A stretch of DNA of 64,000 nucleotides, from NCBI RefSeq assembly GCF_003664995.1, contig NZ_JFHL01000015.1:1-64000 (forward strand). Direction: 5' to 3'. Source of the stretch: Mesotoga sp. BH458_6_3_2_1. GTDB taxonomy: Bacteria; Thermotogota; Thermotogae; Petrotogales; Kosmotogaceae. Under the pieces are notes generated by a model. It saw nothing but the letters and a program-made list of their open reading frames with translations, was not told the origin of the DNA and made no database searches. Shown piece after piece: positions 1 through 64,000 of this stretch. A program made the translations under genes and the position numbers. The first letter of the stretch is position 1, and every line of letters begins with the position of its first letter.

Positions 1-206
1 TTGCGGTGGGGAGTGTGCTCTTTGAACAACGTTTAGAATAGATTGGCCTGTTCGAAATTGAACGATATGTTCACTACTTCACGTTATTTAATCTGTGATC
101 CATATTTATGCTCCTACCAGAGACCAAGAACTAACATCGAGCAACCACTCACATCGGACTATTTCAGAGCATCGGTTTTTTTCGCATACAAAGACCAACA
201 CCCTCC

Positions 207-239
207 GCCACTACGTGGCCCTCCTCCCTCAAGGGAGGA
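207..239. repeat. Two adjacent perfect mini-hairpins
   Basis: GCCAC-TAC-GTGGC (207-219) has a 5-bp stem and a 3-base loop. TCCTCCCT-AGGGAGGA with a CA centre (222-239) is a near-continuous palindrome. They resemble the three-base-loop hairpins clustered at 25347-25633. There is no T-run after them, so they are not ordinary terminators. Function unknown. Confidence 0.6.
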
Positions 240-369
240 CTTAAGATCAGGATCATCAGGAGCCAAATACAAATTTGCGCAAGAAACAGCTAATTGAAGG
301 TATTTGACTCCCTGACTTATAGGTAATGAAGAGCTCTCAAGAGGAAAATTAGGAGCGAAGATCAGAATA

Positions 370-446
370 CGAGAAAGATCGTTCTCGAGAGTTCGCTGCG
401 CTCACGAGAAGCCTAAGATTCTGGGCAGGATCATCTAAGATGACGA
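370..446. repeat. Dispersed intergenic repeat, copy 1
   Basis: This segment reads like 25781-25858. Both start CGAGAAAGA, then carry a TTCGCT.CGCTCACGAGAAG core, then GATTCTG.GCAGGATC and ATCTAAGA.TGACG. Identity by eye is high over about 78 bp with a few substitutions and small indels. Both copies lie in gene-free DNA. The element has no coding capacity and no recognised terminal repeats. Confidence 0.65.
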
Positions 447-689
447 CCTCAATAGCACTGTGGGTTGCGATTGTTCAACCACTTGTATTCATGAGACCTC
501 AGGTTCGAAACGCGAGACCCGTTTTGCTAGGCTCTTTTACTTGTAACTTGCATCTTGGGACTGATCCTTTGCTCTTCCGACCCCCAACCCCCAACCACGC
601 TCTATTCACTGAACGGTGAACCATTCAACGCAGAACCATTTTCTCCTGTTCTATGTCTTTCCGAACGAAATCGAATTCGCTTTATCTAA

Positions 690-722
690 TATAATAGTGG
701 AGAGACTTGAAGCTTTGGAGGT
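690..722 (+). promoter_or_regulatory. TATAAT box and GGAGGT ribosome site of the binding-protein operon
   Basis: A perfect TATAAT lies at 690-695; the -35 region is weak. GGAGGT at 717-722 sits five bases before a GTG at 728. A transcript starting near 702 would place the TTG at 707 almost at its 5' end, so GTG 728 is the better start. Confidence 0.5.
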
Positions 723-727
723 ACCCT

Positions 728-2356
728 GTGCGGAGATTATTTCTAGTCGTTATATTGCTTATCTTGTTGTCTACTAGTTTCGCCGAGGCTCTTAAAAAAA
801 GAGGGACAGAAGAAGAATTCTCCTATTCGGAGCTAGCTGGAGGGTCGGTCGTACTCCCGGTCGATACTACCTTCATGTTCATTCCAGGCTTTGAGCTTTC
901 AGAGGGTGATTTCTGGGTTACTTTTGCGATTCAGGACCCTCTTTTCAGATGGGCAAGCGGTGACGAATTGAGTCCTTGCCTGGTGGAAAAGTACGAGCTT
1001 TTGAATTCGAACAAGTCACTTATCATAAAGCTCAGAGAGGATATTTTCTGGTATGACGGAACTCCTATCACTAGCGCGGATATGGAGTACTCGATAAAAG
1101 CCTGGAAGAGCAGCGAAAGCTCTCCGCTCTATGAGGCTCTCAACGATCCACGATTTGGCTGGTTTTCCATCGCCGACAGCAAAACTGTAGTTTTCTATTT
1201 CAATGAATCATATCCCGAATTCCTGAACTCTTTGAGAACGGGCATACTCGCTAAACATGTTTACTCGGACAGACTTGGAATCGAACCGGAGAGTATGGAA
1301 GAGAACGTGGAAATGGATAAACCTCCTATCGAAGCTACTTCAGGGCCCTTCGTACTTGATCCGGCAAGTGTAAAAGGCAACATTATTCTGAAAAGAAATC
1401 CGAACTGGCATGGAGGATCTGGAGACGTTCTCTTTCCGCTAGTATTTGAGAGTTGGCCTGAAAAGAGTCTTCTAGATGAAGTAAGGCTCGTGGAAGTGGC
1501 AGAGCCTCTTGACAGAATTGAAATGTTCGATGCGGGCGAGCTGCATCTTCTCTTCAGTGAGCCGGATCATAACGAGTCTCTTCTTAATGAATCGGCTTCC
1601 GGAAAGTTCAAATCGGGAAGTTTCCCGGATGGCAGTTATCATGTTGTTCTCGTGAATCACAGGAACGCACTCCTGGCAGAAAGGGGAGTGAGACAGGCGC
1701 TCAAGATGTCTCTTGACTACGAATCTCTTCTTGAAGCCCTCCCCAATTCTATCGGAACTTTCATTCCTGTAGATCCCAGAACAGCTATCTTTAAGACCCT
1801 GCAAGCTCAGATAGTGGATCTTCCCTACGATCCGGAGAAGGCAAAGACCTTCCTTTCAAATGCAGGTTATCCCGATAGTGTAACTCTGTCGATCAAGGTC
1901 TATCATGGAGTTGAGAATATATTGCTGGAGGAGCTCCAGAAGAGCTGGGACAAGATAGGTGTGAAACTCGAAGTGCAAAGGCTTGATTGGGGAAGTCTTC
2001 TCCGTGACATAGATGAAGGCGATTATGAGCTGGCCTATCTTCGAGTCCAGGCCTTCGACTATCCCGAGATAGCCCCATGGACCAGCGAGTATGAGAATGA
2101 TTTGAAATCAGGCTGGGAAGTAGGTTATGTGAATCAGCAGATTTTCAGAATTATGAGAAGGGCCGCCATTGAACCCGACTGGCCAAAACGTACTCCCTAT
2201 TATCTTGGGTCATACAGGATATGGACGAATGATGTACCGGTTCTTGTTCTTGCCTACAATCTCTCTTACGCTTTCTGGAATAGCCAGCTCAGCGGGCCGG
2301 TCCCGGGCAGAGGGGAGCTTTACGAGAATCTTGCTGAATGGTATTTGCAGAAATGA
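728..2356 (+). CDS. ABC-type oligopeptide/sugar solute-binding protein (family 5)
   Basis: Exported solute-binding protein of the SBP_bac_5 family that captures peptides or oligosaccharides for an ABC importer. From GTG 728 it has a textbook signal peptide (MRRLFLVV then a Leu/Ile core ending SFAEA) and no lipobox. The body shows the family pattern: a WYDGTP.TSADMEYS segment and a distal LSIKVY...LQKSWDKIGVKLE segment. The annotatable TTG at 707 is rejected because GGAGGT at 717-722 lies inside that extension. No permease or ATPase genes are nearby, so it is an orphan in this window. The next gene follows by 27 bases and then a KDPG aldolase, which hints at a sugar-acid or oligosaccharide ligand, but that is only context. 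Confidence 0.85.
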   Translation: MRRLFLVVILLILLSTSFAEALKKRGTEEEFSYSELAGGSVVLPVDTTFMFIPGFELSEGDFWVTFAIQDPLFRWASGDELSPCLVEKYELLNSNKSLIIKLREDIFWYDGTPITSADMEYSIKAWKSSESSPLYEALNDPRFGWFSIADSKTVVFYFNESYPEFLNSLRTGILAKHVYSDRLGIEPESMEENVEMDKPPIEATSGPFVLDPASVKGNIILKRNPNWHGGSGDVLFPLVFESWPEKSLLDEVRLVEVAEPLDRIEMFDAGELHLLFSEPDHNESLLNESASGKFKSGSFPDGSYHVVLVNHRNALLAERGVRQALKMSLDYESLLEALPNSIGTFIPVDPRTAIFKTLQAQIVDLPYDPEKAKTFLSNAGYPDSVTLSIKVYHGVENILLEELQKSWDKIGVKLEVQRLDWGSLLRDIDEGDYELAYLRVQAFDYPEIAPWTSEYENDLKSGWEVGYVNQQIFRIMRRAAIEPDWPKRTPYYLGSYRIWTNDVPVLVLAYNLSYAFWNSQLSGPVPGRGELYENLAEWYLQK

Positions 2357-2383
2357 AAGGACAACATAAAGGGGGTATTAGAA

Positions 2384-3304
2384 ATGCTCTATCTTGAAAG
2401 GGAAGTTTTTAGGAGAGCACAGTATACGATCCTTGAGAACGGGAGAGAGCTGGAAAAGAGATTATTTGCCTACCACTTCATGGATGGTCCGGCAAACAAC
2501 GTTGTTGAGGAGATAGCCGGTTATCAGAATGTCGATGGCGGGTTTGGAAACGCTATAGAACCGGACTTCAGATTGCCAGAGTCTTCTCCAATGGCAACGT
2601 CCATAGCGCTTCAACACCTTGTTCACTTCGATGACTTACCACTTGCAAAGGGAGTAATCTCGAAAGCGATTTCTTATCTGGACAATACATATGTATCGGG
2701 GAGAAAGGGATGGTTTGCCGTTCCAAGAACAGTCAATGACTATCCCCATGCTCCTTGGTGGGAATGCGATGAAGAAAAGAAAATGTGCGCGATCGATGCA
2801 AACTGGGGGAACCCTACAGCCGAGATCACAGGATATTTAAGCAAATACAGAGAGTTCACCAATCTAGATGTAGACGAGCTTCTTTCTCAAGCAGCCGGGT
2901 ATCTGGAAAGCAAGAATACGTTTACTTCTTTTCACGAGATATTCTGCTTTGTTAGGCTTTACAGATTACTTGACGAAGAGACGGCCGCAAGTTTAAGACC
3001 AAAGCTCTCTGAAGCAGTATGCAATTTGATCAGCAAGGATGAGGAGGAATGGCGAACGGAGTATGTAGCCAAACCGCTGGATTTCGTTACTTCTCCCGAA
3101 GAGTTCTTCTGCGTCGATAGAGAGTTGATTGAAAAGAATATCGAATACTATATTAGCGAGCTTCAAACACACGGGAAGATCAAGCCTACCTGGTCAAAAA
3201 GCTTTTACGATGGCGAAATGAGCAGGGCCTGGGATGAGTGGGTTGCTATAATAACCTTGAGAGTTCTTTTGATCCTCAAATCATTTGGAAGAATAATACT
3301 CTAA
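2384..3304 (+). CDS. Prenyltransferase/terpene-cyclase-like alpha-alpha barrel protein, function unknown
   Basis: A 306-residue soluble protein preceded by GGGGG and an ATG. The segment YQNVDGGFGNAIEPDFR near residues 47-63 matches the QxxDGGFG type of repeat found in the alpha/alpha-toroid fold of prenyltransferases and squalene cyclases. The catalytic acid-rich motifs of true cyclases are not evident, so an enzyme of isoprenoid metabolism is not implied; related uncharacterised proteins occur in sugar-degradation loci. It sits between a solute-binding protein and a KDPG aldolase and is probably co-transcribed with both. A role in processing an imported carbohydrate is possible but unproven. 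Confidence 0.55.
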   Translation: MLYLEREVFRRAQYTILENGRELEKRLFAYHFMDGPANNVVEEIAGYQNVDGGFGNAIEPDFRLPESSPMATSIALQHLVHFDDLPLAKGVISKAISYLDNTYVSGRKGWFAVPRTVNDYPHAPWWECDEEKKMCAIDANWGNPTAEITGYLSKYREFTNLDVDELLSQAAGYLESKNTFTSFHEIFCFVRLYRLLDEETAASLRPKLSEAVCNLISKDEEEWRTEYVAKPLDFVTSPEEFFCVDRELIEKNIEYYISELQTHGKIKPTWSKSFYDGEMSRAWDEWVAIITLRVLLILKSFGRIIL

Positions 3305-3328
3305 TAGAATTCGAATGGAGGGATAGAA

Positions 3329-3937
3329 GTGAAGAATATTATCCTGCAGGAAAGGATAATGGCTGTCATTAGAAGCGACAGTGTAGAGAGATGCGTCGAG
3401 ATTGGAAGAAGCTGTTTCAGGGGAGGCGTGAAGATCTTAGAAATAACCTTCACGGTTCCCGATGCCCCCAAGGCGATTTCAATTCTCTCAAAAGAAATAG
3501 AGGGTGCCTACGTTGGAGCTGGAACGGTTATCACTGACGACCAGTTCAGCAAGGCCGTTAAAAGCGGCGCAAAGTACGTCGTTAGTCCGCATCTTTCCGA
3601 AGAGCTTGCAATTCAGTCCAGAGCGCTTGAGACGCTCTATCTACCTGGAATCATGACGCCGACGGAGTATGTAAAGGCAACTGCGCTGGGCAGCTCGATG
3701 GTCAAAGTCTTCCCTGGCGATGTCCTTTCGCCATCCTTTGTGAAATCACTTAGGGGTCCCTTCCCTGAGGCGCTGTGTGTGGTGTCGGGAGGAGTCAATC
3801 TCGACAACATAGACACATGGTTCAAGGCAGGCACCGCCGCCGTTGGTATAGGATCCGATCTGACTAAAGGGAGCCCGGAAGAAATAGAGGAGAAGGCAAG
3901 ACAGTACGTCGCCAAAGTCAAGAATTTCTTTGGATAA
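3329..3937 (+). CDS. eda: 2-keto-3-deoxy-6-phosphogluconate (KDPG) aldolase
   Basis: Class I aldolase cleaving KDPG, and often 4-hydroxy-2-oxoglutarate, to pyruvate plus an aldehyde. It has the usual length (202 aa) and motifs: the catalytic Glu in LEITF (E39), GAGTV, the PGIMTPTE loop and the Schiff-base lysine in VKVFPG (K126). GTG start with GGAGGG at 3317-3322. It ends only three bases from the end of the convergent kinase gene. The second copy at 10515-11141 lies at the other end of the neighbouring sugar operon, so two paralogues flank one catabolic region. Confidence 0.9.
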   Translation: MKNIILQERIMAVIRSDSVERCVEIGRSCFRGGVKILEITFTVPDAPKAISILSKEIEGAYVGAGTVITDDQFSKAVKSGAKYVVSPHLSEELAIQSRALETLYLPGIMTPTEYVKATALGSSMVKVFPGDVLSPSFVKSLRGPFPEALCVVSGGVNLDNIDTWFKAGTAAVGIGSDLTKGSPEEIEEKARQYVAKVKNFFG

Positions 3938-3940
3938 GTG

Positions 3941-5350
3941 TTACTTTTCCGGAGTGTATTCCTGAAAGTTGAATGAGCGTTGAATGAGATCGTGGGCCTG
4001 CGATAGGTCGCTTAGTTCTCCAAGGCCAAGCATCTGCACTATGATGTTACCTGTGGCAGTCCCTTCCGCAGGTCCTGCGACTACTGGAAGCCCTGTGTAG
4101 TCTGACACTAACTGGCAGAGAAGTCTGTTGCGAATGCCGCCGCCTACCATTCTGATGTTCCTTATTGACCGGCCGGTTATTGACTGCAGTTGTCTTCTTG
4201 TCTGCTCCGTCTGGTAAGCGATTCCTTCGATCGCGGCTCTCACGATCTCTCCCCTGTTTTGCAAAGAGATCCCGAGACTCTCGGTTTCGGAGAGTATAGC
4301 CTTCTCCATGTTTCTCGGTTTTCTGAAGGCTTCGGACTCCACATCTATTTTTCTCTCATAGCTTCTGGCGGTCAGCGCCATCTCGGTCAACGCATAGTGA
4401 TCGAGATTCGGATTCGATTTCTTCCACTCCCTGAGGAGTTCCTGAACCAACCATAGGCCGGTTAGATTCTTGAGCAGGCGGTACTTCCTTCCGTAGCAAC
4501 CCTCGTTGGCAAGGTTGTTTTCGATAACATCGTCATTCCTGGAAGGCTTGTCGATCAACACCCCTTCCAGGCACCAGGTTCCGGCGCTGACGAACATCGA
4601 ATCATCTGAAAGATCCATGGACGAAACGGCCGATGCCGTGTCGTGGCTCGCTGGGAGAATTACCTTCATTCCCCTTATGCCGAGCTCTTTCGAGATTGAG
4701 GGGAGCAGTTCTCCGGCGATTTCCCCGGGATCTACAATGGGAGTCATTATCTCGGGTAGATCGAAAAATCTTATCAGCTCTTTGCTCCAGTCATTCCGAT
4801 CGGGGTCGAAGAGTTGTGTGGTAGTGGCGAAAGTGAACTCTGTCAGCTTCTCCCCTGTAAGGAAGTAGGTCAGGAGTGAAGGCATCGGGAGAAGGAATTC
4901 TGCCTTCTTAAGGTGACGGCTGTTCTTACGCTTGAGGGATATGAGCTGATAGAGAGTGTTGAAAGGCTGAAACTGGGTTGGAGATCTGTCGAAGATCCAT
5001 CGCTTGCCTGCCTTCTTTATTGCGTAATCCATGGAATCGTCTTTGAACATATCTCTGTAATGTCTGGGATCACCCTGAATCGAACCGGAGCTGTCGATGA
5101 GACCGAAATCCACTCCCCATGTGTCGATTCCTACGCTGCGGATCTCAATTCCAAGAGTAGAAGCCGCCTTAATGCTTTCCACGACATTCCTGTAAAGCGA
5201 AATTAGGTTCCAGTGAGTCGAACCTGCGACATGGATAGGCTCGTTTGAAAAGCGATGTACTTCTTCCAGAACCAGCCTGTTTCGACCGTACTTTCCGACG
5301 AAGGCCTTGCCGCTGGAGGCACCGATGTCTATGGCGAGGAATCCGATCAA
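3941..5350 (-). CDS. FGGY-family carbohydrate kinase, rhamnulokinase-like
   Basis: A 469-residue kinase of the FGGY family that phosphorylates a ketose with ATP. The N-terminal DIGASSGKAF phosphate-binding motif, the RSVGIDTWGVDFGLID segment and HWN near residue 47 are typical of rhamnulokinase (RhaB). The later GGGIRNRLLCQLVSDYTGLPVVAGP segment is the C-terminal nucleotide-binding part. The start is TTG at 5350, and the TGA of the upstream PfkB gene overlaps it (TTGA), so translation is probably coupled. It is the last gene of the minus-strand sugar operon. The substrate could be rhamnulose, fuculose or a related ketose. Confidence 0.85.
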   Translation of the reverse strand: MIGFLAIDIGASSGKAFVGKYGRNRLVLEEVHRFSNEPIHVAGSTHWNLISLYRNVVESIKAASTLGIEIRSVGIDTWGVDFGLIDSSGSIQGDPRHYRDMFKDDSMDYAIKKAGKRWIFDRSPTQFQPFNTLYQLISLKRKNSRHLKKAEFLLPMPSLLTYFLTGEKLTEFTFATTTQLFDPDRNDWSKELIRFFDLPEIMTPIVDPGEIAGELLPSISKELGIRGMKVILPASHDTASAVSSMDLSDDSMFVSAGTWCLEGVLIDKPSRNDDVIENNLANEGCYGRKYRLLKNLTGLWLVQELLREWKKSNPNLDHYALTEMALTARSYERKIDVESEAFRKPRNMEKAILSETESLGISLQNRGEIVRAAIEGIAYQTEQTRRQLQSITGRSIRNIRMVGGGIRNRLLCQLVSDYTGLPVVAGPAEGTATGNIIVQMLGLGELSDLSQAHDLIQRSFNFQEYTPEK

Positions 5351-6336
5351 CGGTCCATACCCCGTTCTTTAAGGAACTGGTTCACTTCGCTTTCGGCTGG
5401 CATAGAGCTTGCTCCGCCATATCTTGTCGCGACGATCGCCGCCTCTGCGTTTGCGAAAGTGAGAATGCTTCCCAGATCTTCTTCGGTAAGACCACACAGT
5501 TCTTCATCGCCCATATTGTAGAGCTTAGAGATTACTGCGGCCATGAAAGAGTCTCCGCAGCCGGTTGTCTCGGCCACTTTCACCTTGAACCCCTCTCTCC
5601 TAACAGAAGTCCTTCCGCGATAAACAGTGGATCCTCTGCTGCCGAGGGTGAGAAAGACGAGCGTGTCTGGTCTGACTTCGAGCCGAGACAGGGCCTCATC
5701 GAGATTGTCGCTGTCACATATGTATAGCAGATCGTCGTCGCTGAGCTTGAGAATGTCGACTCTGGAGATGATTTCTCTGACTATGGCCCTGAATGAATCG
5801 TGATCTTCTATTGCGCTTCTTCGAATGTTGGGGTCGAATGAAGTCTTGACTCCTCTTGAACTGAACCTTTCGAACAGCTCCAGATAAGTGGATGCCGACG
5901 GTTCTTCTAGGAGTACTATCGCGCCAAAATGAAATAGGGAAAAGTTCATGGGGTCGATCTCTTCGATTTCTTCTGATTTGAGCAATAGATGTGCTGCATG
6001 ATCCCAGTAGAATCTAAATTCCGGCTTTCCCTCGCCGTCCAGAGCGGCAAAGGCTATAGGTGTCTTCGTTCCATGTTCTCTAATCACGTAGCTAGTAGAT
6101 ATTCCAAGAGACTTCAGATATTCGAGAAGTGCGCTACCAAATTCGTCCATGCCAATTTTGGCGAGAAATTCCATAGGAACTCCCAGTCTGTGAAGACCGA
6201 CAGATATGTTGAAAGGTGCACCACCCGGTTTCTTTTCAAACAGGGTGGTGCCCTCCAGGCCTTTCATAGGTTCTCTAGAGATAAAATCGAAGAGGATCTC
6301 TCCAGAGCATAAAACCGGTTTGGACCGATCTCTCAT
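5347..6336 (-). CDS. PfkB-family sugar kinase, fructokinase-like
   Basis: A 329-residue ribokinase-fold kinase. It has the N-terminal GGAPFN substrate motif with LHRLG, and the C-terminal anion-hole signature in the form GCGDSFMAAV, where Cys replaces the usual Ala of GAGD. Overall similarity is to fructokinases. Its ATG overlaps the stop of the transaldolase-like gene (ATGA) and its own stop overlaps the start of the FGGY kinase, so the three genes form a tightly coupled unit. Together with the FGGY and ROK kinases it gives the cluster three different sugar kinases, which suggests more than one entry substrate. Confidence 0.85.
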   Translation of the reverse strand: MRDRSKPVLCSGEILFDFISREPMKGLEGTTLFEKKPGGAPFNISVGLHRLGVPMEFLAKIGMDEFGSALLEYLKSLGISTSYVIREHGTKTPIAFAALDGEGKPEFRFYWDHAAHLLLKSEEIEEIDPMNFSLFHFGAIVLLEEPSASTYLELFERFSSRGVKTSFDPNIRRSAIEDHDSFRAIVREIISRVDILKLSDDDLLYICDSDNLDEALSRLEVRPDTLVFLTLGSRGSTVYRGRTSVRREGFKVKVAETTGCGDSFMAAVISKLYNMGDEELCGLTEEDLGSILTFANAEAAIVATRYGGASSMPAESEVNQFLKERGMDR

Positions 6337-6980
6337 AACTTGAAGTCAGCCTCGAATCTTTTCAGATCATCCGCCGGAAAACTACCCTGAACGTATTCAG
6401 CTGCGATCTCGATCGGCAACGTGAGATCATGGACACCCAGTGAGATAAGTTTGTTTGCGCTCTCGATGTCCTTGATACTTGCCGCAATGATTCTAGGGGC
6501 GTTTGAGTGCCAGTCGCCAATGTCTAGCATCTCTGTGATTCTCAAGTCAGCATCTATTCCCGCCTTAATCATTCTGTCGAAGTAAACGGCCACATACTCA
6601 ACTTCCATGCTGACCGCGGCGTAGTACTGCTGTAAAGTGTAAACGGCCGTAGCACATACTCCAACTCCAATATCGTTCAGCTGAGGGACGATGGTAGAAG
6701 CCTTCTGTGGATCCCAGGGCAGTTTGATCGTGAAGAATTCGGGATCGAAATCGCTCTTCTTTATGAATTCCTTCACCTTCTGAATCCAGTCGGTCGAAGA
6801 GAGGCTGCCCTGAACGAAGTGTCTCTCGCCCGGGACCTTTGAGAGGAATTTCATTGCATCCATAAGACCCCATCCCGGCCTATCTCTTTTCAGTATTGTA
6901 GGGTTAGTTGTGATTCCGGCAAAGACAGGCTGTTCAACAAGTTCAACGCTCTTTTCACAAACACCGTCAATGTATAACAT
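6333..6980 (-). CDS. Transaldolase-like / fructose-6-phosphate aldolase family protein
   Basis: A 215-residue class I aldolase of the short transaldolase (TalC/FSA) group. The family hallmarks are GITTNPTILKR near the N-terminus and the Schiff-base lysine in FTIKLPWD near residue 84. Full-length transaldolases are longer than 300 aa, so this belongs with the small FSA type that cleaves fructose 6-phosphate or related sugars. The ribosome site AAAGGAG lies just upstream of its ATG. In this cluster it may be the aldolase that cleaves the phosphorylated ketose, since no RhaD or FucA homologue is present. That is inference. Confidence 0.85.
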   Translation of the reverse strand: MLYIDGVCEKSVELVEQPVFAGITTNPTILKRDRPGWGLMDAMKFLSKVPGERHFVQGSLSSTDWIQKVKEFIKKSDFDPEFFTIKLPWDPQKASTIVPQLNDIGVGVCATAVYTLQQYYAAVSMEVEYVAVYFDRMIKAGIDADLRITEMLDIGDWHSNAPRIIAASIKDIESANKLISLGVHDLTLPIEIAAEYVQGSFPADDLKRFEADFKL

Positions 6981-7024
6981 TATCAGGCTCCTTTCTTAAG
7001 AAACTATATGTCTTGAAATGCAGT

Positions 7025-8443
7025 TTACTCTGCAAGAATCTGGTAATCAATACCCTTTATATCACAGAACTGTACCAGTTCCTCCACGAAATCGCCGTAA
7101 ACACCGTGAGTGTGGTTGCACGGGTAGTATCTCAGGAAGGTTTCCATGTCCGTATCCAGCTTCACATAGGCATGCGGCCATTCGATCTGAACCTTCTCCG
7201 ACAGCTTCTTTTCTTCGGCTTCGGAGAGCTTGACGAACTCTCCCGGTACTATTGTCATGATGTACTCGCCGTTCTGTCTTGCAAGCCTTGCCAAGGTAAC
7301 TCGCCCGGGCGCCGCAAAGTGCTTTACGGCGGCTCCTCCGGCCGGGAAGTAGAAGTCCTCGGGATACAATTCAACGTGTTTGAGATTGTCTTCGGGATTC
7401 ATAGATTTTCCGGCAAAGTAGGTCGCATGAGTGCCCGAGTTACAGAGATCGAGAAGGTCTTCTTCCTCGAAGTAGTGTCTCACGTCTGCAAATAGAACTG
7501 GAGACTGAGCAATATGCTTGAAGATCTCCATGGTCAGAGCTCCATCCATGTCCGTTTCGGTAGCCGCAACGATTGTTTCCTTTGAACCGTGCCAATCGTA
7601 TGGATCATTGAGGAAGGCCTCTACTATGTCCATTGTTGCGTAGTTATTTGTCATCTCGGGCTGACCTTTGAATCCAACAAAATCCAGTTCGTACTCTTTT
7701 ATGATACTGAGTGCAGCCTCGTAAAGAGCGATCTGCTTCTCCAGTTTTTCAGGTGTAAGCTGCTTGCCGTCATACTTGACAGTTGCAAGTTTTTCAAGCC
7801 ACTCTCTAGCTTCTTTTGTGACGTTTTTTGGTACTTTCTCGGCCCTGACTACCAGTTCATACTGATCGATCTGTTCCACATCGACACCGAACTCCTTCAG
7901 CCATTGATCACCGTTGGCCGAAGCCGTGTACATTCCCATTGGACGGCCGCCGAACATCCCGTATCTTTCACCCTTCAACCTTGCCGCCGCCGACGCAGCT
8001 CTCACGAAGTGCATTACCCTTTCAATCACGTCTGAATCTTCGGGATTGCCCCATACTCTTTCAGGCATTATTCCGACCTGTTCGAGGGCACCTGCGGCCG
8101 CTAGCTGGCCTACCATACCCGGGTAAGAGGGATTGATCTGTCCATAGGTTAGGAAAGGACCGGGGGCGTACAATGACGCGATTACTGAAAGATTAGGCCA
8201 GCACCAGATAGCGTAGTTGAATATCGTGGCCTCAACCTCGGCTTTCATCATTTCCTTGCCGGCCTTCTTGGCGAGCGAAGGCTTCCAGACTATATCGGAG
8301 GCTGTGACGACTTCCACTTCGCCCGTTGCTTCAAGGGCCTTCACCAGCCTGTCTTGAAACCCCTTATTCATTTCGATCAGATCGTTGTGAACGAAATCTC
8401 GCCCGTCGGAAAAAGTGATCACTCCAACCTTTCTCTTTTTCAT
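7025..8443 (-). CDS. L-fucose/L-arabinose isomerase family protein
   Basis: A 472-residue protein of the FucI/AraA superfamily, which interconverts an aldose and its ketose using a divalent metal. The N-terminal Rossmann-like part is followed by the catalytic region FKGQPEMTNNYATMD, TDMDGALTMEIFK and, near the C-terminus, CNHTHGVYGDF, which offer the Glu, Asp and His metal ligands expected. A strong GAGGAGG precedes the ATG. It follows the LacI regulator gene by 40 bases. The exact sugar cannot be read from sequence; L-fucose, L-rhamnose-like or L-arabinose substrates are possible. Confidence 0.85.
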   Translation of the reverse strand: MKKRKVGVITFSDGRDFVHNDLIEMNKGFQDRLVKALEATGEVEVVTASDIVWKPSLAKKAGKEMMKAEVEATIFNYAIWCWPNLSVIASLYAPGPFLTYGQINPSYPGMVGQLAAAGALEQVGIMPERVWGNPEDSDVIERVMHFVRAASAAARLKGERYGMFGGRPMGMYTASANGDQWLKEFGVDVEQIDQYELVVRAEKVPKNVTKEAREWLEKLATVKYDGKQLTPEKLEKQIALYEAALSIIKEYELDFVGFKGQPEMTNNYATMDIVEAFLNDPYDWHGSKETIVAATETDMDGALTMEIFKHIAQSPVLFADVRHYFEEEDLLDLCNSGTHATYFAGKSMNPEDNLKHVELYPEDFYFPAGGAAVKHFAAPGRVTLARLARQNGEYIMTIVPGEFVKLSEAEEKKLSEKVQIEWPHAYVKLDTDMETFLRYYPCNHTHGVYGDFVEELVQFCDIKGIDYQILAE

Positions 8444-8483
8444 TGAGCATTCCTCCTCTTTTCAATGTTTTCTTCGAGCTTAT

Positions 8484-9509
8484 CTATGTGAGCTTTGACA
8501 CAGATTTTCTTTGAAGCAGTTCCGCCTTCAGCACAACTTTCGATTTCTCACCTCTTGTTCCGTCTATTTCGCTCAGCATAATCGTCGCGGCAATCCTGCC
8601 GATGTCCTTCACAGGCTGTCTAATCGTAGTCAAGGGCGGCTCGATCAGTTCATTCATGGAATGGTCATCGAAGCCTACAATCGACAGATCACCGGGGAGT
8701 TTCAGGCCCATCCGCCTTACGGTTGCAACTATGACCTCATTGAGAAACTGGTTTGTGGATATAATCGCATCCGGTCTCCTGCCAGATTTCAGAACAGACT
8801 CCAGTGACAGCGAAGCCCTTTCCTCGTCCACTGCATTCTCGATAATCCAGTCTGCGTTTATCTCAATGGCCAGCATCTTGCAAGCCTCCAAAAAGCCCAT
8901 ACGTCTCTCTTCTATTGTATAGATTCCCTTTTTGTGAAGGACTATTCCGAGTTTCCTGTGACCGTTTTCCTTTAAGTGCAACACTCCCTGGAGAATTGCC
9001 TGTCGGTTATCGAGGGTAACCGAACTGATCCTATCCAGTCCTCCGAGAATCCTATCGTAGAAGACGACGGGGATGTTTCTCCTGACTGCCTCTCTGTAGA
9101 GTCGTGAGTTGTCTCTTCCGTCCTCTCCCCCACAGGGCGAGGAAAGTATCCCCTCGACGCCGTGTTCGAGGAGCCATTTGATGTAGACTCTCTCTTTCTC
9201 GAAATCTTCTCCGATGTCGCAGACTATGAATTTGTAGCCTCTAGGAAAGAGGACGGTCTCGATTCCGCTCATGAAATCCAGGAAGAATGGATTCCTGATA
9301 TCCGACACGATGAGCCCCACGGTCTGGGTCTTTCTTGTCTTAAGGGATTTTGCGGAAGAATTGGGAATGTAGTTCAGTCTTTCGGCCGCGTCAACTATCT
9401 CTTTCCTCAGGGAAGGACTCACTCCCGGCTCATCGGAAAGCGCTCGCGATACGGACGACGGTGATATGTTCAATTCCTTTGCTATGTCTTTTATCGTTGT
9501 CTTCTTCAT
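8484..9509 (-). CDS. LacI-family transcriptional repressor of the sugar operon
   Basis: DNA-binding regulator with an N-terminal helix-turn-helix (KKTTIKDIAKELNISPSSVSRAL) and a periplasmic-binding-protein-like effector domain. I place the start at the ATG at 9509, giving 341 residues, although an in-frame ATG exists at 9554. The upstream ATG overlaps a TATAAT box (9553-9558), and the 14-bp palindrome CGCAAACGTTTGCG at 9530-9543 lies between the two, so the extension is promoter and operator rather than protein. The palindrome is a classic LacI-family operator and implies autoregulation. No strong Shine-Dalgarno precedes 9509, a weakness of this choice. Confidence 0.88.
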   Translation of the reverse strand: MKKTTIKDIAKELNISPSSVSRALSDEPGVSPSLRKEIVDAAERLNYIPNSSAKSLKTRKTQTVGLIVSDIRNPFFLDFMSGIETVLFPRGYKFIVCDIGEDFEKERVYIKWLLEHGVEGILSSPCGGEDGRDNSRLYREAVRRNIPVVFYDRILGGLDRISSVTLDNRQAILQGVLHLKENGHRKLGIVLHKKGIYTIEERRMGFLEACKMLAIEINADWIIENAVDEERASLSLESVLKSGRRPDAIISTNQFLNEVIVATVRRMGLKLPGDLSIVGFDDHSMNELIEPPLTTIRQPVKDIGRIAATIMLSEIDGTRGEKSKVVLKAELLQRKSVSKLT

Positions 9510-9529
9510 CACTGGGGGTCGCAACCTTT

Positions 9530-9543
9530 CGCAAACGTTTGCG
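9530..9543. promoter_or_regulatory. LacI-family operator, perfect 14-bp palindrome
   Basis: CGCAAACGTTTGCG is a perfect palindrome with the central CG and the AAACGTTT core typical of LacI-family operators. It lies 9 bases downstream of a minus-strand TATAAT (9558-9553), so bound repressor would cover the transcription start. Only this copy was found beside the regulator. Confidence 0.75.
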
Positions 9544-9552
9544 TTCATTTTC

Positions 9553-9558
9553 ATTATA
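9553..9558 (-). promoter_or_regulatory. -10 box of the lacI-type gene
   Basis: Perfect TATAAT on the minus strand. The -35 region is poor (TTTCAA with a 17-base spacer). Its position just upstream of the palindromic operator supports an internal, repressor-controlled promoter for the regulator, isomerase and following genes. Confidence 0.5.
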
Positions 9559-9628
9559 CTATGGGTCGCCCTTGATTGAAAAGCAAAGTGATAGCAGAGA
9601 GTCTTAGAGAGAGCTCAAGTAGAAGAAG

Positions 9629-10528
9629 TCAGTCTTTGTGTGTTCTTCTTGACAGGGAGAGTATTCCAAGTATGTTTGGATTGGGTTCTATAGAGGAAAG
9701 CTCAATCTTTACTTTCTTTCCTGGAACTCTGTAGTAGTTCTCTTCAATGGTCTTGAGTATTCTGTCGAAATAGTACCGGTTCTTCCCGAGACTTCCTCCG
9801 ATTACCAGTACCCCAGGATCGAGAGAGTCTATGAGATTGCAGAGAAAGCGTCCAAGCGTTTCAGAGGCTTCGGTTATCATTTCTTTGAAGACCGGCTCGT
9901 TCAACTGTGCTCGATCTATTATCTCTTTTGTGCCGATCTTTATTCCAAGCGAATCATGTGCTCTAATTTCAAGGCCCCTGCCGCCTGAAATTGCTTGCAG
10001 GCAACCGCGACGACCACAAGTGCAAAGTGGGCCATCCGCTTTCACTATTGTGTGGCCAATTTCGCCCGCTGCGTTGTTTGCTCCCCGTAGGATTTTCCCC
10101 CGGACGACCATTCCCATACCTATTCCCGTACTGACGGTGACGTAGATGAGCGACTCAATTTCCTTCCTGAATTCCCATTCACCGAAAGCGGACGCATTGC
10201 AGTCGTTTTCGATTACGCCTTCTGTACCGAGAAAGGAGGAGGCTCTTCTGAAGAGCTCCACGTCTTTCCACCCGAGGTTCGGTGACCAGACCAAATTGCC
10301 CTTTTCGGGACTGACGGCACCTGCCGTGCAAAGCCCCCAGCGGTTGATATTCCTACTTCCTTTCATGCGAAGACAGATGTTACTAAGTCGCTCGAAGAAA
10401 CTATCAATTCCTTCAGCCGGCTTGGTGGGAAATTCCTCCAATGAATAAGGCTCCACTTCTTTCTCATTGAAAGCCGATACGAGAGTTTTGGTACCTCCAA
10501 CGTCGATCGCTATGTCAACTGCCGGCAT
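9629..10528 (-). CDS. ROK-family sugar kinase
   Basis: A 299-residue ROK protein (glucokinase/N-acetyl-sugar kinase type). It shows the N-terminal phosphate motif DVGGTKTLVSAF, the GTGIGMGMV-like phosphate-2 segment, the conserved GEIGH, and the zinc-binding CTCGRRGCLQA. There is no N-terminal helix-turn-helix, so it is a kinase rather than a ROK repressor. Its ATG overlaps the end of the upstream KDPG aldolase gene by 14 bases, which indicates co-transcription. Glucose, N-acetylglucosamine, allose or fructose are all possible substrates in this family. Confidence 0.88.
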   Translation of the reverse strand: MPAVDIAIDVGGTKTLVSAFNEKEVEPYSLEEFPTKPAEGIDSFFERLSNICLRMKGSRNINRWGLCTAGAVSPEKGNLVWSPNLGWKDVELFRRASSFLGTEGVIENDCNASAFGEWEFRKEIESLIYVTVSTGIGMGMVVRGKILRGANNAAGEIGHTIVKADGPLCTCGRRGCLQAISGGRGLEIRAHDSLGIKIGTKEIIDRAQLNEPVFKEMITEASETLGRFLCNLIDSLDPGVLVIGGSLGKNRYYFDRILKTIEENYYRVPGKKVKIELSSIEPNPNILGILSLSRRTHKD

Positions 10529-11141
10529 TTACGGCTCTCCGAATTTTCAGTATCCTTTCAAGTACCTCCCCTTCTCTTCCCTCATCAAAAAGGTTTCTGC
10601 TTGCTATGTAGGAACCGATTCCGAGCGCAACAGCTCCTGCTCGCATGTATTCTGTAGCGTTTTCGGACGTTACCCCGCCGAAAGGCATGAATTTGACTGT
10701 GGGAAAGGGACCCCTGAATGCTTTGAGCAAATGCAGTCCTTCCGCACCGCCGGGGAAGAGTTTCAGAAAGCTGAATCCGTTGTTCAGCGCCGTCTGTATA
10801 TCTGTAGAAGTGTAGACACCGGGTATATAGCTTATTCCATCCCTTACCGACAACTTTGCAATTTCCCCGCTAAATCCCGGGCTGAGAACGAAATCGGCAT
10901 TCGAGCGAAGCGCTCTCGAATAAGCCGCATCATCGTATACTGTACCGGCCCCGATCACGAGCTTTCCGTAGAATTCCTTCTTGAGTTCGTGCAGTATCTC
11001 TGAAGAAGATTCGTCGGAGAAACTGACTTCCAGAATCGTCAAGTCGTTTTCCAGAAGCATTTCACATAACTTCCTCGACTGATCAAGCGTTAGACCCCTT
11101 ATTACTGTCAAGACCTTTTCATTCATTAGTTTTTGAAACAC
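10515..11141 (-). CDS. eda: KDPG/KHG aldolase paralogue (second copy)
   Basis: A 208-residue class I aldolase with the same layout as the copy at 3329-3937: LEVSF (Glu38), GAGTVYDD, PGVYTSTD and the Schiff-base lysine in LKLFPGG (K127), then MPFGGVTSEN. The two copies differ clearly in sequence and are not a recent duplication. GTG start with AGGAGGGG upstream. It is the first gene of the minus-strand sugar operon, ahead of the ROK kinase. It may act on 2-keto-3-deoxy-6-phosphogluconate or the galactonate analogue. Confidence 0.88.
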   Translation of the reverse strand: MFQKLMNEKVLTVIRGLTLDQSRKLCEMLLENDLTILEVSFSDESSSEILHELKKEFYGKLVIGAGTVYDDAAYSRALRSNADFVLSPGFSGEIAKLSVRDGISYIPGVYTSTDIQTALNNGFSFLKLFPGGAEGLHLLKAFRGPFPTVKFMPFGGVTSENATEYMRAGAVALGIGSYIASRNLFDEGREGEVLERILKIRRAVNAGS

Positions 11142-11194
11142 GGTAAAATACCCCTCCTTCTCTTACGGGCAGAAGATGATCTCTGCATTTAGTA

Positions 11195-11208
11195 TATCAG
11201 GTGGTATA
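11195..11208. promoter_or_regulatory. Possible operator upstream of the sugar operon
   Basis: The imperfect palindrome AGGTGGTATAACCT (arms AGGT/ACCT) lies upstream of the second KDPG aldolase gene, next to a TATACT-like -10 on the minus strand. GntR-type regulators bind sites of this general form, but no such regulator is nearby. Weak evidence. Confidence 0.25.
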
Positions 11209-11325
11209 ACCTCATTTCCTGTGGCCGATAACGGAGTCATTTATTTGAGTATCTAGTTCTCTGCGACCTATCTCCCCCATTATTGTAATCATGTACTGTT
11301 GAAAGCATTTCCCGATCTCTCATGA

Positions 11326-12099
11326 CTATTTAACAGAGACGCCCGCGTACAATGTCGAAGCGGTTCCATCGTTCTCAACTGTGCTAGAGAACTCTAATTC
11401 TATGAGGGAAACACCTCTTCTTAGAGCTTCGAAATCGAATAACCGCTTTCCGGGTTCGGCGGTTGCCATTGGAAAGTTCGAGATGTCAACGGGAGAGGAT
11501 TGGCTCTTCGAAGGGTCGGTGTACCTATCATCCATGAGTCTCAGAATTTCAGTGTCGCTCCGCACGCTCCATGAAAATCCGGCCGATGAGTCTTGCTCAG
11601 TAGTAACTGAGAATAGATCACCCGGACTTGCGGAACCTGAAGAACTGCCAAGGACCGTTACATAATCAGGAATACACTCACTTAGAGTTCTGTCATCCAC
11701 TTCTACATTGAATACCCTTATGTCAACAGCTTTTTCTTCGCCTTCCCATTCTCTGTAGAGCTTGAAAATGATTGCGAAGCTTCCCAAGGATTCGGGACTG
11801 AATAACCAGGTCACTGTCGAACCGCCACCTTGGACGGCGTTTTCAGATCGGTCAACGGAGATTTCCTTCGAAAATAGTGAAAAAGCGTTAGCTTCTGATG
11901 AATAGTAGTGCCATGTATAGCCTGTCGAAGCGTTCTCCTCAAGTTGGACCTTCAACCGTTGCTCGTAGCTGACCCTGTTTATTATTATCGTGATCTCCGA
12001 TTCTTCTGAATCTCCTATGCCGGCAAGAAGAGTTCCATAGAAAGCCACAAATACAATCGTAATTATAAAAGAGACTCTGTGATAGTTTTTGAAAGCCAT
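11326..12099 (-). CDS. Secreted protein with two chagasin-like (I42) protease-inhibitor domains
   Basis: A 257-residue exported protein: basic start, hydrophobic segment at about 10-26, then two similar beta-rich domains. Domain 1 carries all three loops of the chagasin/ICP family in order: NASTGY (56-61, compare NPTTGY), GGGS (91-94) and REW (117-119, compare RPW). Domain 2 has DSSAGF (170-175) and a later PGKRLF segment but no obvious RPW loop, so it is degenerate or altered. Family members block papain-type cysteine peptidases. It is transcribed divergently from the heliorhodopsin gene. No target peptidase is visible in the window. Confidence 0.72.
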   Translation of the reverse strand: MAFKNYHRVSFIITIVFVAFYGTLLAGIGDSEESEITIIINRVSYEQRLKVQLEENASTGYTWHYYSSEANAFSLFSKEISVDRSENAVQGGGSTVTWLFSPESLGSFAIIFKLYREWEGEEKAVDIRVFNVEVDDRTLSECIPDYVTVLGSSSGSASPGDLFSVTTEQDSSAGFSWSVRSDTEILRLMDDRYTDPSKSQSSPVDISNFPMATAEPGKRLFDFEALRRGVSLIELEFSSTVENDGTASTLYAGVSVK

Positions 12100-12410
12100 A
12101 AGTACCTCCTATTCTGCTTCTGTTAGAAAACCAATCATGTAAGGATTAGACGATCTCCAGAAAGAAAAGATCAAACGAAAAAGAGGATCCAAAGAAGAAA
12201 TCGTTGTCTTCGGCTAGGTTTTTCTCGCATTTTATGGTTAAAGGTAATAGGAAGGGCCGAAATTCAATCGCGACTGCTAGTATAAGAGAAGGTCCGATCA
12301 CGTCTCGCGGCTTTTTCGTCTTTCCATCTGACAATGTGGATTTTTACGACACAACTAATCAATCATTTGTGTTAATATTTCTTCATGATACAAAAAAGGA
12401 GGGAAAGTAA
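12100..12410. promoter_or_regulatory. Divergent intergenic region with an inverted repeat
   Basis: This 311-base gap separates the inhibitor gene from the heliorhodopsin gene. The short ORFs in it lack ribosome sites and family resemblance. ACACAA (12349-12354) and TTGTGT (12367-12372) form a 6-bp inverted repeat 40 to 60 bases before the heliorhodopsin start, a plausible regulator site. No clear consensus promoter is visible. Confidence 0.35.
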
Positions 12411-13175
12411 ATGGAATCCGTTTATAAAAAGCTTCGTATATACAACTTGATAATGGGGCTTCTGCACCTTGTTCAGGGAATCATAATGCTTATAGTAAGC
12501 AACGATTCTTCTTTGACGATTACGAGAAACTACCTGGAGTTCAATCAGGAGATAATGCGGCTGGTTCCCGCAACCGAGAACTTCATGGATCTGAAGATGG
12601 GACCTTTCATCGCGAGTTTCCTCTTCATGTCCGCCATAGCGCATTTCATAGTCTCAACCTTTGGCTTTGGGTGGTACGCAAGAAATCTTCAGAGAGGGAT
12701 TAATTACGCCAGATGGTACGAGTATTCCATCAGCTCTTCGGTGATGATTGTTGCCATTGCAATGTTCTCGGGTATGCTTGACATAGTGAGCCTTATGCTG
12801 CTCTTCACTGTCAACGCTCTAATGAATCTCTTTGGACTTATGATGGAACTTCACAATCAGACAACCGAAAGAACAAACTGGACGGCCTTTATCTTCGGCT
12901 GTATAGCCGGGGCGGTCACATGGATAGCTGTCTTCATATATTTGTTCACATCTCTTGGAAAGGCTAATATTGAGTTCCCGTCTTTTGTTTATGCAGTTCT
13001 CATCACTTTCCTCGTCTTCTTCAACAGCTTTGCGATAAACATGTTCCTTCAGTACAAGAAGATCGGACCCTGGAAGAACTACCTCTTCGGCGAAAGTATG
13101 TATGTTCTTCTCAGCCTTGTTGCCAAGAGTGTCCTTGCGTGGCAGGTTTTCGCCGGAACACTCAGGCCAGTTTGA
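12411..13175 (+). CDS. Heliorhodopsin (retinal-binding seven-helix membrane protein)
   Basis: A 254-residue protein with seven hydrophobic helices. It carries the heliorhodopsin signature in helix 3 (RWYEYS, residues 101-106) and the helix-7 motif SLVAKSVLAWQVF with the retinal Schiff-base lysine at K239. The functional residues known from heliorhodopsin 48C12 are all present with a constant small offset: H19 and H78 (for H23 and H80), S74, counterion E104 (for E107), S109, N135 and S235. The expected topology is inverted, with the N-terminus inside. GGAGG precedes the ATG and a terminator follows at 13198. No retinal-forming oxygenase or carotenoid gene is in the window. Proposed roles in the family are light sensing or regulation; here unknown. 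Confidence 0.94.
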   Translation: MESVYKKLRIYNLIMGLLHLVQGIIMLIVSNDSSLTITRNYLEFNQEIMRLVPATENFMDLKMGPFIASFLFMSAIAHFIVSTFGFGWYARNLQRGINYARWYEYSISSSVMIVAIAMFSGMLDIVSLMLLFTVNALMNLFGLMMELHNQTTERTNWTAFIFGCIAGAVTWIAVFIYLFTSLGKANIEFPSFVYAVLITFLVFFNSFAINMFLQYKKIGPWKNYLFGESMYVLLSLVAKSVLAWQVFAGTLRPV

Positions 13176-13197
13176 TAAAAGTTTCTAAGGAGAATTT

Positions 13198-13220
13198 GAG
13201 GCCCCGAAAGGGGTCTCTTT
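13198..13220 (+). terminator. Terminator after the heliorhodopsin gene
   Basis: GAGGCCCC-GAAA-GGGGTCTC (8-bp stem with one G-T pair, stable GAAA tetraloop) is followed by a short TTT run. It lies between the heliorhodopsin and methyltransferase genes, so the two are at most partly co-transcribed. Confidence 0.75.
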
Positions 13221-13246
13221 GTTAGGATAATTCCAGGAGGGTATAG

Positions 13247-13984
13247 ATGCCAAATCTCTACTTCTATGCCGGTTCAACAAATCCGGAGTTGTACGAGCTT
13301 CAGAACGAATTGATCGACCCGGAAAGGAAAATAGAGAAGGTCATGGAAGAGTTCTGCGATTTCGAAAGCAGTGTGATTGTAGATGTTGGAGCAGGCTCAG
13401 GCTTTCACTCACATATGTACGCAAGCACTGCCTCTATGGTTTACGCCGTGGAGCCGGATTCGGGAATGCTAAAGCAACTGATTTCAAGGCAAGCCCGTGA
13501 CTTCAGATCTAACTTCTGTGTGGTGAAGGGATTTGCCGAGGACCTTCCATTTAAATCTGATCTGGCAGATATCGTGCACGCTAGACTTGCGTATTTCTTT
13601 GGTCCGCCCATGAAATACACAGAAAGTTGTGAAGAGGGGATTGTGGAAGTCAAAAGGGTACTGAAGACCGACGGGTATTTCTTCAATATTCAGAACAATT
13701 ACTCTTCAGGCCAGTATGCGGAGTTCCTCGAGCTCTCATATGGTCGGGACCTTAAAAACCTTCAAAAAGAGATTTCCGATTACTTCGTATCTAGGGGCTT
13801 TTTGGAAAGGGTTGTGAGAACAGAATGGAGAGCAAATAACCGCGGAGAAATCGAAAAGGCCCTTACGCTAGAATTTCCGATTGAGAAGGTGGGGCAAATC
13901 ATGAAAGCCTTCTCCGGCAACGAGTTCTCACACGACTTTTCAATATTCGTCTTCAGGAAAAGGATCAGCGGCGAAAATGGTTAG
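13247..13984 (+). CDS. Class I SAM-dependent methyltransferase
   Basis: A 245-residue soluble protein with the SAM-binding motif I VIVDVGAGSGFHS near residue 43, an acidic residue after the second strand (AVEPDSGML), and a later DIVHARLAYFF segment. The substrate cannot be told. It has a strong AGGAGGG ribosome site. The nearest upstream gene is the heliorhodopsin, but a terminator lies between them, so a functional link is only suggested by position. Confidence 0.8.
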   Translation: MPNLYFYAGSTNPELYELQNELIDPERKIEKVMEEFCDFESSVIVDVGAGSGFHSHMYASTASMVYAVEPDSGMLKQLISRQARDFRSNFCVVKGFAEDLPFKSDLADIVHARLAYFFGPPMKYTESCEEGIVEVKRVLKTDGYFFNIQNNYSSGQYAEFLELSYGRDLKNLQKEISDYFVSRGFLERVVRTEWRANNRGEIEKALTLEFPIEKVGQIMKAFSGNEFSHDFSIFVFRKRISGENG

Positions 13985-14100
13985 ACTCTATCTTTTGGGT
14001 CATTCGAGTTGCTTATTGAATTATCATAGACACATAGTTTCTTCCCGGATCGATAGGGTTTCGTCTGTTCAGTAATTTTCGGCTTATTGAAGTGGAAATG

Positions 14101-14196
14101 ATGTGAAATTATTAAAGATGAAGGATTGTAATACCCTATACCGGGTTATGGTATGATACTTTCATTGGCAAGTGGAATATTTCACAAATTTCACAT
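14101..14196. promoter_or_regulatory. Mrp/Mbx operon promoter with Rex-like operator
   Basis: An extended -10 (TG-G-TATGAT, 14149-14157) puts the transcript start near 14164. The site AAGTGGAATATTTCACAA (14170-14187) matches the Rex consensus TTGTGAAATATTTCACAA at 15 of 18 positions. A second ATTTCACA lies at 14188-14195 and an inverted TGTGAAAT at 14102-14109. Rex is the NADH/NAD+-sensing repressor, a fitting regulator for a redox complex. The match was scored by eye; no Rex gene is in this window. Confidence 0.5.
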
Positions 14197-14210
14197 AAAG
14201 GGGTGGTGCA

Positions 14211-14702
14211 ATGGCCCTGCAATTCATCTCTCTACTGGTAATCTCCTTTATCATCTGGCTGGGCTTTACTGGGAGTTTTGCTCTTGCCGAGATACTTCTT
14301 GGGTTCGTGGTTTCGATTGTCGTCGCCGTTATTTTAAGCAAGTATTCAAGATTTCGGATCGGTCTGGATTTTCCTGTTCGGCTCTTCAGATTCGTGTTCT
14401 CCTTCCTTCCAATCTTCATTTTCGAAATGGTTAAGGCAAATATCGATGTGGCCAAAAGAGTCTTGAATCCTTCTCTTCCGATAAACCCTTCGATGGTCGA
14501 AGTTGAAACGGATTTGAAAGGGGAGATCTCGAAGCTTACTCTGGCCAACTCAATAACTCTCACACCGGGAACCTTGACCGTTGACATTGGTGAGGACCGT
14601 CTCTTGGTTCACTGGATAGACAAGAAGGCCGATGAGCCGGAGAGAATAAGAGAAGAGATCTCGGGAAAGTTTGAGAAGAGAATAGGGGGGATCTTCGAAT
14701 GA
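14211..14702 (+). CDS. mrpE: Na+/H+ antiporter subunit MrpE-like
   Basis: A 163-residue protein with two or three N-terminal membrane helices and a soluble C-terminal part. The segment ITLTPGTLTVDI is a hallmark of MrpE/MnhE. It opens a 14-gene operon in which nearly every gene overlaps its neighbour by 4 bases or abuts it. In Mrp antiporters the E subunit takes part in assembly and ion exchange. In Mbh/Mbx-type complexes the same subunit belongs to the sodium-translocating module. Confidence 0.9.
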   Translation: MALQFISLLVISFIIWLGFTGSFALAEILLGFVVSIVVAVILSKYSRFRIGLDFPVRLFRFVFSFLPIFIFEMVKANIDVAKRVLNPSLPINPSMVEVETDLKGEISKLTLANSITLTPGTLTVDIGEDRLLVHWIDKKADEPERIREEISGKFEKRIGGIFE

Positions 14703-14953
14703 TAGGTTTCTCCATCTTCTTTTCACTAATACTCATGGGCGCTGGACTTACTCTCTATAGATTGTTGAGAGGGCCGACGGTTCCCGACAGAGTCGCAGCA
14801 CTGGACATATTGAACGTGATGATTACAAGTGCGATAGTGTTATTTTCTCTAATCGACGGCAATCCTCTCTTTCTAGATATAGCGCTTGTTTATGCTGCGC
14901 TCTCCTTTCTTGAGACCATAGTGGTTGCCAGGTATCTGGAGGGGAGAAGATGA
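14699..14953 (+). CDS. mrpF: Na+/H+ antiporter subunit MrpF-like
   Basis: An 84-residue protein with three membrane helices. The conserved LLRGPTVPDRVAALD loop between helices 1 and 2 identifies MrpF/MnhF. It overlaps the preceding stop by 4 bases (ATGA). Part of the ion-translocating module of the complex. Confidence 0.9.
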   Translation: MIGFSIFFSLILMGAGLTLYRLLRGPTVPDRVAALDILNVMITSAIVLFSLIDGNPLFLDIALVYAALSFLETIVVARYLEGRR

Positions 14954-15294
14954 TCATACTAGATATTCTGGGGTATGCGCTCTTATCTATAGGCGCATTT
15001 TTCTTCTTCATGGGAGGCCTTGGAATGCTGAGGATGCCGGACGTTTTCAACAGGCTGCAGGCCGGGACGAAGGCAACTACACTGGGCTCGTTCTCCGTGA
15101 TACTCGGTGTAGGACTGATAAATCCGCAGTGGCTATTGAAGACTGTAATCATAGTCGCCTTCATTGCTATTACAAATCCTGTAGGGAGTTCAGCGATCGC
15201 CAGAACGGCACTGAAGAAGGGAATAACACCGATAGCTTATGAGGAATCTCATAAGGAAGCAGACGGTCTCCCAGAAGGTGGTGAGGAAGAGTGA
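14950..15294 (+). CDS. mrpG: Na+/H+ antiporter subunit MrpG-like
   Basis: A 114-residue protein with three membrane helices and the MrpG/MnhG hallmark GMLRMPDVFNRLQAGTKATTLG. The C-terminal tail is acidic and soluble. Four-base overlap with the neighbouring genes on both sides. Part of the sodium/proton antiporter module. Confidence 0.9.
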   Translation: MIILDILGYALLSIGAFFFFMGGLGMLRMPDVFNRLQAGTKATTLGSFSVILGVGLINPQWLLKTVIIVAFIAITNPVGSSAIARTALKKGITPIAYEESHKEADGLPEGGEEE

Positions 15295-15533
15295 ACGTAT
15301 TCTCGTTCATAATCGGAGTAGTAATGGTGGGACTGGCTATTTTCGCGATTGAAACGAAGAAGCTGCTGACTTCCGTGATAATGCTCTCCGCAATGAGTCT
15401 TCTGTCTGTCATACTGTTTGTTATTATGAAGGCTCCGGATGTCGCAATAACTGAAGCTTCTGTTGGAGCCGGCCTCACCACGGCCATATTTCTCCTCTCC
15501 CTTAGGAAGCTGAAACGAGCTGATGTAGAATGA
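15291..15533 (+). CDS. MbhD-like antiporter subunit (DUF4040)
   Basis: An 80-residue protein with about three helices. The conserved APDVAITEASVGAGLTTAIFL stretch corresponds to the part of MrpA that in Mbh and Mbx complexes is a separate subunit (MbhD). Starts with GTG overlapping the mrpG stop. It is evidence that the operon follows the split Mbh/Mbx arrangement rather than that of a canonical stand-alone Mrp antiporter. Confidence 0.85.
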   Translation: MNVFSFIIGVVMVGLAIFAIETKKLLTSVIMLSAMSLLSVILFVIMKAPDVAITEASVGAGLTTAIFLLSLRKLKRADVE

Positions 15534-16288
15534 AGCGGATGATATCTGCACTTATAGCACTTCTTTTCTTCTTCATGATCGTAACCGTTCTGAATTCCGA
15601 CTCTTCCGATTCTATGGGGATTCCAAGATATGGTGAAGTGAAGCTCTCCGAAAGAGTCTCTGCGAAATACATCGAGAAATCGGTGAATGGGAATGAAGAT
15701 GAGATCAACTTTGGAATAACTGCAGACGCAGAGACTGGTTCGGCTAACATGGTTACTTCGATTGTCGTCAATTACAGGTCATTCGACACCCTCGGAGAGG
15801 TGACGGTACTCTTCATTTCAGCGACCGGAGTTGGACTGATTCTTGGAGGGGGAAGAAAGAGGGTAGGTTCGGCAATATCCGTCAGTCCCGTTGTCAAGAT
15901 CGCCTCTCGCGTGATTGCCCCATTGCTTATGGTGCTGGGGATATACGTATTCGTTCATGGCCATCTGACGCCGGGTGGAGGATTTCCCGGAGGAGCGATA
16001 ATCGCGGCCGGTTTCTTGCTGCTCGTTGCGGTCGACGATGAAAAGAGGGCTTCAAAGGGACTGAAGATACTGGAGGGTACAATGGGACTTCTCTACGTTC
16101 TCATAGGTATAGCCGGCCTGTTGATCTCGGGTTCCTTCCTTAAGAATTTCCTTCCCACCGGTGTGGTAGGAGAGCTTTTCAGCGCAGGAATTATACCGGT
16201 TGTTTACTCGGTAATCGGTCTCAAGGTTGGAGCAGAGCTTTCCGGAATTGTGGATGACTTCATTTCGGAAGGGGGCGATGAGGCATGA
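15530..16288 (+). CDS. mrpB: MrpB-like subunit with MbhE-type N-terminal extension
   Basis: A 252-residue protein. The N-terminal third has one helix plus a soluble stretch, and NMVTSIVVNYRSFDTLGE near residue 73, as in MbhE. The rest is an MnhB/MrpB domain with HGHLTPGGGFPGGAIIAAGFLLL. In other systems the two parts can be separate genes, so this is a natural fusion. Four-base overlap with both neighbours. Confidence 0.88.
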   Translation: MKRMISALIALLFFFMIVTVLNSDSSDSMGIPRYGEVKLSERVSAKYIEKSVNGNEDEINFGITADAETGSANMVTSIVVNYRSFDTLGEVTVLFISATGVGLILGGGRKRVGSAISVSPVVKIASRVIAPLLMVLGIYVFVHGHLTPGGGFPGGAIIAAGFLLLVAVDDEKRASKGLKILEGTMGLLYVLIGIAGLLISGSFLKNFLPTGVVGELFSAGIIPVVYSVIGLKVGAELSGIVDDFISEGGDEA

Positions 16289-16635
16289 TCCAGTACTTTT
16301 CTATGATGCTGGTCGCCGTTGGCTTATACGGCCTTCTTTCGCAGAAGAATCTCGTTAAGCTAATTATCTCTTTGAATATAGCAGAGATCGGAGTCAACCT
16401 CTTCATTGTCTCTATAGGTTACATAGAAGGGGGAGCGGCTCCTATTCTTTCTTCGGTCAGCGACAACTCGTCCCTTCTCTTTGTCGATCCTCTTCCCCAG
16501 GCTCTAGTTCTTACTTCTATAGTTATCGGGGTGGGCGTAACGGCCCTGGCCCTTTCGCTTATTGTTTCTGTAAGCAAATCAAGGGGCACGATAGATATCT
16601 CGGAGCTCTCGAGCGGGGGAGGTGATTCCGAATGA
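16285..16635 (+). CDS. mrpC: MrpC / NuoK-like antiporter subunit
   Basis: A 116-residue protein with three helices related to complex I NuoK. LVKLIISLNIAEIGVNLFIV carries the conserved membrane glutamate, and DPLPQALVLTSIVIGVGVTAL is the MrpC hallmark. Part of the ion-translocating chain of the complex. Confidence 0.9.
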   Translation: MIQYFSMMLVAVGLYGLLSQKNLVKLIISLNIAEIGVNLFIVSIGYIEGGAAPILSSVSDNSSLLFVDPLPQALVLTSIVIGVGVTALALSLIVSVSKSRGTIDISELSSGGGDSE

Positions 16636-18080
16636 ATCCCGTATGGTTAATAGCAATACCCCTCGCGCTAGCCTTTGTGAGCGCCTTCTGGAGAAGTGTC
16701 TCCGGTTGGGCTCTTCTTGTAGCCGCCTTCTTCAACGCCTTCGCCGGAGTCTTCGGGGTAATGTTCCTCACTGCTACAAGCTTCTCTATTGGCGGGTGGA
16801 AGGCTCCATATGGTATCAACTTGCTCGTTAACGACGCTACGAAGCTTTTACTTCCCGTCGCAAATATACTCTTTCTCTTTGCAGTGTTGAGTTACCTACG
16901 AAAATGGGAAGAGACTAAGAAGTACTCGGTGGTTTTCTTGGTAGCTCTTGCCTCATTGAACGGGATCCTTTTGACCAACGATCTCTTCAACCTCTTCGTT
17001 TTCCTCGAGATCGCCGGAATCTCCGCCTATCTTCTGGCATCTACTGGAGAAGGCAGCGGTTCAAAGGTTGCATCTTTCAAGTATCTGATGATAGGATCGG
17101 TAGGATCGCTGCTGTATCTTCTTGGGGTCGCTGTTCTTTACGGGGCGGCTGGCACTCTAAACATTTCCGAACTTGCTGCCAGGATATCTTCCGGTCAGAT
17201 CAGCGGCGATGTCACGTTAGTTTCTTCACTTCTTATTGTTGCGGGTCTCGGTGTTGAATCGAAATTGCTTCCCTTTAATGGTTGGGTTCCCGACGTTCTG
17301 ACGAAATCGTCGCGTATTGCTACGCTGGTTCTAGCGTCGGTCTATCCGCTCGCAATGGTGAATGCCTTTTCAAAGGTCTTACTCGCCGTAGGAGACGATC
17401 GCGTGATGAGTCTCGTCGTTCTTCTTGGGACGGCAACTGTCCTTGTAGGCGAGGTCCTTGCTTTCAGTCAGAAGTCGTTGAGAAGAACGCTTGCCTATTC
17501 AAGCATCGCTCAGTCGGGCCTGGCGATCTTTCTTGTCGGGATCGGGAGCGTTGAGGCTATTACGGGATCGATAATGCTTCTCATAAACAACGCTCTTTCG
17601 AAATTTATGCTCTTCTCCGTTGACGACAAGGTTATCGATGAAGTTGGTCGAGACGATAGAGATACTCTTAACGGGTTCGGCCGAAAGTCACCGATAGTCG
17701 GAGTAATATTTGTTGTCTCCGCGTTTTCTATCGCAGGTATGCCTCTCTTCTTCGGATTTAGGGGAAAGCTCAACGCGATATCGGCAAGCTTCGAAACCTC
17801 GATGGCCGTTCCTATAATAATTCTCATTGCAGCGGCCATCGAAGTTACATATTACGTCAGGTGGATCTTCACCTTCTTCAAGCCGGTCGGAACAGCTCAG
17901 ACGCCTGAGAAGAGAATGGTCCCATCGGTGGAGTTCCTTGCCTTCGGGCTTGTGCTAAGTACGGTCATAGTCTTCCTCGGGGTAAGCTCGGGGGAGGCCT
18001 TCATGATGTTTGAGAGAGCCGCGGATTCTCTTGTAAATGGCATTTTGGCAATTGGAAAGGCCATTCTGGGAGGGATGTAG
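16632..18080 (+). CDS. mrpD: MrpD / NuoN-like ion-translocating subunit
   Basis: A 482-residue polytopic protein of the proton-conducting transporter family (NuoL/M/N, MrpA/D). FVFLEIAGISAYLL carries the helix-5 glutamate, and VESKLLPFNGWVPDVLTKS carries the lysine-bearing helix-7 region followed by the loop typical of this family. Related to the antiporter-like subunit H of Mbh/Mbx. Followed immediately by a second member of the family. Confidence 0.9.
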   Translation: MNPVWLIAIPLALAFVSAFWRSVSGWALLVAAFFNAFAGVFGVMFLTATSFSIGGWKAPYGINLLVNDATKLLLPVANILFLFAVLSYLRKWEETKKYSVVFLVALASLNGILLTNDLFNLFVFLEIAGISAYLLASTGEGSGSKVASFKYLMIGSVGSLLYLLGVAVLYGAAGTLNISELAARISSGQISGDVTLVSSLLIVAGLGVESKLLPFNGWVPDVLTKSSRIATLVLASVYPLAMVNAFSKVLLAVGDDRVMSLVVLLGTATVLVGEVLAFSQKSLRRTLAYSSIAQSGLAIFLVGIGSVEAITGSIMLLINNALSKFMLFSVDDKVIDEVGRDDRDTLNGFGRKSPIVGVIFVVSAFSIAGMPLFFGFRGKLNAISASFETSMAVPIIILIAAAIEVTYYVRWIFTFFKPVGTAQTPEKRMVPSVEFLAFGLVLSTVIVFLGVSSGEAFMMFERAADSLVNGILAIGKAILGGM

Positions 18081-19913
18081 ATGAATATACTCTTTTTGAT
18101 AGCGGCATCTCTCTTTGCCGCTCCGTTGTTCTTTCTGGTTTCAAAACTGAAGAAGAACGCGGCCTATGTTGCGTACGCCGCGTTCCAGATATTCATCTTT
18201 GTCTATGTGTTTTTCTGGGGAGGAAGGGGAGTTTCATATGAAGTGGTCGGGATAACGGGCAGACTCAACTTCAACTTCTCTATGACCCCCGTTAACTGGT
18301 TTTTCGCTTCGATAGTGATGCTAATAGTATCCACGACTGCGGTCTTCATGCTTCCTCTAAAGAAGAGTTCCGTCAAGGTCTTTCTGCTTAGTCTTGTAAC
18401 TGCGGGAGCGATCGGAGCGGTCTTCTCGGCCGATTTCCTTACTTTGATGATCTTCTGGGAGATTTCCACATGGGCCTCGCTGATTCTCATAATTCAAGAC
18501 AAGGAAAAGTCGACTGGAGAGGCGATAAAGTATGCCGCTATCGCAGCGGTGGGAAGTTATTCAATGTTGTTCGCGATCTTCTACATGGACAGCAGGCTGG
18601 GGACTGTCGAGTTCTCCAGTGTGGCTTTGAAGATCGAGAGCCAACCGATCGGAGTTCAGCTCACGATTTTCACGGCCTTGGCAATAATGGTCCTTGCAAA
18701 GATGGGAACCTTCCCTCTTCATACCTGGCTTAGGGGTTCTCATTCTTCTGCACCAGACGAATTCAGCCCCATTCTTTCCGGAGGACTCACAAAACTCGGT
18801 GGTTTTCTACTCTTAACAATGACGATTGCTCTTCCTTCCTTTAAGGTTTTCGGCACTCTTCCTATATTCAATGGCGTTCCGATCGTAAATTATGGATTTG
18901 CCCTCCTTGGTGGCATCTCGATAGTCGTGGGAACGGTTATGGCTATACGAATGGAAGACGCCAAAGAACTTATCGCCTTTTCGACTGTGAGCAATTCAGG
19001 CTATATAGTGCTGGCCCTCTCCATTGGTGGAACCTACGCAACTGCCGGCGGGATGATGCACATTCTCAACCACGCAATGGCATCTGCCGCCATGTTCATG
19101 GCGATAGCTGCGGTAGCCTACAGGACAAGGACTACGAAAATGCACGAGATGGGAGGACTCATAGTTAAGATGCCCGTCACCTTCGCCGTTTATCTCGTTG
19201 CGATTATTTCGGTAGCTGGAATTCCCCCGACAAGCGGATTCGTATCAAAGTGGTTGATCTATCAGCAGCTAGTGCAGAACGGTTTGCCGTTTCTGGCCTT
19301 TGCCGCTTTCTTTGGAAGCATAGGGTCATTCATGTATGTCTTCAAACCTCTAGCGGGGATTTTCCTGGGACAGCTGAAGCCCGAACATGGAAAAGTCAAA
19401 GAAGCTCCATTAATTATGCTTGTTCCGATGGCCTTTCTTACACTTCTTACTGTTTTCTGGGGAGTCTTCCCGAGCAACGCCATCAGATCGATCAACAGGA
19501 TCACGGAATCGATTGGCGGAGGAACTGTCGACGTGACTTTCTCGAGAATCGTCGCGCTAACTGGGGAATGGGATTCAGTATTGGTCACCACTGTCTTCGC
19601 GATAGGCTTCGTGATATCGTTGTTGATCTTCATGCGCGCAAAGAAGGCCAGACAGGTAGATCTTCTAGACAATTACACGGGCGGGGATTTTCTATACACC
19701 GCAGAGCTTTATCACTTTTCATACAGGATGTACAGACCGTTCGACAGGTTATTCGAAAAGTGGCCTTCGATGGAAAACTGGCTTTTATCGTCTTCTGAAA
19801 AGATTAAGGAGCTTGGAGCCCTGTTCAAGGCAGTCTTCTTCAACCGGAATCCTCAGGTATACATTGCTTTGACTGTTATCGTGCTTCTTGGCGCCTTCTG
19901 GTGGTTGAGGTGA
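18081..19913 (+). CDS. Second NuoL/MrpA-like ion-translocating subunit
   Basis: A 610-residue polytopic protein of the same family as the previous gene. LMIFWEISTWASLILI has the helix-5 Glu, and LAKMGTFPLHTWLRGSH the helix-7 Lys and histidine loop. About 90 extra C-terminal residues include an amphipathic segment and a final helix (VYIALTVIVLLGAFWWL), reminiscent of the lateral helix of NuoL. Two antiporter-like subunits in tandem are a feature of Mbx-type rather than simple Mbh complexes. Confidence 0.88.
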   Translation: MNILFLIAASLFAAPLFFLVSKLKKNAAYVAYAAFQIFIFVYVFFWGGRGVSYEVVGITGRLNFNFSMTPVNWFFASIVMLIVSTTAVFMLPLKKSSVKVFLLSLVTAGAIGAVFSADFLTLMIFWEISTWASLILIIQDKEKSTGEAIKYAAIAAVGSYSMLFAIFYMDSRLGTVEFSSVALKIESQPIGVQLTIFTALAIMVLAKMGTFPLHTWLRGSHSSAPDEFSPILSGGLTKLGGFLLLTMTIALPSFKVFGTLPIFNGVPIVNYGFALLGGISIVVGTVMAIRMEDAKELIAFSTVSNSGYIVLALSIGGTYATAGGMMHILNHAMASAAMFMAIAAVAYRTRTTKMHEMGGLIVKMPVTFAVYLVAIISVAGIPPTSGFVSKWLIYQQLVQNGLPFLAFAAFFGSIGSFMYVFKPLAGIFLGQLKPEHGKVKEAPLIMLVPMAFLTLLTVFWGVFPSNAIRSINRITESIGGGTVDVTFSRIVALTGEWDSVLVTTVFAIGFVISLLIFMRAKKARQVDLLDNYTGGDFLYTAELYHFSYRMYRPFDRLFEKWPSMENWLLSSSEKIKELGALFKAVFFNRNPQVYIALTVIVLLGAFWWLR

Positions 19914-19917
19914 TGAC

Positions 19918-20826
19918 ATGCTTATGAATATCGTAATCACAATACTTTCGGGGATCGCGCTTCTAGTAGTCGCGTTTGTATATACCGTAACCCTTGAAGG
20001 AATTGCAAGAAAGATAGAAGCAAGAATTCAGAGGAGATACGGCCCACCTTTCTGGCAGAACTTCATAGATATCTTCAAATCGCTGACGAAGCACTCGATT
20101 TCCCACGGCTTCATCTTCGACTTTGGAATACTCATGGCTTTGGGGGGGACAATTGCGACGGTTTTCTTCATCCCGGCAGGCAGTCTCGCCGTCTTTCCGG
20201 GAATCGACAACGTCTTTGTAGTGATCTATCTTCTGGCAATTGGTCTTCTTGGAATGGCGATGTCTGCCGTGGGGTCTGGAAATCCAAACGCTTCCATAGG
20301 GATCGGAAGGGCACTGGCCCAGATGCTCGGATATGAGCTTCCCTTCATGATAGTCATCCTCGGTGTCTTCTTCCACCATGGAACTTCATCTCTATCCGAT
20401 TTGGTAAGCATTCAGATAGCGCAGGGCGCTTACAACGTTTGGTTAATGCCAATTGGTGGAGTAGTTGCCTTCATTTCTCTGATAGGGATGCTTGGAAAGA
20501 AGCCCTTTGACACGTTTATTGCACCGGCCGAGATAGCTTCCGGTCCACTTGTGGAGTACAGCGGAAAGTATCTCGGTATGCTGATGATTCAGCACGCATT
20601 CGCGACATTCATTGAGATCGGATTGTTTGTGAATCTCTTCCTCGGAGGCGGTAGGACTTTATGGGAATTCCTCTTGAAGTTCCTTATAGTGTACTTCTCA
20701 ATAGTGATCATCTCCGCCACTATTCCAAGATTCAGGGTCGAGCAGGCGATCAAATTCTACTGGAAATGGCCGCTCATTCTCTCCTTCGTTCAAGTAATCA
20801 TAGTGGTCTTTGTGATGGGGAGGTGA
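19918..20826 (+). CDS. NuoH-like membrane subunit of the respiratory complex
   Basis: A 302-residue polytopic protein homologous to NuoH/MbhM, which links the membrane arm to the hydrophilic module. Recognisable parts are GIARKIEARIQRRYGPPFWQN at the start of the cytosolic loop, GSGNPNASIGIGRALAQMLGYELPF, and KKPFDTFIAPAEIASGPLVEYSG with the conserved acidic residues. In complex I this subunit forms part of the quinone chamber; in Mbh/Mbx-type enzymes no quinone is used. Confidence 0.9.
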   Translation: MLMNIVITILSGIALLVVAFVYTVTLEGIARKIEARIQRRYGPPFWQNFIDIFKSLTKHSISHGFIFDFGILMALGGTIATVFFIPAGSLAVFPGIDNVFVVIYLLAIGLLGMAMSAVGSGNPNASIGIGRALAQMLGYELPFMIVILGVFFHHGTSSLSDLVSIQIAQGAYNVWLMPIGGVVAFISLIGMLGKKPFDTFIAPAEIASGPLVEYSGKYLGMLMIQHAFATFIEIGLFVNLFLGGGRTLWEFLLKFLIVYFSIVIISATIPRFRVEQAIKFYWKWPLILSFVQVIIVVFVMGR

Positions 20827-20830
20827 CGGC

Positions 20831-21370
20831 ATGAGCGAAGAACGCAAATCATGGGAAAAAGTGGCAAATATGCTCAGATCGCGCTCGCTCTGGATGCTTT
20901 ATTACTGTACCGGATGTGGAGCTATAGAGCTGCCTCCAACGATGACTTCGCGCTTCGATATGGAGCGTCTCGGTATTGGGCCTATGGCAACTCCTAGGCA
21001 GGCCGACATTCTGTTAATCACCGGATACCTAAGTACTAAGACTCTCAGGAGAGTCATTTATTCGTACGAACAGATGCAGTCGCCGAAGTATATAGTCGGC
21101 TTTGGTTCTTGCACGTTGAATGGGGGAATATATTACGACTCTTACGCAACGATAAACAAACTGGATCTCTATGTGCCGGTGGATCTTTATCTGGCGGGTT
21201 GTATGCCACGCCCGGAGGCTATAGTAAGCGGATTCACCGCGCTGATGAGCAAGATTGACAAAGGAGAGGCCAACGGTTGGAAAGAGTATCAGGAGAAGAA
21301 CGATTGGTACAAGAGGAATCAGATAGAGGCTCTCGGGGAGGTGTATGTACACGATGAATTCCATGAATGA
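20831..21370 (+). CDS. NuoB-like [4Fe-4S] subunit
   Basis: A 179-residue subunit that holds the terminal cluster near the active site. The four ligands are visible: the CTGCGAIE pair (CxxC), the Cys of GFGSCTLNGG, and the Cys of GCMPRPEA. The CxxC arrangement is that of Mbh/Mbx-type J subunits rather than the CC pair of complex I. Likely couples the NuoI-like ferredoxin module to the NuoD-like active-site subunit. Confidence 0.9.
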   Translation: MSEERKSWEKVANMLRSRSLWMLYYCTGCGAIELPPTMTSRFDMERLGIGPMATPRQADILLITGYLSTKTLRRVIYSYEQMQSPKYIVGFGSCTLNGGIYYDSYATINKLDLYVPVDLYLAGCMPRPEAIVSGFTALMSKIDKGEANGWKEYQEKNDWYKRNQIEALGEVYVHDEFHE

Positions 21371-21869
21371 GATACTGGGAGAAGTTAAGACTATTGCCGG
21401 AGAATTATCGGTTAAGGAAGTAACTGCCCGAGAGTCAATCATATCCGTTGAAGCTTCGAGGTTGAATGCGGTTCTTGAGCTCTTAAAGAGAAGAGGCTTC
21501 TCTCATCTCTCACTAATAACCGGCGTCGACAGGATAAAAGACGGTATTTTCGAGGTGTTCTACACCCTCTTCAGATGGGAGACAGGAGAGACTCTGTTGG
21601 TGAAGAGCTCGATTAGTAGAGATGAACCCGTCATTAGTACCGTGATGCACCTTTGGCCTACTGCAAGGTTTTATGAAAGGGACGTTCACGAGTTCTTCGG
21701 TATAGTGTTCGATGGTAACCCCGACCTTAAACCACTCATACTCGAAAACTGGAAGGAAATGCCGCCGATGAGAAAGGACTTCGATCCGCAGAAATACTCA
21801 AACGAGCACTTCCCGGACAGGCACTACGAAGCCCAGTTTCTGGCAGAAGGGGGCGATGAAAATGAGTAA
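21345..21869 (+). CDS. NuoC-like 30-kDa subunit
   Basis: A 174-residue subunit homologous to NuoC/MbhK. The late segment LWPTARFYERDVHEFFGIVF followed by PLILENWKEMPPMRKDF is the family signature. It overlaps the NuoB-like gene by 26 bases and the NuoD-like gene by 14 bases. A structural subunit of the hydrophilic module with no cofactor of its own. Confidence 0.88.
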   Translation: MYTMNSMNEILGEVKTIAGELSVKEVTARESIISVEASRLNAVLELLKRRGFSHLSLITGVDRIKDGIFEVFYTLFRWETGETLLVKSSISRDEPVISTVMHLWPTARFYERDVHEFFGIVFDGNPDLKPLILENWKEMPPMRKDFDPQKYSNEHFPDRHYEAQFLAEGGDENE

Positions 21870-22968
21870 GGAAGTCAAGCTCTTCTTGGGCCCTAACCAC
21901 CCCGGGATGCACGGCAATTCAAGCGTTCACCTTTACGTAGAGGGGGACACCGTCGTCAGATCTAGACTTGTTCCTGGCTTCCTTCACAGGGGCTTCGAGA
22001 AATTGATGGAGAGAAGAGGCTGGATGCAAAACCTGGCCCTGATCCCTCGAATTTGCGTGCCCGAACCGGACATTAACGAAATGGTTTATGCGATGGCAGT
22101 CGAGGCGCTCACCGGGACGGAAGTGCCAGAAAGAGCTCACTGGATTAGGATGATAATTCTCGAGCTGGCGAGAATCGCTTCCCATCTCATGGCTTTAGGT
22201 GGAGTCGGTGGATCTACCGGTCTCTACACAATTTCACACTGGACGCTTGCTGACAGGGACAGGATTCTCGATATCTTCGAGAAGATTACCGGCGCAAGGA
22301 TCTATCACATGTATATCGTTCCTGGAGGCGTAAGAAAGGATCTGCCCGAAGGAATCGAGTCTGAGATAGTTGAATTCCTGGATTATATAGAAAGCAGGAA
22401 CGATGAATTTGAGAACTTACTGCTGAAAAACAGGATAATCAGAACGAGGACAGAGGGTCTCGCGCTTCTAACTAGAGAAGAAGCGCTGGAAATAGGTGTA
22501 ACCGGAGTGGGACTGAGAGCTACAGGTTTGCCCTACGACATAAGAAAGATCGATCCATATGCGAGGTATGACAGTGTGGTCTTCGACATTCCCACCGCAA
22601 CTGAAGGTGACGCCTTTGCCAGATTCACCTTGAAATACTATGAGATGATGCAGAGTATCAGGATACTGAGACAGGTACTTGAGAAAATGCCAGCGGGACC
22701 TGTAAACGCAAAGATCTCATCTGGCAGCGCGCTCAGATGGAGGGTGCCGGAGGGGACCGTCTATACTCACATAGAGTCATCCAGAGGCGAGTACGGATAC
22801 TTCGTTGTCTCAGATGGAGGGGAAAGACCTTACAGGATAAACGTCAGAGGGGCTTCCTTTCCTCAGGGTTTGTATGGTGTGGAGAAACTGCTAGCAGGTA
22901 CAAGAATAGAAGATGTCGCTCTCTGGCTAACCACTATGGACTTCTGCCCGCCAGAGATCGACAGATAG
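21856..22968 (+). CDS. NuoD-like large subunit lacking half of the NiFe cysteines
   Basis: A 370-residue homologue of NuoD and of [NiFe]-hydrogenase large subunits (LGPNHPGMHG, PGFLHRGFEKLMERR). A hydrogenase needs two CxxC pairs for NiFe. Here only one Cys of each pair remains: C67 in RICVPEPD and C364 in MDFCPPEIDR. This excludes a normal NiFe site and matches Mbx/Mbs-type complexes, which keep two of the four cysteines. The substrate of the active site is therefore open: polysulfide, a direct electron relay, or another acceptor. Confidence 0.88.
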   Translation: MKMSKEVKLFLGPNHPGMHGNSSVHLYVEGDTVVRSRLVPGFLHRGFEKLMERRGWMQNLALIPRICVPEPDINEMVYAMAVEALTGTEVPERAHWIRMIILELARIASHLMALGGVGGSTGLYTISHWTLADRDRILDIFEKITGARIYHMYIVPGGVRKDLPEGIESEIVEFLDYIESRNDEFENLLLKNRIIRTRTEGLALLTREEALEIGVTGVGLRATGLPYDIRKIDPYARYDSVVFDIPTATEGDAFARFTLKYYEMMQSIRILRQVLEKMPAGPVNAKISSGSALRWRVPEGTVYTHIESSRGEYGYFVVSDGGERPYRINVRGASFPQGLYGVEKLLAGTRIEDVALWLTTMDFCPPEIDR

Positions 22969-22980
22969 GGGGCTGGTAAC

Positions 22981-24810
22981 GTGAGCGTATATGATGGTTT
23001 CAAGAAGACTTTCTGGGGTCCTACTATAGCCTGGAAGAGACTGTTCACAAAGCCGGTCACTATAAAAGTTCCACAGGTTTATCGCGAAGCAGCAGAAAGA
23101 TACAGGGGGTTCCACGTCAACGACTGGGACAAATGTTCGGGATGTGGAACTTGCGCAAAGATATGTCCCACCGACGCAATCAAGATGGTGGCAGTAGATA
23201 TTACAGTAGATATCGGAAAGAAGGCACAGAGACCGGCTATAGACTATGGAAGATGTTCGTTCTGTGGAATCTGTGTCGACATATGCACTACGGGTTCACT
23301 TAACATGACTAGGGAGTATATTCATATATCCGACGACCCCGATAGTTTTTTCTTTCTACCAGATGAAACTGGCATCCATCACGATACTCCACCAATAGGC
23401 TATTCACGGGATGAAAACTCGGAGCTACTCGATCTGGAAAGGGTAGAAATGGAAGAGCTCCCGGGCGAGGAGAGAGTTCAGTCCTTTGTAGAATTTGTCA
23501 AGGGGTTTTCGAGAGAGCAGGCCATAGCAGAGGCGGCAAGATGTGTGGACTGCGAACTCTGCATAGATGCCTGCCCGGCAAAAATGGATATTCCGAGATA
23601 CATAGAGAGTATCTTCAAGAACGATACAAAAGAGGGCGTCGAATGGATGTATAGGACCAATCCTTTGCCGTCGATTTGTGGGCGCGTCTGTACCCACAAG
23701 TGTGAGACTGTCTGTTCAATAGGCAACAGGGGAGAGCCCGTTGCTATAAGATGGCTGAAGAGATATCTCATGGATCAGGAGAAGACGGAAGACGTTATAA
23801 GATACGCGAAAGAACAAGAGATAATCAAAAAGGGAAGCGGCAGAGTTGCGATAATAGGCGGTGGTCCGGCCGGCCTGTCTGCCGCATACTACCTTTCGCT
23901 TATGGGTTACTCTGTTACAGTTTATGAAAGTAAAGAGCATGCGGGCGGTGTCATGAGGTACGGTATACCACGCTATCGTCTCCCAGATGAAGCACTGGAT
24001 GGAGACATAAAAGTAATAGAAGCCTTGGGTGTGAAGATCGAATGCGGCAAGACAGTTGGCAGGGATATCACTGTAGAACAGCTTCATGAGAAGTTCGATG
24101 CGGTTTTTCTCGGAACGGGGTTCATTAAGGGAAGAAGCACCGGAGTCAAAGGAGCTGACAGCGAAGGGGTTTTGATGGCAATGCCTCTTCTAGAATCTAT
24201 TCGCGATTATCTCAGAGGGGATTCAAGCAAGAAACCGGAGGTGCCGGAAAGCCTCGTCGTGATAGGTGGAGGCAACGTTGCAATGGACGTGGCTCGAAGT
24301 GTTGCCCGTCTACAGAAAATGGAAGGAATGCCGGTAGATGTCAAAGTAACATGCCTCGAATCCTCGGATGAGATGCCAGCCGACCTTGAGGAGATAGTGG
24401 AAGGAAGGGAAGAGGGAATAAAGTACTTTCCCAGTCGGGGCCCGAAGGAGGTTTGTCTAGAGGGCGGCAAAGTCTTCGGATTATCTACCATTGCCTGTAC
24501 AGCAGTCTTTGATAAAGACGGAAGATTCAACCCAAGATTCGATGAAAGCGACGAAAGTATGATCGAAGGAAAAATGATTGTTGAGGCAATAGGTCAGGCG
24601 CCGGACTATGATTATCTTCCGGAATCAATTAGAGAGAAGATACAGTTCATAAGGGGAAGAATACTCGTTAACGAGAAAGGCCAAACTGATCTTCCATGGC
24701 TTTTCGCTGGAGGAGATATCGTGAATGGCCCAGATATCATTCATGGCGTTGCCGACGGTCACAAAGCGGCAGTGGGTATCGACGAGTTCCTTAGTAAAGG
24801 GGTGAAGTAA
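22981..24810 (+). CDS. Fusion of NuoI-like ferredoxin and GltD/NfnB-like FAD-NAD(P)H oxidoreductase
   Basis: A 609-residue fusion. Residues 50-105 are a two-cluster ferredoxin domain (C52-55-58-62 and C92-95-98-102) as in NuoI/MbhN. Residues about 165-265 are the GltD-type iron-sulfur N-domain with C188-191-194-198 and C233-237-241-245. Residues 288 onward are the FAD domain (VAIIGGGPAGLSAAYYL), an inserted nucleotide domain (VVIGGGNVAMDVARSV) and the C-terminal FAD contact LFAGGDIVNGPDIIHGVADG. It would wire a pyridine nucleotide directly to the membrane complex, replacing NuoEFG. GTG start. Related proteins in other Thermotogales are commonly annotated as glutamate synthase small chain, but no large chain is present here. 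Confidence 0.9.
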   Translation: MSVYDGFKKTFWGPTIAWKRLFTKPVTIKVPQVYREAAERYRGFHVNDWDKCSGCGTCAKICPTDAIKMVAVDITVDIGKKAQRPAIDYGRCSFCGICVDICTTGSLNMTREYIHISDDPDSFFFLPDETGIHHDTPPIGYSRDENSELLDLERVEMEELPGEERVQSFVEFVKGFSREQAIAEAARCVDCELCIDACPAKMDIPRYIESIFKNDTKEGVEWMYRTNPLPSICGRVCTHKCETVCSIGNRGEPVAIRWLKRYLMDQEKTEDVIRYAKEQEIIKKGSGRVAIIGGGPAGLSAAYYLSLMGYSVTVYESKEHAGGVMRYGIPRYRLPDEALDGDIKVIEALGVKIECGKTVGRDITVEQLHEKFDAVFLGTGFIKGRSTGVKGADSEGVLMAMPLLESIRDYLRGDSSKKPEVPESLVVIGGGNVAMDVARSVARLQKMEGMPVDVKVTCLESSDEMPADLEEIVEGREEGIKYFPSRGPKEVCLEGGKVFGLSTIACTAVFDKDGRFNPRFDESDESMIEGKMIVEAIGQAPDYDYLPESIREKIQFIRGRILVNEKGQTDLPWLFAGGDIVNGPDIIHGVADGHKAAVGIDEFLSKGVK

Positions 24811-25307
24811 TGAGCGATTTCAAGAGCATTCTGGAGGTAGCACTCAGTTTCGAAAAATCAGGCCGGGAGTTCTATAAAAATAATATGCAGAGGGTCAATC
24901 AAATCGTTGCCAAAAAGACCTTCGAATATCTTATGGAAATGGAAGACTCTCATGTGAAATTCATCGAGGGTATGATCGAAGCTCTTGAAGATAACAAGAA
25001 GGTTGATTTTGCCCTGCAGGAAGAAGCGGATGAGATATTCGTAGAGAGACTGGAATCGCAGGCGCTCTCAGACAACTCTTACAGCAGCGATCTTGCCGAT
25101 CTTTCGATTTTAAGAATGGCCTACCTCATTGAGAGGGATTTTGTTGATTATTACGAAAATGCCTCCAAAAAGGTTGAAGACATGAGTGCAAAGAAACTCA
25201 TGGTAAAGCTAATGAACTGGGAAAAAGGACATGTTTCTCTTGTCAGAAACCTCATGGAAAAGATATACGAAAAGAACGCAATTGATCTTGGATTCTATCC
25301 CTTTTGA
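24810..25307 (+). CDS. Ferritin-like / rubrerythrin-type di-iron protein
   Basis: A 165-residue all-helical protein with two helical pairs. EMEDSH (ExxH) and NWEKGH (ExxH) plus upstream glutamates in SFEKSGREFY and YLIERDFVDYY fit a di-iron four-helix bundle. It has no C-terminal rubredoxin domain. It is the last gene of the Mrp/Mbx operon, and its ATG overlaps the previous stop by one base. Possible roles are peroxide scavenging or iron storage close to the oxygen-sensitive clusters; not shown. Confidence 0.8.
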   Translation: MSDFKSILEVALSFEKSGREFYKNNMQRVNQIVAKKTFEYLMEMEDSHVKFIEGMIEALEDNKKVDFALQEEADEIFVERLESQALSDNSYSSDLADLSILRMAYLIERDFVDYYENASKKVEDMSAKKLMVKLMNWEKGHVSLVRNLMEKIYEKNAIDLGFYPF

Positions 25308-25346
25308 TTAGAGAGCGTTTTTGAGAAGATCAATGAAGAAGCCAGT

Positions 25347-25633
25347 CACCTTCGGTGGCCAGTCAGGCTACGCCTGGCCAGTTCCGCTGCGCGGGCCAAT
25401 TCCCATTGAAAGAAGACGCAACGCCTTTGGCGGGACGCAGTGCACTGAGGAGCATCAGTGGACGCAAGGCTGGCGAAGAGCACGCCAGGTCGCAATGCTG
25501 CCTTTGGCAGGAGGGTTAAGACCCATAGAGCCATTCTCGCCTTTGGCGACGCCAGTTCCGCTTCGCGGGGAAAGAGCCGCTTAACGCTTATAGAACTCGC
25601 TCGGCGCTGAAAAGCCCCGTTGACCGTCAACGG
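25347..25633. repeat. Cluster of nine mini-hairpins, mostly with 3-base loops
   Basis: Hairpins at 25347-25357 (CACC-TTC-GGTG), 25364-25376 (CAGGC-TAC-GCCTG), 25384-25394 (CCGC-TGC-GCGG), 25422-25432 (CGCC-TTT-GGCG), 25443-25460 (CACTGA, 6-base loop), 25498-25510 (CTGCC-TTT-GGCAG), 25537-25549 (TCGCC-TTT-GGCGA), 25558-25568 (CCGC-TTC-GCGG) and 25617-25633 (CCGTTGA-CCG-TCAACGG). Stems are all different while loop length is nearly constant. None has a T-run. Confidence 0.75.
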
Positions 25634-25780
25634 TCCGCCGTCCTCAGAGAAGAACAGTCACAGTTGTCATTTAAAGTTGCGAGCTCTAGGCCCGAAATCA
25701 AGAAAAAACATTATAGTCTGTCATAGTAAAAAGCACGTTCCTCGTCCAAGAACATGGACCCGTCCTTGGATAAGATCAAG

Positions 25781-25858
25781 CGAGAAAGAGCATTGTCGAG
25801 AGGTTCGCTTCGCTCACGAGAAGTGCGAGATTCTGAGCAGGATCATCTAAGAATGACG
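25781..25858. repeat. Dispersed intergenic repeat, copy 2
   Basis: Counterpart of 370-446: CGAGAAAGA, then GGTTCGCTTCGCTCACGAG, then GATTCTGAGCAGGATC and ATCTAAGAATGACG. Present in gene-free DNA in the same orientation as copy 1. Confidence 0.65.
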
Positions 25859-25968
25859 TGACCAAGAGGAATAACGTGAAGCAAAAGAAGACTTTTGTCT
25901 CCAATTGCTTTTGCCAACTCCGTACTTCGTCTGAACTTGATTCAGAATCCCGGGTTCTTTGACTTTAA

Positions 25969-26105
25969 CCAAGAACGAAGAACAGATCCTTGCTCTGGAA
26001 CGAAGAACAGGTTTTTTGTTCGGAGAACGGAGAACTGCTCAACGGTCAACCAGTTTCTCTTGCTCTTTCGAACCACCAACCCGCTACCCCCGACCACGTC
26101 TCTCT
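25969..26105. repeat. GAACGAAGAAC-type dispersed repeat, copy B
   Basis: Starts CCAAGAACGAAGAAC, repeats GGAACGAAGAAC, then CGGAGAACGGAGAAC, then CTCAACGGTCAACCAGTTTC and a C-rich tail. The same order of blocks recurs at 27741-27870. A related but rearranged segment lies at 575-650. Confidence 0.7.
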
Positions 26106-26176
26106 TGAACCTATAATCATTCTAAATAGTCATAACAAGACCGATAATATTTGTCTAGAATTACATGGAGGTATTT

Positions 26177-26878
26177 ATGAAAAGGATTGTCTCAATAATG
26201 TTTTTACTCGCATTGATAGGAGTGTTTACTATGGCCAGTACAGAAATACCAGCAGTTGATGCTAATTTGCCAGAAAATCTAGAAACCGCGACCTTCGGAT
26301 TGGGTTGTTTCTGGGGTTCTGAAGCGGTATTTGGAGGGATAAGCGGAGTATACAGGACCAGCGTTGGATACGCAGGAGGCAGTAAGGTTAATCCAAGCTA
26401 TTATTCTCTTGGAGACCACACCGAGGTAGTTCAGATACAGTTTGATTCTTCAGTAATCTCCTATGAAGGACTCTTGGAGATTTTTTGGCTTTCTCACAAC
26501 CCTTATGTGAATTACAAGGTTCAATACATGTCTCTAATTCTCTATCACAGTGAGCAACAGAAAGAGACCGCCGAAATGTTCGTTGATTCGAAGGAGAATG
26601 AAACAGGCAGGAAGGCGGCCACAGAAGTCTCGCGAATTACCGAATTCTACAGAGCCGAGGATTACCATCTCAAGTTCTACCTCCAGAAAGATAAGGAGAT
26701 TCTCAACGATCTTCTAAGATATTACGAAGACATCTTTGCTTTGAACGATTCAACTGTGGCGGCTAGATTAAACTCTCTCCTGGCTGGCAAGGGAGACCGC
26801 GATCTTATGAAAAACGAGTATGAAAGCTACGGCCTCCAGGATAGAGCTCTCGAAAAGGTGAGAAAGATGCTCTATTAG
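26177..26878 (+). CDS. msrA: Exported peptide methionine sulfoxide reductase A
   Basis: Reduces the S-epimer of methionine sulfoxide in proteins. The catalytic GCFWG is present, with GYAGG and a YHLKFY-like segment. I start at ATG 26177 with GGAGG at 26167-26171; the ATG at 26165 overlaps that site. The start MKRIVSIMFLLALIGVFTMAS is a signal peptide or membrane anchor, so it acts outside the cytoplasm. At 233 residues it is longer than the usual 170 to 210, with an extra C-terminal segment of about 50 residues. No MsrB partner is near. It stands alone between two repeat-rich gene-free stretches. Confidence 0.88.
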   Translation: MKRIVSIMFLLALIGVFTMASTEIPAVDANLPENLETATFGLGCFWGSEAVFGGISGVYRTSVGYAGGSKVNPSYYSLGDHTEVVQIQFDSSVISYEGLLEIFWLSHNPYVNYKVQYMSLILYHSEQQKETAEMFVDSKENETGRKAATEVSRITEFYRAEDYHLKFYLQKDKEILNDLLRYYEDIFALNDSTVAARLNSLLAGKGDRDLMKNEYESYGLQDRALEKVRKMLY

Positions 26879-27868
26879 AGAGAAAAGAGTTTCGGAAAAA
26901 ACCAAGTTAGAGCCTGGTCTGGATTAAGGGGTAAGAGAGAGAAGTAGATAAAACTCATTATCGAGAGCGTGACTTCGATATACGAGACTTGATAAAAGTT
27001 GTCCGCCAAAGCTCTGCGGTCATCAGCGGGAGCTGGTAGTAATGTTGTTGTGATTAGACGCAAGGCCGCCTTCGGCAGAAGCCTTCTCGGGTCCACCGTC
27101 AAAGGTTCTCCGTCCTCCGAGGAGACCAAGAGCAGAAGTTATAGTCTTTCAGCGGGAAGCATTCAGAAGCCAGTCTGCTGCGTAGGCAAGTCAAAAGGCT
27201 AGAATCATCGCCACCCTTGAAGGCTTCGCCTTCGCCAGTATCATTTCTTGGTGATAGTCTCGGCTTCAAGCCAAGGCCAGTCACTGCAAGCGTGGCAAGA
27301 ATAACCGAAAAACACAATTGATGAAGAAAATCAGGACCGTCGCACTTCGTGCGGCCAGTTCCGCTTCGCGGGAGAAGAGCCGCTGCACGCTTAAAAGCAG
27401 AGAACCCGCGGAACGCTATGAAGAGCCGGTCTTTCGATAAGATCAAAAAAACTAAAGAGGTCAGAGGTATGAGGGTAGAGGTATGAAGATCTAACATCAC
27501 ATACCAACATCATGAACTATTTTCAGCGTCTTGTGTTCCGTAGCTCTTTTCGAACCTGCAACCACCTACCCAAGTTCGGGATGACCCTGAACAGGAGACC
27601 CCAAACAGGAGAATTTTGGGGCAGGTTTTCAGGGCAGGCTCAGCGGGATGACAACTAACGATTAATGCGAAAATGCTATACTCCGTCATTCCGACAATGC
27701 TCCTGGTCGGAATCTTGATGCCCTTGCTTCATTGCTCTAACCAAGAACGAAGAACTACGACGCGGAGCGTCGGAACGAAGAACCAATTTCTTCTTCGGAG
27801 AACGTAGAACCGTTCAACGGCGAACCAGTTTCTCTTCCTCTTCAAACCCCCAACCCCGTCCTTACAAC
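26879..27868. other. Long gene-free stretch with mini-hairpins and repeats
   Basis: 990 bases without a supported gene between msrA and pncA. Hairpins include 27219-27233 (GAAGGC-TTC-GCCTTC), 27341-27353 (CGCAC-TTC-GTGCG), 27361-27371 (CCGC-TTC-GCGG), 27758-27772 (CGACGC-GGA-GCGTCG) and 27810-27820 (CCGT-TCA-ACGG). The segment around 27355-27385 repeats 25551-25585 (GCCAGTTCCGCTTCGCGGG then AGAGCCGCT and ACGCTTA). The 3' part holds a GAACGAAGAAC-type repeat. Confidence 0.7.
27741..27868. repeat. GAACGAAGAAC-type dispersed repeat, copy C
   Basis: Same block order as 25969-26105: CCAAGAACGAAGAAC, GGAACGAAGAACC, CGGAGAACGTAGAACC, then TTCAACGGCGAACCAGTTTC and a C-rich tail. It runs up to the end of the convergent pncA gene. 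Confidence 0.7.
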
Positions 27869-28477
27869 TCATCTCTCAATCAGTTCCACTCCCGCGCTTC
27901 TGAACTCCTCAATAGTTCTCTGAACATCGCCCTGGTTAGCCTCAACCCCTTTTGTTCCGTTTATTATTACATTTATCTTGAAGCCTGCCAGGAGCGCATC
28001 GTGAACGGTATATTTTAGGCAGTAGTCAAGAGCAAGCCCGCAAATGTCCAGTTCCTCGATTCCAAGCGTCTTGAGAAGTCCGTCGGTTCCAAGTTGTGTT
28101 CCATCGTTCTCCTTGAAGATCGAGTAGCTGTCGACATGTCGGTGAGTTCCCTTTCTTACTATATAGTCGAAGCGCCAACTCTCTATGTCTTGATGAAACT
28201 CCGCTCCAAGACTTCCCTGCTGACAGTGAACAGGCCACAAAACGGGGCCGATCCCTTTCCCGTTGTCAAACGGTGTGAAGGGTTCTTTTCCATGGTTGAC
28301 CGCAAAGCTCATGTGATTCGACGGATGCCAGTCCTGGCCTGCAACTATCACCTTGTACACGGGGTCTTTCATTGCTCTGTTTATCACTTCGTTGATCTCG
28401 CTCGCATTGCTTACGGGCAGTGCACCGGTTTCATAGAAGTCGTTTTGAACATCTACGACTAGCAGTGCCTTACGCAT
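27869..28477 (-). CDS. pncA: Nicotinamidase (isochorismatase family)
   Basis: Hydrolyses nicotinamide to nicotinate for NAD salvage. The 202-residue protein has the Asp-Lys-Cys triad: D9 in VVDVQNDF, K109 in IVRKGTH and C153 in LDYCLKYT. QDWHPSNH provides the metal-binding Asp and His residues, and the WPVHC segment is typical of nicotinamidases as opposed to isochorismatases. It follows the glycosidase-like gene by 24 bases on the same strand and probably forms an operon with it and the DUF4438 gene. Confidence 0.9.
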   Translation of the reverse strand: MRKALLVVDVQNDFYETGALPVSNASEINEVINRAMKDPVYKVIVAGQDWHPSNHMSFAVNHGKEPFTPFDNGKGIGPVLWPVHCQQGSLGAEFHQDIESWRFDYIVRKGTHRHVDSYSIFKENDGTQLGTDGLLKTLGIEELDICGLALDYCLKYTVHDALLAGFKINVIINGTKGVEANQGDVQRTIEEFRSAGVELIER

Positions 28478-28501
28478 TTCAATCGCCTCACTTTCAAGTT
28501 T

Positions 28502-29515
28502 CTACAGTGCCCTTAACTTTTTGCGGAGTTCTTCATCAACTGAGCCAAGGGAGAAAAGCGTGATCTCGTCCGGTCTTAGCTTCTGAACCCTCTTGATCAG
28601 TTCAACGAACTCGTCCCATCGACCTGCGTAGTTGAATGCTCCAAGTCCAATTCTAATATCCTTCAGCGATCCATGAAGACTACGGATCTTCTCCACCCTA
28701 GAGATCACTTCATCCGGTTCATTTCCGTATGCCATAACGACAGCCGAATCTATCAACCCGCTCTCTAGCCACTCTAGCCAGGGCTGTAGACGCTCACTTA
28801 CAGCTCTTTCCGAATAATCATCGTAGACAGCGCACGATACCTTTTTCCCTTTGGCTCTGACGACTTCAGAGATCATCGAGACCTGTCTCGTTATGGAACA
28901 GATTCTGAAGCGATCGAAGCTCTTCTTGCTTTCGATAAGCTCTTCTTTGTTGAGCCACTTTCTGTATTCAGCCAGAGCAAGCGGGTTGTAGCCGAAGCTT
29001 TTGAACGGGTACCTTATGAAGTCAAGATGAACCTCTTCCACATCGTAATTTGAGATTTCCGAAGCAATATGGGCGGTGAATTCTCTAACGTCTGGGATAC
29101 CGGGATCTATGTACGGCCCGAAAACTTCTTCTAGATTGCTAGATGGATACTTAAGCATAGAATTGCCGCTCTCATCTGCTGTGATCCATTCCGGTCGCCT
29201 GTTCAAGATATGGCTTTCCGAAAAGGGCTTTTGCTTTCCAAAACCCCAAACAAGGTTTACATTCATCCATGCCGAAATCCTGAACTCCCTTTCGCAAGCC
29301 TTTTCTATGGTCATCTGAAGTGCATCGAAGTCTTGAACTAATTCTTCGGCGGGAGGGAGAATATTCGAGGAGTAGTAAGAATCGGCACGGTTAACAACCT
29401 GTATGTAAGCCCTAACTGCATTAATCCCGTCGAGCCTTTCGATCATTCGGCTCAAAGATTCCCGAGATTCAAGTTCCTTGCTGGGAACCCACACTTCCGG
29501 TCTGAATCCGCTCAT
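28502..29515 (-). CDS. GHL10/DUF187-type glycosyl-hydrolase-like TIM-barrel protein
   Basis: A 338-residue cytoplasmic-looking protein of the glycosyl-hydrolase-like 10 group. Signs are the N-terminal EVWVPSKE strand, AWMNVNLVWG, HLDFIRYPF with the conserved Asp and Arg, and FSLGSVDEE near the end. It has no signal peptide, unlike many family members. I start at ATG 29515, since the in-frame ATG at 29527 overlaps the ribosome site GGAGG (29521-29525). It lies between DUF4438 and pncA genes in one orientation. Substrate unknown. Confidence 0.75.
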   Translation of the reverse strand: MSGFRPEVWVPSKELESRESLSRMIERLDGINAVRAYIQVVNRADSYYSSNILPPAEELVQDFDALQMTIEKACEREFRISAWMNVNLVWGFGKQKPFSESHILNRRPEWITADESGNSMLKYPSSNLEEVFGPYIDPGIPDVREFTAHIASEISNYDVEEVHLDFIRYPFKSFGYNPLALAEYRKWLNKEELIESKKSFDRFRICSITRQVSMISEVVRAKGKKVSCAVYDDYSERAVSERLQPWLEWLESGLIDSAVVMAYGNEPDEVISRVEKIRSLHGSLKDIRIGLGAFNYAGRWDEFVELIKRVQKLRPDEITLFSLGSVDEELRKKLRAL

Positions 29516-29556
29516 CTTTTCCTCCATTCAATGCTTTGACAATTCTGTCAGTACTG

Positions 29557-30408
29557 TCAGATGAAGTCGATTACGTTTGATTTTTCGCTTATCTCCGGGA
29601 TTATTATTCCCTTACCATCTGCCATTACTACAGTTACGCCAGGGCCGTGACCAGTTATTATACAGTCTCCGTGCACTACAACTCCGATAGTAACTGAGCC
29701 TTCCATATATCCTCCGAGGCCAAAAGAGTCATTGTGATTTTCGAGGGCCACGAAGTCTCCAATTCTCAGTCTGTCGAGACCAACTTTCTTAATGAGTGCT
29801 CTGTCATTTGTGATAATGTCGTAGTCGCCACCGGAAGGATCTCCCGATCCTGAGCCGGAACCCATGAGATAACCGGGCACTATTGCCCTTACTGGGAAGT
29901 GGATCTTTCCATCTCCTTCTCCAACGGGAATTCTATCGAGAAGTTCTGGATCGATATTGTAAACCCTTATCGAGGGATAGTCCTCTAGCACCAATCCCTG
30001 TCCGAATCCTACAACCTGTATCTTGTCTCCGATCGCCATCCTCTTCTTTATGTCTTCTTTGAAGTGGATCAAGACATGATTTATACCTCCATGCTTGCCT
30101 ATGACTATTCCCTTCTCTCCCTTTGCATCTCCGCTGATCAAAGTGGCCGAATTTCCGATGCAGGAATAACCGACATATGCTGAGTTCTTGTCAGCTTCGG
30201 AGTTCTTTGTCGAGACATCTGGCTCAACATGGTCGCCAACCATCTTGAACGCGCTGTCTCCAAGAGCAAAGTTATAGGTAATGCCTCCCGTTCCCGGGAA
30301 GAGTCTTGGAGTCCCATCGACTTCAAGTCTGAAAGGGCTTCTCCTTAGTGGATGTGCAACTTCACCAGAGACAGAGATCTTCACTACAAAAGCTTTGTTT
30401 GTCTTCAA
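29557..30408 (-). CDS. DUF4438 family protein
   Basis: Soluble protein of about 283 residues related to the Thermotoga DUF4438 family, glycine-rich and beta-rich (GTGGITYNFALGD, GYSCIGNSATLISGDAKGEKG, GHGPGVTVVMADG). Molecular function is unknown. The in-frame ATG at 30423 is part of ATGGAGG; the GGAGG at 30417-30421 better serves the TTG at 30408, eight bases downstream. First gene of the likely operon with the glycosidase-like protein and PncA. Confidence 0.75.
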   Translation of the reverse strand: MKTNKAFVVKISVSGEVAHPLRRSPFRLEVDGTPRLFPGTGGITYNFALGDSAFKMVGDHVEPDVSTKNSEADKNSAYVGYSCIGNSATLISGDAKGEKGIVIGKHGGINHVLIHFKEDIKKRMAIGDKIQVVGFGQGLVLEDYPSIRVYNIDPELLDRIPVGEGDGKIHFPVRAIVPGYLMGSGSGSGDPSGGDYDIITNDRALIKKVGLDRLRIGDFVALENHNDSFGLGGYMEGSVTIGVVVHGDCIITGHGPGVTVVMADGKGIIIPEISEKSNVIDFI

Positions 30409-30490
30409 TGCCTTTTCCTCCATTCAGTGTTTTTGTTAGCATATAGTACATATATATTATATCAACTGAAGAACGCCGGTCGAACCGTGA

Positions 30491-30508
30491 TATAATCCAC
30501 GCTGGAGG
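30491..30508 (+). promoter_or_regulatory. -10 box and ribosome site of the RbgA gene
   Basis: TATAAT at 30491-30496 and GGAGG at 30504-30508, just before the ATG at 30516. The leader would be only about a dozen bases. The -35 is not convincing. Confidence 0.4.
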
Positions 30509-30515
30509 TCGTCAT

Positions 30516-31352
30516 ATGTATTATCCGGGACACATTCAGAAAGCAAAAAGGCAAATTCAGAACTACATTAAGTCCGTAGATGGAATAGTCGAGCTGCTTG
30601 ATGCTAGAATTCCCCTCTCAAGCAGGGCCTATGAAGCAGAACGGTTGTTTCAGAATAAACAGCGTATTGTCGTTCTGAACAAGTCCGATTTGGCCGATCC
30701 TGCGATTACTTCCATGTGGGAAAGGCATTTCAGTGAGCAGGGAAGCGGAGTTGTAGAGGCTTCACTTAGATCAACAGATGCCAGGCATTTCATAATCAAA
30801 GAGATCGTACCTCTATTGAAAAGCAGGTTCTACGAGAAGAGGTTCATGGTTGTCGGAATGCCCAACGTCGGAAAGTCGACCTTTATAAACAGACTCAAGG
30901 GCAAGAAATCATTGGCCGTTGGAAATAGACCGGGGATAACGCGTGGAGTCCAGTGGATAAATGTCTCCGAAAGCATAGCCGTTCTTGACACGCCGGGAAT
31001 TCTATACTCTGAACTTCGCTCTCAGCAAGTAACGACGAAACTTCTAGCGGTAGGTTCCCTACCGTACGAGAAGTTTGATCCGCTTGACGCCTTCGAAAGG
31101 GTACTTGCCCTAGTTGTTGAGAGATACGGGAAGGCTCCCTTAGAGGATTACCTAGGTGAAAAGTTCTCAGATGAAGAAGAGTTTGTCGAGAAGTTCTGCA
31201 GGAGAAGAAACTATCTTGCCAAACTGGGAGCACTCGACACAACCAGAGGAGCCCACACCTTCCTTAGAGAGGTAGCAGCTGGGAATGCGGGCAGATTTTC
31301 TTTCGAAGACCCGAAAAGCTTTTACAGTAGTGATTCACTCGAAACAGAGTGA
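30516..31352 (+). CDS. rbgA: Ribosome biogenesis GTPase A (YlqF/RbgA)
   Basis: A 278-residue circularly permuted GTPase that acts late in 50S subunit assembly. The motif order is G4 NKSD (near 54), G1 GMPNVGKST (near 115), then G3 DTPG (near 157), as expected for the permuted family. The C-terminal helical domain (EKFCRRRNYLAKLGALDTTRGAH) matches RbgA. The last 31 bases overlap the convergent radical SAM gene on the other strand. Confidence 0.92.
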   Translation: MYYPGHIQKAKRQIQNYIKSVDGIVELLDARIPLSSRAYEAERLFQNKQRIVVLNKSDLADPAITSMWERHFSEQGSGVVEASLRSTDARHFIIKEIVPLLKSRFYEKRFMVVGMPNVGKSTFINRLKGKKSLAVGNRPGITRGVQWINVSESIAVLDTPGILYSELRSQQVTTKLLAVGSLPYEKFDPLDAFERVLALVVERYGKAPLEDYLGEKFSDEEEFVEKFCRRRNYLAKLGALDTTRGAHTFLREVAAGNAGRFSFEDPKSFYSSDSLETE

Positions 31353-32557
31353 TTTCTCGCTTTGCTTCTCAAATCGCTCCATATGCGATCGATGAAGCTA
31401 TAAGTTAGCCACTCTTCTACTATGTGCAGTTTTCTCGTGCCAGTTCTTGTAGGTTTTATTATGTCCTCCTCTCTTTCGAGATATCCTCTCGCTGTCGCAG
31501 AGTGAAGAAGATATCTCATCCTCAGTGGAAGCCTTCCGAAGTGTTCTTGAACACTGTCGAGATCGAAGCGGCCACTATAAAGCGCCCAGAAAGAGTAATA
31601 GAGAATCGCTGAAAACTTCCCCATTTTGATTGTCTTGCGGACCGGAAGCTTGCCGGAATCGAGAAACAAGAAGTATTCATCAAGAGAAAAGGTGTTAGTT
31701 CGAAACACCTTTCCGTTGAAGGAAGAGGCGCTCGAGCCAATCCCCACAAAGAATTCACGTGAGACAGAGCTGTACTTTCTCTTTTCGTCCTTCTTCTTGA
31801 AGGTCCACAGAGAATCTCTAACATAACCATGAGTGAGAGCGACGTTTTCCAGCTCTTCCAGTATCTCGAGTTCCTTTTCGGGATCATTCTTGGTGTTTTT
31901 GAATGCCGTGTCTGCGAAACGCATCATAGGATAGACGGATATCTGTTCAGGACCGTAAGAAAGAGCCGTCTTGAGATCCTCTACGATTCTTTTCTGGTCA
32001 AGCTGGTAATCGAAGATCAAGTCCACATCAACAAAGTCAAAGCCCGCAGATGTAGTCTCAGCAATCGAACTCAGTGAAACGCCGGAATCCTGTCTTTTCC
32101 GCCCCATCGAGTTCAAAGTGTAATCATCGAAGGACTGTATCCCCAGACTGACGAAGTTGACGCCAGTTTCCCTTATTTCATCAAGCCTCTCGCTGGAAAC
32201 ATCTGCCGGGTGGATTTCAAGAGCGATTTCGCCATTCGTCATTCCCCTGAAATGAGAGACGACTTCCTCTAGAAGGTACAGGTCATAGGAAGGAGTTCCG
32301 CCACCGATGTAGATGGAACTGAAATGTTCGATTTTCTCTAGATCGGATTCTCGCTTCAAGGCATTCAAGTATCTATCGGTCAATTCAGCATCGTATTTGA
32401 TTTTGTTGTAGGGGCAGAAGCTGCAGAAATCCGGGCAGAACGGGATATGAATATATAACCCGGGGGATGAATCGAAATTCAGCGGGCCAGCACCATCCGC
32501 GTCCTCTATTATAAACAGCCTTTTGCCAAGTTCCATGACTCTTTCTGCAAGACTCAT
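31322..32557 (-). CDS. Radical SAM protein, HemW/coproporphyrinogen-oxidase-like
   Basis: A 411-residue radical SAM enzyme. IHIPFCPDFCSFCPYNK places the [4Fe-4S] cysteines at C41, C45 and C48 (CxxxCxxC), and YIGGGTPSYD is the SAM-binding glycine motif. The pattern resembles HemW and HemN-like proteins, though the residue after the third Cys is Pro-Tyr rather than the usual Asp-Phe, and the sequence is divergent. No haem pathway genes are nearby, so a haem chaperone role is only possible. Its 3' end overlaps rbgA by 31 bases on the opposite strand. Confidence 0.8.
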   Translation of the reverse strand: MSLAERVMELGKRLFIIEDADGAGPLNFDSSPGLYIHIPFCPDFCSFCPYNKIKYDAELTDRYLNALKRESDLEKIEHFSSIYIGGGTPSYDLYLLEEVVSHFRGMTNGEIALEIHPADVSSERLDEIRETGVNFVSLGIQSFDDYTLNSMGRKRQDSGVSLSSIAETTSAGFDFVDVDLIFDYQLDQKRIVEDLKTALSYGPEQISVYPMMRFADTAFKNTKNDPEKELEILEELENVALTHGYVRDSLWTFKKKDEKRKYSSVSREFFVGIGSSASSFNGKVFRTNTFSLDEYFLFLDSGKLPVRKTIKMGKFSAILYYSFWALYSGRFDLDSVQEHFGRLPLRMRYLLHSATARGYLEREEDIIKPTRTGTRKLHIVEEWLTYSFIDRIWSDLRSKARNHSVSSESLL

Positions 32558-32647
32558 TTTTCACCCTCCCGCTCCATTCTAGTACGTAAAGTGTGCTAAT
32601 ATAATATATGGTTTGAGCATATATATTATCCTATTAGGAGGTGTTGT

Positions 32648-33994
32648 ATGAAAAAGGATGTAGTAATAGTGGGAGGAGGTCCCGCCGGTATAGTCACGGC
32701 GACAACGGCAAAGAAGACCTATCCCGACAAGAGCATTTTGGTTATTAGAAGGGAACGGGAAGGAGTCGTCCCCTGTGGAATTCCTTACATATTCCATACT
32801 CTTCCGACTGTAGATGCCAATACCATGCCGATAAAAGGAGCCGAGAATTCGGGAATCGATTTCATTTTTGATGAAGTCGAGGAAATCAGTACTGATTCCA
32901 AGAAGGTCAAGCTCTCCGGTGGGGAGTCTATCGAATATGAGAAACTGGTTATCGCCACGGGTTCGCAGCCCATATTCCCCCCAATAAAGGGAAGCAATCT
33001 TTCAGGAGTGTTTACTATAGCCAAGGATAAAGAGTATCTGAAAACTGTATATGCTTCTGCAAAATCTGCGAAAAAAGTTGTAGTCGTTGGTGGAGGTTTC
33101 ATTGGAGTAGAAGTCTCGGACGAGATTCTCTCCGATGGCAAAGAAGTCTATTTGGTCGAGGCCGTCGATCAGATACTAATGGCTGCCTTTGACAGGGAAT
33201 TTGGAGCCATGGTAAGCGAAAGACTCGTGAAGAAAGGCATGAAGCTGCGCACCGGGATGAAGGTCTGTGAGATAAAAGGAGAAGACAAGGTATCCGGAGT
33301 TCTACTTGATAACGGTGAAGAGATCGAAGCAGATATTGTGGTACTTGCAATAGGTTACAGACCGAACGTGAAGCTCTTGGAGAACATTCCCGTTCACAGG
33401 GGTATAACCGGTGGAATATGGGCAGATGAATACATGAGAACCAGCGTTGACGATGTCTTTGCTGCCGGTGACTGCGTCGAACACAAGTGCTTCTTCACGA
33501 GAAAGCCCAGTAGATTGATGCTGGCCTCCACAGCTGCTTTTGAGGCAAGAGTTGCCGGTTCGAACCTTTTCAGCCTCAAGATGGTAAGGGAGAATCACGG
33601 AAATCTCGGAGTATTCTCCACTTCAGTGGCCGATTTAACGGTCGCCGCCGCAGGTCTTACTGAGTGTACGGCAAAGATGGAGAACTTTGATTACGTCGTT
33701 GGCGTAGCAAAGGGAATAGATAGGCATCCCGGTTCGCTTCCCGATAAGTCGGAAGTTTTCGTCAAGATGATTTTCTCCAAGGAGAGTGGAATTCTTCTTG
33801 GCGCGCAGATGGCAGGCGGAAAGAGCGTTGGAGAGATGGTGAACATCATCGGTCTCGGTTTACAGAAGGGAATAACCGTGAATGATTTCCTTACGATGCA
33901 AATCGGTTCCCATCCGCTGCTTACGGCTGCCCCTACCGCCTATCCGTTGACTCTTGCAGCTGAAAACGCTCTAATGAATTTGAGAAAGGAATAA
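32648..33994 (+). CDS. CoA-disulfide reductase / NADH oxidase-type flavoprotein
   Basis: A 448-residue pyridine nucleotide-disulfide oxidoreductase with one redox cysteine, C43 in VVPCGIPY, the position used by coenzyme A-disulfide reductases. FAD motif VVIVGGGPAGIV at the N-terminus, NAD(P)H motif VVVVGGGFIGVEVSDE near 145, and a second FAD contact VFAAGDCVEH. Family members reduce CoA disulfide, polysulfide/sulfur (NSR type) or oxygen. In a sulfur-using Thermotogota, a CoA-dependent sulfur reductase role is attractive but unproven. GGAGG precedes the ATG. Confidence 0.85.
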   Translation: MKKDVVIVGGGPAGIVTATTAKKTYPDKSILVIRREREGVVPCGIPYIFHTLPTVDANTMPIKGAENSGIDFIFDEVEEISTDSKKVKLSGGESIEYEKLVIATGSQPIFPPIKGSNLSGVFTIAKDKEYLKTVYASAKSAKKVVVVGGGFIGVEVSDEILSDGKEVYLVEAVDQILMAAFDREFGAMVSERLVKKGMKLRTGMKVCEIKGEDKVSGVLLDNGEEIEADIVVLAIGYRPNVKLLENIPVHRGITGGIWADEYMRTSVDDVFAAGDCVEHKCFFTRKPSRLMLASTAAFEARVAGSNLFSLKMVRENHGNLGVFSTSVADLTVAAAGLTECTAKMENFDYVVGVAKGIDRHPGSLPDKSEVFVKMIFSKESGILLGAQMAGGKSVGEMVNIIGLGLQKGITVNDFLTMQIGSHPLLTAAPTAYPLTLAAENALMNLRKE

Positions 33995-34011
33995 GAAACA
34001 CTGCAAATAGA

Positions 34012-34040
34012 AGAAGCTACCCTGAGGGTAGCTTCTCTTT
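34012..34040. terminator. Bidirectional terminator between CoADR-type gene and gpmA
   Basis: AGAAGCTACCC-TGA-GGGTAGCTTCT: an 11-bp perfect stem with a 3-base loop, followed by CTTT on the plus strand. It lies between two convergent genes. Confidence 0.85.
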
Positions 34041-34053
34041 ATGTTGACTGATA

Positions 34054-34800
34054 TTACTTCGCTTTCCCCTGATTTGCGACTGCCTGTTGTGCCTTTGCAA
34101 TCTCTTCCGGATCGCCCAGGTAGTAATGCTTCATTGGTTTTAGATCGTCATCCAATTCATAGACTAAAGGTATTCCGGTTGGAATGTTCAATCCTACGAT
34201 CTCGTCGTCCGGTATATTGTCCAGATATTTGACGAGTGCCCGAAGACTGTTTCCGTGTGCTACTATCAGCACTTTCTTTCCAGACTTTATCTCTGTTGAT
34301 ATCTCATTCTTCCAAAGTGGCAGGAATCTTGCTACAGTGTCCTTGAGACACTCGGTTCTGGGAAGTTCTTTGTCTGAGAGAGACCTGTATTTCGGGTCGT
34401 GCCCGGGAAACCTCTCGTCACTCTCTTCGAGCGCAGGCGGCTGAATGTCATAGCTTCTCCTCCAGATCTTCACCTGTTTTTCGCCGTGTTTTGCAGCGGT
34501 CTCGGCCTTGTTAAGACCCTGAAGGGCTCCGTAGTGTCTCTCGTTAAGTCTCCAGTCCCTGATCACCGGAATCCACATGATATCCATTTCGTCCATTATG
34601 TACCACAGGGTTCTTATTGCCCTCTTCAGAACTGAAGTGTATGCAAGATCGAAATCGTATCCACCGGCCTTGAGTACTTTCCCCGCTTTCTCTGCTTCCT
34701 CTCTACCCTTTTCGGAGAGATCAACATCGGTCCAGCCAGTGAAACGATTCTCTTTGTTCCATGTGCTTTCTCCGTGTCTTACCAGTACGAGTTTGGTCAT
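34054..34800 (-). CDS. gpmA: 2,3-bisphosphoglycerate-dependent phosphoglycerate mutase
   Basis: Interconverts 3- and 2-phosphoglycerate in glycolysis. The 248-residue protein starts with [21 protein letters not shown], which includes the phosphorylated histidine. The [22 protein letters not shown] and [15 protein letters not shown] segments match the cofactor-dependent family over its whole normal length. AGGAGGAG precedes the ATG. Apparently a single-gene unit. Confidence 0.95.
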
Positions 34801-34886
34801 ATTTCTCCTCCTTCCTTATATCTCCTACATTATAAACTATTCTTCAATTTAGGTAGATCAGTCTATCTTTCGAAATGTTCAAAGTC

Positions 34887-35708
34887 TTACTTTCTGTTCT
34901 CTGTCATCCATTCGACTGCGAAATTAACCAGCTCCACCTGGGGAATCAAGACTGCTTTTCCATATCCGACAACTCCCCTGCTGACAATTGGTGGGAAGAC
35001 TTCTTCGAAAGCCCTTCCTATCGTTTCAAAGTCATCCGTATCGAGCTCATAGTCGACGAACTCTCTCCAGATTCTCTTTCCGTTTTCGCTTATTGGAGCC
35101 CCATCTCTGCAAAGTCTTCTCGATGGAAAATCGGTACGGTACTCTGCAAGATGTAAAGAGCTATTATTCTTATGGCTCACCCCTAAGAGCAATATGCAAG
35201 CATTTAGGTCATACAATCTGGCAAGAGGCGATCCTTCTCCCATTCCAAACTCCAGTTCGTGGTTATCGACTATGTAAGAGGCCCTCTTTCCTCTAGCAGC
35301 AAAAGAAACCTGGGGATGATCGCTCCTGATGACACCCTTCATCTTTCTAAAGGTCTCGGAGATAACCCCCATTCCTCTGGTAGGGGTTTCGGCTCTGTTG
35401 AAGGGAGGCATTGTTTTTCTTATTGTGTCAAACCAGCTCTCAGGAACTGGGGGATTCGACCAGTTAGACGGCTCGCTGAGATCTCCAGAATGAGTCGGCA
35501 TAACCAGTGTTCCATCCTCGTCTAGAATCGCTTCTAGTGCCTTCACTACAGCAACGGCACCGCCACAGACCCAACCCAGTTTGCTCAGGGAGGAATGCAC
35601 TAACAATACCATTCCTCTTTTGACTCCAAGTTGTTTCAGGTCGGAGATCAGACTCCTTGAAGTCACTGGTCCGTTATTGCTAATTTCCACTGCTTTGGCT
35701 TCGCTCAT
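34887..35708 (-). CDS. Aminoglycoside N3-acetyltransferase (AAC(3)) family protein
   Basis: A 273-residue acetyl-CoA-dependent enzyme of the AAC(3)/YokD fold. LLVHSSLSKLGWVCGGAVAVVKALE, GTLVMPTHSGD and LLLGVSHKNNSSLHLAEYR match the family, including the conserved His. Members with similar divergence are found in many environmental anaerobes and often do not confer drug resistance, so a native N-acetylation substrate is possible. No mobile-element signature is seen around it. Confidence 0.82.
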   Translation of the reverse strand: MSEAKAVEISNNGPVTSRSLISDLKQLGVKRGMVLLVHSSLSKLGWVCGGAVAVVKALEAILDEDGTLVMPTHSGDLSEPSNWSNPPVPESWFDTIRKTMPPFNRAETPTRGMGVISETFRKMKGVIRSDHPQVSFAARGKRASYIVDNHELEFGMGEGSPLARLYDLNACILLLGVSHKNNSSLHLAEYRTDFPSRRLCRDGAPISENGKRIWREFVDYELDTDDFETIGRAFEEVFPPIVSRGVVGYGKAVLIPQVELVNFAVEWMTENRK

Positions 35709-35743
35709 TTACTACTCCCGAAAATCGATCACAATGAAGTTGA

Positions 35744-36133
35744 TCAGTTCACGATCAACCATTTGATCTCAATCTCCGCGCTTCTTCTGTCCGCAGAAGA
35801 GTCCTCGAAAATAACTTTCAAAATATACTCTCCATCGCCTTCAAAGATTAATTCGTTTCTTGTTTGTTCCCAATCATCGGCTAAATTGGCGGCTTCTTGT
35901 CCGTCCCTTTCCACTACCAGATAAGCGCTGTTGCCGATCATGGCTTTTTTGTCCATCCGCACTCTAAGCTGTTGGCCGGGCCGTAGAATGACAGTGGCAA
36001 AACTCTTTCCAGAATCTCGTGCATAGAGAGTCTTGCTCTCATAGACGTCGAATCCAGCGAGGCATAGCGTCAAGATTACAAGCCCGATTATTCCCAGAAT
36101 TGTCAAATAGCGACCTACATCGATAAGTTTCAA
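35744..36133 (-). CDS. Small membrane-anchored protein, function unknown
   Basis: About 129 residues. One N-terminal hydrophobic helix (LTILGIIGLVILTLCLAGF) is followed by a soluble beta-rich part (SFATVILRPGQQLRVRM, NELIFEGDGEYILKVIFED) that is probably extracytoplasmic. I see no family match. GGAGGT stands only two bases before the ATG at 36139 but seven before the in-frame TTG at 36133, which I prefer. It lies upstream of, and in the same direction as, the AAC(3)-like gene. Confidence 0.6.
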   Translation of the reverse strand: MKLIDVGRYLTILGIIGLVILTLCLAGFDVYESKTLYARDSGKSFATVILRPGQQLRVRMDKKAMIGNSAYLVVERDGQEAANLADDWEQTRNELIFEGDGEYILKVIFEDSSADRRSAEIEIKWLIVN

Positions 36134-36415
36134 AGTCATTACCTCCGTAGTAGCCTCTAGTAGATAAATTATAATCGAATTCAGCCCATATGTCGTTCTT
36201 AGGGCCGCTGATAGAGCTGAAATTTAGGACTGTAATCACAACTAATTAGGACGATTTCAGTCGATGTATAATTGAAGGGATGATCATGAGCCTCATGTCT
36301 AGAATAAATGGCTTTCCGATTTCAATATTAGGTTTGCATTCAATATCTCCGTTTGGTTTTGGACATGAGAGACTATATTATTGTTATAGAGATAGTTGAA
36401 AGGGGGTAAACCGCC

Positions 36416-37042
36416 TTGAAGATAATTATCTTTGGTGGTACCGGAAGAGTAGGGAGGGTCATTCTTGATCGGGCCTTGAACGATAATCACATAGTCACAA
36501 TTTTCGTAGGGAACGTCTCCAAATTGACTGTGCGAAAAGAGAATCTTAGGATCTTCCAAGGAGATGTTTTCAACAGTCAGAGCGTAAGGGACGCAATCAG
36601 AGGTCAAGATGCTATAATCAGTGCTCTGGGTCCAGATAATTCAGGCAGCGTGAATGATACTCTAGCGGTAGCTACAAGAAACATAGTAAATGGTGCGAGA
36701 GATGCCGAAGTCAACAAAATCGTTTCTATAGCTAATTCAGGTATTTTGCAGCTGTCTCCTAGAGAGCTCAGGCTTGATTCCCCGAACTATCCTCAGTATT
36801 TGAAAAAGTCTTCTAGAGAATTCCTGGATGCATTTGAAATCCTGAAGACTTCTGAACTTGACTGGGTGGTTGTTTGCCCTCCCTTCATGTCCTTTTCTGA
36901 AGGAAATCAGAGTTACAGGGTTTCTGCAGACTTTCTTCCTGAAAATGGGGAGAAGATCTCTGTTCAGGATGTGGCTGAATTTGCCTTCAAACAATTGTTC
37001 ACTTCTGAGTATTCTCAGAAGAGGGTTGGTATTGCTTATTAG
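36416..37042 (+). CDS. NAD(P)-binding Rossmann protein, NmrA/atypical SDR type
   Basis: A 208-residue protein starting IIIFGGTGRVGR, the GGTGxxG dinucleotide motif of atypical short-chain dehydrogenases, followed by FQGDVFNSQSVRDAIRGQDAIISALG, the usual second strand and loop. No catalytic Tyr-x-x-x-Lys is obvious, so it may act as a redox-sensing or reductase-like protein (flavin or biliverdin reductase B type). TTG start after AAAGGGGG. A TATAAT at 36267-36272 may be its promoter. Confidence 0.78.
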   Translation: MKIIIFGGTGRVGRVILDRALNDNHIVTIFVGNVSKLTVRKENLRIFQGDVFNSQSVRDAIRGQDAIISALGPDNSGSVNDTLAVATRNIVNGARDAEVNKIVSIANSGILQLSPRELRLDSPNYPQYLKKSSREFLDAFEILKTSELDWVVVCPPFMSFSEGNQSYRVSADFLPENGEKISVQDVAEFAFKQLFTSEYSQKRVGIAY

Positions 37043-37054
37043 TAAGGAGCTAGC

Positions 37055-37666
37055 TTGAAAAGGGAGATTTCTGGTCCCCAAATACATGTTAATAGGTTAG
37101 AGGCTCTTACCGATGGCGTTTTTGCCATCGCCATGACTATTCTCGTCCTATCTCTTGAAGTACCAAGTAGGAATCAGATTACGAGTCAAAGCGAACTCGT
37201 CCAGAATGTCATGGGCAAGGGTTATCAGTTTATGAGTTACTTCATATCCTTCTTCGTTATTGGATCGATCTGGATCTCAACGATAAGGAGAACACACATT
37301 CTCAGAAAGACTGATTACAAGCATTTCTGGCTCAATATGCTTAATTTATTCTTCGTAACGACCATTCCTTTCACAACTTCGCTCATGGGAGATTACGGTG
37401 AGTTTGAATTTGCAGAGTTGCTTTTCCACTTCAATATCCTGGTTCTTGAGATCATCGCTCTTGTTCAGTGGCAGAATCTGATTAATAACAGAGATCTAAT
37501 CCGCGAAGATGCAATAGATGATGCGAACTTGATCTACTATAGAAAAGTCTATATCTTTCATGTAATTGTTCCTTTGCTAGGCGTTGCGGTCTCGGTATTT
37601 ACTCCCGTTTGGAGCAACCTTGTTTATCTTGTCATATTTTTCAGGGTGTTCTTTATCCGTAGGTAA
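37055..37666 (+). CDS. TMEM175-family potassium channel subunit (DUF1211)
   Basis: A 203-residue protein with about six membrane helices. RLEALTDGVFAIAMTILVL is the TMEM175 signature in which helix 1 lines the pore. Bacterial members with one six-helix repeat assemble as tetrameric K+-selective or leak channels. TTG start with AAGGAG seven bases upstream. It follows the SDR-like gene by 12 bases, so the two are likely co-transcribed. Confidence 0.85.
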   Translation: MKREISGPQIHVNRLEALTDGVFAIAMTILVLSLEVPSRNQITSQSELVQNVMGKGYQFMSYFISFFVIGSIWISTIRRTHILRKTDYKHFWLNMLNLFFVTTIPFTTSLMGDYGEFEFAELLFHFNILVLEIIALVQWQNLINNRDLIREDAIDDANLIYYRKVYIFHVIVPLLGVAVSVFTPVWSNLVYLVIFFRVFFIRR

Positions 37667-37722
37667 TACCACGTGACATAAATAATTGCTAAAATATATC
37701 TATAATCTAGGGGGCGATAGAA

Positions 37723-38073
37723 ATAGCTTTCACCATCATTCGTTTTATAGTTGCTGTCCTAACTGCCGTAACCGGGCTATATATAGTATTGAGACCGGAA
37801 TCCTACGCAAAACTTGCCGAGTTTTCGACAGTCAATACGAGAGGAAGAACCGAGGTAAAGGCAATTATGGGGGGAACCTTTATCGGACTAGGAGTGGCTC
37901 CGATGATTCTCTTGGGTTCGACGATCGGCTTTATTTTTCTGGGAATAGTCTATTTGTTCATCGCTGCAACGCGAATTTTATCAATGTTTGTGGAGAAGTC
38001 CTTCACGTTCACTAATCTAATTATCCTTCTTGTTGAAATAGCATTTGGTCTAATTATGGTTATTCCCGTATAA
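37723..38073 (+). CDS. DUF4345-like membrane protein with no standard start codon
   Basis: A small protein with four hydrophobic helices (AVLTAVTGLYIVL, MGGTFIGLGVAPMILLG, FIFLGIVYLFIAATRI, LIILLVEIAFGLIMVIPV), like DUF4345 proteins. The frame is open back to a TAG at 37708-37710, and the first helix lies upstream of the first usable start, TTG 37789. The ribosome-site-like GGGGGCG (37710-37716) is followed by ATA codons at 37717 and 37723. So either it starts at ATA, or a start codon was lost or misread. Coordinates assume ATA 37723. A strong terminator follows. Confidence 0.55.
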   Translation: MAFTIIRFIVAVLTAVTGLYIVLRPESYAKLAEFSTVNTRGRTEVKAIMGGTFIGLGVAPMILLGSTIGFIFLGIVYLFIAATRILSMFVEKSFTFTNLIILLVEIAFGLIMVIPV

Positions 38074-38081
38074 ATCAATCT

Positions 38082-38105
38082 AAACCGACCTAGGTCGGTT
38101 TTTTT
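38082..38105 (+). terminator. Strong intrinsic terminator
   Basis: AAACCGAC-CTAG-GTCGGTTT followed by TTTT: an 8-bp perfect stem and a U-run directly after the DUF4345-like gene. Confidence 0.85.
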
Positions 38106-38159
38106 ATACGAAGAACTCTTACCCTTGAGAACTCGATTGAAGAAATGGAGGAAAGAAAG

Positions 38160-38876
38160 TTGAGAGAGGAAGATCTTAAATGGGCAATACTTGAAGCATG
38201 GTCAAAGCGATTGGGGTTTTCAACTGACAGATTTCTTTTTGGAACACATTTCTTTTTTCCCGATGAGAGTAAGAAAGGGAAGGGAGGGATCGAGCAACTG
38301 AGTTTTGAAAGGCAGACGGTCATCTTATACGATCCCATGTTAGAAGATGTTTTCAAACATATTGATGGCCGCGATGAAAATCCCGGTGACAATCTGACCG
38401 ATTTGTTTCGAGACTCTTTTCTTCTCTTGAAAAAGACTTCCATCAAGTATCTTAATCCTTCAAACTACGTTCCTTATTATCCACCTGTCGAGTTCACGGT
38501 AAGAAGACTCAATCAAGGCGACAGAACGGCCTTCTATAATTTCAGAAACCAGTGCACCAGGGAGGATCTGGTGGAGGGGTTCGTAGAGCTTGATCATGTT
38601 GCCGTTTTCGGAGCCCTTTACGAAGATGAAATCGTTGCAGTTTCCAGCATAATCGAGTGGGATGAGATTGCAGATATAGGCATAATTACAATGCCTGATT
38701 TCAGAGAGCTCGGACTGGGCAAGGCTCTTGGTTCTAGAGCGAGCGAGTGGGCTGTCATCAACAAGAAACTGATTCAGTACAGACATAACGTCTTGAACTA
38801 CGGATCGCTAAAGGTTTCTCGTGCTCTGGGTTTTAGAGAGTACATTGTAGATCAAGAATACTTATATACAGGATAG
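38160..38876 (+). CDS. GNAT-family N-acetyltransferase
   Basis: About 238 residues. The C-terminal half is a GNAT fold: VAVFGALYEDEIVAVSSIIEW, IGIITMPDFRELGLGKALGSRASEWA (acetyl-CoA binding loop, a variant of R/Q-x-x-G-x-G/A) and SLKVSRALGFREY at the end. The N-terminal 110 residues are not recognised. I choose TTG 38160 with GGAGG at 38147-38151; the in-frame ATG at 38145 belongs to that ribosome site. Substrate unknown. Confidence 0.78.
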   Translation: MREEDLKWAILEAWSKRLGFSTDRFLFGTHFFFPDESKKGKGGIEQLSFERQTVILYDPMLEDVFKHIDGRDENPGDNLTDLFRDSFLLLKKTSIKYLNPSNYVPYYPPVEFTVRRLNQGDRTAFYNFRNQCTREDLVEGFVELDHVAVFGALYEDEIVAVSSIIEWDEIADIGIITMPDFRELGLGKALGSRASEWAVINKKLIQYRHNVLNYGSLKVSRALGFREYIVDQEYLYTG

Positions 38877-38997
38877 ATAATCTTGAAGTGGAGATACGAG
38901 AACCCAGACTTCTTTCGTGAGTAATCATCTATCCTTGTTTTTGTAACCAGTAAGTCAAAGTTTCAGCTAGTTAGTGATCGATTCGTTGCCTTAGGAT

Positions 38998-39027
38998 TTG
39001 ACATGGCAGAAGATAAAAGTGTAGAAT
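38998..39027 (+). promoter_or_regulatory. Promoter of the shikimate/tyrosine operon
   Basis: Perfect -35 TTGACA (38998-39003), an 18-base spacer and -10 TAGAAT (39022-39027). The transcript would start near 39034, just before the ribosome site of the leader peptide. Confidence 0.75.
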
Positions 39028-39055
39028 CCTTTCATACCAGCGGGGAGTTGAGTAA

Positions 39056-39127
39056 ATGATAGACTTCAGGTTTTCCTGGATAAATGCATATTACTATTAT
39101 TATAACAACAGAAGCATTTGCTTGTGA
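39056..39127 (+). CDS. Leader peptide of the tyrosine attenuator (23 residues, five consecutive Tyr)
   Basis: ATG 39056 to TGA 39125-39127. GGGGAG at 39042-39047 is a good ribosome site eight bases upstream. Codons 12-16 are TAT TAC TAT TAT TAT, giving YYYYY; Phe is at 4 and 6 and Trp at 8. So eight of 23 residues are aromatic. It lies between a strong promoter and an intrinsic terminator ahead of the aromatic pathway genes, the standard layout of ribosome-mediated attenuation. Ribosome stalling at the Tyr run when charged tRNA-Tyr is scarce should decide the fold downstream. No protein function is expected for the peptide itself. Confidence 0.88.
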   Translation: MIDFRFSWINAYYYYYNNRSICL

Positions 39128-39140
39128 GTGATAACTCCGG

Positions 39141-39212
39141 GTAAGTGCTTCTTGCATTTACTCCGGATGAAAGATACGAAAGGGTCTCCAATCCGGAGAC
39201 CCTTTTCTTTTT
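39141..39212 (+). terminator. Attenuator: terminator with competing antiterminator pairing
   Basis: The terminator is AAAGGGTCTCC (39179-39189) pairing with GGAGACCCTTT (39195-39205), then TCTTTTT. Competing pairing: CTCCGGAT (39161-39168) with ATCCGGAG (39191-39198), which takes the loop and part of the 3' arm. Upstream, GTAAGTGC (39141-39148) can pair with GCATTTAC (39154-39161), TAAATGCA (39081-39088, inside the leader ORF) with TGCATTTA (39153-39160), and GAAGCA (39111-39116) with TGCTTC (39146-39151). These are mutually exclusive folds around the Tyr codons. I cannot compute which is favoured. Confidence 0.85.
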
Positions 39213-39235
39213 CAGCAGGAATGCGGGGTGGTGAA

Positions 39236-40252
39236 ATGGTAGTCGTTCTTAAGAGAGGTACCGGTGAAGAGGAGATTAAGCAAGTGGAGTCTCTTTCAGA
39301 GAGTCTGAATCTAAGCTGTCATGTCTCCAGAGGATTGGAAAGAGTGGTAATAGGTGTGATTGGAGACGACCGATATATGTCGGTGGAACGCTTTGAAGCT
39401 CTTGAATGTGTTGAGCAGGTTGTGCGTGTTCTCAAGCCTTTTAAGCTCGTATCGAGAGAGTTTCACAGTGAAGACATCTCGGTGGAAATCGGTGATTTGT
39501 CTGTAGGAGAGGGCAAGTTCATAGTCATGGCAGGTCCATGTGCGATTGAAGATCGACCCATGATAGAGGAGAGCGCAGCCTTTCTTTCGGAAATGGGGGT
39601 GAGGGTAATCAGAGGGGGAGCCTTCAAGCCGAGAACCTCTCCATACTCTTTTCAGGGACTCGGGAAAATTGGCTTGAGATACTTGAGAGAGGCCGCAGAT
39701 CATTATGGTCTGAAGACGGTGACCGAGGTGACTGGAGAAGGCACGCTTGAAGCTGTGAGTGAAATGAGCGACATACTGCAAATTGGGGCGAGAAACTCGC
39801 AGAACTTTCAGCTCATACAGAAGGTGGCAGAAAAGAGCAAGCCCATTCTTTTGAAGAAGGGATTCATGAATACGGTAGAAGAGCTTCTTCTTTCCGCAGA
39901 GTACATCGCATCGAGGGGAAATATGTCGATAATCCTTTGTGAAAGGGGAATCAGGACCTTCGAAACGGCGACGAGGAACACGCTGGACATCTCTGCCGTA
40001 CCTCTAATAAAGCTGCAATCGCCTCTGCCTATCATTGTGGATCCTAGCCATGCCTCCGGGAGAAGAGACTTGATAATACCGCTTTCCCGAGCAGCTCTGG
40101 CCGTCGGAGCCAATGGTATCGAAGTCGAGGTTCACCCAAGGCCGGAGAAGGCTCTTTCCGACAGCAAACAGAGCCTAAGTTTCAGCGAGTTTGAAAAGCT
40201 TATGAATAGCCTCGAAGAATTAGCCAGTGCCATCGAGCTTTCGCTCACATAA
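39236..40252 (+). CDS. aroF: 3-deoxy-D-arabino-heptulosonate 7-phosphate (DAHP) synthase
   Basis: First step of the shikimate pathway: PEP plus erythrose 4-phosphate to DAHP. From ATG 39236 the protein has 338 residues, the length of Thermotoga maritima DAHP synthase, with the same N-terminal ferredoxin-like/ACT-like domain (1 to about 70) that mediates feedback inhibition by Tyr and Phe in that enzyme. The metal-binding cysteine is C102 in MAGPCAIED; GARNSQNFQL and DPSHASGRR follow. An in-frame GTG at 39128 is rejected because the extension would translate the attenuator terminator. Regulation is thus probably double: attenuation and feedback. Confidence 0.95.
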   Translation: MVVVLKRGTGEEEIKQVESLSESLNLSCHVSRGLERVVIGVIGDDRYMSVERFEALECVEQVVRVLKPFKLVSREFHSEDISVEIGDLSVGEGKFIVMAGPCAIEDRPMIEESAAFLSEMGVRVIRGGAFKPRTSPYSFQGLGKIGLRYLREAADHYGLKTVTEVTGEGTLEAVSEMSDILQIGARNSQNFQLIQKVAEKSKPILLKKGFMNTVEELLLSAEYIASRGNMSIILCERGIRTFETATRNTLDISAVPLIKLQSPLPIIVDPSHASGRRDLIIPLSRAALAVGANGIEVEVHPRPEKALSDSKQSLSFSEFEKLMNSLEELASAIELSLT

Positions 40253-40268
40253 TAGGTTGGGAGGAAAA

Positions 40269-41528
40269 ATGAGATTACTGCCTTCAAAGAAAGTTGTCGG
40301 AAAAATTATTGTACCTCCGGATAAATCGATTTCTCACAGGGCTTTGATGATGTGCTCTATGAGTAGTGGCGTTAGTGTAGTCCATAACCTACTTGAAAGT
40401 GAAGATACTTTGAGAACCTTTAGAATGATCGGCGAACTTGGAGGGGATTTCAGAGGCGGTTTCGACAGAATGGAAATATCTTCTGCGTCGTGGACAGAAT
40501 CGCCCAGGCCGCTTGACTGTGGGAATTCCGGGACAACAGCCAGACTGATGGCCGGAGTCCTTTCGGGAAAGAGAGGTTTTCACGTTCTTTTTGGAGATGA
40601 TTCTCTGTCAGGCAGGCCGATGAAGAGAGTCGTTACCCCGTTGAGGGAGATGGGGGCAGGTATTTTAGCACGCCAGGATTCACTTCTTCCAATGTGTATT
40701 TCTGGAGGAGAGCTGAGGGGATTTGAGCATTCTCTCTCAGTTGCTAGCGCTCAGGTAAAGAGTGCGATTCTGTTGGCGGGAATTCAAGCGGAAGGTACTA
40801 CGGCCGTTATTGAGCCACGGTGCAGCAGGGATCACACAGAGAGGTTGCTCCGATCAATGGGTGCCAGAATTACTTTGAGTGAGAAGAGAGTTGAGGTAGA
40901 AAAGAGCGAGCTTCTACCGGTCCGGTTTTCGATTCCCGGGGACATTTCATCGGCCGCCTTCCCGATAGCTCTGGCGGTTCTTCATGAAAACGGCAAGGTG
41001 ACAATTCGAAATGTCGGACTTAATCAAGGCAGGACAGGATTCATAAGGCTTCTCATGAAAATGGGTGCAGACATCGAGATGGAGGTTAAAGAGAGCTTGC
41101 CAGAACCGGTGGGCACAATCGTGGCCAGATCTTCCCGTCTTATAGGAGTGGAGGTCGGAAGTGATTTGATTCCTTCAATGATTGATGAGCTTCCGCTGAT
41201 TGCGCTCGCAGGAGTTTTCGCGGAAGGCACAACGACTGTAAGAGGTGCCGCGGAGTTGAGAAAAAAAGAGTCGGACAGGATAGCCGTTACCGTTCAGAAC
41301 TTCAGAAGAATTGGCGTAGAGATCCTTGAACATGAAGATGGCTTTAGCGTGGAAGGCCCTCAAAGAATTACTGGAGGAAAGGTCGACTCATATGGTGATC
41401 ACAGAATTGCAATGCTTTTCTCGATAGCCGGACTGCTAAGCAGTGAAGGAGTGGAATTAACGAACTCCAATGCAGTTGGTGTTTCCTTTCCGGGATTCTT
41501 CGAAACACTCGAGGAGGTTTCTCAGTGA
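40269..41528 (+). CDS. aroA: 5-enolpyruvylshikimate-3-phosphate synthase
   Basis: Joins PEP to shikimate 3-phosphate. About 419 residues with VPPDKSISHRALM near the start, DCGNSGTTARLMAGVL around 80, and RKKESDRIAVTVQNFRRIG and DHRIAMLFSIAGL near the end, all standard for EPSP synthase. The start is ATG 40269 with GGGAGG at 40259-40264; the reading frame continues upstream without a ribosome site. Gap of 16 bases to aroF. Confidence 0.95.
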   Translation: MRLLPSKKVVGKIIVPPDKSISHRALMMCSMSSGVSVVHNLLESEDTLRTFRMIGELGGDFRGGFDRMEISSASWTESPRPLDCGNSGTTARLMAGVLSGKRGFHVLFGDDSLSGRPMKRVVTPLREMGAGILARQDSLLPMCISGGELRGFEHSLSVASAQVKSAILLAGIQAEGTTAVIEPRCSRDHTERLLRSMGARITLSEKRVEVEKSELLPVRFSIPGDISSAAFPIALAVLHENGKVTIRNVGLNQGRTGFIRLLMKMGADIEMEVKESLPEPVGTIVARSSRLIGVEVGSDLIPSMIDELPLIALAGVFAEGTTTVRGAAELRKKESDRIAVTVQNFRRIGVEILEHEDGFSVEGPQRITGGKVDSYGDHRIAMLFSIAGLLSSEGVELTNSNAVGVSFPGFFETLEEVSQ

Positions 41529-42307
41529 AGTTATGCATAATTGGACATCCAGTTTCCCACAGTTTATCGCCGGCCATTTACGGGCGGTTTTTCGAGAAAA
41601 TTGGCATCGATGCAACTTACGAGGCAGTTGACATCCTTCCAGAAGAATTCGCAGCGAAGATAGCTTCAGTAGTTCAGAATTTCAATGGGTTCAACGTTAC
41701 GATTCCATTCAAGGAGAAGATTATCGCCCACGTGGTAAGCCAGGTTGAACCTCCGCTATCGGCAATAAATTGTGTCTTCGAGGGAAGGGGATATAACACG
41801 GACTGGATCGGTTTCGGCAAGCCTTTGCTCGAGAGATCGATAGCGGAGCCCGTAATGGTTATTGGAGCAGGAGGCGCCGCGAGGGCAGTGATCTTCTTTT
41901 TGAGGAAAGCAGGTGTTAAGAGGGTTAAACTATTAAACCGAACGCTTTCCAGGGCGGAAAAGATCAAAGAAGAGTTCGAGATACCGGGGCGGTTTGAAAT
42001 ATCTGTCTTTCCATTTCAGTCAATCAGAGAGGTTGCTTCGAGGAGTATGAGCATAGTCAACGCTTCCTCTCTTGGAATGAACGGAGAGGAAACGGGGATC
42101 ACCTCTGAAGAACTTGTCGGTATGAGCCTCGTTTACGACTTGATCTACTGGAAAACGCCCTTGATAAAACTTTCAAATGACTGCGGAGTAGAAACCGTTC
42201 TTGACGGAAGAGATATGCTGCTTCATCAGGCCCTAGAGAATCTCAGAATTTGGGGTCTGCCTTCGGGCGAGGTCTTCGAAAAGGCGTTCTGGGAAGTGGT
42301 GCAATGA
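41525..42307 (+). CDS. aroE: Shikimate dehydrogenase
   Basis: NADP-dependent reduction of 3-dehydroshikimate. 260 residues: IIGHPVSHSLSPAIY substrate motif, GFNVTIPFKEKI with the catalytic lysine, NTDWIGF, and VIGAGGAARAVIFFL nucleotide motif. GTG start overlapping the aroA stop (GTGA). Confidence 0.95.
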   Translation: MKLCIIGHPVSHSLSPAIYGRFFEKIGIDATYEAVDILPEEFAAKIASVVQNFNGFNVTIPFKEKIIAHVVSQVEPPLSAINCVFEGRGYNTDWIGFGKPLLERSIAEPVMVIGAGGAARAVIFFLRKAGVKRVKLLNRTLSRAEKIKEEFEIPGRFEISVFPFQSIREVASRSMSIVNASSLGMNGEETGITSEELVGMSLVYDLIYWKTPLIKLSNDCGVETVLDGRDMLLHQALENLRIWGLPSGEVFEKAFWEVVQ

Positions 42308-43431
42308 AGTTTACCGTAGCAGGGGATTCACATGGCAGCGGCGTCTTCGGGCTTATCGAGGAGTTGCCTTCTGGTGTCACTCTTTCAATCGAAGAGATAG
42401 ATAGACAGCTACGACGAAGGCAGAAGAGCTATGGCAGGGGAGAAAGGATGAAGGGCGAAGAGGATAGGGCAAACGTGAAGTCCGGTCTTTGGAAGGACCT
42501 TACGACTGGTGCCCCTCTTCTGATTGAGATAGAGAATAAGGTTTCCAGTGCCGAGAAGAGCGTGAGAAGCATTCCGAGGCCCGGACATTCCGATTATGCT
42601 GCGTGGACGAGATACAAACTGAATGATCTGGCGGTTTATGCAGAGCGAAGCAGTGCAAGATGGACTGCAGCACTTACGGCTATCGGTTCGGTCGCGTCTC
42701 AGATTCTTCAAGAGCTTGGAGTTACCGTGTGCAGTTCAGTCATAGAGATCGGAAAGGTCAGCTGTGAACGGCCCTTGGGGAGCGAATGGATTTCGAGAGA
42801 TCGTGGATCTTCGGAGTTTTGTTACGATGAAATCGCCTACGTAGAGATGTTGAAGGAGATCGATACTGCAAGGGAGCTTGGGGAGACCCTTGGGGGAAGA
42901 TTTGTTGCAATCGCCGATGGAATACCGGCGGGGACCGGAGGATACGGCAGTCTCTTTGAAAGACTCGACTCAAGAATCGGGAAACACTTCATGGCGATTC
43001 CCTCAGTTAAGGGTATATTCATTGGAAATCCAGATGTGAGCCTTCGAGGAGGCGAATACCACGATAAGCTCTACATAAAAGACGGGATAGTTTTCAGGCA
43101 GACGAATAACGCCGGCGGTATCGAGGGTGGGATATCAAACGGCGAACGAATCGTTGTTGAGGCAAGCGTGAAGCCGATTCCTTCCTTGAGGAGGGGAATC
43201 TCTTCCGTAGACTTGAGCGACTTGAATGAAACAAAGACTCCTTACGTTCGTTCTGACACTACGGCCGTTCCGGCGGCTGCAGTCGTAGGAGAGTCTATGC
43301 TCTCGCTCTTGCTGCTTGAGGCGATTCTCGAAAGATTTGGAAATGGCGATTTCTGCTCGATAAAAAGGAGGGTGAAGGATGAGAGTGTTCCTAATTGGGA
43401 TGATGGGTTCGGGGAAGAGCACGATAGGTAG
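42304..43431 (+). CDS. aroC: Chorismate synthase
   Basis: Converts EPSP to chorismate using reduced FMN. 375 residues from ATG 42304 (overlaps the aroE stop, ATGA). AGDSHGSGVFGLIEELPSGV, RRRQKSYGRGERM, RPGHSDYAAWTRY, ERSSARWTA and NNAGGIEGGISNG are the family motifs. The ORF continues 5' into aroE but the family starts at MKFTVAGDSHG. Its 3' end overlaps aroKB by 53 bases, an unusually long overlap. Confidence 0.95.
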   Translation: MKFTVAGDSHGSGVFGLIEELPSGVTLSIEEIDRQLRRRQKSYGRGERMKGEEDRANVKSGLWKDLTTGAPLLIEIENKVSSAEKSVRSIPRPGHSDYAAWTRYKLNDLAVYAERSSARWTAALTAIGSVASQILQELGVTVCSSVIEIGKVSCERPLGSEWISRDRGSSEFCYDEIAYVEMLKEIDTARELGETLGGRFVAIADGIPAGTGGYGSLFERLDSRIGKHFMAIPSVKGIFIGNPDVSLRGGEYHDKLYIKDGIVFRQTNNAGGIEGGISNGERIVVEASVKPIPSLRRGISSVDLSDLNETKTPYVRSDTTAVPAAAVVGESMLSLLLLEAILERFGNGDFCSIKRRVKDESVPNWDDGFGEEHDR

Positions 43432-44866
43432 AATCCTCTCTTCGGTTCTCGACAAAAAATTCATAGATATGGATTCGGAGATCGAAAGGGCTAAGGGAAT
43501 GAGCATAAGTGAGATTTTTGAGAAAGAGGGAGAGAGAGAATTCAGAAGACTGGAGAAGAACCTTCTGAAAGAGCTCGTCCGGAGCGACGAGATTGTCGTA
43601 TCGACGGGCGGGGGTGTAATTCTGGACAATGAGAATCGTCAGATATTGAAGGGAGAGAATTCCGTCTATCTCAGGCTCCCTCCAGCAGATCTATACAGAA
43701 GGGTAAGTGTGAAGGGCCGCCCGCTACTGAAGGAAGGGAAGGAAAGCATTTTCAGGATTTGGGAAGAACGAAGGGAGCTCTATGAGCAGTTCCCATCCGT
43801 CGATACTTCGAATCAGACCCAGTGGGAGACCGTTGCAGCGATATCTATGAAAATCGCCGCCGGTGAAAGAAAGACGCTTGATAGCAGTTCTCACCCTGTC
43901 TCAATATCACCGGGTGGGTTCAAATCTATAGGTAGGATGTCGAATACGGTAGTCTCAAGAAGGGTTCAGAGGATCTTTTCCGAATGGATTCCCTCTTCGG
44001 CTCTCTCCATAGATGATGGTGAAGAAGCAAAGGGATTTCATACACTCTTTCAAATCTATGAATATCTCATGGAACGGGGAGTTTCTAGAAGTGACATGGT
44101 GGTCGGTGCAGGCGGAGGAACTGTAACGGATCTCGTTGGATTCGCTTCCTCTACATTCAAGAGGGGTCTTCCTATAACTCTATATCCGACGACTCTTCTA
44201 GCTCAAGTAGATGCTTCAATAGGCGGAAAAAATGGGCTGAACTTCAAAGGATGCAAAAATGTAGTCGGCAACTTCTATATGCCCTATGAGACAATCATAG
44301 ATCCAGTAGTAACGCTTTCGATGGACGAAGGCCGGTTTGAAGAAGGTCTGGTAGAGGCCTTCAAGATATTCCTTATCACGGGCCGATGGTATGAGGATTT
44401 CAAGAGCAGTTGCAGAGAACTGAAGAATAGGAATCTGAGAGCCCTGAGTGAGATGCTGGAAGAAGCCGTAAGGCAGAAGGATAGAATAGTAGCGATTGAT
44501 ACGCGAGAAACAGGAATGAGAAGAATTCTGAATCTTGGCCACACACTGGGACATCTCTACGAGCCATTAACAGGAGTCTCGCACGGAATGGCCGTGGCAT
44601 GGGGTCTGGAAAGAGAGATGCACTACTTCGCAAATCTAGGTCTTATAGATGAGGAAATGTACAGAGAAGTCTCGGAAACGCTATCGGAAATCATTGGCCT
44701 GGATTTTCCGCAGCTACCTGTCGAAGATGCTTTAAGACTACTTAGAAATGATAAGAAGGCAACGACCTCGGAGAACATGGAGATAGAGATACCTCTCGTA
44801 AGGAAGCCCGGCTCCTTTGAATTTGCAAAGGTGAGACTGGACGATCTATTGGCCGTGGTCGTATGA
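43379..44866 (+). CDS. aroKB: Bifunctional shikimate kinase / 3-dehydroquinate synthase
   Basis: A 495-residue fusion. Residues 1 to about 165 are shikimate kinase: P-loop GMMGSGKST (7-15), D-containing FIDMDSEIE, STGGGVIL. Residues about 175-495 are dehydroquinate synthase: VVGAGGGTVTDLVGFASSTFKRG, PTTLLAQVDASIGGKNGLNF, LNLGHTLGHLYE and HGMAVAWG with the zinc ligands. The N-terminal beta strands of the DHQS domain look shortened. The same fusion is known in Thermotoga. GGAGGG lies just before the ATG, inside aroC. Confidence 0.94.
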   Translation: MRVFLIGMMGSGKSTIGRILSSVLDKKFIDMDSEIERAKGMSISEIFEKEGEREFRRLEKNLLKELVRSDEIVVSTGGGVILDNENRQILKGENSVYLRLPPADLYRRVSVKGRPLLKEGKESIFRIWEERRELYEQFPSVDTSNQTQWETVAAISMKIAAGERKTLDSSSHPVSISPGGFKSIGRMSNTVVSRRVQRIFSEWIPSSALSIDDGEEAKGFHTLFQIYEYLMERGVSRSDMVVGAGGGTVTDLVGFASSTFKRGLPITLYPTTLLAQVDASIGGKNGLNFKGCKNVVGNFYMPYETIIDPVVTLSMDEGRFEEGLVEAFKIFLITGRWYEDFKSSCRELKNRNLRALSEMLEEAVRQKDRIVAIDTRETGMRRILNLGHTLGHLYEPLTGVSHGMAVAWGLEREMHYFANLGLIDEEMYREVSETLSEIIGLDFPQLPVEDALRLLRNDKKATTSENMEIEIPLVRKPGSFEFAKVRLDDLLAVVV

Positions 44867-45315
44867 AAATACTAATATTGAACGGACCAAACCTGAATAT
44901 GCTTGGGATGAGAGAAAAAAGCCTTTATGGTAACTTCACATACAGTGAACTCTGTGAAGCCATCGAAAGAAAGTGCCTGGAAAGCGGGGTTTCAAGTGAA
45001 TTGTTCCAGTCCAATCACGAAGGAGAGCTTATAGACAGGATTCACAACATCGACTATGATGCAGTCGTTATAAATGCCGGCGCACTCACCCATTACAGCT
45101 ACTCGCTTAGAGACGCGCTTGAATTGTTCAAAGGGATCAAGATCGAAGTCCACATCTCAAACATCTTCTCTAGAGAAGAGTTCAGAAGCAAGTCGGTTAT
45201 CTCTCCGGTATGCAGCGGAACAATCGCAGGACTTGGACTGCAGGGATACTTGCTTGCGATAGAATATGCAGTTTCACATCTTAAATCGCTGACGGATCGG
45301 GAGGCGACAAAGTGA
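44863..45315 (+). CDS. aroQ: 3-dehydroquinate dehydratase, type II
   Basis: Dehydrates 3-dehydroquinate to 3-dehydroshikimate. 150 residues with ILNGPNLNMLGMREKSLYG (catalytic Tyr), QSNHEGELIDRIH, NAGALTHYSYSLRDAL and EVHISNIFSREEFR (catalytic His). Four-base overlap with aroKB. Confidence 0.95.
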   Translation: MKILILNGPNLNMLGMREKSLYGNFTYSELCEAIERKCLESGVSSELFQSNHEGELIDRIHNIDYDAVVINAGALTHYSYSLRDALELFKGIKIEVHISNIFSREEFRSKSVISPVCSGTIAGLGLQGYLLAIEYAVSHLKSLTDREATK

Positions 45316-45671
45316 AGGCTATAAGGGGAGCAACATCTATTGAAGCAGATTGCCCTGAAGAGATAAGAGACTCAGTGATTGAGCTCATGGAGGAGATATT
45401 CAGCAGGAATGAGATAACCGAACTGCACTCCGTTATTTTTACTGTTACCAAAGATATAACTTCCTACAATCCAGCAACTGCTTTCAGAAAAGTGTTCAAT
45501 CAAAGCGATGTTGCACTTCTGTGCCTCTATGAAGCCTCCTTCGAAAACTCTCCGGGTGGGATTATCAGGGTGCTTCTCCATTGCGAGTCGGAGACGAAGA
45601 ATTTCGTATATCTACGACGAGCTAAAAATCTCCGGCCCGACAAGGCGCAGGCAGGAGACTCGAAGGCATGA
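45312..45671 (+). CDS. aroH: Chorismate mutase, AroH type
   Basis: Rearranges chorismate to prephenate. 119 residues of the monofunctional trimeric AroH type of Bacillus subtilis: KAIRGATSIEADCPEEI with the catalytic Arg, SVIFTVTKDITSYNPATAFR, and IRVLLHCES. GTG start overlapping the aroQ stop by 4 bases. Commits the operon product towards Tyr and Phe. Confidence 0.93.
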   Translation: MKAIRGATSIEADCPEEIRDSVIELMEEIFSRNEITELHSVIFTVTKDITSYNPATAFRKVFNQSDVALLCLYEASFENSPGGIIRVLLHCESETKNFVYLRRAKNLRPDKAQAGDSKA

Positions 45672-46438
45672 AGGTCCACATAATAGGAGTCGGTTCGATC
45701 GGGGGATCGATTGCATTGAGGCTTTCGAAGCGTGGCCATGAGGTCTCGGTCTTCGACGAGAATGTTGTGACAACAGAGATGCTTAGAAAGAAGAATCCAA
45801 GCATTGAAGTATCTTCGGATGTCTTTATGCCGAGGGATCTGACCGTTATAGCACTCCCCATGAACTCAGAGGAGAAGCTGCTACTGTCGGCCGATTTTAG
45901 CGGGCCGGTATTTGATGTCGCTAGTGTAATGAGACCCTTCCAGGAGATAGCGAGACTCAGGAAGATAAGATTGATAAGCGGCCATCCCATGGCCGGCAAC
46001 GTACACAAGGGTCCGGCCGGCTGGGACGAATCGATGTTCGATGGCCGCATATTCCTTTTTTCTCCGGGAGAGTTCGCAACCGGAGAGGACCTTGACCATG
46101 TGCTGATGGTGGTAACTGAACTGGGATCTTCTCCCGAATACCTCCCGCCAGAGAGGCACGATTATATAGTAAGCAGAATAAGCCAGACAGCCTATTTTCT
46201 TTCGAGAACGCTGTTGAGACTGGGCGGTGATTTCGAAAAGTACTCTGGACCGGGTTACGGTTCGACTTCAAGACTTGGAAGACAGAACATGGATATGGTT
46301 TTAGATATGGCCAGATTTAATGGTCCGAATATTGCATCTTCGCTGGAGGAAGCAGAGAGGTATTTGCATAGTATCAGAACTGCCATCGAAATGGGAGACA
46401 TTGATAAGTTGCAGGAAATCATCTCTATTCGTCAGTGA
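45668..46438 (+). CDS. tyrA: Prephenate dehydrogenase
   Basis: NAD(P)-dependent oxidative decarboxylation of prephenate to hydroxyphenylpyruvate, the tyrosine branch. 256 residues: VHIIGVGSIGGSIALRLSKRGH dinucleotide motif, SGHPMAGN with the substrate-binding His, and RHDYIVSRISQTAYFLS. No C-terminal ACT domain. It ends the operon, and as no Phe- or Trp-branch gene is present the operon output is tyrosine, in line with the Tyr-rich leader. Confidence 0.93.
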   Translation: MKVHIIGVGSIGGSIALRLSKRGHEVSVFDENVVTTEMLRKKNPSIEVSSDVFMPRDLTVIALPMNSEEKLLLSADFSGPVFDVASVMRPFQEIARLRKIRLISGHPMAGNVHKGPAGWDESMFDGRIFLFSPGEFATGEDLDHVLMVVTELGSSPEYLPPERHDYIVSRISQTAYFLSRTLLRLGGDFEKYSGPGYGSTSRLGRQNMDMVLDMARFNGPNIASSLEEAERYLHSIRTAIEMGDIDKLQEIISIRQ

Positions 46439-46558
46439 ATAAGGGATGAGGAAAACCAAACCCTCCGAACTACCGAAAACACGAAAACGGTTCATAAAAG
46501 ACAACTGTAGTCTCGATGAAGATTCCACTTCACACCTGAAGAAGGGTAGGTACAACAA

Positions 46559-47329
46559 TCACAAAGCTTTTGTCAAGAGGCTAATTTCATCACTTCCTGA
46601 GAGCATGATTACCGAATCCAGGAGCTGTTTATCACAGAAAAACCCTCTGCTTTCAAAGAAACGTTTTGGCCCGTTTGGAAATGGGCTTCTGACTCCAGAC
46701 AACACCTCGATTCTCTCATATTTGCGTCGTTTGCTTTCAGCGATGACTTCATCAATCAACTCTCCCCTGAAATCAAGTGGCTCATCGGGAGAGCTGTATA
46801 TACAGGTTATGAATGCTGTACGATCGTTCTTCGGTATAGAATAGGGAGAGTAAGAGGAAGGAATCACTTCGCAGAAGGCAACGGGTCTCTTATTGAAATA
46901 TGAAACAAAGCCAAAAATCTTGTCTTCCCCCCGAAATCGATTGTACCAGTTAACTTTCTCTTCTGTTCCTCTACCGGTACCATTGGTGCAGACATTACAC
47001 GCATCCTTTAACGACTCTCGTGAATAAGGCCTGAGATTGTCACACTTTCCAGACGGTTTATCTGCTGTTTCATTTTGCGGAGCTACCGTCCTAAAACCCT
47101 TGACAATCTCAACAATAAAATTAGCCGGAACAGGACCTGCAATCATGTGATTTTTGTGAACTAACGAAAAAGGAAAGAATACGGGGAGATCCGAACCTAC
47201 TTCAGCCAGGTTGAATTCGATCAGTCTAAGCCCAAGAACACGAGCCGCACTTCTAGCCTGCAGCAATGCAAGCTGATTCCAAGGACACTGGTCGTCAAAA
47301 TAATAGACGCTCATCTCTTCGGTAGTCAT
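46559..47329 (-). CDS. Two-domain protein: thioredoxin-like N-terminus and GNAT-like C-terminus
   Basis: A 256-residue protein. The N-terminal 95 residues (YYFDDQCPWNQLALLQARSAARVLG, then FFPFSLVHKNHMIAGPVPANFI) look like a thioredoxin-fold domain of the YoaP type with a single Cys before Pro. The C-terminal part (KIFGFVSYFNKRPVAFCEVIP, TAFITCIYSS, FFESRGFF) resembles a GNAT acetyltransferase. The linker carries three cysteines. Substrate unknown. It lies 12 bases after the methyltransferase-like gene on the same strand. Confidence 0.6.
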   Translation of the reverse strand: MTTEEMSVYYFDDQCPWNQLALLQARSAARVLGLRLIEFNLAEVGSDLPVFFPFSLVHKNHMIAGPVPANFIVEIVKGFRTVAPQNETADKPSGKCDNLRPYSRESLKDACNVCTNGTGRGTEEKVNWYNRFRGEDKIFGFVSYFNKRPVAFCEVIPSSYSPYSIPKNDRTAFITCIYSSPDEPLDFRGELIDEVIAESKRRKYERIEVLSGVRSPFPNGPKRFFESRGFFCDKQLLDSVIMLSGSDEISLLTKAL

Positions 47330-47341
47330 TCAAACTCCAGA

Positions 47342-47971
47342 TTACTTTCTTACAAGAGTGTATACTAAGTCTTTCGTCACTTCTTCTCTAAAAATGTAGA
47401 AACCAGCATTTTTCAGCCACTGATCGTACCAGCTCTTCAATGGTTTGAAATTATAGTTGCCGTTGCCATCTATGTACTCACCCACCACCACTGGGAAACC
47501 ACTTTTCTTGAGAGAGTCATGTCTGGACTTTGCCTCTTCTTCTTCGCTGACTCCGGTAACGATAAGTCCTACACCGCTAGTTTTGACGGACCTCATTATT
47601 TTCAGAAGGGTCCTAGACCACAGCTCAGGGTGGAGTCTCTGAAGTATTCCAACTGCCACGAACCCTTCAAATATACCAAGCAAGTTGAAATCGGAGAGTC
47701 CGATGTTCATAATTCGGATACCCTTTGTCTGTTTAACTGCTTTATTGCAGGAAACACCCACAACTCTTAGATTCATGTCTTTCATCAGAGGCCAGAAATC
47801 CGAGGAGTTACAACCAAAGTCTGCGATGATATTTGATTCTTCTAGAAAACCTGCCATTCGAAGTATAAAATCCTGTAATTTCTCCTTCTCTATTTCGAAG
47901 GCGACAGGCGTCTTCTCAAGTGCTTTTTCTCTATATTCTTCAAGCCATTCTCGTCTTTGCAATCTACTCAC
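47342..47971 (-). CDS. SAM-dependent methyltransferase-like protein
   Basis: A 209-residue protein with a weak class I methyltransferase pattern: IIADFGCNSSDFWPLM replaces the glycine-rich motif I with Cys-Asn-Ser-Ser, while GFVAVGILQRLHPELWSRTLLKIMRSVKTSGVGLIV resembles motifs IV and V. The altered motif I makes catalytic activity uncertain. Same strand as, and immediately upstream of, the thioredoxin/GNAT-like gene. Confidence 0.6.
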   Translation of the reverse strand: MSRLQRREWLEEYREKALEKTPVAFEIEKEKLQDFILRMAGFLEESNIIADFGCNSSDFWPLMKDMNLRVVGVSCNKAVKQTKGIRIMNIGLSDFNLLGIFEGFVAVGILQRLHPELWSRTLLKIMRSVKTSGVGLIVTGVSEEEEAKSRHDSLKKSGFPVVVGEYIDGNGNYNFKPLKSWYDQWLKNAGFYIFREEVTKDLVYTLVRK

Positions 47972-48034
47972 CTACTATATTGAGATTGTATCCGAGGAGG
48001 AAAGATAATCAAACAAAAGTCTTGACTCTAATTG

Positions 48035-48829
48035 TCAGAAATGGTAATTTATCTTCACCTCTTCAATCTTCGACTCTCCAAACCTATAGGATATTTCTGC
48101 TACAAAAGTGAGCGATGCGTCTCTATCGGCCGCGTAATAGACAGTTTTTGCTAATTCCTGCGAATTGTCTAACGGTAGAAAGAGAGTCTCTCTCGTATCC
48201 TCTCCTTCAACAACCTTTATCGCCGCTTCAGAAATTCTAAGCTCTTCATCTCTGGAATACTGCGTGTAAAGATCAAATGAGTAGTGAATCTTGTCCGTTT
48301 CAAGAAGCCAGGCATGTCCAAGCAGCTGATAGCTCTGAACGTTGTAAAGATCTTGAGGAATGGCAAATTCGTTGCTAAATGTCTCTTTGTCGCCATCTAT
48401 AACTCTGACCTGACCGCGATATGTTTCGTCGGGCAAGAGCTCGATCATGGCAGTAAAGACACCGTTCTCTGATTTGAGCTCATAGGAACGAACCTCTGCA
48501 TCTTCATCGATTACATTGAGAAGCAAATGACTTCCTTCAGTGAATTCAGAAAGAGTAACTGAGGCCTTGAGTGCTACTTCTTCAAGAGTTGTCGAAGATC
48601 TGGTGAAGTGAACCGATTTGACAAAATCACCGGATTGCTCGATTCGGTTTCGAATATCGGTTACAACTGTATCGAGAGAGGCAACTCTCGATTTGAGAGT
48701 GAAAAGGTCGGTGCGGACTGTCAAAATCTCTTCCAAGAGTTTGTTCGATGTAATAACTGTTGTTGCGAGATTAACGATTGCAGCCGCCGAAATCAATACA
48801 ACCAATAACAAGGCGATGCCCTTACTCAT
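48035..48829 (-). CDS. Membrane-anchored coiled-coil protein, function unknown
   Basis: A 264-residue protein. One N-terminal hydrophobic helix (GIALLLVVLISAAAIVNLATTVI) is followed by a short coiled-coil (about 28-66, heptad Leu/Val) and then a beta-rich domain (TFVAEISYRFGESKIEEVKINYHF at the end). Likely periplasmic or surface-facing. No family recognised. Confidence 0.6.
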   Translation of the reverse strand: MSKGIALLLVVLISAAAIVNLATTVITSNKLLEEILTVRTDLFTLKSRVASLDTVVTDIRNRIEQSGDFVKSVHFTRSSTTLEEVALKASVTLSEFTEGSHLLLNVIDEDAEVRSYELKSENGVFTAMIELLPDETYRGQVRVIDGDKETFSNEFAIPQDLYNVQSYQLLGHAWLLETDKIHYSFDLYTQYSRDEELRISEAAIKVVEGEDTRETLFLPLDNSQELAKTVYYAADRDASLTFVAEISYRFGESKIEEVKINYHF

Positions 48830-48945
48830 AACATCATCTCCTACTGAGTATTCACCCCGGCAATTTGAATAATATCACGATTTTCGTCTTTGCTCAAACA
48901 CAATGGAATTCGATGCAATATAATTTACTAAAAGGGGGTCAGAAG

Positions 48946-49599
48946 ATGATTGTTGAGAATGTGAAAAGGCTGAGAAGTGAAATACCTGATTATGTGACCA
49001 TTGTAGCTGCATCGAAAACGAGAACTGCTTCAGAAATTCTAGAGCTTCTGGAAAGTGATTTGAGAGATGTCGGTGAGAACTACGTCCAGGAGGCTGAAGG
49101 GAAGTTCGAAGCTATAGGTAACAAAGCTAGATGGCATTGCATCGGGCACTTACAGAGAAACAAAGTGAAAAGGGCGGTAGAGATTTTCGACATAATTCAG
49201 ACCGTAGATTCATTCAAGCTCGCAGAGGAGATAGACAAGAGATGCTCATACCTTAGTAAGAAGATGCCGGTTATGATCGAGGTTAACAGCGGCAGAGAGG
49301 AGAACAAGGCAGGAGTCTTTCCGGAAAGTGTTCTGCAATTGATAACTGAGATCTCGCCGCTCAAGAATATTGGTGTGGTCGGTCTAATGACTATGGGACC
49401 TTTCACAGAGGATCCCGAAGAGATTAGGCCTAGTCTGAGGCTTACAAGGAGGCTTTTTGAAGAGATCTCAAAAGCGAAGATCGAAGGAGTCGAAATGAAG
49501 AACCTGTCGATGGGAATGTCCAATTCCTACAGGGTTGCGATCGAAGAGGGTTCGAACATGGTTAGACTGGGAACAATTATCTTCGGAGAGCGACAATAG
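48946..49599 (+). CDS. YggS/PLPBP family pyridoxal-phosphate homeostasis protein
   Basis: A 217-residue PLP-binding TIM-barrel protein that controls PLP supply. The PLP lysine is in VAASKTR, followed by GENYVQEAEGK, WHCIGHLQRNK and LSMGMSNSYRVAIEEGSNMVRLGTIIFG. The start is ATG 48946 with GGGGG upstream at 48934-48938; the frame is open further 5' but that part has no family match. Confidence 0.92.
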   Translation: MIVENVKRLRSEIPDYVTIVAASKTRTASEILELLESDLRDVGENYVQEAEGKFEAIGNKARWHCIGHLQRNKVKRAVEIFDIIQTVDSFKLAEEIDKRCSYLSKKMPVMIEVNSGREENKAGVFPESVLQLITEISPLKNIGVVGLMTMGPFTEDPEEIRPSLRLTRRLFEEISKAKIEGVEMKNLSMGMSNSYRVAIEEGSNMVRLGTIIFGERQ

Positions 49600-49611
49600 T
49601 AGTTCGGCCAG

Positions 49612-49669
49612 TTGATCCCTTTGCGATTGGGAGTAAACGGGGTCAACCCTTTGCGGGATTTTTTTCGAG
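49612..49669. terminator. Terminator between YggS-type gene and tex
   Basis: GTTGATCCC can pair with GGGGTCAAC (9 bp with one G-T pair), followed by a smaller CCCTTTGCGGG hairpin and ATTTTTTT. It lies between two convergent genes. Confidence 0.6.
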
Positions 49670-49741
49670 ATTCAAATGTTCAATGCCTTAGAGAGATTAG
49701 AGTCGAACAGAGAACTTCACAAAGTCCTTGGCTTATGAAAA

Positions 49742-51895
49742 TCAAGTACTGTTGGCATTTGTGAGCAGCTCTAGCCCTATTCTCATTCTCTTCGTGTCGA
49801 CTTCCAGGACCCTTACCTTCACAATCTGACCTACGCTCAATACCTCGAGAGGGTCTCTAACCCTTCTTCCCATTTTGCTCTTGTGAATAAGGCCATCCTG
49901 CTTGACTCCTATGTCAACGAAGGCTCCGAAATCTACGACGTTTCGAACAGTCCCCTCCAGTTCCATCCCCGTGGACAGGTCTTCCATGGAAAGGACATCC
50001 GTTCTAAGGATCGGTTTTTCGAGTTCCTCCCTGGGGTCTAAACCTGGCTTTTTCAGCATGCCCACAACTTCTCTCACGGTTATTGGATTGAATCCCTTCT
50101 CCTTAGAAAAAGCGTCGAGATCGATCTCGTCGAGTTTTGCCGGGACTTCTTCTTTTTTTGTGAACAGCTCCTCTGGGTCAAAGTCAGCGCTATTGAGGAT
50201 ATCTCTGGCTATCTCATAACTTTCGGGATGAACGGAAGTCCCATCGAGAGCCTCTGATCCATTGATGATTCTACAGAAACCGGCCGCCTGCTCGAAGGCC
50301 TTTGGGCCTAAACCTGAGACCTTCAGCAGTTCCTTTCTGCTCCTGAACCCTCCGTTTTCAGCTCTATGCTTTACAATGTTCAGTGCGGCTCTAGAGTTTA
50401 ATCCGGAGATGTATTTGAGCAAATGCTCCGATGCAGTGTTTAGATTGACACCCACTAGATTAACTACAGACTCGACCTCTCTGTCGAGCGTCTTCTTCAG
50501 TTCCGACTGATTGACATCGTGCTGGTACATGCCGACTCCAATAGCTTCCGGGGGGATTTTCACGTATTCGGCCAGTGGGTCCTGAACCCTCCGCGCAATC
50601 GAGATCGCTCCTCTTGTTGTTACATCTTCGTTCGGGAACTCCTCAATCGCAACTTTTGAGGCAGAGTAAACCGAAGCACCCGACTCCGTTACAATCATAT
50701 ATTTGACGGGAAGTTTGTACTCCTTTATCAGCCTGCTTACAAAGACCTCGGTTTCTCTGGAACCTGTACCGTTGCCGATAGATATGAGTTCGACCTCTAA
50801 GGTATTTATTGCCTGAACTACCTTCATCGAAGAGTTTATGTAGTCGCTCTGAGGTGGGGTCGGAAATATCACATCATGATAGAGAAGAGAGCCGTCCTTT
50901 CCGATAACCGCCACTTTGCATCCGGTCCTGTAACCCGGGTCGATACCCATTACAACTTTTTCGCCGAGAGGAGGCTGGAGGAAGAGATCCCTGAGATTTC
51001 TGGCGAAAACATGGATAGCCCTTCCCTCGGCCTCTTCTCTTATGATGTTTCTCACTTCTCGTTCAATAGAAGGCATAAGCAACCTAGAGTAAGAATCGGA
51101 CGAAGCCTCTACCAGTTCTTCATAGTAGGCTAGATAGTCTTTCCAACCTATGGAGTCTCTTAGAGAAGGCAGAATATCGAAGGGCAACTCCAGCTTCAAC
51201 GAGAGAATCTCTTCTCGTTCGCCCCTGAAAAGAGCCATAATCTGGTGAGCGGCCAGTCTAGAGAGCGGTTGAGAGAAGTCGTAGTAGTCCCTGTAAACCT
51301 CGCGCTCATCCTGCTTATCGGAATTAGAGCTTTTGATTGCCCCTTTAGCCTTTAGTTGATTTCTTAGCCTTTCCCTCACGGATATCTCCTGAGAAAACTC
51401 TTCGGCGAGAATATCCCTGGCTCCTTCGAGAGCCTCTTCTGTCTGAAATATCTCCTTTTCTGCATCGACAAACGTAAGGACGAAGGTTTCGTCCTTAATC
51501 CTTGAAGTCTTCAGGAAATCTGCCAGCGGTTGTAACCCCTTTTCCCTCGCTTTGTCTGCTCTGGTTTTCTTCTTCGATTTGAAGGGAAGATAAAGGTCCT
51601 CAACCAGCTGAAGGTTTTTTGCATTACTGATGGCTGCTTCCAGTTCCTCGGTGAGTTTGCCCTTTTCTTCAATTATTCTCAGGACTTCTTCTTTTCTGGA
51701 GCGAAGCTTCTTGGCGTATTCGAGCGCATCGGAGATCTCTCTTAACTGTATCTCGTTCAGTTCTCCGGTCTTTTCCTTTCTGTATCTGGCGATGAATGGT
51801 ATAGTCTTTCCTTCTTCAAGCAGTTCAACGGCATTTTCAACTTTCCATCTCGGTAGAGCAAGAGAGTTAGCAATGTCTGTAACAATTTCATTCAT
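49742..51895 (-). CDS. tex: Tex-family transcription accessory / RNA-binding protein
   Basis: A 717-residue nucleic-acid-binding protein. It shows the Tex N-terminal helical part (KTIPFIARYRKEKTGELNEIQLREI), the YqgF/RNase H-like domain (VMGIDPGYRTGCKVAVIG), tandem helix-hairpin-helix motifs (YISGLNSRAALNIVKHR, KELLKVSGLGPKAFEQAAGF) and a C-terminal S1 domain (LEGTVRNVVDFGAFVDIGV). Full normal length. Its ATG overlaps the end of the pyruvate-kinase-like gene by 8 bases, so both are in one operon. Confidence 0.95.
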   Translation of the reverse strand: MNEIVTDIANSLALPRWKVENAVELLEEGKTIPFIARYRKEKTGELNEIQLREISDALEYAKKLRSRKEEVLRIIEEKGKLTEELEAAISNAKNLQLVEDLYLPFKSKKKTRADKAREKGLQPLADFLKTSRIKDETFVLTFVDAEKEIFQTEEALEGARDILAEEFSQEISVRERLRNQLKAKGAIKSSNSDKQDEREVYRDYYDFSQPLSRLAAHQIMALFRGEREEILSLKLELPFDILPSLRDSIGWKDYLAYYEELVEASSDSYSRLLMPSIEREVRNIIREEAEGRAIHVFARNLRDLFLQPPLGEKVVMGIDPGYRTGCKVAVIGKDGSLLYHDVIFPTPPQSDYINSSMKVVQAINTLEVELISIGNGTGSRETEVFVSRLIKEYKLPVKYMIVTESGASVYSASKVAIEEFPNEDVTTRGAISIARRVQDPLAEYVKIPPEAIGVGMYQHDVNQSELKKTLDREVESVVNLVGVNLNTASEHLLKYISGLNSRAALNIVKHRAENGGFRSRKELLKVSGLGPKAFEQAAGFCRIINGSEALDGTSVHPESYEIARDILNSADFDPEELFTKKEEVPAKLDEIDLDAFSKEKGFNPITVREVVGMLKKPGLDPREELEKPILRTDVLSMEDLSTGMELEGTVRNVVDFGAFVDIGVKQDGLIHKSKMGRRVRDPLEVLSVGQIVKVRVLEVDTKRMRIGLELLTNANST

Positions 51896-52832
51896 CCGAT
51901 GTGACCTCCAGAACCGTCTTTATGCTCTCTATAGGGAATGAACCGTAAGCCGTTTCGTTTGAGAGAACAACTCCTCCGAATCCCTGCCTTTGAATGTCCT
52001 TCAGATGACAAAGCTCACTCCTGGTAGCGAAGGGATGGTCAACCATGTGTTCAAGAACCTCACCAGCCATGAGCACCGGTTTGTAGAGTTTGCGGAGATT
52101 GTCCGAGAAGAATGTATAGAAATCTACGAGGCCTCGCGCCCCCAGCTGGGCTCCAAGGTCACCTCTGCAGAACCAGATTTCGTCACTTGAAGCCGAGATC
52201 TCTTCTATTCTGGAGAACGGAAGCTCTCTTTCGATCTTAGAAGCTACTTCTCTTCCAGAGAGTTCCTTCAATTCGATTACCTCGCTTGGACTGGAAACAA
52301 AGGAGAGCGCATATCTTACGAAGCCGTACTTCTTTGTGGCAAGCACGATGTCTGAATCTCTGGAGGAGAGTTCAATCTGATTTATCGGATGGGGCGATAT
52401 ATTCATGCCTTTGGCCGGTCGGATAACGCCGCCTCTCAGAACCATTGCTCTTGCGAAATCCGCCTCGAGTTTGAGTACCTGCAGTTCAATCCTGCCATCC
52501 TCTATTGACACTCTCATCCCGGGAGAGAGGTATGAAAGGGTTCTGGGATCAACCGCTATGCTTCTCAACTGAGATGATTGACAGCCAAGAACAACCTGTT
52601 CCCCAGCCTTCACTTCCATTATTGGCTGACTTCTGGACAGCCGAAGCTTGGCACCCTGTAGATCTATATACATAGGAAGAGTACAGTTATCTTCGTAGTA
52701 AGAGATGAATTTCTGAAGCTCTTCAAGAGAAACGTGAGAAGAATTGAATCGTATGGCCGATGCTCCCGACATTTCGATCGATTTGAGAAGTTTCCGGTCA
52801 TTTATTGTGGCAACAATTGAGAACTCTCCCAT
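51888..52832 (-). CDS. Shortened pyruvate-kinase-like barrel protein
   Basis: A 314-residue paralogue of pyruvate kinase, which is normally 460 to 590. Recognisable counterparts: RFNSSHVS (RxNxSHG), DLQGAKLR (DxxGPEIR), KIERE (KIE with the catalytic Lys), CRGDLGAQLG (xRGDLG) and SNETAYGSFPIE (SxETAxGxYP). Changes: GPE is GAK, and the metal/phosphate threonine region iTATQMLE is LMAGEVLE. It ends after the barrel and lacks the C-terminal allosteric domain. It may have lost kinase activity or act on another substrate. Translationally coupled to tex. Confidence 0.72.
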   Translation of the reverse strand: MGEFSIVATINDRKLLKSIEMSGASAIRFNSSHVSLEELQKFISYYEDNCTLPMYIDLQGAKLRLSRSQPIMEVKAGEQVVLGCQSSQLRSIAVDPRTLSYLSPGMRVSIEDGRIELQVLKLEADFARAMVLRGGVIRPAKGMNISPHPINQIELSSRDSDIVLATKKYGFVRYALSFVSSPSEVIELKELSGREVASKIERELPFSRIEEISASSDEIWFCRGDLGAQLGARGLVDFYTFFSDNLRKLYKPVLMAGEVLEHMVDHPFATRSELCHLKDIQRQGFGGVVLSNETAYGSFPIESIKTVLEVTSDE

Positions 52833-53006
52833 CTAGATCACCTCTAAAGAGATTATATCAGCAACGCGATTTGAGAACTTAGTGTTTTGAGAATGAAGAA
52901 TTCAGTGGAATTTGATCGAATGATGCTCCTAAATGAAGGCTTAAACTAGAGGATCTTACAGAATTAGTAACTTTAGGGAGAAAAGGCGCTTCATCTATCC
53001 TGGGAA

Positions 53007-53909
53007 CTAGATTAGTCCTTCCGCTATGCATTGCTCAAGAGTCTTTACGATTTCCGAATCATACAAAGTACCGGACTGAGACTTAAGCTCTTCGAGTGCG
53101 TCCTCGCAACTCATAGCTTCTCTATAGGGTCTTCTCGATGTCATCGCGTCGAATGAATCGGCGACGGCCACAATTCTGGCTTCCAATGATATCTCATCTC
53201 CCTTCAGTCCATCGGGATATCCAGTGCCGTCAACTCGCTCATGATGATGCCTAATAATGTCATGAGTGTCTTCAAGAAAATTCCCTTTTACCATCTGACA
53301 TCCGAAAACCGGGTGCAATTTGATTATTTCAAATTCCTCTCTGTTCAGTCTTGATGGTTTCTTCAGAATTGAATCATCGATCTCAATTTTTCCAATGTCG
53401 TGAAAGAGAGCCCCCATTGCTATGACCTCCTGTCTTTCTGAAGGAATACCAAGTCTTTTTGCAATAGCAAGAGACACATCTCTCACTCTTTTGCCGTGTC
53501 CATGAGTGTACGAGTCTTTAAGTTCTACGCGAGCAAGAATATCTTTCATAACTGAAATGTTATTGCTAATGTACTTGAACAATGGTTTTGAGGAAACGTG
53601 CAACAATCTTACATCAGTCTTGGGTTTTAGCTCTACAGGTACTTTGAGGTTATGGGCATAGAAATAATCGCCTGGTTCAAGGTTTTCCTCTTTTTCGGAG
53701 TAATTGCAGGAAATTATCCCATTCAAAACATAGTAAAACTCAAGCAAATCTCCACCCGGGAAGGTGTCTAGAAAGGTAATTACACCTGCATGCAACTCGT
53801 AAATCGAAATTTCTACGCCATCACCGTGGGCCAAAAGTGAAAGTGACGAGTTCTTTTGAACAACTGTCTCGATCGTTTCGTTAGCTTTGCACACTTTAAA
53901 GCCTTCCAT
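53007..53909 (-). CDS. HD-GYP phosphodiesterase with N-terminal cupin domain
   Basis: About 300 residues. The first 100 form a cupin-like barrel (FPGGDLLEFYYVLNGIISCNY, LEPGDYFYAHNLKVPVEL). The rest is an HD-GYP domain: HGKRVRDVSLAIAKRLG, GALFHDIGKIEI, HHERVDGTGYPDGLKGDEI, and VADSFDAMTSRRPYR. Family enzymes degrade cyclic di-GMP or related dinucleotides. The cupin may sense a small ligand. I prefer ATG 53909 with GGGGAAGAG upstream over the TTG at 53921. No cognate GGDEF gene is in the window. Confidence 0.88.
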   Translation of the reverse strand: MEGFKVCKANETIETVVQKNSSLSLLAHGDGVEISIYELHAGVITFLDTFPGGDLLEFYYVLNGIISCNYSEKEENLEPGDYFYAHNLKVPVELKPKTDVRLLHVSSKPLFKYISNNISVMKDILARVELKDSYTHGHGKRVRDVSLAIAKRLGIPSERQEVIAMGALFHDIGKIEIDDSILKKPSRLNREEFEIIKLHPVFGCQMVKGNFLEDTHDIIRHHHERVDGTGYPDGLKGDEISLEARIVAVADSFDAMTSRRPYREAMSCEDALEELKSQSGTLYDSEIVKTLEQCIAEGLI

Positions 53910-53996
53910 CTCTTCCCCCAAATGAAGCTGATAAAGAAACCATGATAATCATATAGAGTCTATCATATAATGTCACGGAGATTCCATGTAATCAAA

Positions 53997-54022
53997 AAAT
54001 GCCGTAGTTGTCTACGGCATTT
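53997..54022 (-). terminator. Terminator of the small exported protein gene
   Basis: AAATGCCGTAG-TTGT-CTACGGCATTT: an 11-bp perfect stem. Read on the minus strand it is followed by a T-run, directly downstream of the gene ending at 54052. Confidence 0.85.
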
Positions 54023-54051
54023 AATACTGATGATAGTCAAAAGCTGCTAGA

Positions 54052-54429
54052 CTAATCGTCGATTATGAGAATCGGATCGATCAAGAAAATCTTATATCCT
54101 AGCCTTACTGGAACATAATAGCAAATTGCCTTATATCCTAGTTCTTCGATTTTTGTTATGGCACTCTGGGAAATCAAGAACGCTCTCTCGGCAAGATCGT
54201 TTCCGAGATTGTCTATTAGAGTCTTATAGGCCACCGGTGACATGCCCTTCTCTTCGTAATGTTCCGTGAGTTTTTCGGCCTTCTGAACTGTGGTCTCGAT
54301 TAAAGACTCAATCTGCTCGTTTGCCGATTCGGCGATGTCCTCCGCCAATTCTAGCGACGAACCAATTGCAGATGACGCAAAGGACAATACGAAGAGGAGT
54401 ACTAATGTATAAGCCAATACTCTTTTCAT
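54052..54429 (-). CDS. Small exported protein, function unknown
   Basis: About 125 residues from ATG 54429, behind GGAGGAGAG. Signal peptide MKRVLAYTLVLLFVLSFASSAIGS, then a helical, acidic stretch (LELAEDIAESANEQIESLIETTVQKAEKL) and a hydrophobic C-terminal part ending ILIIDD. The frame also opens 14 codons earlier, without a ribosome site. No family recognised. A terminator follows. Confidence 0.65.
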   Translation of the reverse strand: MKRVLAYTLVLLFVLSFASSAIGSSLELAEDIAESANEQIESLIETTVQKAEKLTEHYEEKGMSPVAYKTLIDNLGNDLAERAFLISQSAITKIEELGYKAICYYVPVRLGYKIFLIDPILIIDD

Positions 54430-54611
54430 ACCAACTCTCCTCCTTTGTATTTCTTCGAATGTATTAATCATATCATATAATCTATTGATTTCAAATCTCG
54501 ACTGAAATACTATAAGGCTCTCTGAGAAATTACAATTAGTGAAGAGCTATTGACAGCATGGGATGTGATATTCTGTAATTATTGCTCCTTTGAGAAAGAG
54601 AGGTGATCCTT

Positions 54612-55232
54612 GTGAGGAAGTTTGTCGATTTGACCAGAGTTGTCGAAGATAACCAGCCAGTGTATCCTGGTGACGATCCCACAAGGTTGTGCAGGTCGAG
54701 AGTCTTGAACGAAGATGGATACAACAATCACAGACTAGAAATAAGTATGCACTCGGGAACCCACATAGACGGTCCCATGCATCTCACCCAATCGGATCTC
54801 TATGTAGATCAGATCGAGATCAACAGACTTATTGGCAAGGGAGTCCTTATTGATGTGAGAGGAGAGACAGAGATAGCAATGAAGTCTCAGTATGAAGATG
54901 CGATCTCTGAAGACTCGATTGTTCTTTTCTGGACTGGTCGGGATTCACTGTTTGGCAGCGAGGACTATTTCTTGAAGAACCCATTCCTTACTTCCGAACT
55001 GGCTGAATTTCTGGTAGAGCGCAGAACAAGAATGGTTGGCTTCGACTCATCTTCTCCGGATCGATACCCTTACGATATCCACGGAATTCTTTTCGGTGGA
55101 GGCTGTCTCATCGCAGAGAACCTGACCGGTCTTGAAAACCTGTCGGATTCGAAAGAGCTGGAAGTCTTCGCGATTCCGTTGAAGATCCATGCTGATTCCT
55201 CTATAGCCCGAATCTTTGCCGCAGTCAGATAG
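54612..55232 (+). CDS. Cyclase family metal-dependent hydrolase (kynurenine formamidase-like)
   Basis: A protein of about 206 residues of the Cyclase/KynB family. The zinc motif HSGTHIDGPMH (HxGTHxDxPxH) is intact, and IVLFWTGRDS and MVGFDSSSPD follow the family pattern. Members hydrolyse N-formylkynurenine, isatin or other amides. With no tryptophan-degradation genes here the substrate is open. AGGTGAT at 54602-54608 best serves the GTG at 54612. An MBL-fold gene follows by 12 bases. Confidence 0.82.
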   Translation: MRKFVDLTRVVEDNQPVYPGDDPTRLCRSRVLNEDGYNNHRLEISMHSGTHIDGPMHLTQSDLYVDQIEINRLIGKGVLIDVRGETEIAMKSQYEDAISEDSIVLFWTGRDSLFGSEDYFLKNPFLTSELAEFLVERRTRMVGFDSSSPDRYPYDIHGILFGGGCLIAENLTGLENLSDSKELEVFAIPLKIHADSSIARIFAAVR

Positions 55233-55244
55233 AGGAGAAAAACC

Positions 55245-56177
55245 TTGAAGATTCAGGCAGTCGGCAGCAGGGGAGTTTTGTTTACCTTTCAGGACGGAGA
55301 TTCACCGATGGGTGGGGAAACGTCTGTCTATTTAATAGAAGGGGTAGACCGCTTTTATTTGTGTGATACGTTTCTTGGAAGTAGATTTATGAACGTTGTT
55401 AAGGATCGAATTAAAGAAAGTCCCAGAAAGGATCTCGTGATCTTTAACTCACATTCTGATTATGACCACGTCTGGGGGAACGGAGCGTTCGAGGGGTGCG
55501 AAATCGTTGCCCATGAACTTGCAAGAAAAAGAATGGAAGAAAGATGGGACTACGATTTCGAAAATCTGGAAAGATTTCGCGACGGAGATGTTCTGAAAAG
55601 ACTTCCAAGTATCACCTTCAGTGATCGGTTGGTCTTTGAAGATGACGAAATAGAATTTCGTTATATGCCGGGACACACTCTCTGTTCTTCGGTATGTATC
55701 GACAGAAGGGATTCGGTAATCTTCGTAGGAGATCTTGTTGAAGATCCTTTACCACTTACTCTCTGGAGAGATCTGGTAACCTTCACGGAGAGTTTGAAGA
55801 CTATACTTAAGATGTCGTATCGGACCGTAATTTCTGGACACTCCGGAATCGTCGGCGACAATCTCGTGAGAAGGAATCTGGAGTATCTGAAGGTTCTTTT
55901 CCTTGGTGAAGAAATAGATGTTGAAGAAGGCGAAGAGACACATTCCTTCAACACAAAGTATCTCGAGTTTCTGCATTATGAAGATATGGCAAGAAAAATT
56001 CTTGGCGATAGGTTTGACTTCGTGCAGTTCAAGAGAGAGTTTTGGCAGATGCTCGGAGTCGAAAGGAAATCTTTGAAATTTGAATCGAGATTGATCCGGC
56101 AGACTCCTTCTGAAAGACTTGAAGAGATCTGGCCGCAATATGAAGAGCTTTTGATGAATAGAAAGTATTTCGAATGA
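55245..56177 (+). CDS. Metallo-beta-lactamase-fold hydrolase
   Basis: A 310-residue MBL-fold protein. The metal site NSHSDYDHVWGN (HxDxDH, first His replaced in spacing as HSDYDH), MPGHTLCSSV (His), FVGDLVED (Asp) and VISGHSGIV (His) give the usual ligands. The C-terminal 80 residues are helical and not recognised. TTG start. Probably co-transcribed with the cyclase-family gene and the 27-residue membrane peptide that follows. Substrate unknown. Confidence 0.85.
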   Translation: MKIQAVGSRGVLFTFQDGDSPMGGETSVYLIEGVDRFYLCDTFLGSRFMNVVKDRIKESPRKDLVIFNSHSDYDHVWGNGAFEGCEIVAHELARKRMEERWDYDFENLERFRDGDVLKRLPSITFSDRLVFEDDEIEFRYMPGHTLCSSVCIDRRDSVIFVGDLVEDPLPLTLWRDLVTFTESLKTILKMSYRTVISGHSGIVGDNLVRRNLEYLKVLFLGEEIDVEEGEETHSFNTKYLEFLHYEDMARKILGDRFDFVQFKREFWQMLGVERKSLKFESRLIRQTPSERLEEIWPQYEELLMNRKYFE

Positions 56178-56220
56178 AAGAGAGTAGAATATTTGGCAAA
56201 TCTTAGATGGAGGTGAGAGG

Positions 56221-56304
56221 ATGTTTGGATTCACGATTATTCCTTTGATCATCGGCATCACGGTGGTAGTGGGACTGATTATGTACTTCACGATTGCAAG
56301 GTGA
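56221..56304 (+). CDS. 27-residue single-helix membrane peptide
   Basis: ATG 56221 to TGA 56302-56304 encodes 27 residues that are almost entirely hydrophobic (MFGFTIIPLIIG, then ITVVVGLIMYF) with a C-terminal TIAR. The perfect ribosome site GGAGGTGA lies at 56209-56216, four bases before the ATG. It follows the MBL-fold gene by 43 bases on the same strand. No homology can be judged at this length. The strong initiation signal and uninterrupted transmembrane segment make it likely to be real. Role unknown; small single-helix proteins often modulate a membrane partner. Confidence 0.65.
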   Translation: MFGFTIIPLIIGITVVVGLIMYFTIAR

Positions 56305-56533
56305 AACGAGTGACAGAGGCTTATAAGCCAGCATAGCTCTTATTTTCCTTATCCTTTCAAGTGAATGCTTTTTTGAATATTTCCATGAATGGAACCTTCG
56401 GTTGTCTTTGCTCTTCGATCTTAAACTGCTGCCCCTCAAACGTTAGGAATGATTGAAGGGCAGCTCGATGCATCACTAAACTACTTTAGAGCGATGTTAC
56501 AATCTCAGGATACTCTCTTTACTGATTACTGAG

Positions 56534-57898
56534 TTACATCCCTTCCGAGGCCGAGTGCATTCGGACGTATGCATCTTCGCCCCACACGGCAGAGAAGCGA
56601 TTCTGGGAGTAGTAGGTTGCCGCCTGCTGGAGCAACCCATCCTTACAGGGTATCAAGACCTGGACACCGTATTTCTGGGCGAGTTCGCCGATTATTTCGG
56701 CTTCAAGCGCTAGAACTTCGGTTTCCATGTATGATCTCGCCGTGTGCAGTGCCTCGAGAATCCACCCTCTTTGCTCTTCGCTCAGTCTCTTCCATGTGGC
56801 CTCGCTAATTGTCGGGTTTACCGATTCGATTTGATGGCCGGTAAGTATGATGGTCTTTATCGAATCAATGCACTCTTCAGCTGTAACGCATTCAAGGAGC
56901 ATTTCCGCGCCCTGAATCGAGCCGCAGCTCATCGCATCTTCGAGAGTGCTCTGACCCATATAGACGGGAGATGCGCCAAGAGCTTTGCAGGCGTCGAATG
57001 AGCCCTGGTAACAGCTTGAGCAGAGTCTCAGCCCTTCTAGTTGCGAAGGATCTTCGATACCGCTTATGGTTTCGTTTAGGAAGAGATGATGACTACCGCT
57101 GTACCAGTTGTCGAGCACCCTAACTCCGGAGTTTGCTGCGGCTCTATCGAGAAGCTCTGTCATGATTCCGCTCTCCATGGCCTTGTCCATGTGTTCCGCA
57201 TCCTCGAAGAGGTAAGCTGCAGAGAAGATCGAGAGTTCAGGAAGGAAGAGCAGGTCGGCAATTGTGCACAGGCTGCAGTCGAATGCCATTACTTCCATTC
57301 CGTTGATTACACCGGAAAGAAGTTCTTCGGGGCCGTGGTTATTAGTATGAAAGATCCTGACGTAAATGTCGCCTCTGCTAAGAGTGTTTACGGTGCTTGC
57401 GAAGACCTTCATCGCTTCAACTTTAATATTATCCACGGGAGCAGAGGTAAAGGCGCTTATGAATATGCTGTACTCCTCTTCTTCCTCCCCTTCTCTGTAG
57501 AAGCCATCGACGGCTTCTACTGGTTCATCTCCTTCCCTGGATGAAGCTGCCGAAGATGCAAAATAGTAGAACTGGGGATCTTCGTATTCCTCTCCTTCTC
57601 TGTAGAATCCTCTCGCCTCCATGTTTTCTAGAGTGACTGCTTCCAGGTTATCCGGATTATCCTTGACAGGGGGGACATTTGCTGCGAAGTTGTAGAACTC
57701 AGGCACTTCTTGTTCTCCATCCGGGTAGAATCCTCTTGCCTCCATGTTTTCTCTTTTATATGGATCTTCGTTTGTTTCAGCCGAAGTCCATTTGAGTATC
57801 TCCTCGAGAGAGATTTCTGGAACCTCGGAAAAAACCGATCCGCCAAGCAGTATTAGTGAGACTAAGAGAAAGACTGATACTAGCTTCATTCTTCTCAT
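56534..57898 (-). CDS. TRAP-type (DctP) substrate-binding protein with N-terminal repeats and many cysteines
   Basis: About 454 residues from ATG 57898 behind GAGGAGGAG. Signal peptide MRRMKLVSVFLLVSLILLGGSVFSE. Then three degenerate copies of an ENMEARGFYREGEE-type motif (about 50-140), two of them nearly identical at DNA level. From about residue 145 it is a DctP fold: ISAFTSAPVDNIKVEAMKVFA, VRIFHTNNHGPEELLSGVINGMEVMAF, EDPSQLEGLRL, ALGASPVYMGQSTLEDAM. It holds about ten cysteines (CSLC, CSSC, CVTAEEC and others), rare for an exported binding protein. No TRAP membrane subunits are nearby, so its transport role is open. Confidence 0.8.
   Translation of the reverse strand: MRRMKLVSVFLLVSLILLGGSVFSEVPEISLEEILKWTSAETNEDPYKRENMEARGFYPDGEQEVPEFYNFAANVPPVKDNPDNLEAVTLENMEARGFYREGEEYEDPQFYYFASSAASSREGDEPVEAVDGFYREGEEEEEYSIFISAFTSAPVDNIKVEAMKVFASTVNTLSRGDIYVRIFHTNNHGPEELLSGVINGMEVMAFDCSLCTIADLLFLPELSIFSAAYLFEDAEHMDKAMESGIMTELLDRAAANSGVRVLDNWYSGSHHLFLNETISGIEDPSQLEGLRLCSSCYQGSFDACKALGASPVYMGQSTLEDAMSCGSIQGAEMLLECVTAEECIDSIKTIILTGHQIESVNPTISEATWKRLSEEQRGWILEALHTARSYMETEVLALEAEIIGELAQKYGVQVLIPCKDGLLQQAATYYSQNRFSAVWGEDAYVRMHSASEGM
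57480..57752 (-). repeat. Tandem repeat inside the TRAP-type protein gene
   Basis: Three in-frame units with near-identical DNA cores such as TCCTCTCGCCTCCATG (around 57608) and TCCTCTTGCCTCCATG (around 57731). Spacing of the GFY codons is 123 and 105 bases. The high DNA identity implies recent tandem duplication. Confidence 0.7.
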
Positions 57899-58104
57899 GT
57901 AATCTCCTCCTCGGGCCAATAAGGCCTCTTATCGGTTCGATCGCTTTATGTAAGGACGATATATACCCAGCGGTCTTTTCCTATCGCAACGAGAGTATAT
58001 ACCCCGAATAAGCAGCTGAAGGGGTACATTTGCTTCTAAGTTAATGGGAACACTTCAAAAAAATCCAGCAAACAAGATTCGTTAGCTATCCGTTCTTTGC
58101 ATGC

Positions 58105-58133
58105 CTGTCAACTGGACTGGATTAGTGTATTAT
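58105..58133 (+). promoter_or_regulatory. Likely promoter of the MATE gene
   Basis: CTGTCA (58105-58110), a 17-base spacer and TATTAT (58128-58133), followed 35 bases later by the TTG start with GGAGGG at 58157-58162. Confidence 0.45.
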
Positions 58134-58167
58134 GATAGCAGGTCGTCTCTGAAATGGAGGGTTTTGC

Positions 58168-59553
58168 TTGAGATTCAGAAGTTCCGAAGAAAGAGCGAGA
58201 GCAATGGGGACGATGAAGATCCCTTCGCTTCTCATAGGTCTTTCGATTCCTTCAATAATTGCAATGTTGACAAATGCTATCTACAATCTTGTCGATACTT
58301 TCTTCATTGGGCGGATAGGCACAAGCGCCGTAGGCGCAGTTGCAGTTGCCTTTCCCATATTCAATCTCATAGGAGCCGTCGGCCTGACGTACGGTGTGGG
58401 GGCCGCTTCATATGTTTCGCGTCTACTTGGTGCCGGAGATAAGAGGCAAGCCGATAAAGCAGCATCCACGGCTCTCTTTACAAGTTTTGCCACGGGAATT
58501 GCCTTCACAATACTGGGGCTTATATTCCTTGATCCTCTTCTTACCGCTTTTGGAGCTACCGAGACTATTATGGAGTACGCGAGGGAATACACAATGATAA
58601 TTATCATGGGGTCGATATTTACCATGATGAACATGACCATGAACAATCTCGTTAGGGCGGAAGGCAACGCCCAGAGATTCATGGTTGCTATGGTTTCTGG
58701 AGCTCTTCTCAATGTTGCGCTCGATCCTGTCTTCATCTTCGGATTTGGAATGGGGATCACGGGAGCGGCCGTTGCGACGGTCATCTCTCAGTCTATCTCG
58801 ACGATTATCATACTCGAGTACTTCGTAAGAAAGAAGAGTTACACAAATCTATCGATAAGACTGTACAGGTTTTCTCTTCAGATATACTCAGAAATCTTCA
58901 AAATTGGGCTCCCGACATTCCTTCGGCAATCCTTGTCGAGTTTCGCCGTCGCGCTCTTGAATAACGCTGCTGGAAACTACGGGGACCATGCCGTTGCGGC
59001 CGTCGGAATAACAATGAGGGTTCTCATGTTGGGCATGATGGTTCTATTCGGTTACGGTCAAGCCTTTCAACCGGTTGCGGGCTATAATTACGGTGCGAAG
59101 AAGTTTTCGAGGGTTTTCGAAGCTCTGAGATTTTCGGTGATCGTGACAACGGTTTTTGCATCGGTTTTTGCCATAATCGGATTGACTATACCGGATTCGA
59201 TTATCAGCATCTTCAGTAACGATCCCGAAGTGATCGACGTGGGTTCCAGAGCCTTTAGGGCGGTAAACATCTTCTTTCCGACATTCGGCTTCGTCATAAC
59301 TTTTACAGTCCTATTTCAGGCTCTTGGAAAGGGATTCGCGGCAGGATTGCTGTCGATGTCGAAACAAGGTTTCTTCCTTATCCCGGCAGTAATCTTTTTG
59401 CCAAGGTTCTTCGGGCTCAACGGGGTCATTTACTCTCAGACAGTTGCAGATTTCTTTACTCTGTTTGTTGCCGCAATTCTTGCCGTAGCGATTGTCAAGA
59501 AACTGAAGGTTCAAAGTAGGGAGCTTTCTCTTGCAGAGAAAGGTGGCCAGTGA
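58168..59553 (+). CDS. MATE-family multidrug/metabolite efflux protein
   Basis: A 461-residue protein with 12 predicted helices in two halves. IPSIIAMLTNAIYNLVDTFFIG near the N-terminus, GAVGLTYGVGAASYVSRLLGAGDK and, in the second half, GYGQAFQPVAGYNYGAK are typical of MATE transporters, which export cationic compounds using Na+ or H+ gradients. TTG start. Its end lies three bases from the convergent isoaspartyl peptidase gene. Confidence 0.93.
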   Translation: MRFRSSEERARAMGTMKIPSLLIGLSIPSIIAMLTNAIYNLVDTFFIGRIGTSAVGAVAVAFPIFNLIGAVGLTYGVGAASYVSRLLGAGDKRQADKAASTALFTSFATGIAFTILGLIFLDPLLTAFGATETIMEYAREYTMIIIMGSIFTMMNMTMNNLVRAEGNAQRFMVAMVSGALLNVALDPVFIFGFGMGITGAAVATVISQSISTIIILEYFVRKKSYTNLSIRLYRFSLQIYSEIFKIGLPTFLRQSLSSFAVALLNNAAGNYGDHAVAAVGITMRVLMLGMMVLFGYGQAFQPVAGYNYGAKKFSRVFEALRFSVIVTTVFASVFAIIGLTIPDSIISIFSNDPEVIDVGSRAFRAVNIFFPTFGFVITFTVLFQALGKGFAAGLLSMSKQGFFLIPAVIFLPRFFGLNGVIYSQTVADFFTLFVAAILAVAIVKKLKVQSRELSLAEKGGQ

Positions 59554-59556
59554 TTC

Positions 59557-60462
59557 CTAGAAGATCAACGGCGGATGACCATCTTTCATTATAGCCCACG
59601 ACATATCTTTTGAAGTGTGCCCAATCCCGATATTTCCATACCTATCGATTGCTATTAGACCGCATTCGCACTCGGAGTATCTTGCTCTCTCCAGAGCTAT
59701 GTCAACTGCTTTTTGGGCTGGATACTGTTCCATAAAGAAAGCTACCAGCCTGCTCAGAGTGAGTTTCATAATCTTTTCTCCATGGCCCGTTGCAGAAACT
59801 GCACCGAATGAGTCTGCGTAGGTTCCTGCACCGATAATTGGAGTATCGCCGACCCTTCCGAAACTCTTCATTGACATTCCGCCTGTCGACGTCCCTGCAA
59901 CCATTCTTCCATGGTCATCTATGGCAACCGCTCCACAGGTGGAGTGATACTCTTGTGCCTTTCTGGCCAGCGAGATGCTTTTCCCAAAACGTGTCTTTTC
60001 GCCTCTTTCAATTCTTTCCAGTTCACCCTTCCACTGCTGGTATCTGTGAGGAACAACGAGGGCGTCATCTCTGGGAAATTCCAATACTTTAACAAATTCC
60101 TCTAGTTCGGCTCCTGCGAGCAAAACATGATCGGTTTGCTCCATGACGGCCCGTGCCACCATTATGGGATGCAGAATTCTCTTCAGCCCGGAAACTGCTC
60201 CCGCATTCAGATTATTGTCCATTATCGCGGCGTCCATTTCAATCTGGCCATTGTAGTTAAGTACCGATCCCCTGCCGCAATTAAATGTAGGGTTCTCTTC
60301 CATCTTGGACACGGCGGCTATTACGGCTTCTTCAGAGCTGTTTCTTTCTTCAAGAGTGGAGTACCCATGTATGACTGCTTCTTCAACTCCTCTCCTGTGT
60401 TCATCGAAGTCCTTGTCACTCTTGAAGCTTCCTGTACCGCCGTGTACAATGATGGTTTTCAT
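59557..60462 (-). CDS. Isoaspartyl peptidase / L-asparaginase (plant type, Ntn hydrolase)
   Basis: About 301 residues from ATG 60462. IIVHGGTGSF, CGRGSVLNYNGQIEMDAAIMD and HSTCGAVAIDDHGRMVAGTSTGGM are the family motifs. The precursor is expected to self-cleave before the Thr of STCGAVA, which then becomes the nucleophile; GDTPIIGAGTYAD is the substrate loop. The enzyme removes isoaspartyl residues or hydrolyses asparagine. The frame extends 17 codons upstream, but the ribosome site lies just before 60462. Confidence 0.9.
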   Translation of the reverse strand: MKTIIVHGGTGSFKSDKDFDEHRRGVEEAVIHGYSTLEERNSSEEAVIAAVSKMEENPTFNCGRGSVLNYNGQIEMDAAIMDNNLNAGAVSGLKRILHPIMVARAVMEQTDHVLLAGAELEEFVKVLEFPRDDALVVPHRYQQWKGELERIERGEKTRFGKSISLARKAQEYHSTCGAVAIDDHGRMVAGTSTGGMSMKSFGRVGDTPIIGAGTYADSFGAVSATGHGEKIMKLTLSRLVAFFMEQYPAQKAVDIALERARYSECECGLIAIDRYGNIGIGHTSKDMSWAIMKDGHPPLIF

Positions 60463-60638
60463 ACCAACACCCCGCTCCAAATGGATAATGGGTCTTAAAA
60501 GAAAAGAGAACATTCCTCGTTAAACTAAAGAATAAGAAAGCCACAAATGGTAAAAAAGCAATTCCCCACTTCGATTCCATCGTATTTCTTAAGACTAAAG
60601 CAGATTCATTTAGCTTTTTGCTTACACCAGACCTATTT

Positions 60639-61505
60639 CTACCGGTCCTCCATACTTATAGCTCTGTAGCCTCTTTCCTCCACTTCAAATAGCTTTTTCA
60701 TTTCCTCCATGCCTGTCTGTTTCTCACTTAGGATAATGAAGTTCCCTATCATTTCCGCTACTGCAACGGGTCCAACGAAGGAATTCCCAAACAGAAGTGA
60801 GTTGTTCTCGCATACTATTACCGAATAGGCTCTAGAATAGATAGGACATTCAATCGAATCCGTTACAAGGAGGGTCCGAACCTTCCTCTCGCCTGCAAAA
60901 TCGACCATGTATTCTATCTCTTTCGAGTAGGGAGGAAAGGTCATTACAACGAGAACATCAGCTCTGTCCATAAGCTTTATGGTATACGAGAAATCAGAAA
61001 TTGACCCCGTCAGAAGCCATGTTGGTTTATTCTGTAGAACTGATATGGTGTACTGCATAAGAGAGACAACATTCTTTGTGGCTCCAAATCCACCGAAGTA
61101 GATACTCCTGGCTGACTTAATTGACTCCACCCATTTATGGATCTCTTCTCCTATTCCGGAGATGGTGTTTTTGAGATTGTTAATCTCATTTTGAGCGAGC
61201 AACTTCAGCTGGTTTTCGATAGGAGCTCTGTCAAGATCAGTAGTCGCGATCTTTTCATATGGCGATAGCCTTCTTCTAAGTTCACTCTGGATCGACTTTT
61301 TCAGTTCATTGAATCCCGAGAAACCGAGACGCCTGGAGAATCTAACTACAGATGCCTTGCTCGCGCCTGCCATAGAGCTGAGTTCTTCAATGGACATGAA
61401 TCCCACCTGCGAGTATTCTTTGAGAATGTAGGTTGCAATCCTTTTATAAGCTGGAGATAAATCGTCTTTGATTCTCGCTATTTCTTCGGATACCATTGGT
61501 ATCAC
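60639..61505 (-). CDS. RpiR/MurR-family transcriptional regulator with SIS domain
   Basis: A 288-residue regulator. The N-terminal 77 residues are the RpiR helix-turn-helix (SIEELSSMAGASKASVVRFSRRLGFSGFNELK). Residues about 125-260 are a SIS sugar-phosphate-binding domain (SARSIYFGGFGATKNV, DVLVVMTFPPYSKEIEYMVDFA). Regulators of this kind control sugar or amino-sugar genes in response to phosphosugars. Two 20-bp operator-like sites lie 33 to 82 bases upstream of its ATG, suggesting autoregulation. No sugar gene is adjacent, so the regulon is elsewhere or includes the neighbouring isoaspartyl peptidase. Confidence 0.9.
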   Translation of the reverse strand: MIPMVSEEIARIKDDLSPAYKRIATYILKEYSQVGFMSIEELSSMAGASKASVVRFSRRLGFSGFNELKKSIQSELRRRLSPYEKIATTDLDRAPIENQLKLLAQNEINNLKNTISGIGEEIHKWVESIKSARSIYFGGFGATKNVVSLMQYTISVLQNKPTWLLTGSISDFSYTIKLMDRADVLVVMTFPPYSKEIEYMVDFAGERKVRTLLVTDSIECPIYSRAYSVIVCENNSLLFGNSFVGPVAVAEMIGNFIILSEKQTGMEEMKKLFEVEERGYRAISMEDR

Positions 61506-61833
61506 CCTTCGGAAAGAAATTGATTATTCATGTATTCTATGAAAATATCTTTTCATAATGATAGCATATTGAAACTATATTTTCATAACAGCACATACTT
61601 CTTCTCGCTAGAAACAAAGATGATCACTGAACTATGGAAGCTTGGATCTTGATCTTGATCCTCCACTTTTAGAGATTCAGTCTGATTGATTTGATATGTT
61701 GAAGATCCATTGGAGTAATTTGGAGGCGTAATACATCATAGTTAAATCTACTCAAGAGGGTGTTATTCTATGTAACAGCGCAGATGATAGAATATAGTTA
61801 CATTAATTAGGAGCTGGGTTATAAACAACTGAG
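61506..61833. promoter_or_regulatory. Divergent region with twin RpiR-type operators
   Basis: Site 1 at 61538-61557 is TATGAAAA-TATC-TTTTCATA, a perfect inverted repeat. Site 2 at 61568-61587 is ATTGAAACTATATTTTCATA, identical at 16 of 20 positions. Their starts are 30 bases apart, about three helical turns. TATTCTA (61764-61770) and TAGAATA (61788-61794) form another inverted repeat before the PLC-like gene. No gene is seen here. Confidence 0.65.
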
Positions 61834-62766
61834 ATGGATGGCCATGATGTCTTGACTCACAAATGCATGGATATGGAAAAAGCCTTTCTATCTGAGGAAG
61901 TCGAGATTAAACCGTACTGCTATCGGGCTTATGATCAGGGTCCGTACAATAGCTCTAAGGATGGTTTTGAAGATTACCTCGGAAGGCCGTACCTCTCACG
62001 TTCAGATGAGGAGCTGTACTTACCCTTTTTCGACAATAAGCTTCCAAGAAGTGGTAGAGCTCCCGCATGGCAGATTCTGACAGTTTATTCATATGAGCCC
62101 GACTTTGGCATGGATGAAGGCTTAAGTCTTTCACCTTTACAGAGATTCATGGGGGGAAGTGGAACTTGGCGTCATGAGGAGTTTCATATTCTTCTCCGAT
62201 TCGGTGAAGTGATAGATAGATTTCTACACTTCGACCGTTTGAGTATGCTGGCCAATGAGAAGAGAGATAGATATTGGGTTCTAAGATTCGCTGCCAGGGC
62301 TCTCCACTATCTTGAGGACTGCGGAACACCTTATCACACCTCTCCCGGCTCTCCCGTCGAAATTTTCAAGATACCCTTTCTGTACAGGAAGCAGTTCAAG
62401 AAAATCAGCTTCTATCACAAATTTCACGACAGATATCTGGGCTACCGATTGTGGAGAGGCTACAAACCTTTTTTGGAGGAGATAGAGGGGACTGAGGTCG
62501 GCATCTTCGATGGACTCGAAAAAATGGCGGAGACAATTAGAAGGAGAGCCCTCAATCTTCTGCCCGAGGTGGAACTGTCTGTGAAAAGACTTATCGGCGG
62601 CAATTCCTTCGAGAATCCATCGCCAGAGTTGTCAAAGGAGTATTATGACAAACTCGTCAGTTCCCAGGATACCCGTAGACTGGATGAAGTAAGCTGCAAG
62701 GTACTTCGTAATCTCTCTTCGGGAGTGAAGTTTTACCTGAATAGGCTGGAAAGAAGGCTTAACTGA
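61834..62766 (+). CDS. Zinc-dependent phospholipase C / P1 nuclease-like protein
   Basis: A 310-residue protein with several features of the zinc-dependent PLC/S1-P1 nuclease superfamily: DVLTHKCMDMEKAF near the start (His), FHILLRFGEVIDRFLHFDRL, and AARALHYLEDCGTPYHTS with the HxxxD...H zinc pattern. It lacks any signal peptide, unlike the secreted family members, and the Trp that forms the mature N-terminus in Bacillus PLC is absent. The ribosome site AGGAG (61809-61813) is far from the ATG, and an in-frame TAA excludes an earlier start. Activity uncertain. Confidence 0.65.
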   Translation: MDGHDVLTHKCMDMEKAFLSEEVEIKPYCYRAYDQGPYNSSKDGFEDYLGRPYLSRSDEELYLPFFDNKLPRSGRAPAWQILTVYSYEPDFGMDEGLSLSPLQRFMGGSGTWRHEEFHILLRFGEVIDRFLHFDRLSMLANEKRDRYWVLRFAARALHYLEDCGTPYHTSPGSPVEIFKIPFLYRKQFKKISFYHKFHDRYLGYRLWRGYKPFLEEIEGTEVGIFDGLEKMAETIRRRALNLLPEVELSVKRLIGGNSFENPSPELSKEYYDKLVSSQDTRRLDEVSCKVLRNLSSGVKFYLNRLERRLN

Positions 62767-62808
62767 AAGTCGCTTGGAACTTCCTTATCACTGGAAAAGC
62801 CGCCTGGA

Positions 62809-64000
62809 TTACTCGGTGAATTGAAACCCCTCTTTGAAAAGCTCAAGGCAGGCTTCGACGACTCTGCGATCGTAGAACTTTCCAGAGTTTTGCCGTATTT
62901 CATCCAGTGCCGCCTCTATTCCAAGAGATGCTCTATAAGGTCTGTGAGAAGACATTGCCTCAACTACATCGGCAACGGCAATAATACGGGCCTCTATTCT
63001 GATTTCATCGCCCGTTAATCCTCTGGGATATCCGGATCCATCAAGTCTCTCATGGTGTTGAGCAACGATATCGGCGATCGGCCATGGGAAGTAAACCTCT
63101 TTCAGTATGTCGTACCCCTTCTTTGAATGCTCTCTAACTAAATCGTATTCGAGATTGTTCAGTCTTACCGGCTTCGTCAGTATTTCAGTGGGCACTGCGC
63201 TTTTCCCTATGTCATGAAGCAAAGCGGCTACCCTTATCGATTCAACGATATCTTCATGCATCTCATCCTCAGAAAACAGCTTTCTCGCTATTGCTGTCGA
63301 AAGCTCGCTTACACGTTTCTGATGGCCGGAAGTGTAGGGATCCCTCGCTTCAACAAGGGAAGACAAAGTATTTATAAGTGACTCAAGGCTCTTCTTGACT
63401 GACGCCTCGGCGATCTTTCTCTCGGAGATATCCAAAACAATGGCAACAAAGACACGTTCATATTCGTTGTCGTGAAGCTGCAGTCTTACTTCGACGGGAT
63501 ACCCGGTTCCATTCTTTCTTATATGAACGGTTTCGAAGACCTCGTAACTTCCAGGCTCTTTTTTGAGTCTGGAGATAATGTCTTCGAAGACCCTTCTGTC
63601 CATCTCCAACTTCAGATCCAGTGGAGTCATCTTTCGCAACTCTTCAAGAGAGTACCCTGAATTCTCTATAGCACCCTTGTTCGCTTGCAGAAATCTCAGA
63701 GTCTCTGGATCGAATATATATAGCTCATTCACTGAAAGATCTATGACTCTTCCCAATCTGGTGAGGGCCATCTCTGCGAGCTTCCATTCGGTAATATCCA
63801 TGGCGATTGCACCGACCATGGGTTTATCCTCTTCTGAAACAATTGGAAACTTCTGAACATAGAGGATCCTTTCCTTGCCGTCGGTACCGAGTACCCTCTC
63901 TTCCCTCACGATGTTTTCCCCGTTCTGAGTCCTCCTGTCATCTTCGAGTATTAGCTTGCCGAGTTCTCCGGGATAGTTGGCTTCGGGATTCTTTCCTTTC
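62809..64000 (-). CDS. PAS-PAS-HD-GYP signalling protein (5' part beyond the window)
   Basis: The frame stays open to the window edge, so at least 397 residues are present and the start is missing. In order: the end of a PAS domain (LILEDDRRTQNG ... VGAIAMDITEWK), a second PAS domain (VIDLSVNELYIFDPETLRFLQANKGAI ... VAIVLDISERK), a short coiled linker, and an HD-GYP domain (ARDPYTSGHQKRVSELSTAIA, AALLHDIGKSAVP, HHERLDGSGYPRGLTGDEI, ADVVEAMSSHRPYR). Likely a cyclic-dinucleotide phosphodiesterase controlled by PAS input. The GTG at 63907-63909 is an internal Val, not the start. Confidence 0.92.
   Translation of the reverse strand, partial: KGKNPEANYPGELGKLILEDDRRTQNGENIVREERVLGTDGKERILYVQKFPIVSEEDKPMVGAIAMDITEWKLAEMALTRLGRVIDLSVNELYIFDPETLRFLQANKGAIENSGYSLEELRKMTPLDLKLEMDRRVFEDIISRLKKEPGSYEVFETVHIRKNGTGYPVEVRLQLHDNEYERVFVAIVLDISERKIAEASVKKSLESLINTLSSLVEARDPYTSGHQKRVSELSTAIARKLFSEDEMHEDIVESIRVAALLHDIGKSAVPTEILTKPVRLNNLEYDLVREHSKKGYDILKEVYFPWPIADIVAQHHERLDGSGYPRGLTGDEIRIEARIIAVADVVEAMSSHRPYRASLGIEAALDEIRQNSGKFYDRRVVEACLELFKEGFQFTE

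Follow-up and report, generated by a model that had tools for sequence, protein, structure and literature searches.

In the accessible part of Kim et al, 2021 (PMC7807009), 13 heliorhodopsins were expressed in and purified from E. coli, among them that of Mesotoga infera, which absorbs maximally (lambda max) at 539 nm. The closest heliorhodopsin (HeR) of solved structure to the protein described here is TaHeR of the Thermoplasmatales archaeon SG8-52-1 (PDB 6is6, 7u55), and a more distant branch is represented by the actinobacterial 48C12 (PDB 6su3, 6uh3). Work on other prokaryotic HeRs has found light-dependent binding and up-regulation of a neighbour-encoded enzyme or transporter, namely a glutamine synthetase (PMC9529153), a photolyase (PMC9769723) and a multidrug ABC transporter (PMC11109279). 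Heliorhodopsins have also been argued to be absent from diderms, by Flores-Uribe, 2019 (going by the title as cited) and by Bulzu et al, 2021 (PMC8612252), and this absence has been used to reason about function.

We analyzed a 64,000-nucleotide stretch of DNA (the window), which corresponds to contig C15 of a 3.23-Mb genome that is 99.98% complete. A sequence-only reading of this DNA had proposed that it carries an intact gene for a true heliorhodopsin, with counterparts of all 48C12 active-site residues, in a Thermotogota host. The gene and its key codon are:

12411..13175, + strand: heliorhodopsin gene, encoding a seven-helix opsin of 254 aa (ORF with ATG start, HMM and PDB matches, AlphaFold2 model)
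13125..13127, + strand: AAG codon of K239, the Schiff-base lysine (K241 of 48C12), placed by alignment

The 254-aa protein matches Pfam PF18761 Heliorhodopsin (E=1.4e-101; 339.3 bits, cut-off 26.7) and the NCBIfam equivalog NF038020 'heliorhodopsin HeR' (E=1.4e-107; 358.8 bits, cut-off 100), in both cases far above the cut-off. Its nearest solved chains are TaHeR (6is6, E=4e-80) and 48C12 (6su3, E=3.7e-58), whereas the top type-1 rhodopsin match in the PDB reaches only E=0.051. The nearest named records, 'Kosmotogaceae bacterium UBA1373' and 'Thermotogales bacterium Thermo_02' (83-85% identity), place the host in the Mesotoga lineage. These data confirm that the ORF encodes a heliorhodopsin, and that the sequence-only reading was correct on its family, frame and host.

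In a pairwise alignment, the window protein and 48C12 are identical at 111 of 245 positions (45%). Mapping residues position by position along this alignment, we found that all eight active-site residues are identical (window/48C12: H19/H23, S74/S76, H78/H80, E104/E107, S109/S112, N135/N138, S235/S237 and K239/K241). They comprise the TM3 glutamate counterion, the pocket residues H23, S76, H80, S112 and N138 (48C12 numbering), and the SxxxK motif of TM7 with the Schiff-base lysine (S235-L-V-A-K239). E104, S235 and K239 do not vary across 27 aligned relatives, in which H19, S74 and H78 are almost fully conserved. An AlphaFold2 model, built from an alignment of the window and locus proteins, has a pLDDT of 88.5 and shows seven long helices and a beta-stranded AB loop (strands 34-45 and 50-62). 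When this predicted model was searched with Foldseek, HeR structures ranked first (TM 0.88-0.94) and were separated by a gap from type-1 rhodopsins (0.52-0.68) among the matches listed. The best partner was TaHeR (TM 0.94, 53% identity), which has the same pocket and differs in its archaeal host. Neither sequence nor fold is therefore nearer to type-1 microbial rhodopsins than to HeRs, and by homology to known HeRs an inverted membrane orientation would be expected.

M. infera HeR belongs to the same genus-level lineage as the window protein, to which congeners are 83-97% identical. Retinal binding has thus effectively been shown for an orthologue and is predicted for the window protein itself; given the 539-nm pigment, failure of the latter to bind retinal would be very unlikely. 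Because the M. infera protein has already been purified, a heliorhodopsin gene in this genus is no new discovery.

The phylogeny that the sequence-only reading had suggested as a check places the window protein among heliorhodopsins, in an anaerobe/archaeal-type branch. With 48C12 as outgroup, the Mesotoga proteins group together with full support, nested within a wide assemblage of HeRs from anaerobic Chloroflexota, Thermoplasmata, Dojkabacteria and their relatives. The HeRs of Anaerolineae, Dojkabacteria and Thermoplasmata, which come from anaerobic settings, are 53-62% identical to the window protein, and in most cases no retinal-synthesis genes were found with them either; their hosts differ in being monoderm or archaeal. 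Proteins from three other Thermotogota genomes (G010, G014 and G076) form a clade that stands apart from the Mesotoga clade, the sister group of the latter lacking resolution. Constraining all Thermotogota proteins to one clade gave a tree of higher likelihood, which an AU test did not reject (p=0.907); on these sequences, one acquisition and two are both possible. Transport by viral HeRs (Hososhima et al, eLife, as cited in the accessible part of PMC11109279) raises the idea that the window protein is a light-gated proton or ion transporter, like some giant-virus heliorhodopsins. We consider this very improbable, since the HeRs closest to the window protein are prokaryotic ones (TaHeR, 53%; 48C12, about 43-45%), for which the literature covered reports no transport, and no viral relative was found in IMG/VR or phage records. 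The lack of a viral relative in these collections also led us to reject a phage or mobile origin of the gene.

Around the heliorhodopsin gene, the window contains:

11326..12099, - strand: gene for a chagasin-type (I42) peptidase inhibitor, divergent from the heliorhodopsin gene; a neighbour, not shown to be part of the system
12369..12380, + strand: GTGTTAATATTT block, 31-42 nt 5' of the start codon
12398..12403, + strand: ribosome-binding site GGAGGG, 7 nt 5' of the ATG
13198..13217, + strand: intrinsic-terminator-like hairpin directly 3' of the gene, with 8 pairs, a tetraloop and a T-rich tail (hairpin scan and congener comparison)
13247..13984, + strand: gene for a class I SAM-dependent methyltransferase, a neighbour beyond the terminator

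A heliorhodopsin in this host might reflect contamination by a monoderm contig misassembled into the genome, and there is a precedent in a Myxococcota HeR contig shown to be a contaminant in the accessible part of Bulzu et al (PMC8612252). Here, however, a second genome (G001), with a main contig of 2,974,229 bp, shares the gene order of the window (LacI, ROK, KDPG aldolase, I42 inhibitor, heliorhodopsin, methyltransferase, Mnh operon), and the heliorhodopsin gene is also found in a one-contig genome (G008). The G+C content (0.446) and GC3 (0.576) of the gene are no outliers against the window means (0.467 and 0.509; sd 0.026 and 0.044). Synteny in near-closed genomes excludes contamination, to which we assign a negligible probability, and the gene is native to its host.

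The sequence-only reading had also noted a GGAGG motif and a terminator of the gene's own. The motif is present as GGAGGG, and a purine-rich GGAGG/GGGGG block is kept in all six genus members that carry the gene. The terminator was borne out in part: by number alone, terminator-like hairpins do not exceed chance (1 in the sequence, 1.1 in shuffled versions), but the hairpin with its T-rich tail recurs 3' of the heliorhodopsin gene in the window genome (G000), G001, G004 and G007, in the last with a different sequence and at another genomic place. Five of six congeners retain the GTGTTAATATTT block despite differing upstream genes. This block may represent an extended -10 promoter element; it was not reported by a consensus promoter scan. 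With this block, the ribosome-binding site and the 3' hairpin, the heliorhodopsin gene looks monocistronic.

The methyltransferase gene adjoins the HeR gene only in G000, G001 and G004, and the HeR neighbours differ between these three genomes, G008, G003 and G007. We rejected both the methyltransferase and the Mnh/complex-I-like operon as operon partners, as the terminator and a non-conserved junction intervene. In no relative outside the genus is the HeR gene flanked by I42, methyltransferase or Mnh genes. Since no neighbour or operon partner is conserved across the genus, no partner can be named; in this, the Mesotoga gene is unlike those HeR genes that have a neighbouring enzyme or transporter.

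The long operon that starts about 1 kb 3' of the heliorhodopsin gene (14211-25304, + strand) encodes MnhE/MnhB, two Proton_antipo_M-like proteins, NADHdh, Oxidored_q6, 30-kDa and 49-kDa complex I subunits, a 609-aa Fe-S/flavin oxidoreductase and rubrerythrin, and by gene content it looks like an Mbx/Mbh-type complex. The I42 inhibitor gene is divergent to the HeR gene at two genomic places of the genus (window 11326-12099, - strand; L095:1011-1766; L091:9787-10554). The inhibitor of G007 (L095) is 37% identical to the window copy, against 85% for HeR, and the inhibitor frame is broken in G001. In G008, the HeR gene adjoins a nicotinamidase-like (isochorismatase family) gene (L092:7706-8320), whose 82% identical orthologue lies at 27869-28477 of the window without a HeR neighbour, indicating that the HeR gene has moved within the genus.

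Six of the ten genomes of the genus carry the heliorhodopsin gene; it was not found in G002, G006 and G009, which are fragmented assemblies, or in G005, which is 98% complete. Across the phylum Thermotogota, the gene scores above the Pfam cut-off in 9 of 103 genomes and 3 of 38 genera: the Mesotoga-like genus, a second genus of the same family (G010 and G014, with proteins ~51% identical to the window protein) and one genus of another family (G076). The survey of Kosmotogales proposed by the sequence-only reading therefore finds the gene well represented in this genus, but not confined to Kosmotogales, as G076 has an intact copy and its congener G050 a remnant. In G050, about 31 first codons are left beside a PriA-like gene (L097:7090-7182); 199 bp are identical to G076 (L124), followed by a deletion of the remainder of the gene and of the neighbouring SNF symporter. 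The G004 copy has a frameshift near codon 229, 5' of the lysine codon (L094:9780-9872), and is either a pseudogene or the product of a sequencing error. A gene that is broken in G004 and not found in four of ten congeners appears to be dispensable.

This patchy distribution, the frameshift in G004, the 31-codon remnant in G050 and the differing genomic places inside the genus would all fit a gene gained laterally, with little function, that drifts in and out of Thermotogota lineages. The coding sequences argue otherwise: dN/dS is 0.062 for G000-G001 and 0.048 for G008-G003, in a comparison limited to close pairs because dS is saturated in deeper ones. The gene is thus under strong purifying selection (dN/dS about 0.05), the proteins of intact genus members are 81-97% identical to one another, and ribosome-binding site and terminator are kept. 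We therefore judge such drift to be decidedly unlikely; vertical retention in much of the genus is the most likely history.

The sequence-only reading expected no retinal synthesis in this host. Consistent with this, we found no member of the phytoene/squalene synthase family in the genus (controls positive in 7 of 14), and no RPE65-type carotenoid cleavage oxygenase in 21 relatives including the genus (controls positive in 2). A search for BCD (Blh) gave no match, yet no control genome matched either, so its absence is not proven. What did not hold is that this situation is peculiar to the host. Among the 33 genomes with the nearest heliorhodopsins, which include G076, phytoene synthase was found in six and RPE65 in one, and HeR without recognisable retinal synthesis is usual in the anaerobic branch. 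The sole RPE65-type oxygenase among these HeR-bearing relatives is that of G130 (Cryosericum, L130), in which no phytoene synthase was found. Because the cell encodes no known retinal pathway, scavenged retinal is the most likely source. The lack of a known pathway in the host and in most genomes with the nearest HeRs, and the anaerobic life of these hosts, would also suit a chromophore-free and light-independent opsin, such as a sensor of membrane state or of a lipophile, with K239 kept for some other reason. Such an opsin seems unlikely, however, as all retinal-pocket residues are kept under strong purifying selection and the orthologue forms a 539-nm pigment in the accessible part of PMC7807009.

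The host was further claimed to be a diderm. The same genome encodes BamA/Omp85 (G000 C2:360652-361593, an 823-aa ORF with POTRA and Omp85 domains), and LpxC was found in 0 of 21 Thermotogota genomes, with positive controls. These markers point most readily to a diderm host that lacks LPS. Such an envelope agrees with the toga known from Thermotogales, where genes for OmpA and porins have been described, OmpA in Mesotoga prima as well (PMC3387000). The argument that HeRs are absent from diderms is indeed published but depends on a threshold: as given in the accessible part of Bulzu et al, 2021 (PMC8612252), a diderm call takes at least 10 of 27 outer-membrane markers. An LPS-less diderm might miss this threshold, and Thermotogota presumably fall under it. 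Since an intact heliorhodopsin gene and an Omp85/BamA gene occur together in genomes at 99% completeness, the rule would be more accurate if it claimed, at most, absence from LPS-bearing diderms. The gene contradicts the published restriction of heliorhodopsins to monoderms. In the open-access literature we found no paper joining heliorhodopsin with Thermotog* or with Fervidobacterium, and the conflict with the monoderm rule, the occurrence in three Thermotogota genera and the recurrent decay (frameshift, deletion remnant) appear to be without discussion in open papers.

Our preferred reading, which we hold with a probability of roughly 70%, is a stand-alone regulatory green-light rhodopsin that uses scavenged retinal and has a partner encoded elsewhere. 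The opsin would sit in the cytoplasmic membrane and bind all-trans retinal, taken up after release by other organisms, at K239 with E104 as counterion. Green light (~540 nm) would isomerise the retinal and set off a slow photocycle, and the resulting conformational change would act on a cytoplasmic partner protein, making the protein sensory or regulatory rather than an ion pump. We infer the photocycle, the signalling, the partner, the light dependence and the scavenging of retinal; the partner is placed elsewhere because no operon partner lies beside the Mesotoga gene. A point against a regulatory rhodopsin is that anaerobic sediments and digesters, as habitats, are for the most part dark. 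We consider a role without chromophore, an ion-channel function and near-neutral drift each less probable.

A bolder proposal is that a HeR maintained by an LPS-less diderm in dark, anaerobic surroundings needs neither retinal nor light and acts as a membrane-sensing apo-opsin. We think it unlikely; if true, it would overturn two views of the family, 'monoderm-only' and 'always a photoreceptor'. Mesotoga is cultured and has congeners with intact, broken and apparently absent copies, which provide natural comparison strains, and the genus is therefore suited to asking what heliorhodopsins do in organisms unable to make retinal. The value of the finding lies not in a new kind of protein, but in a corrected monoderm rule and a culturable test system.
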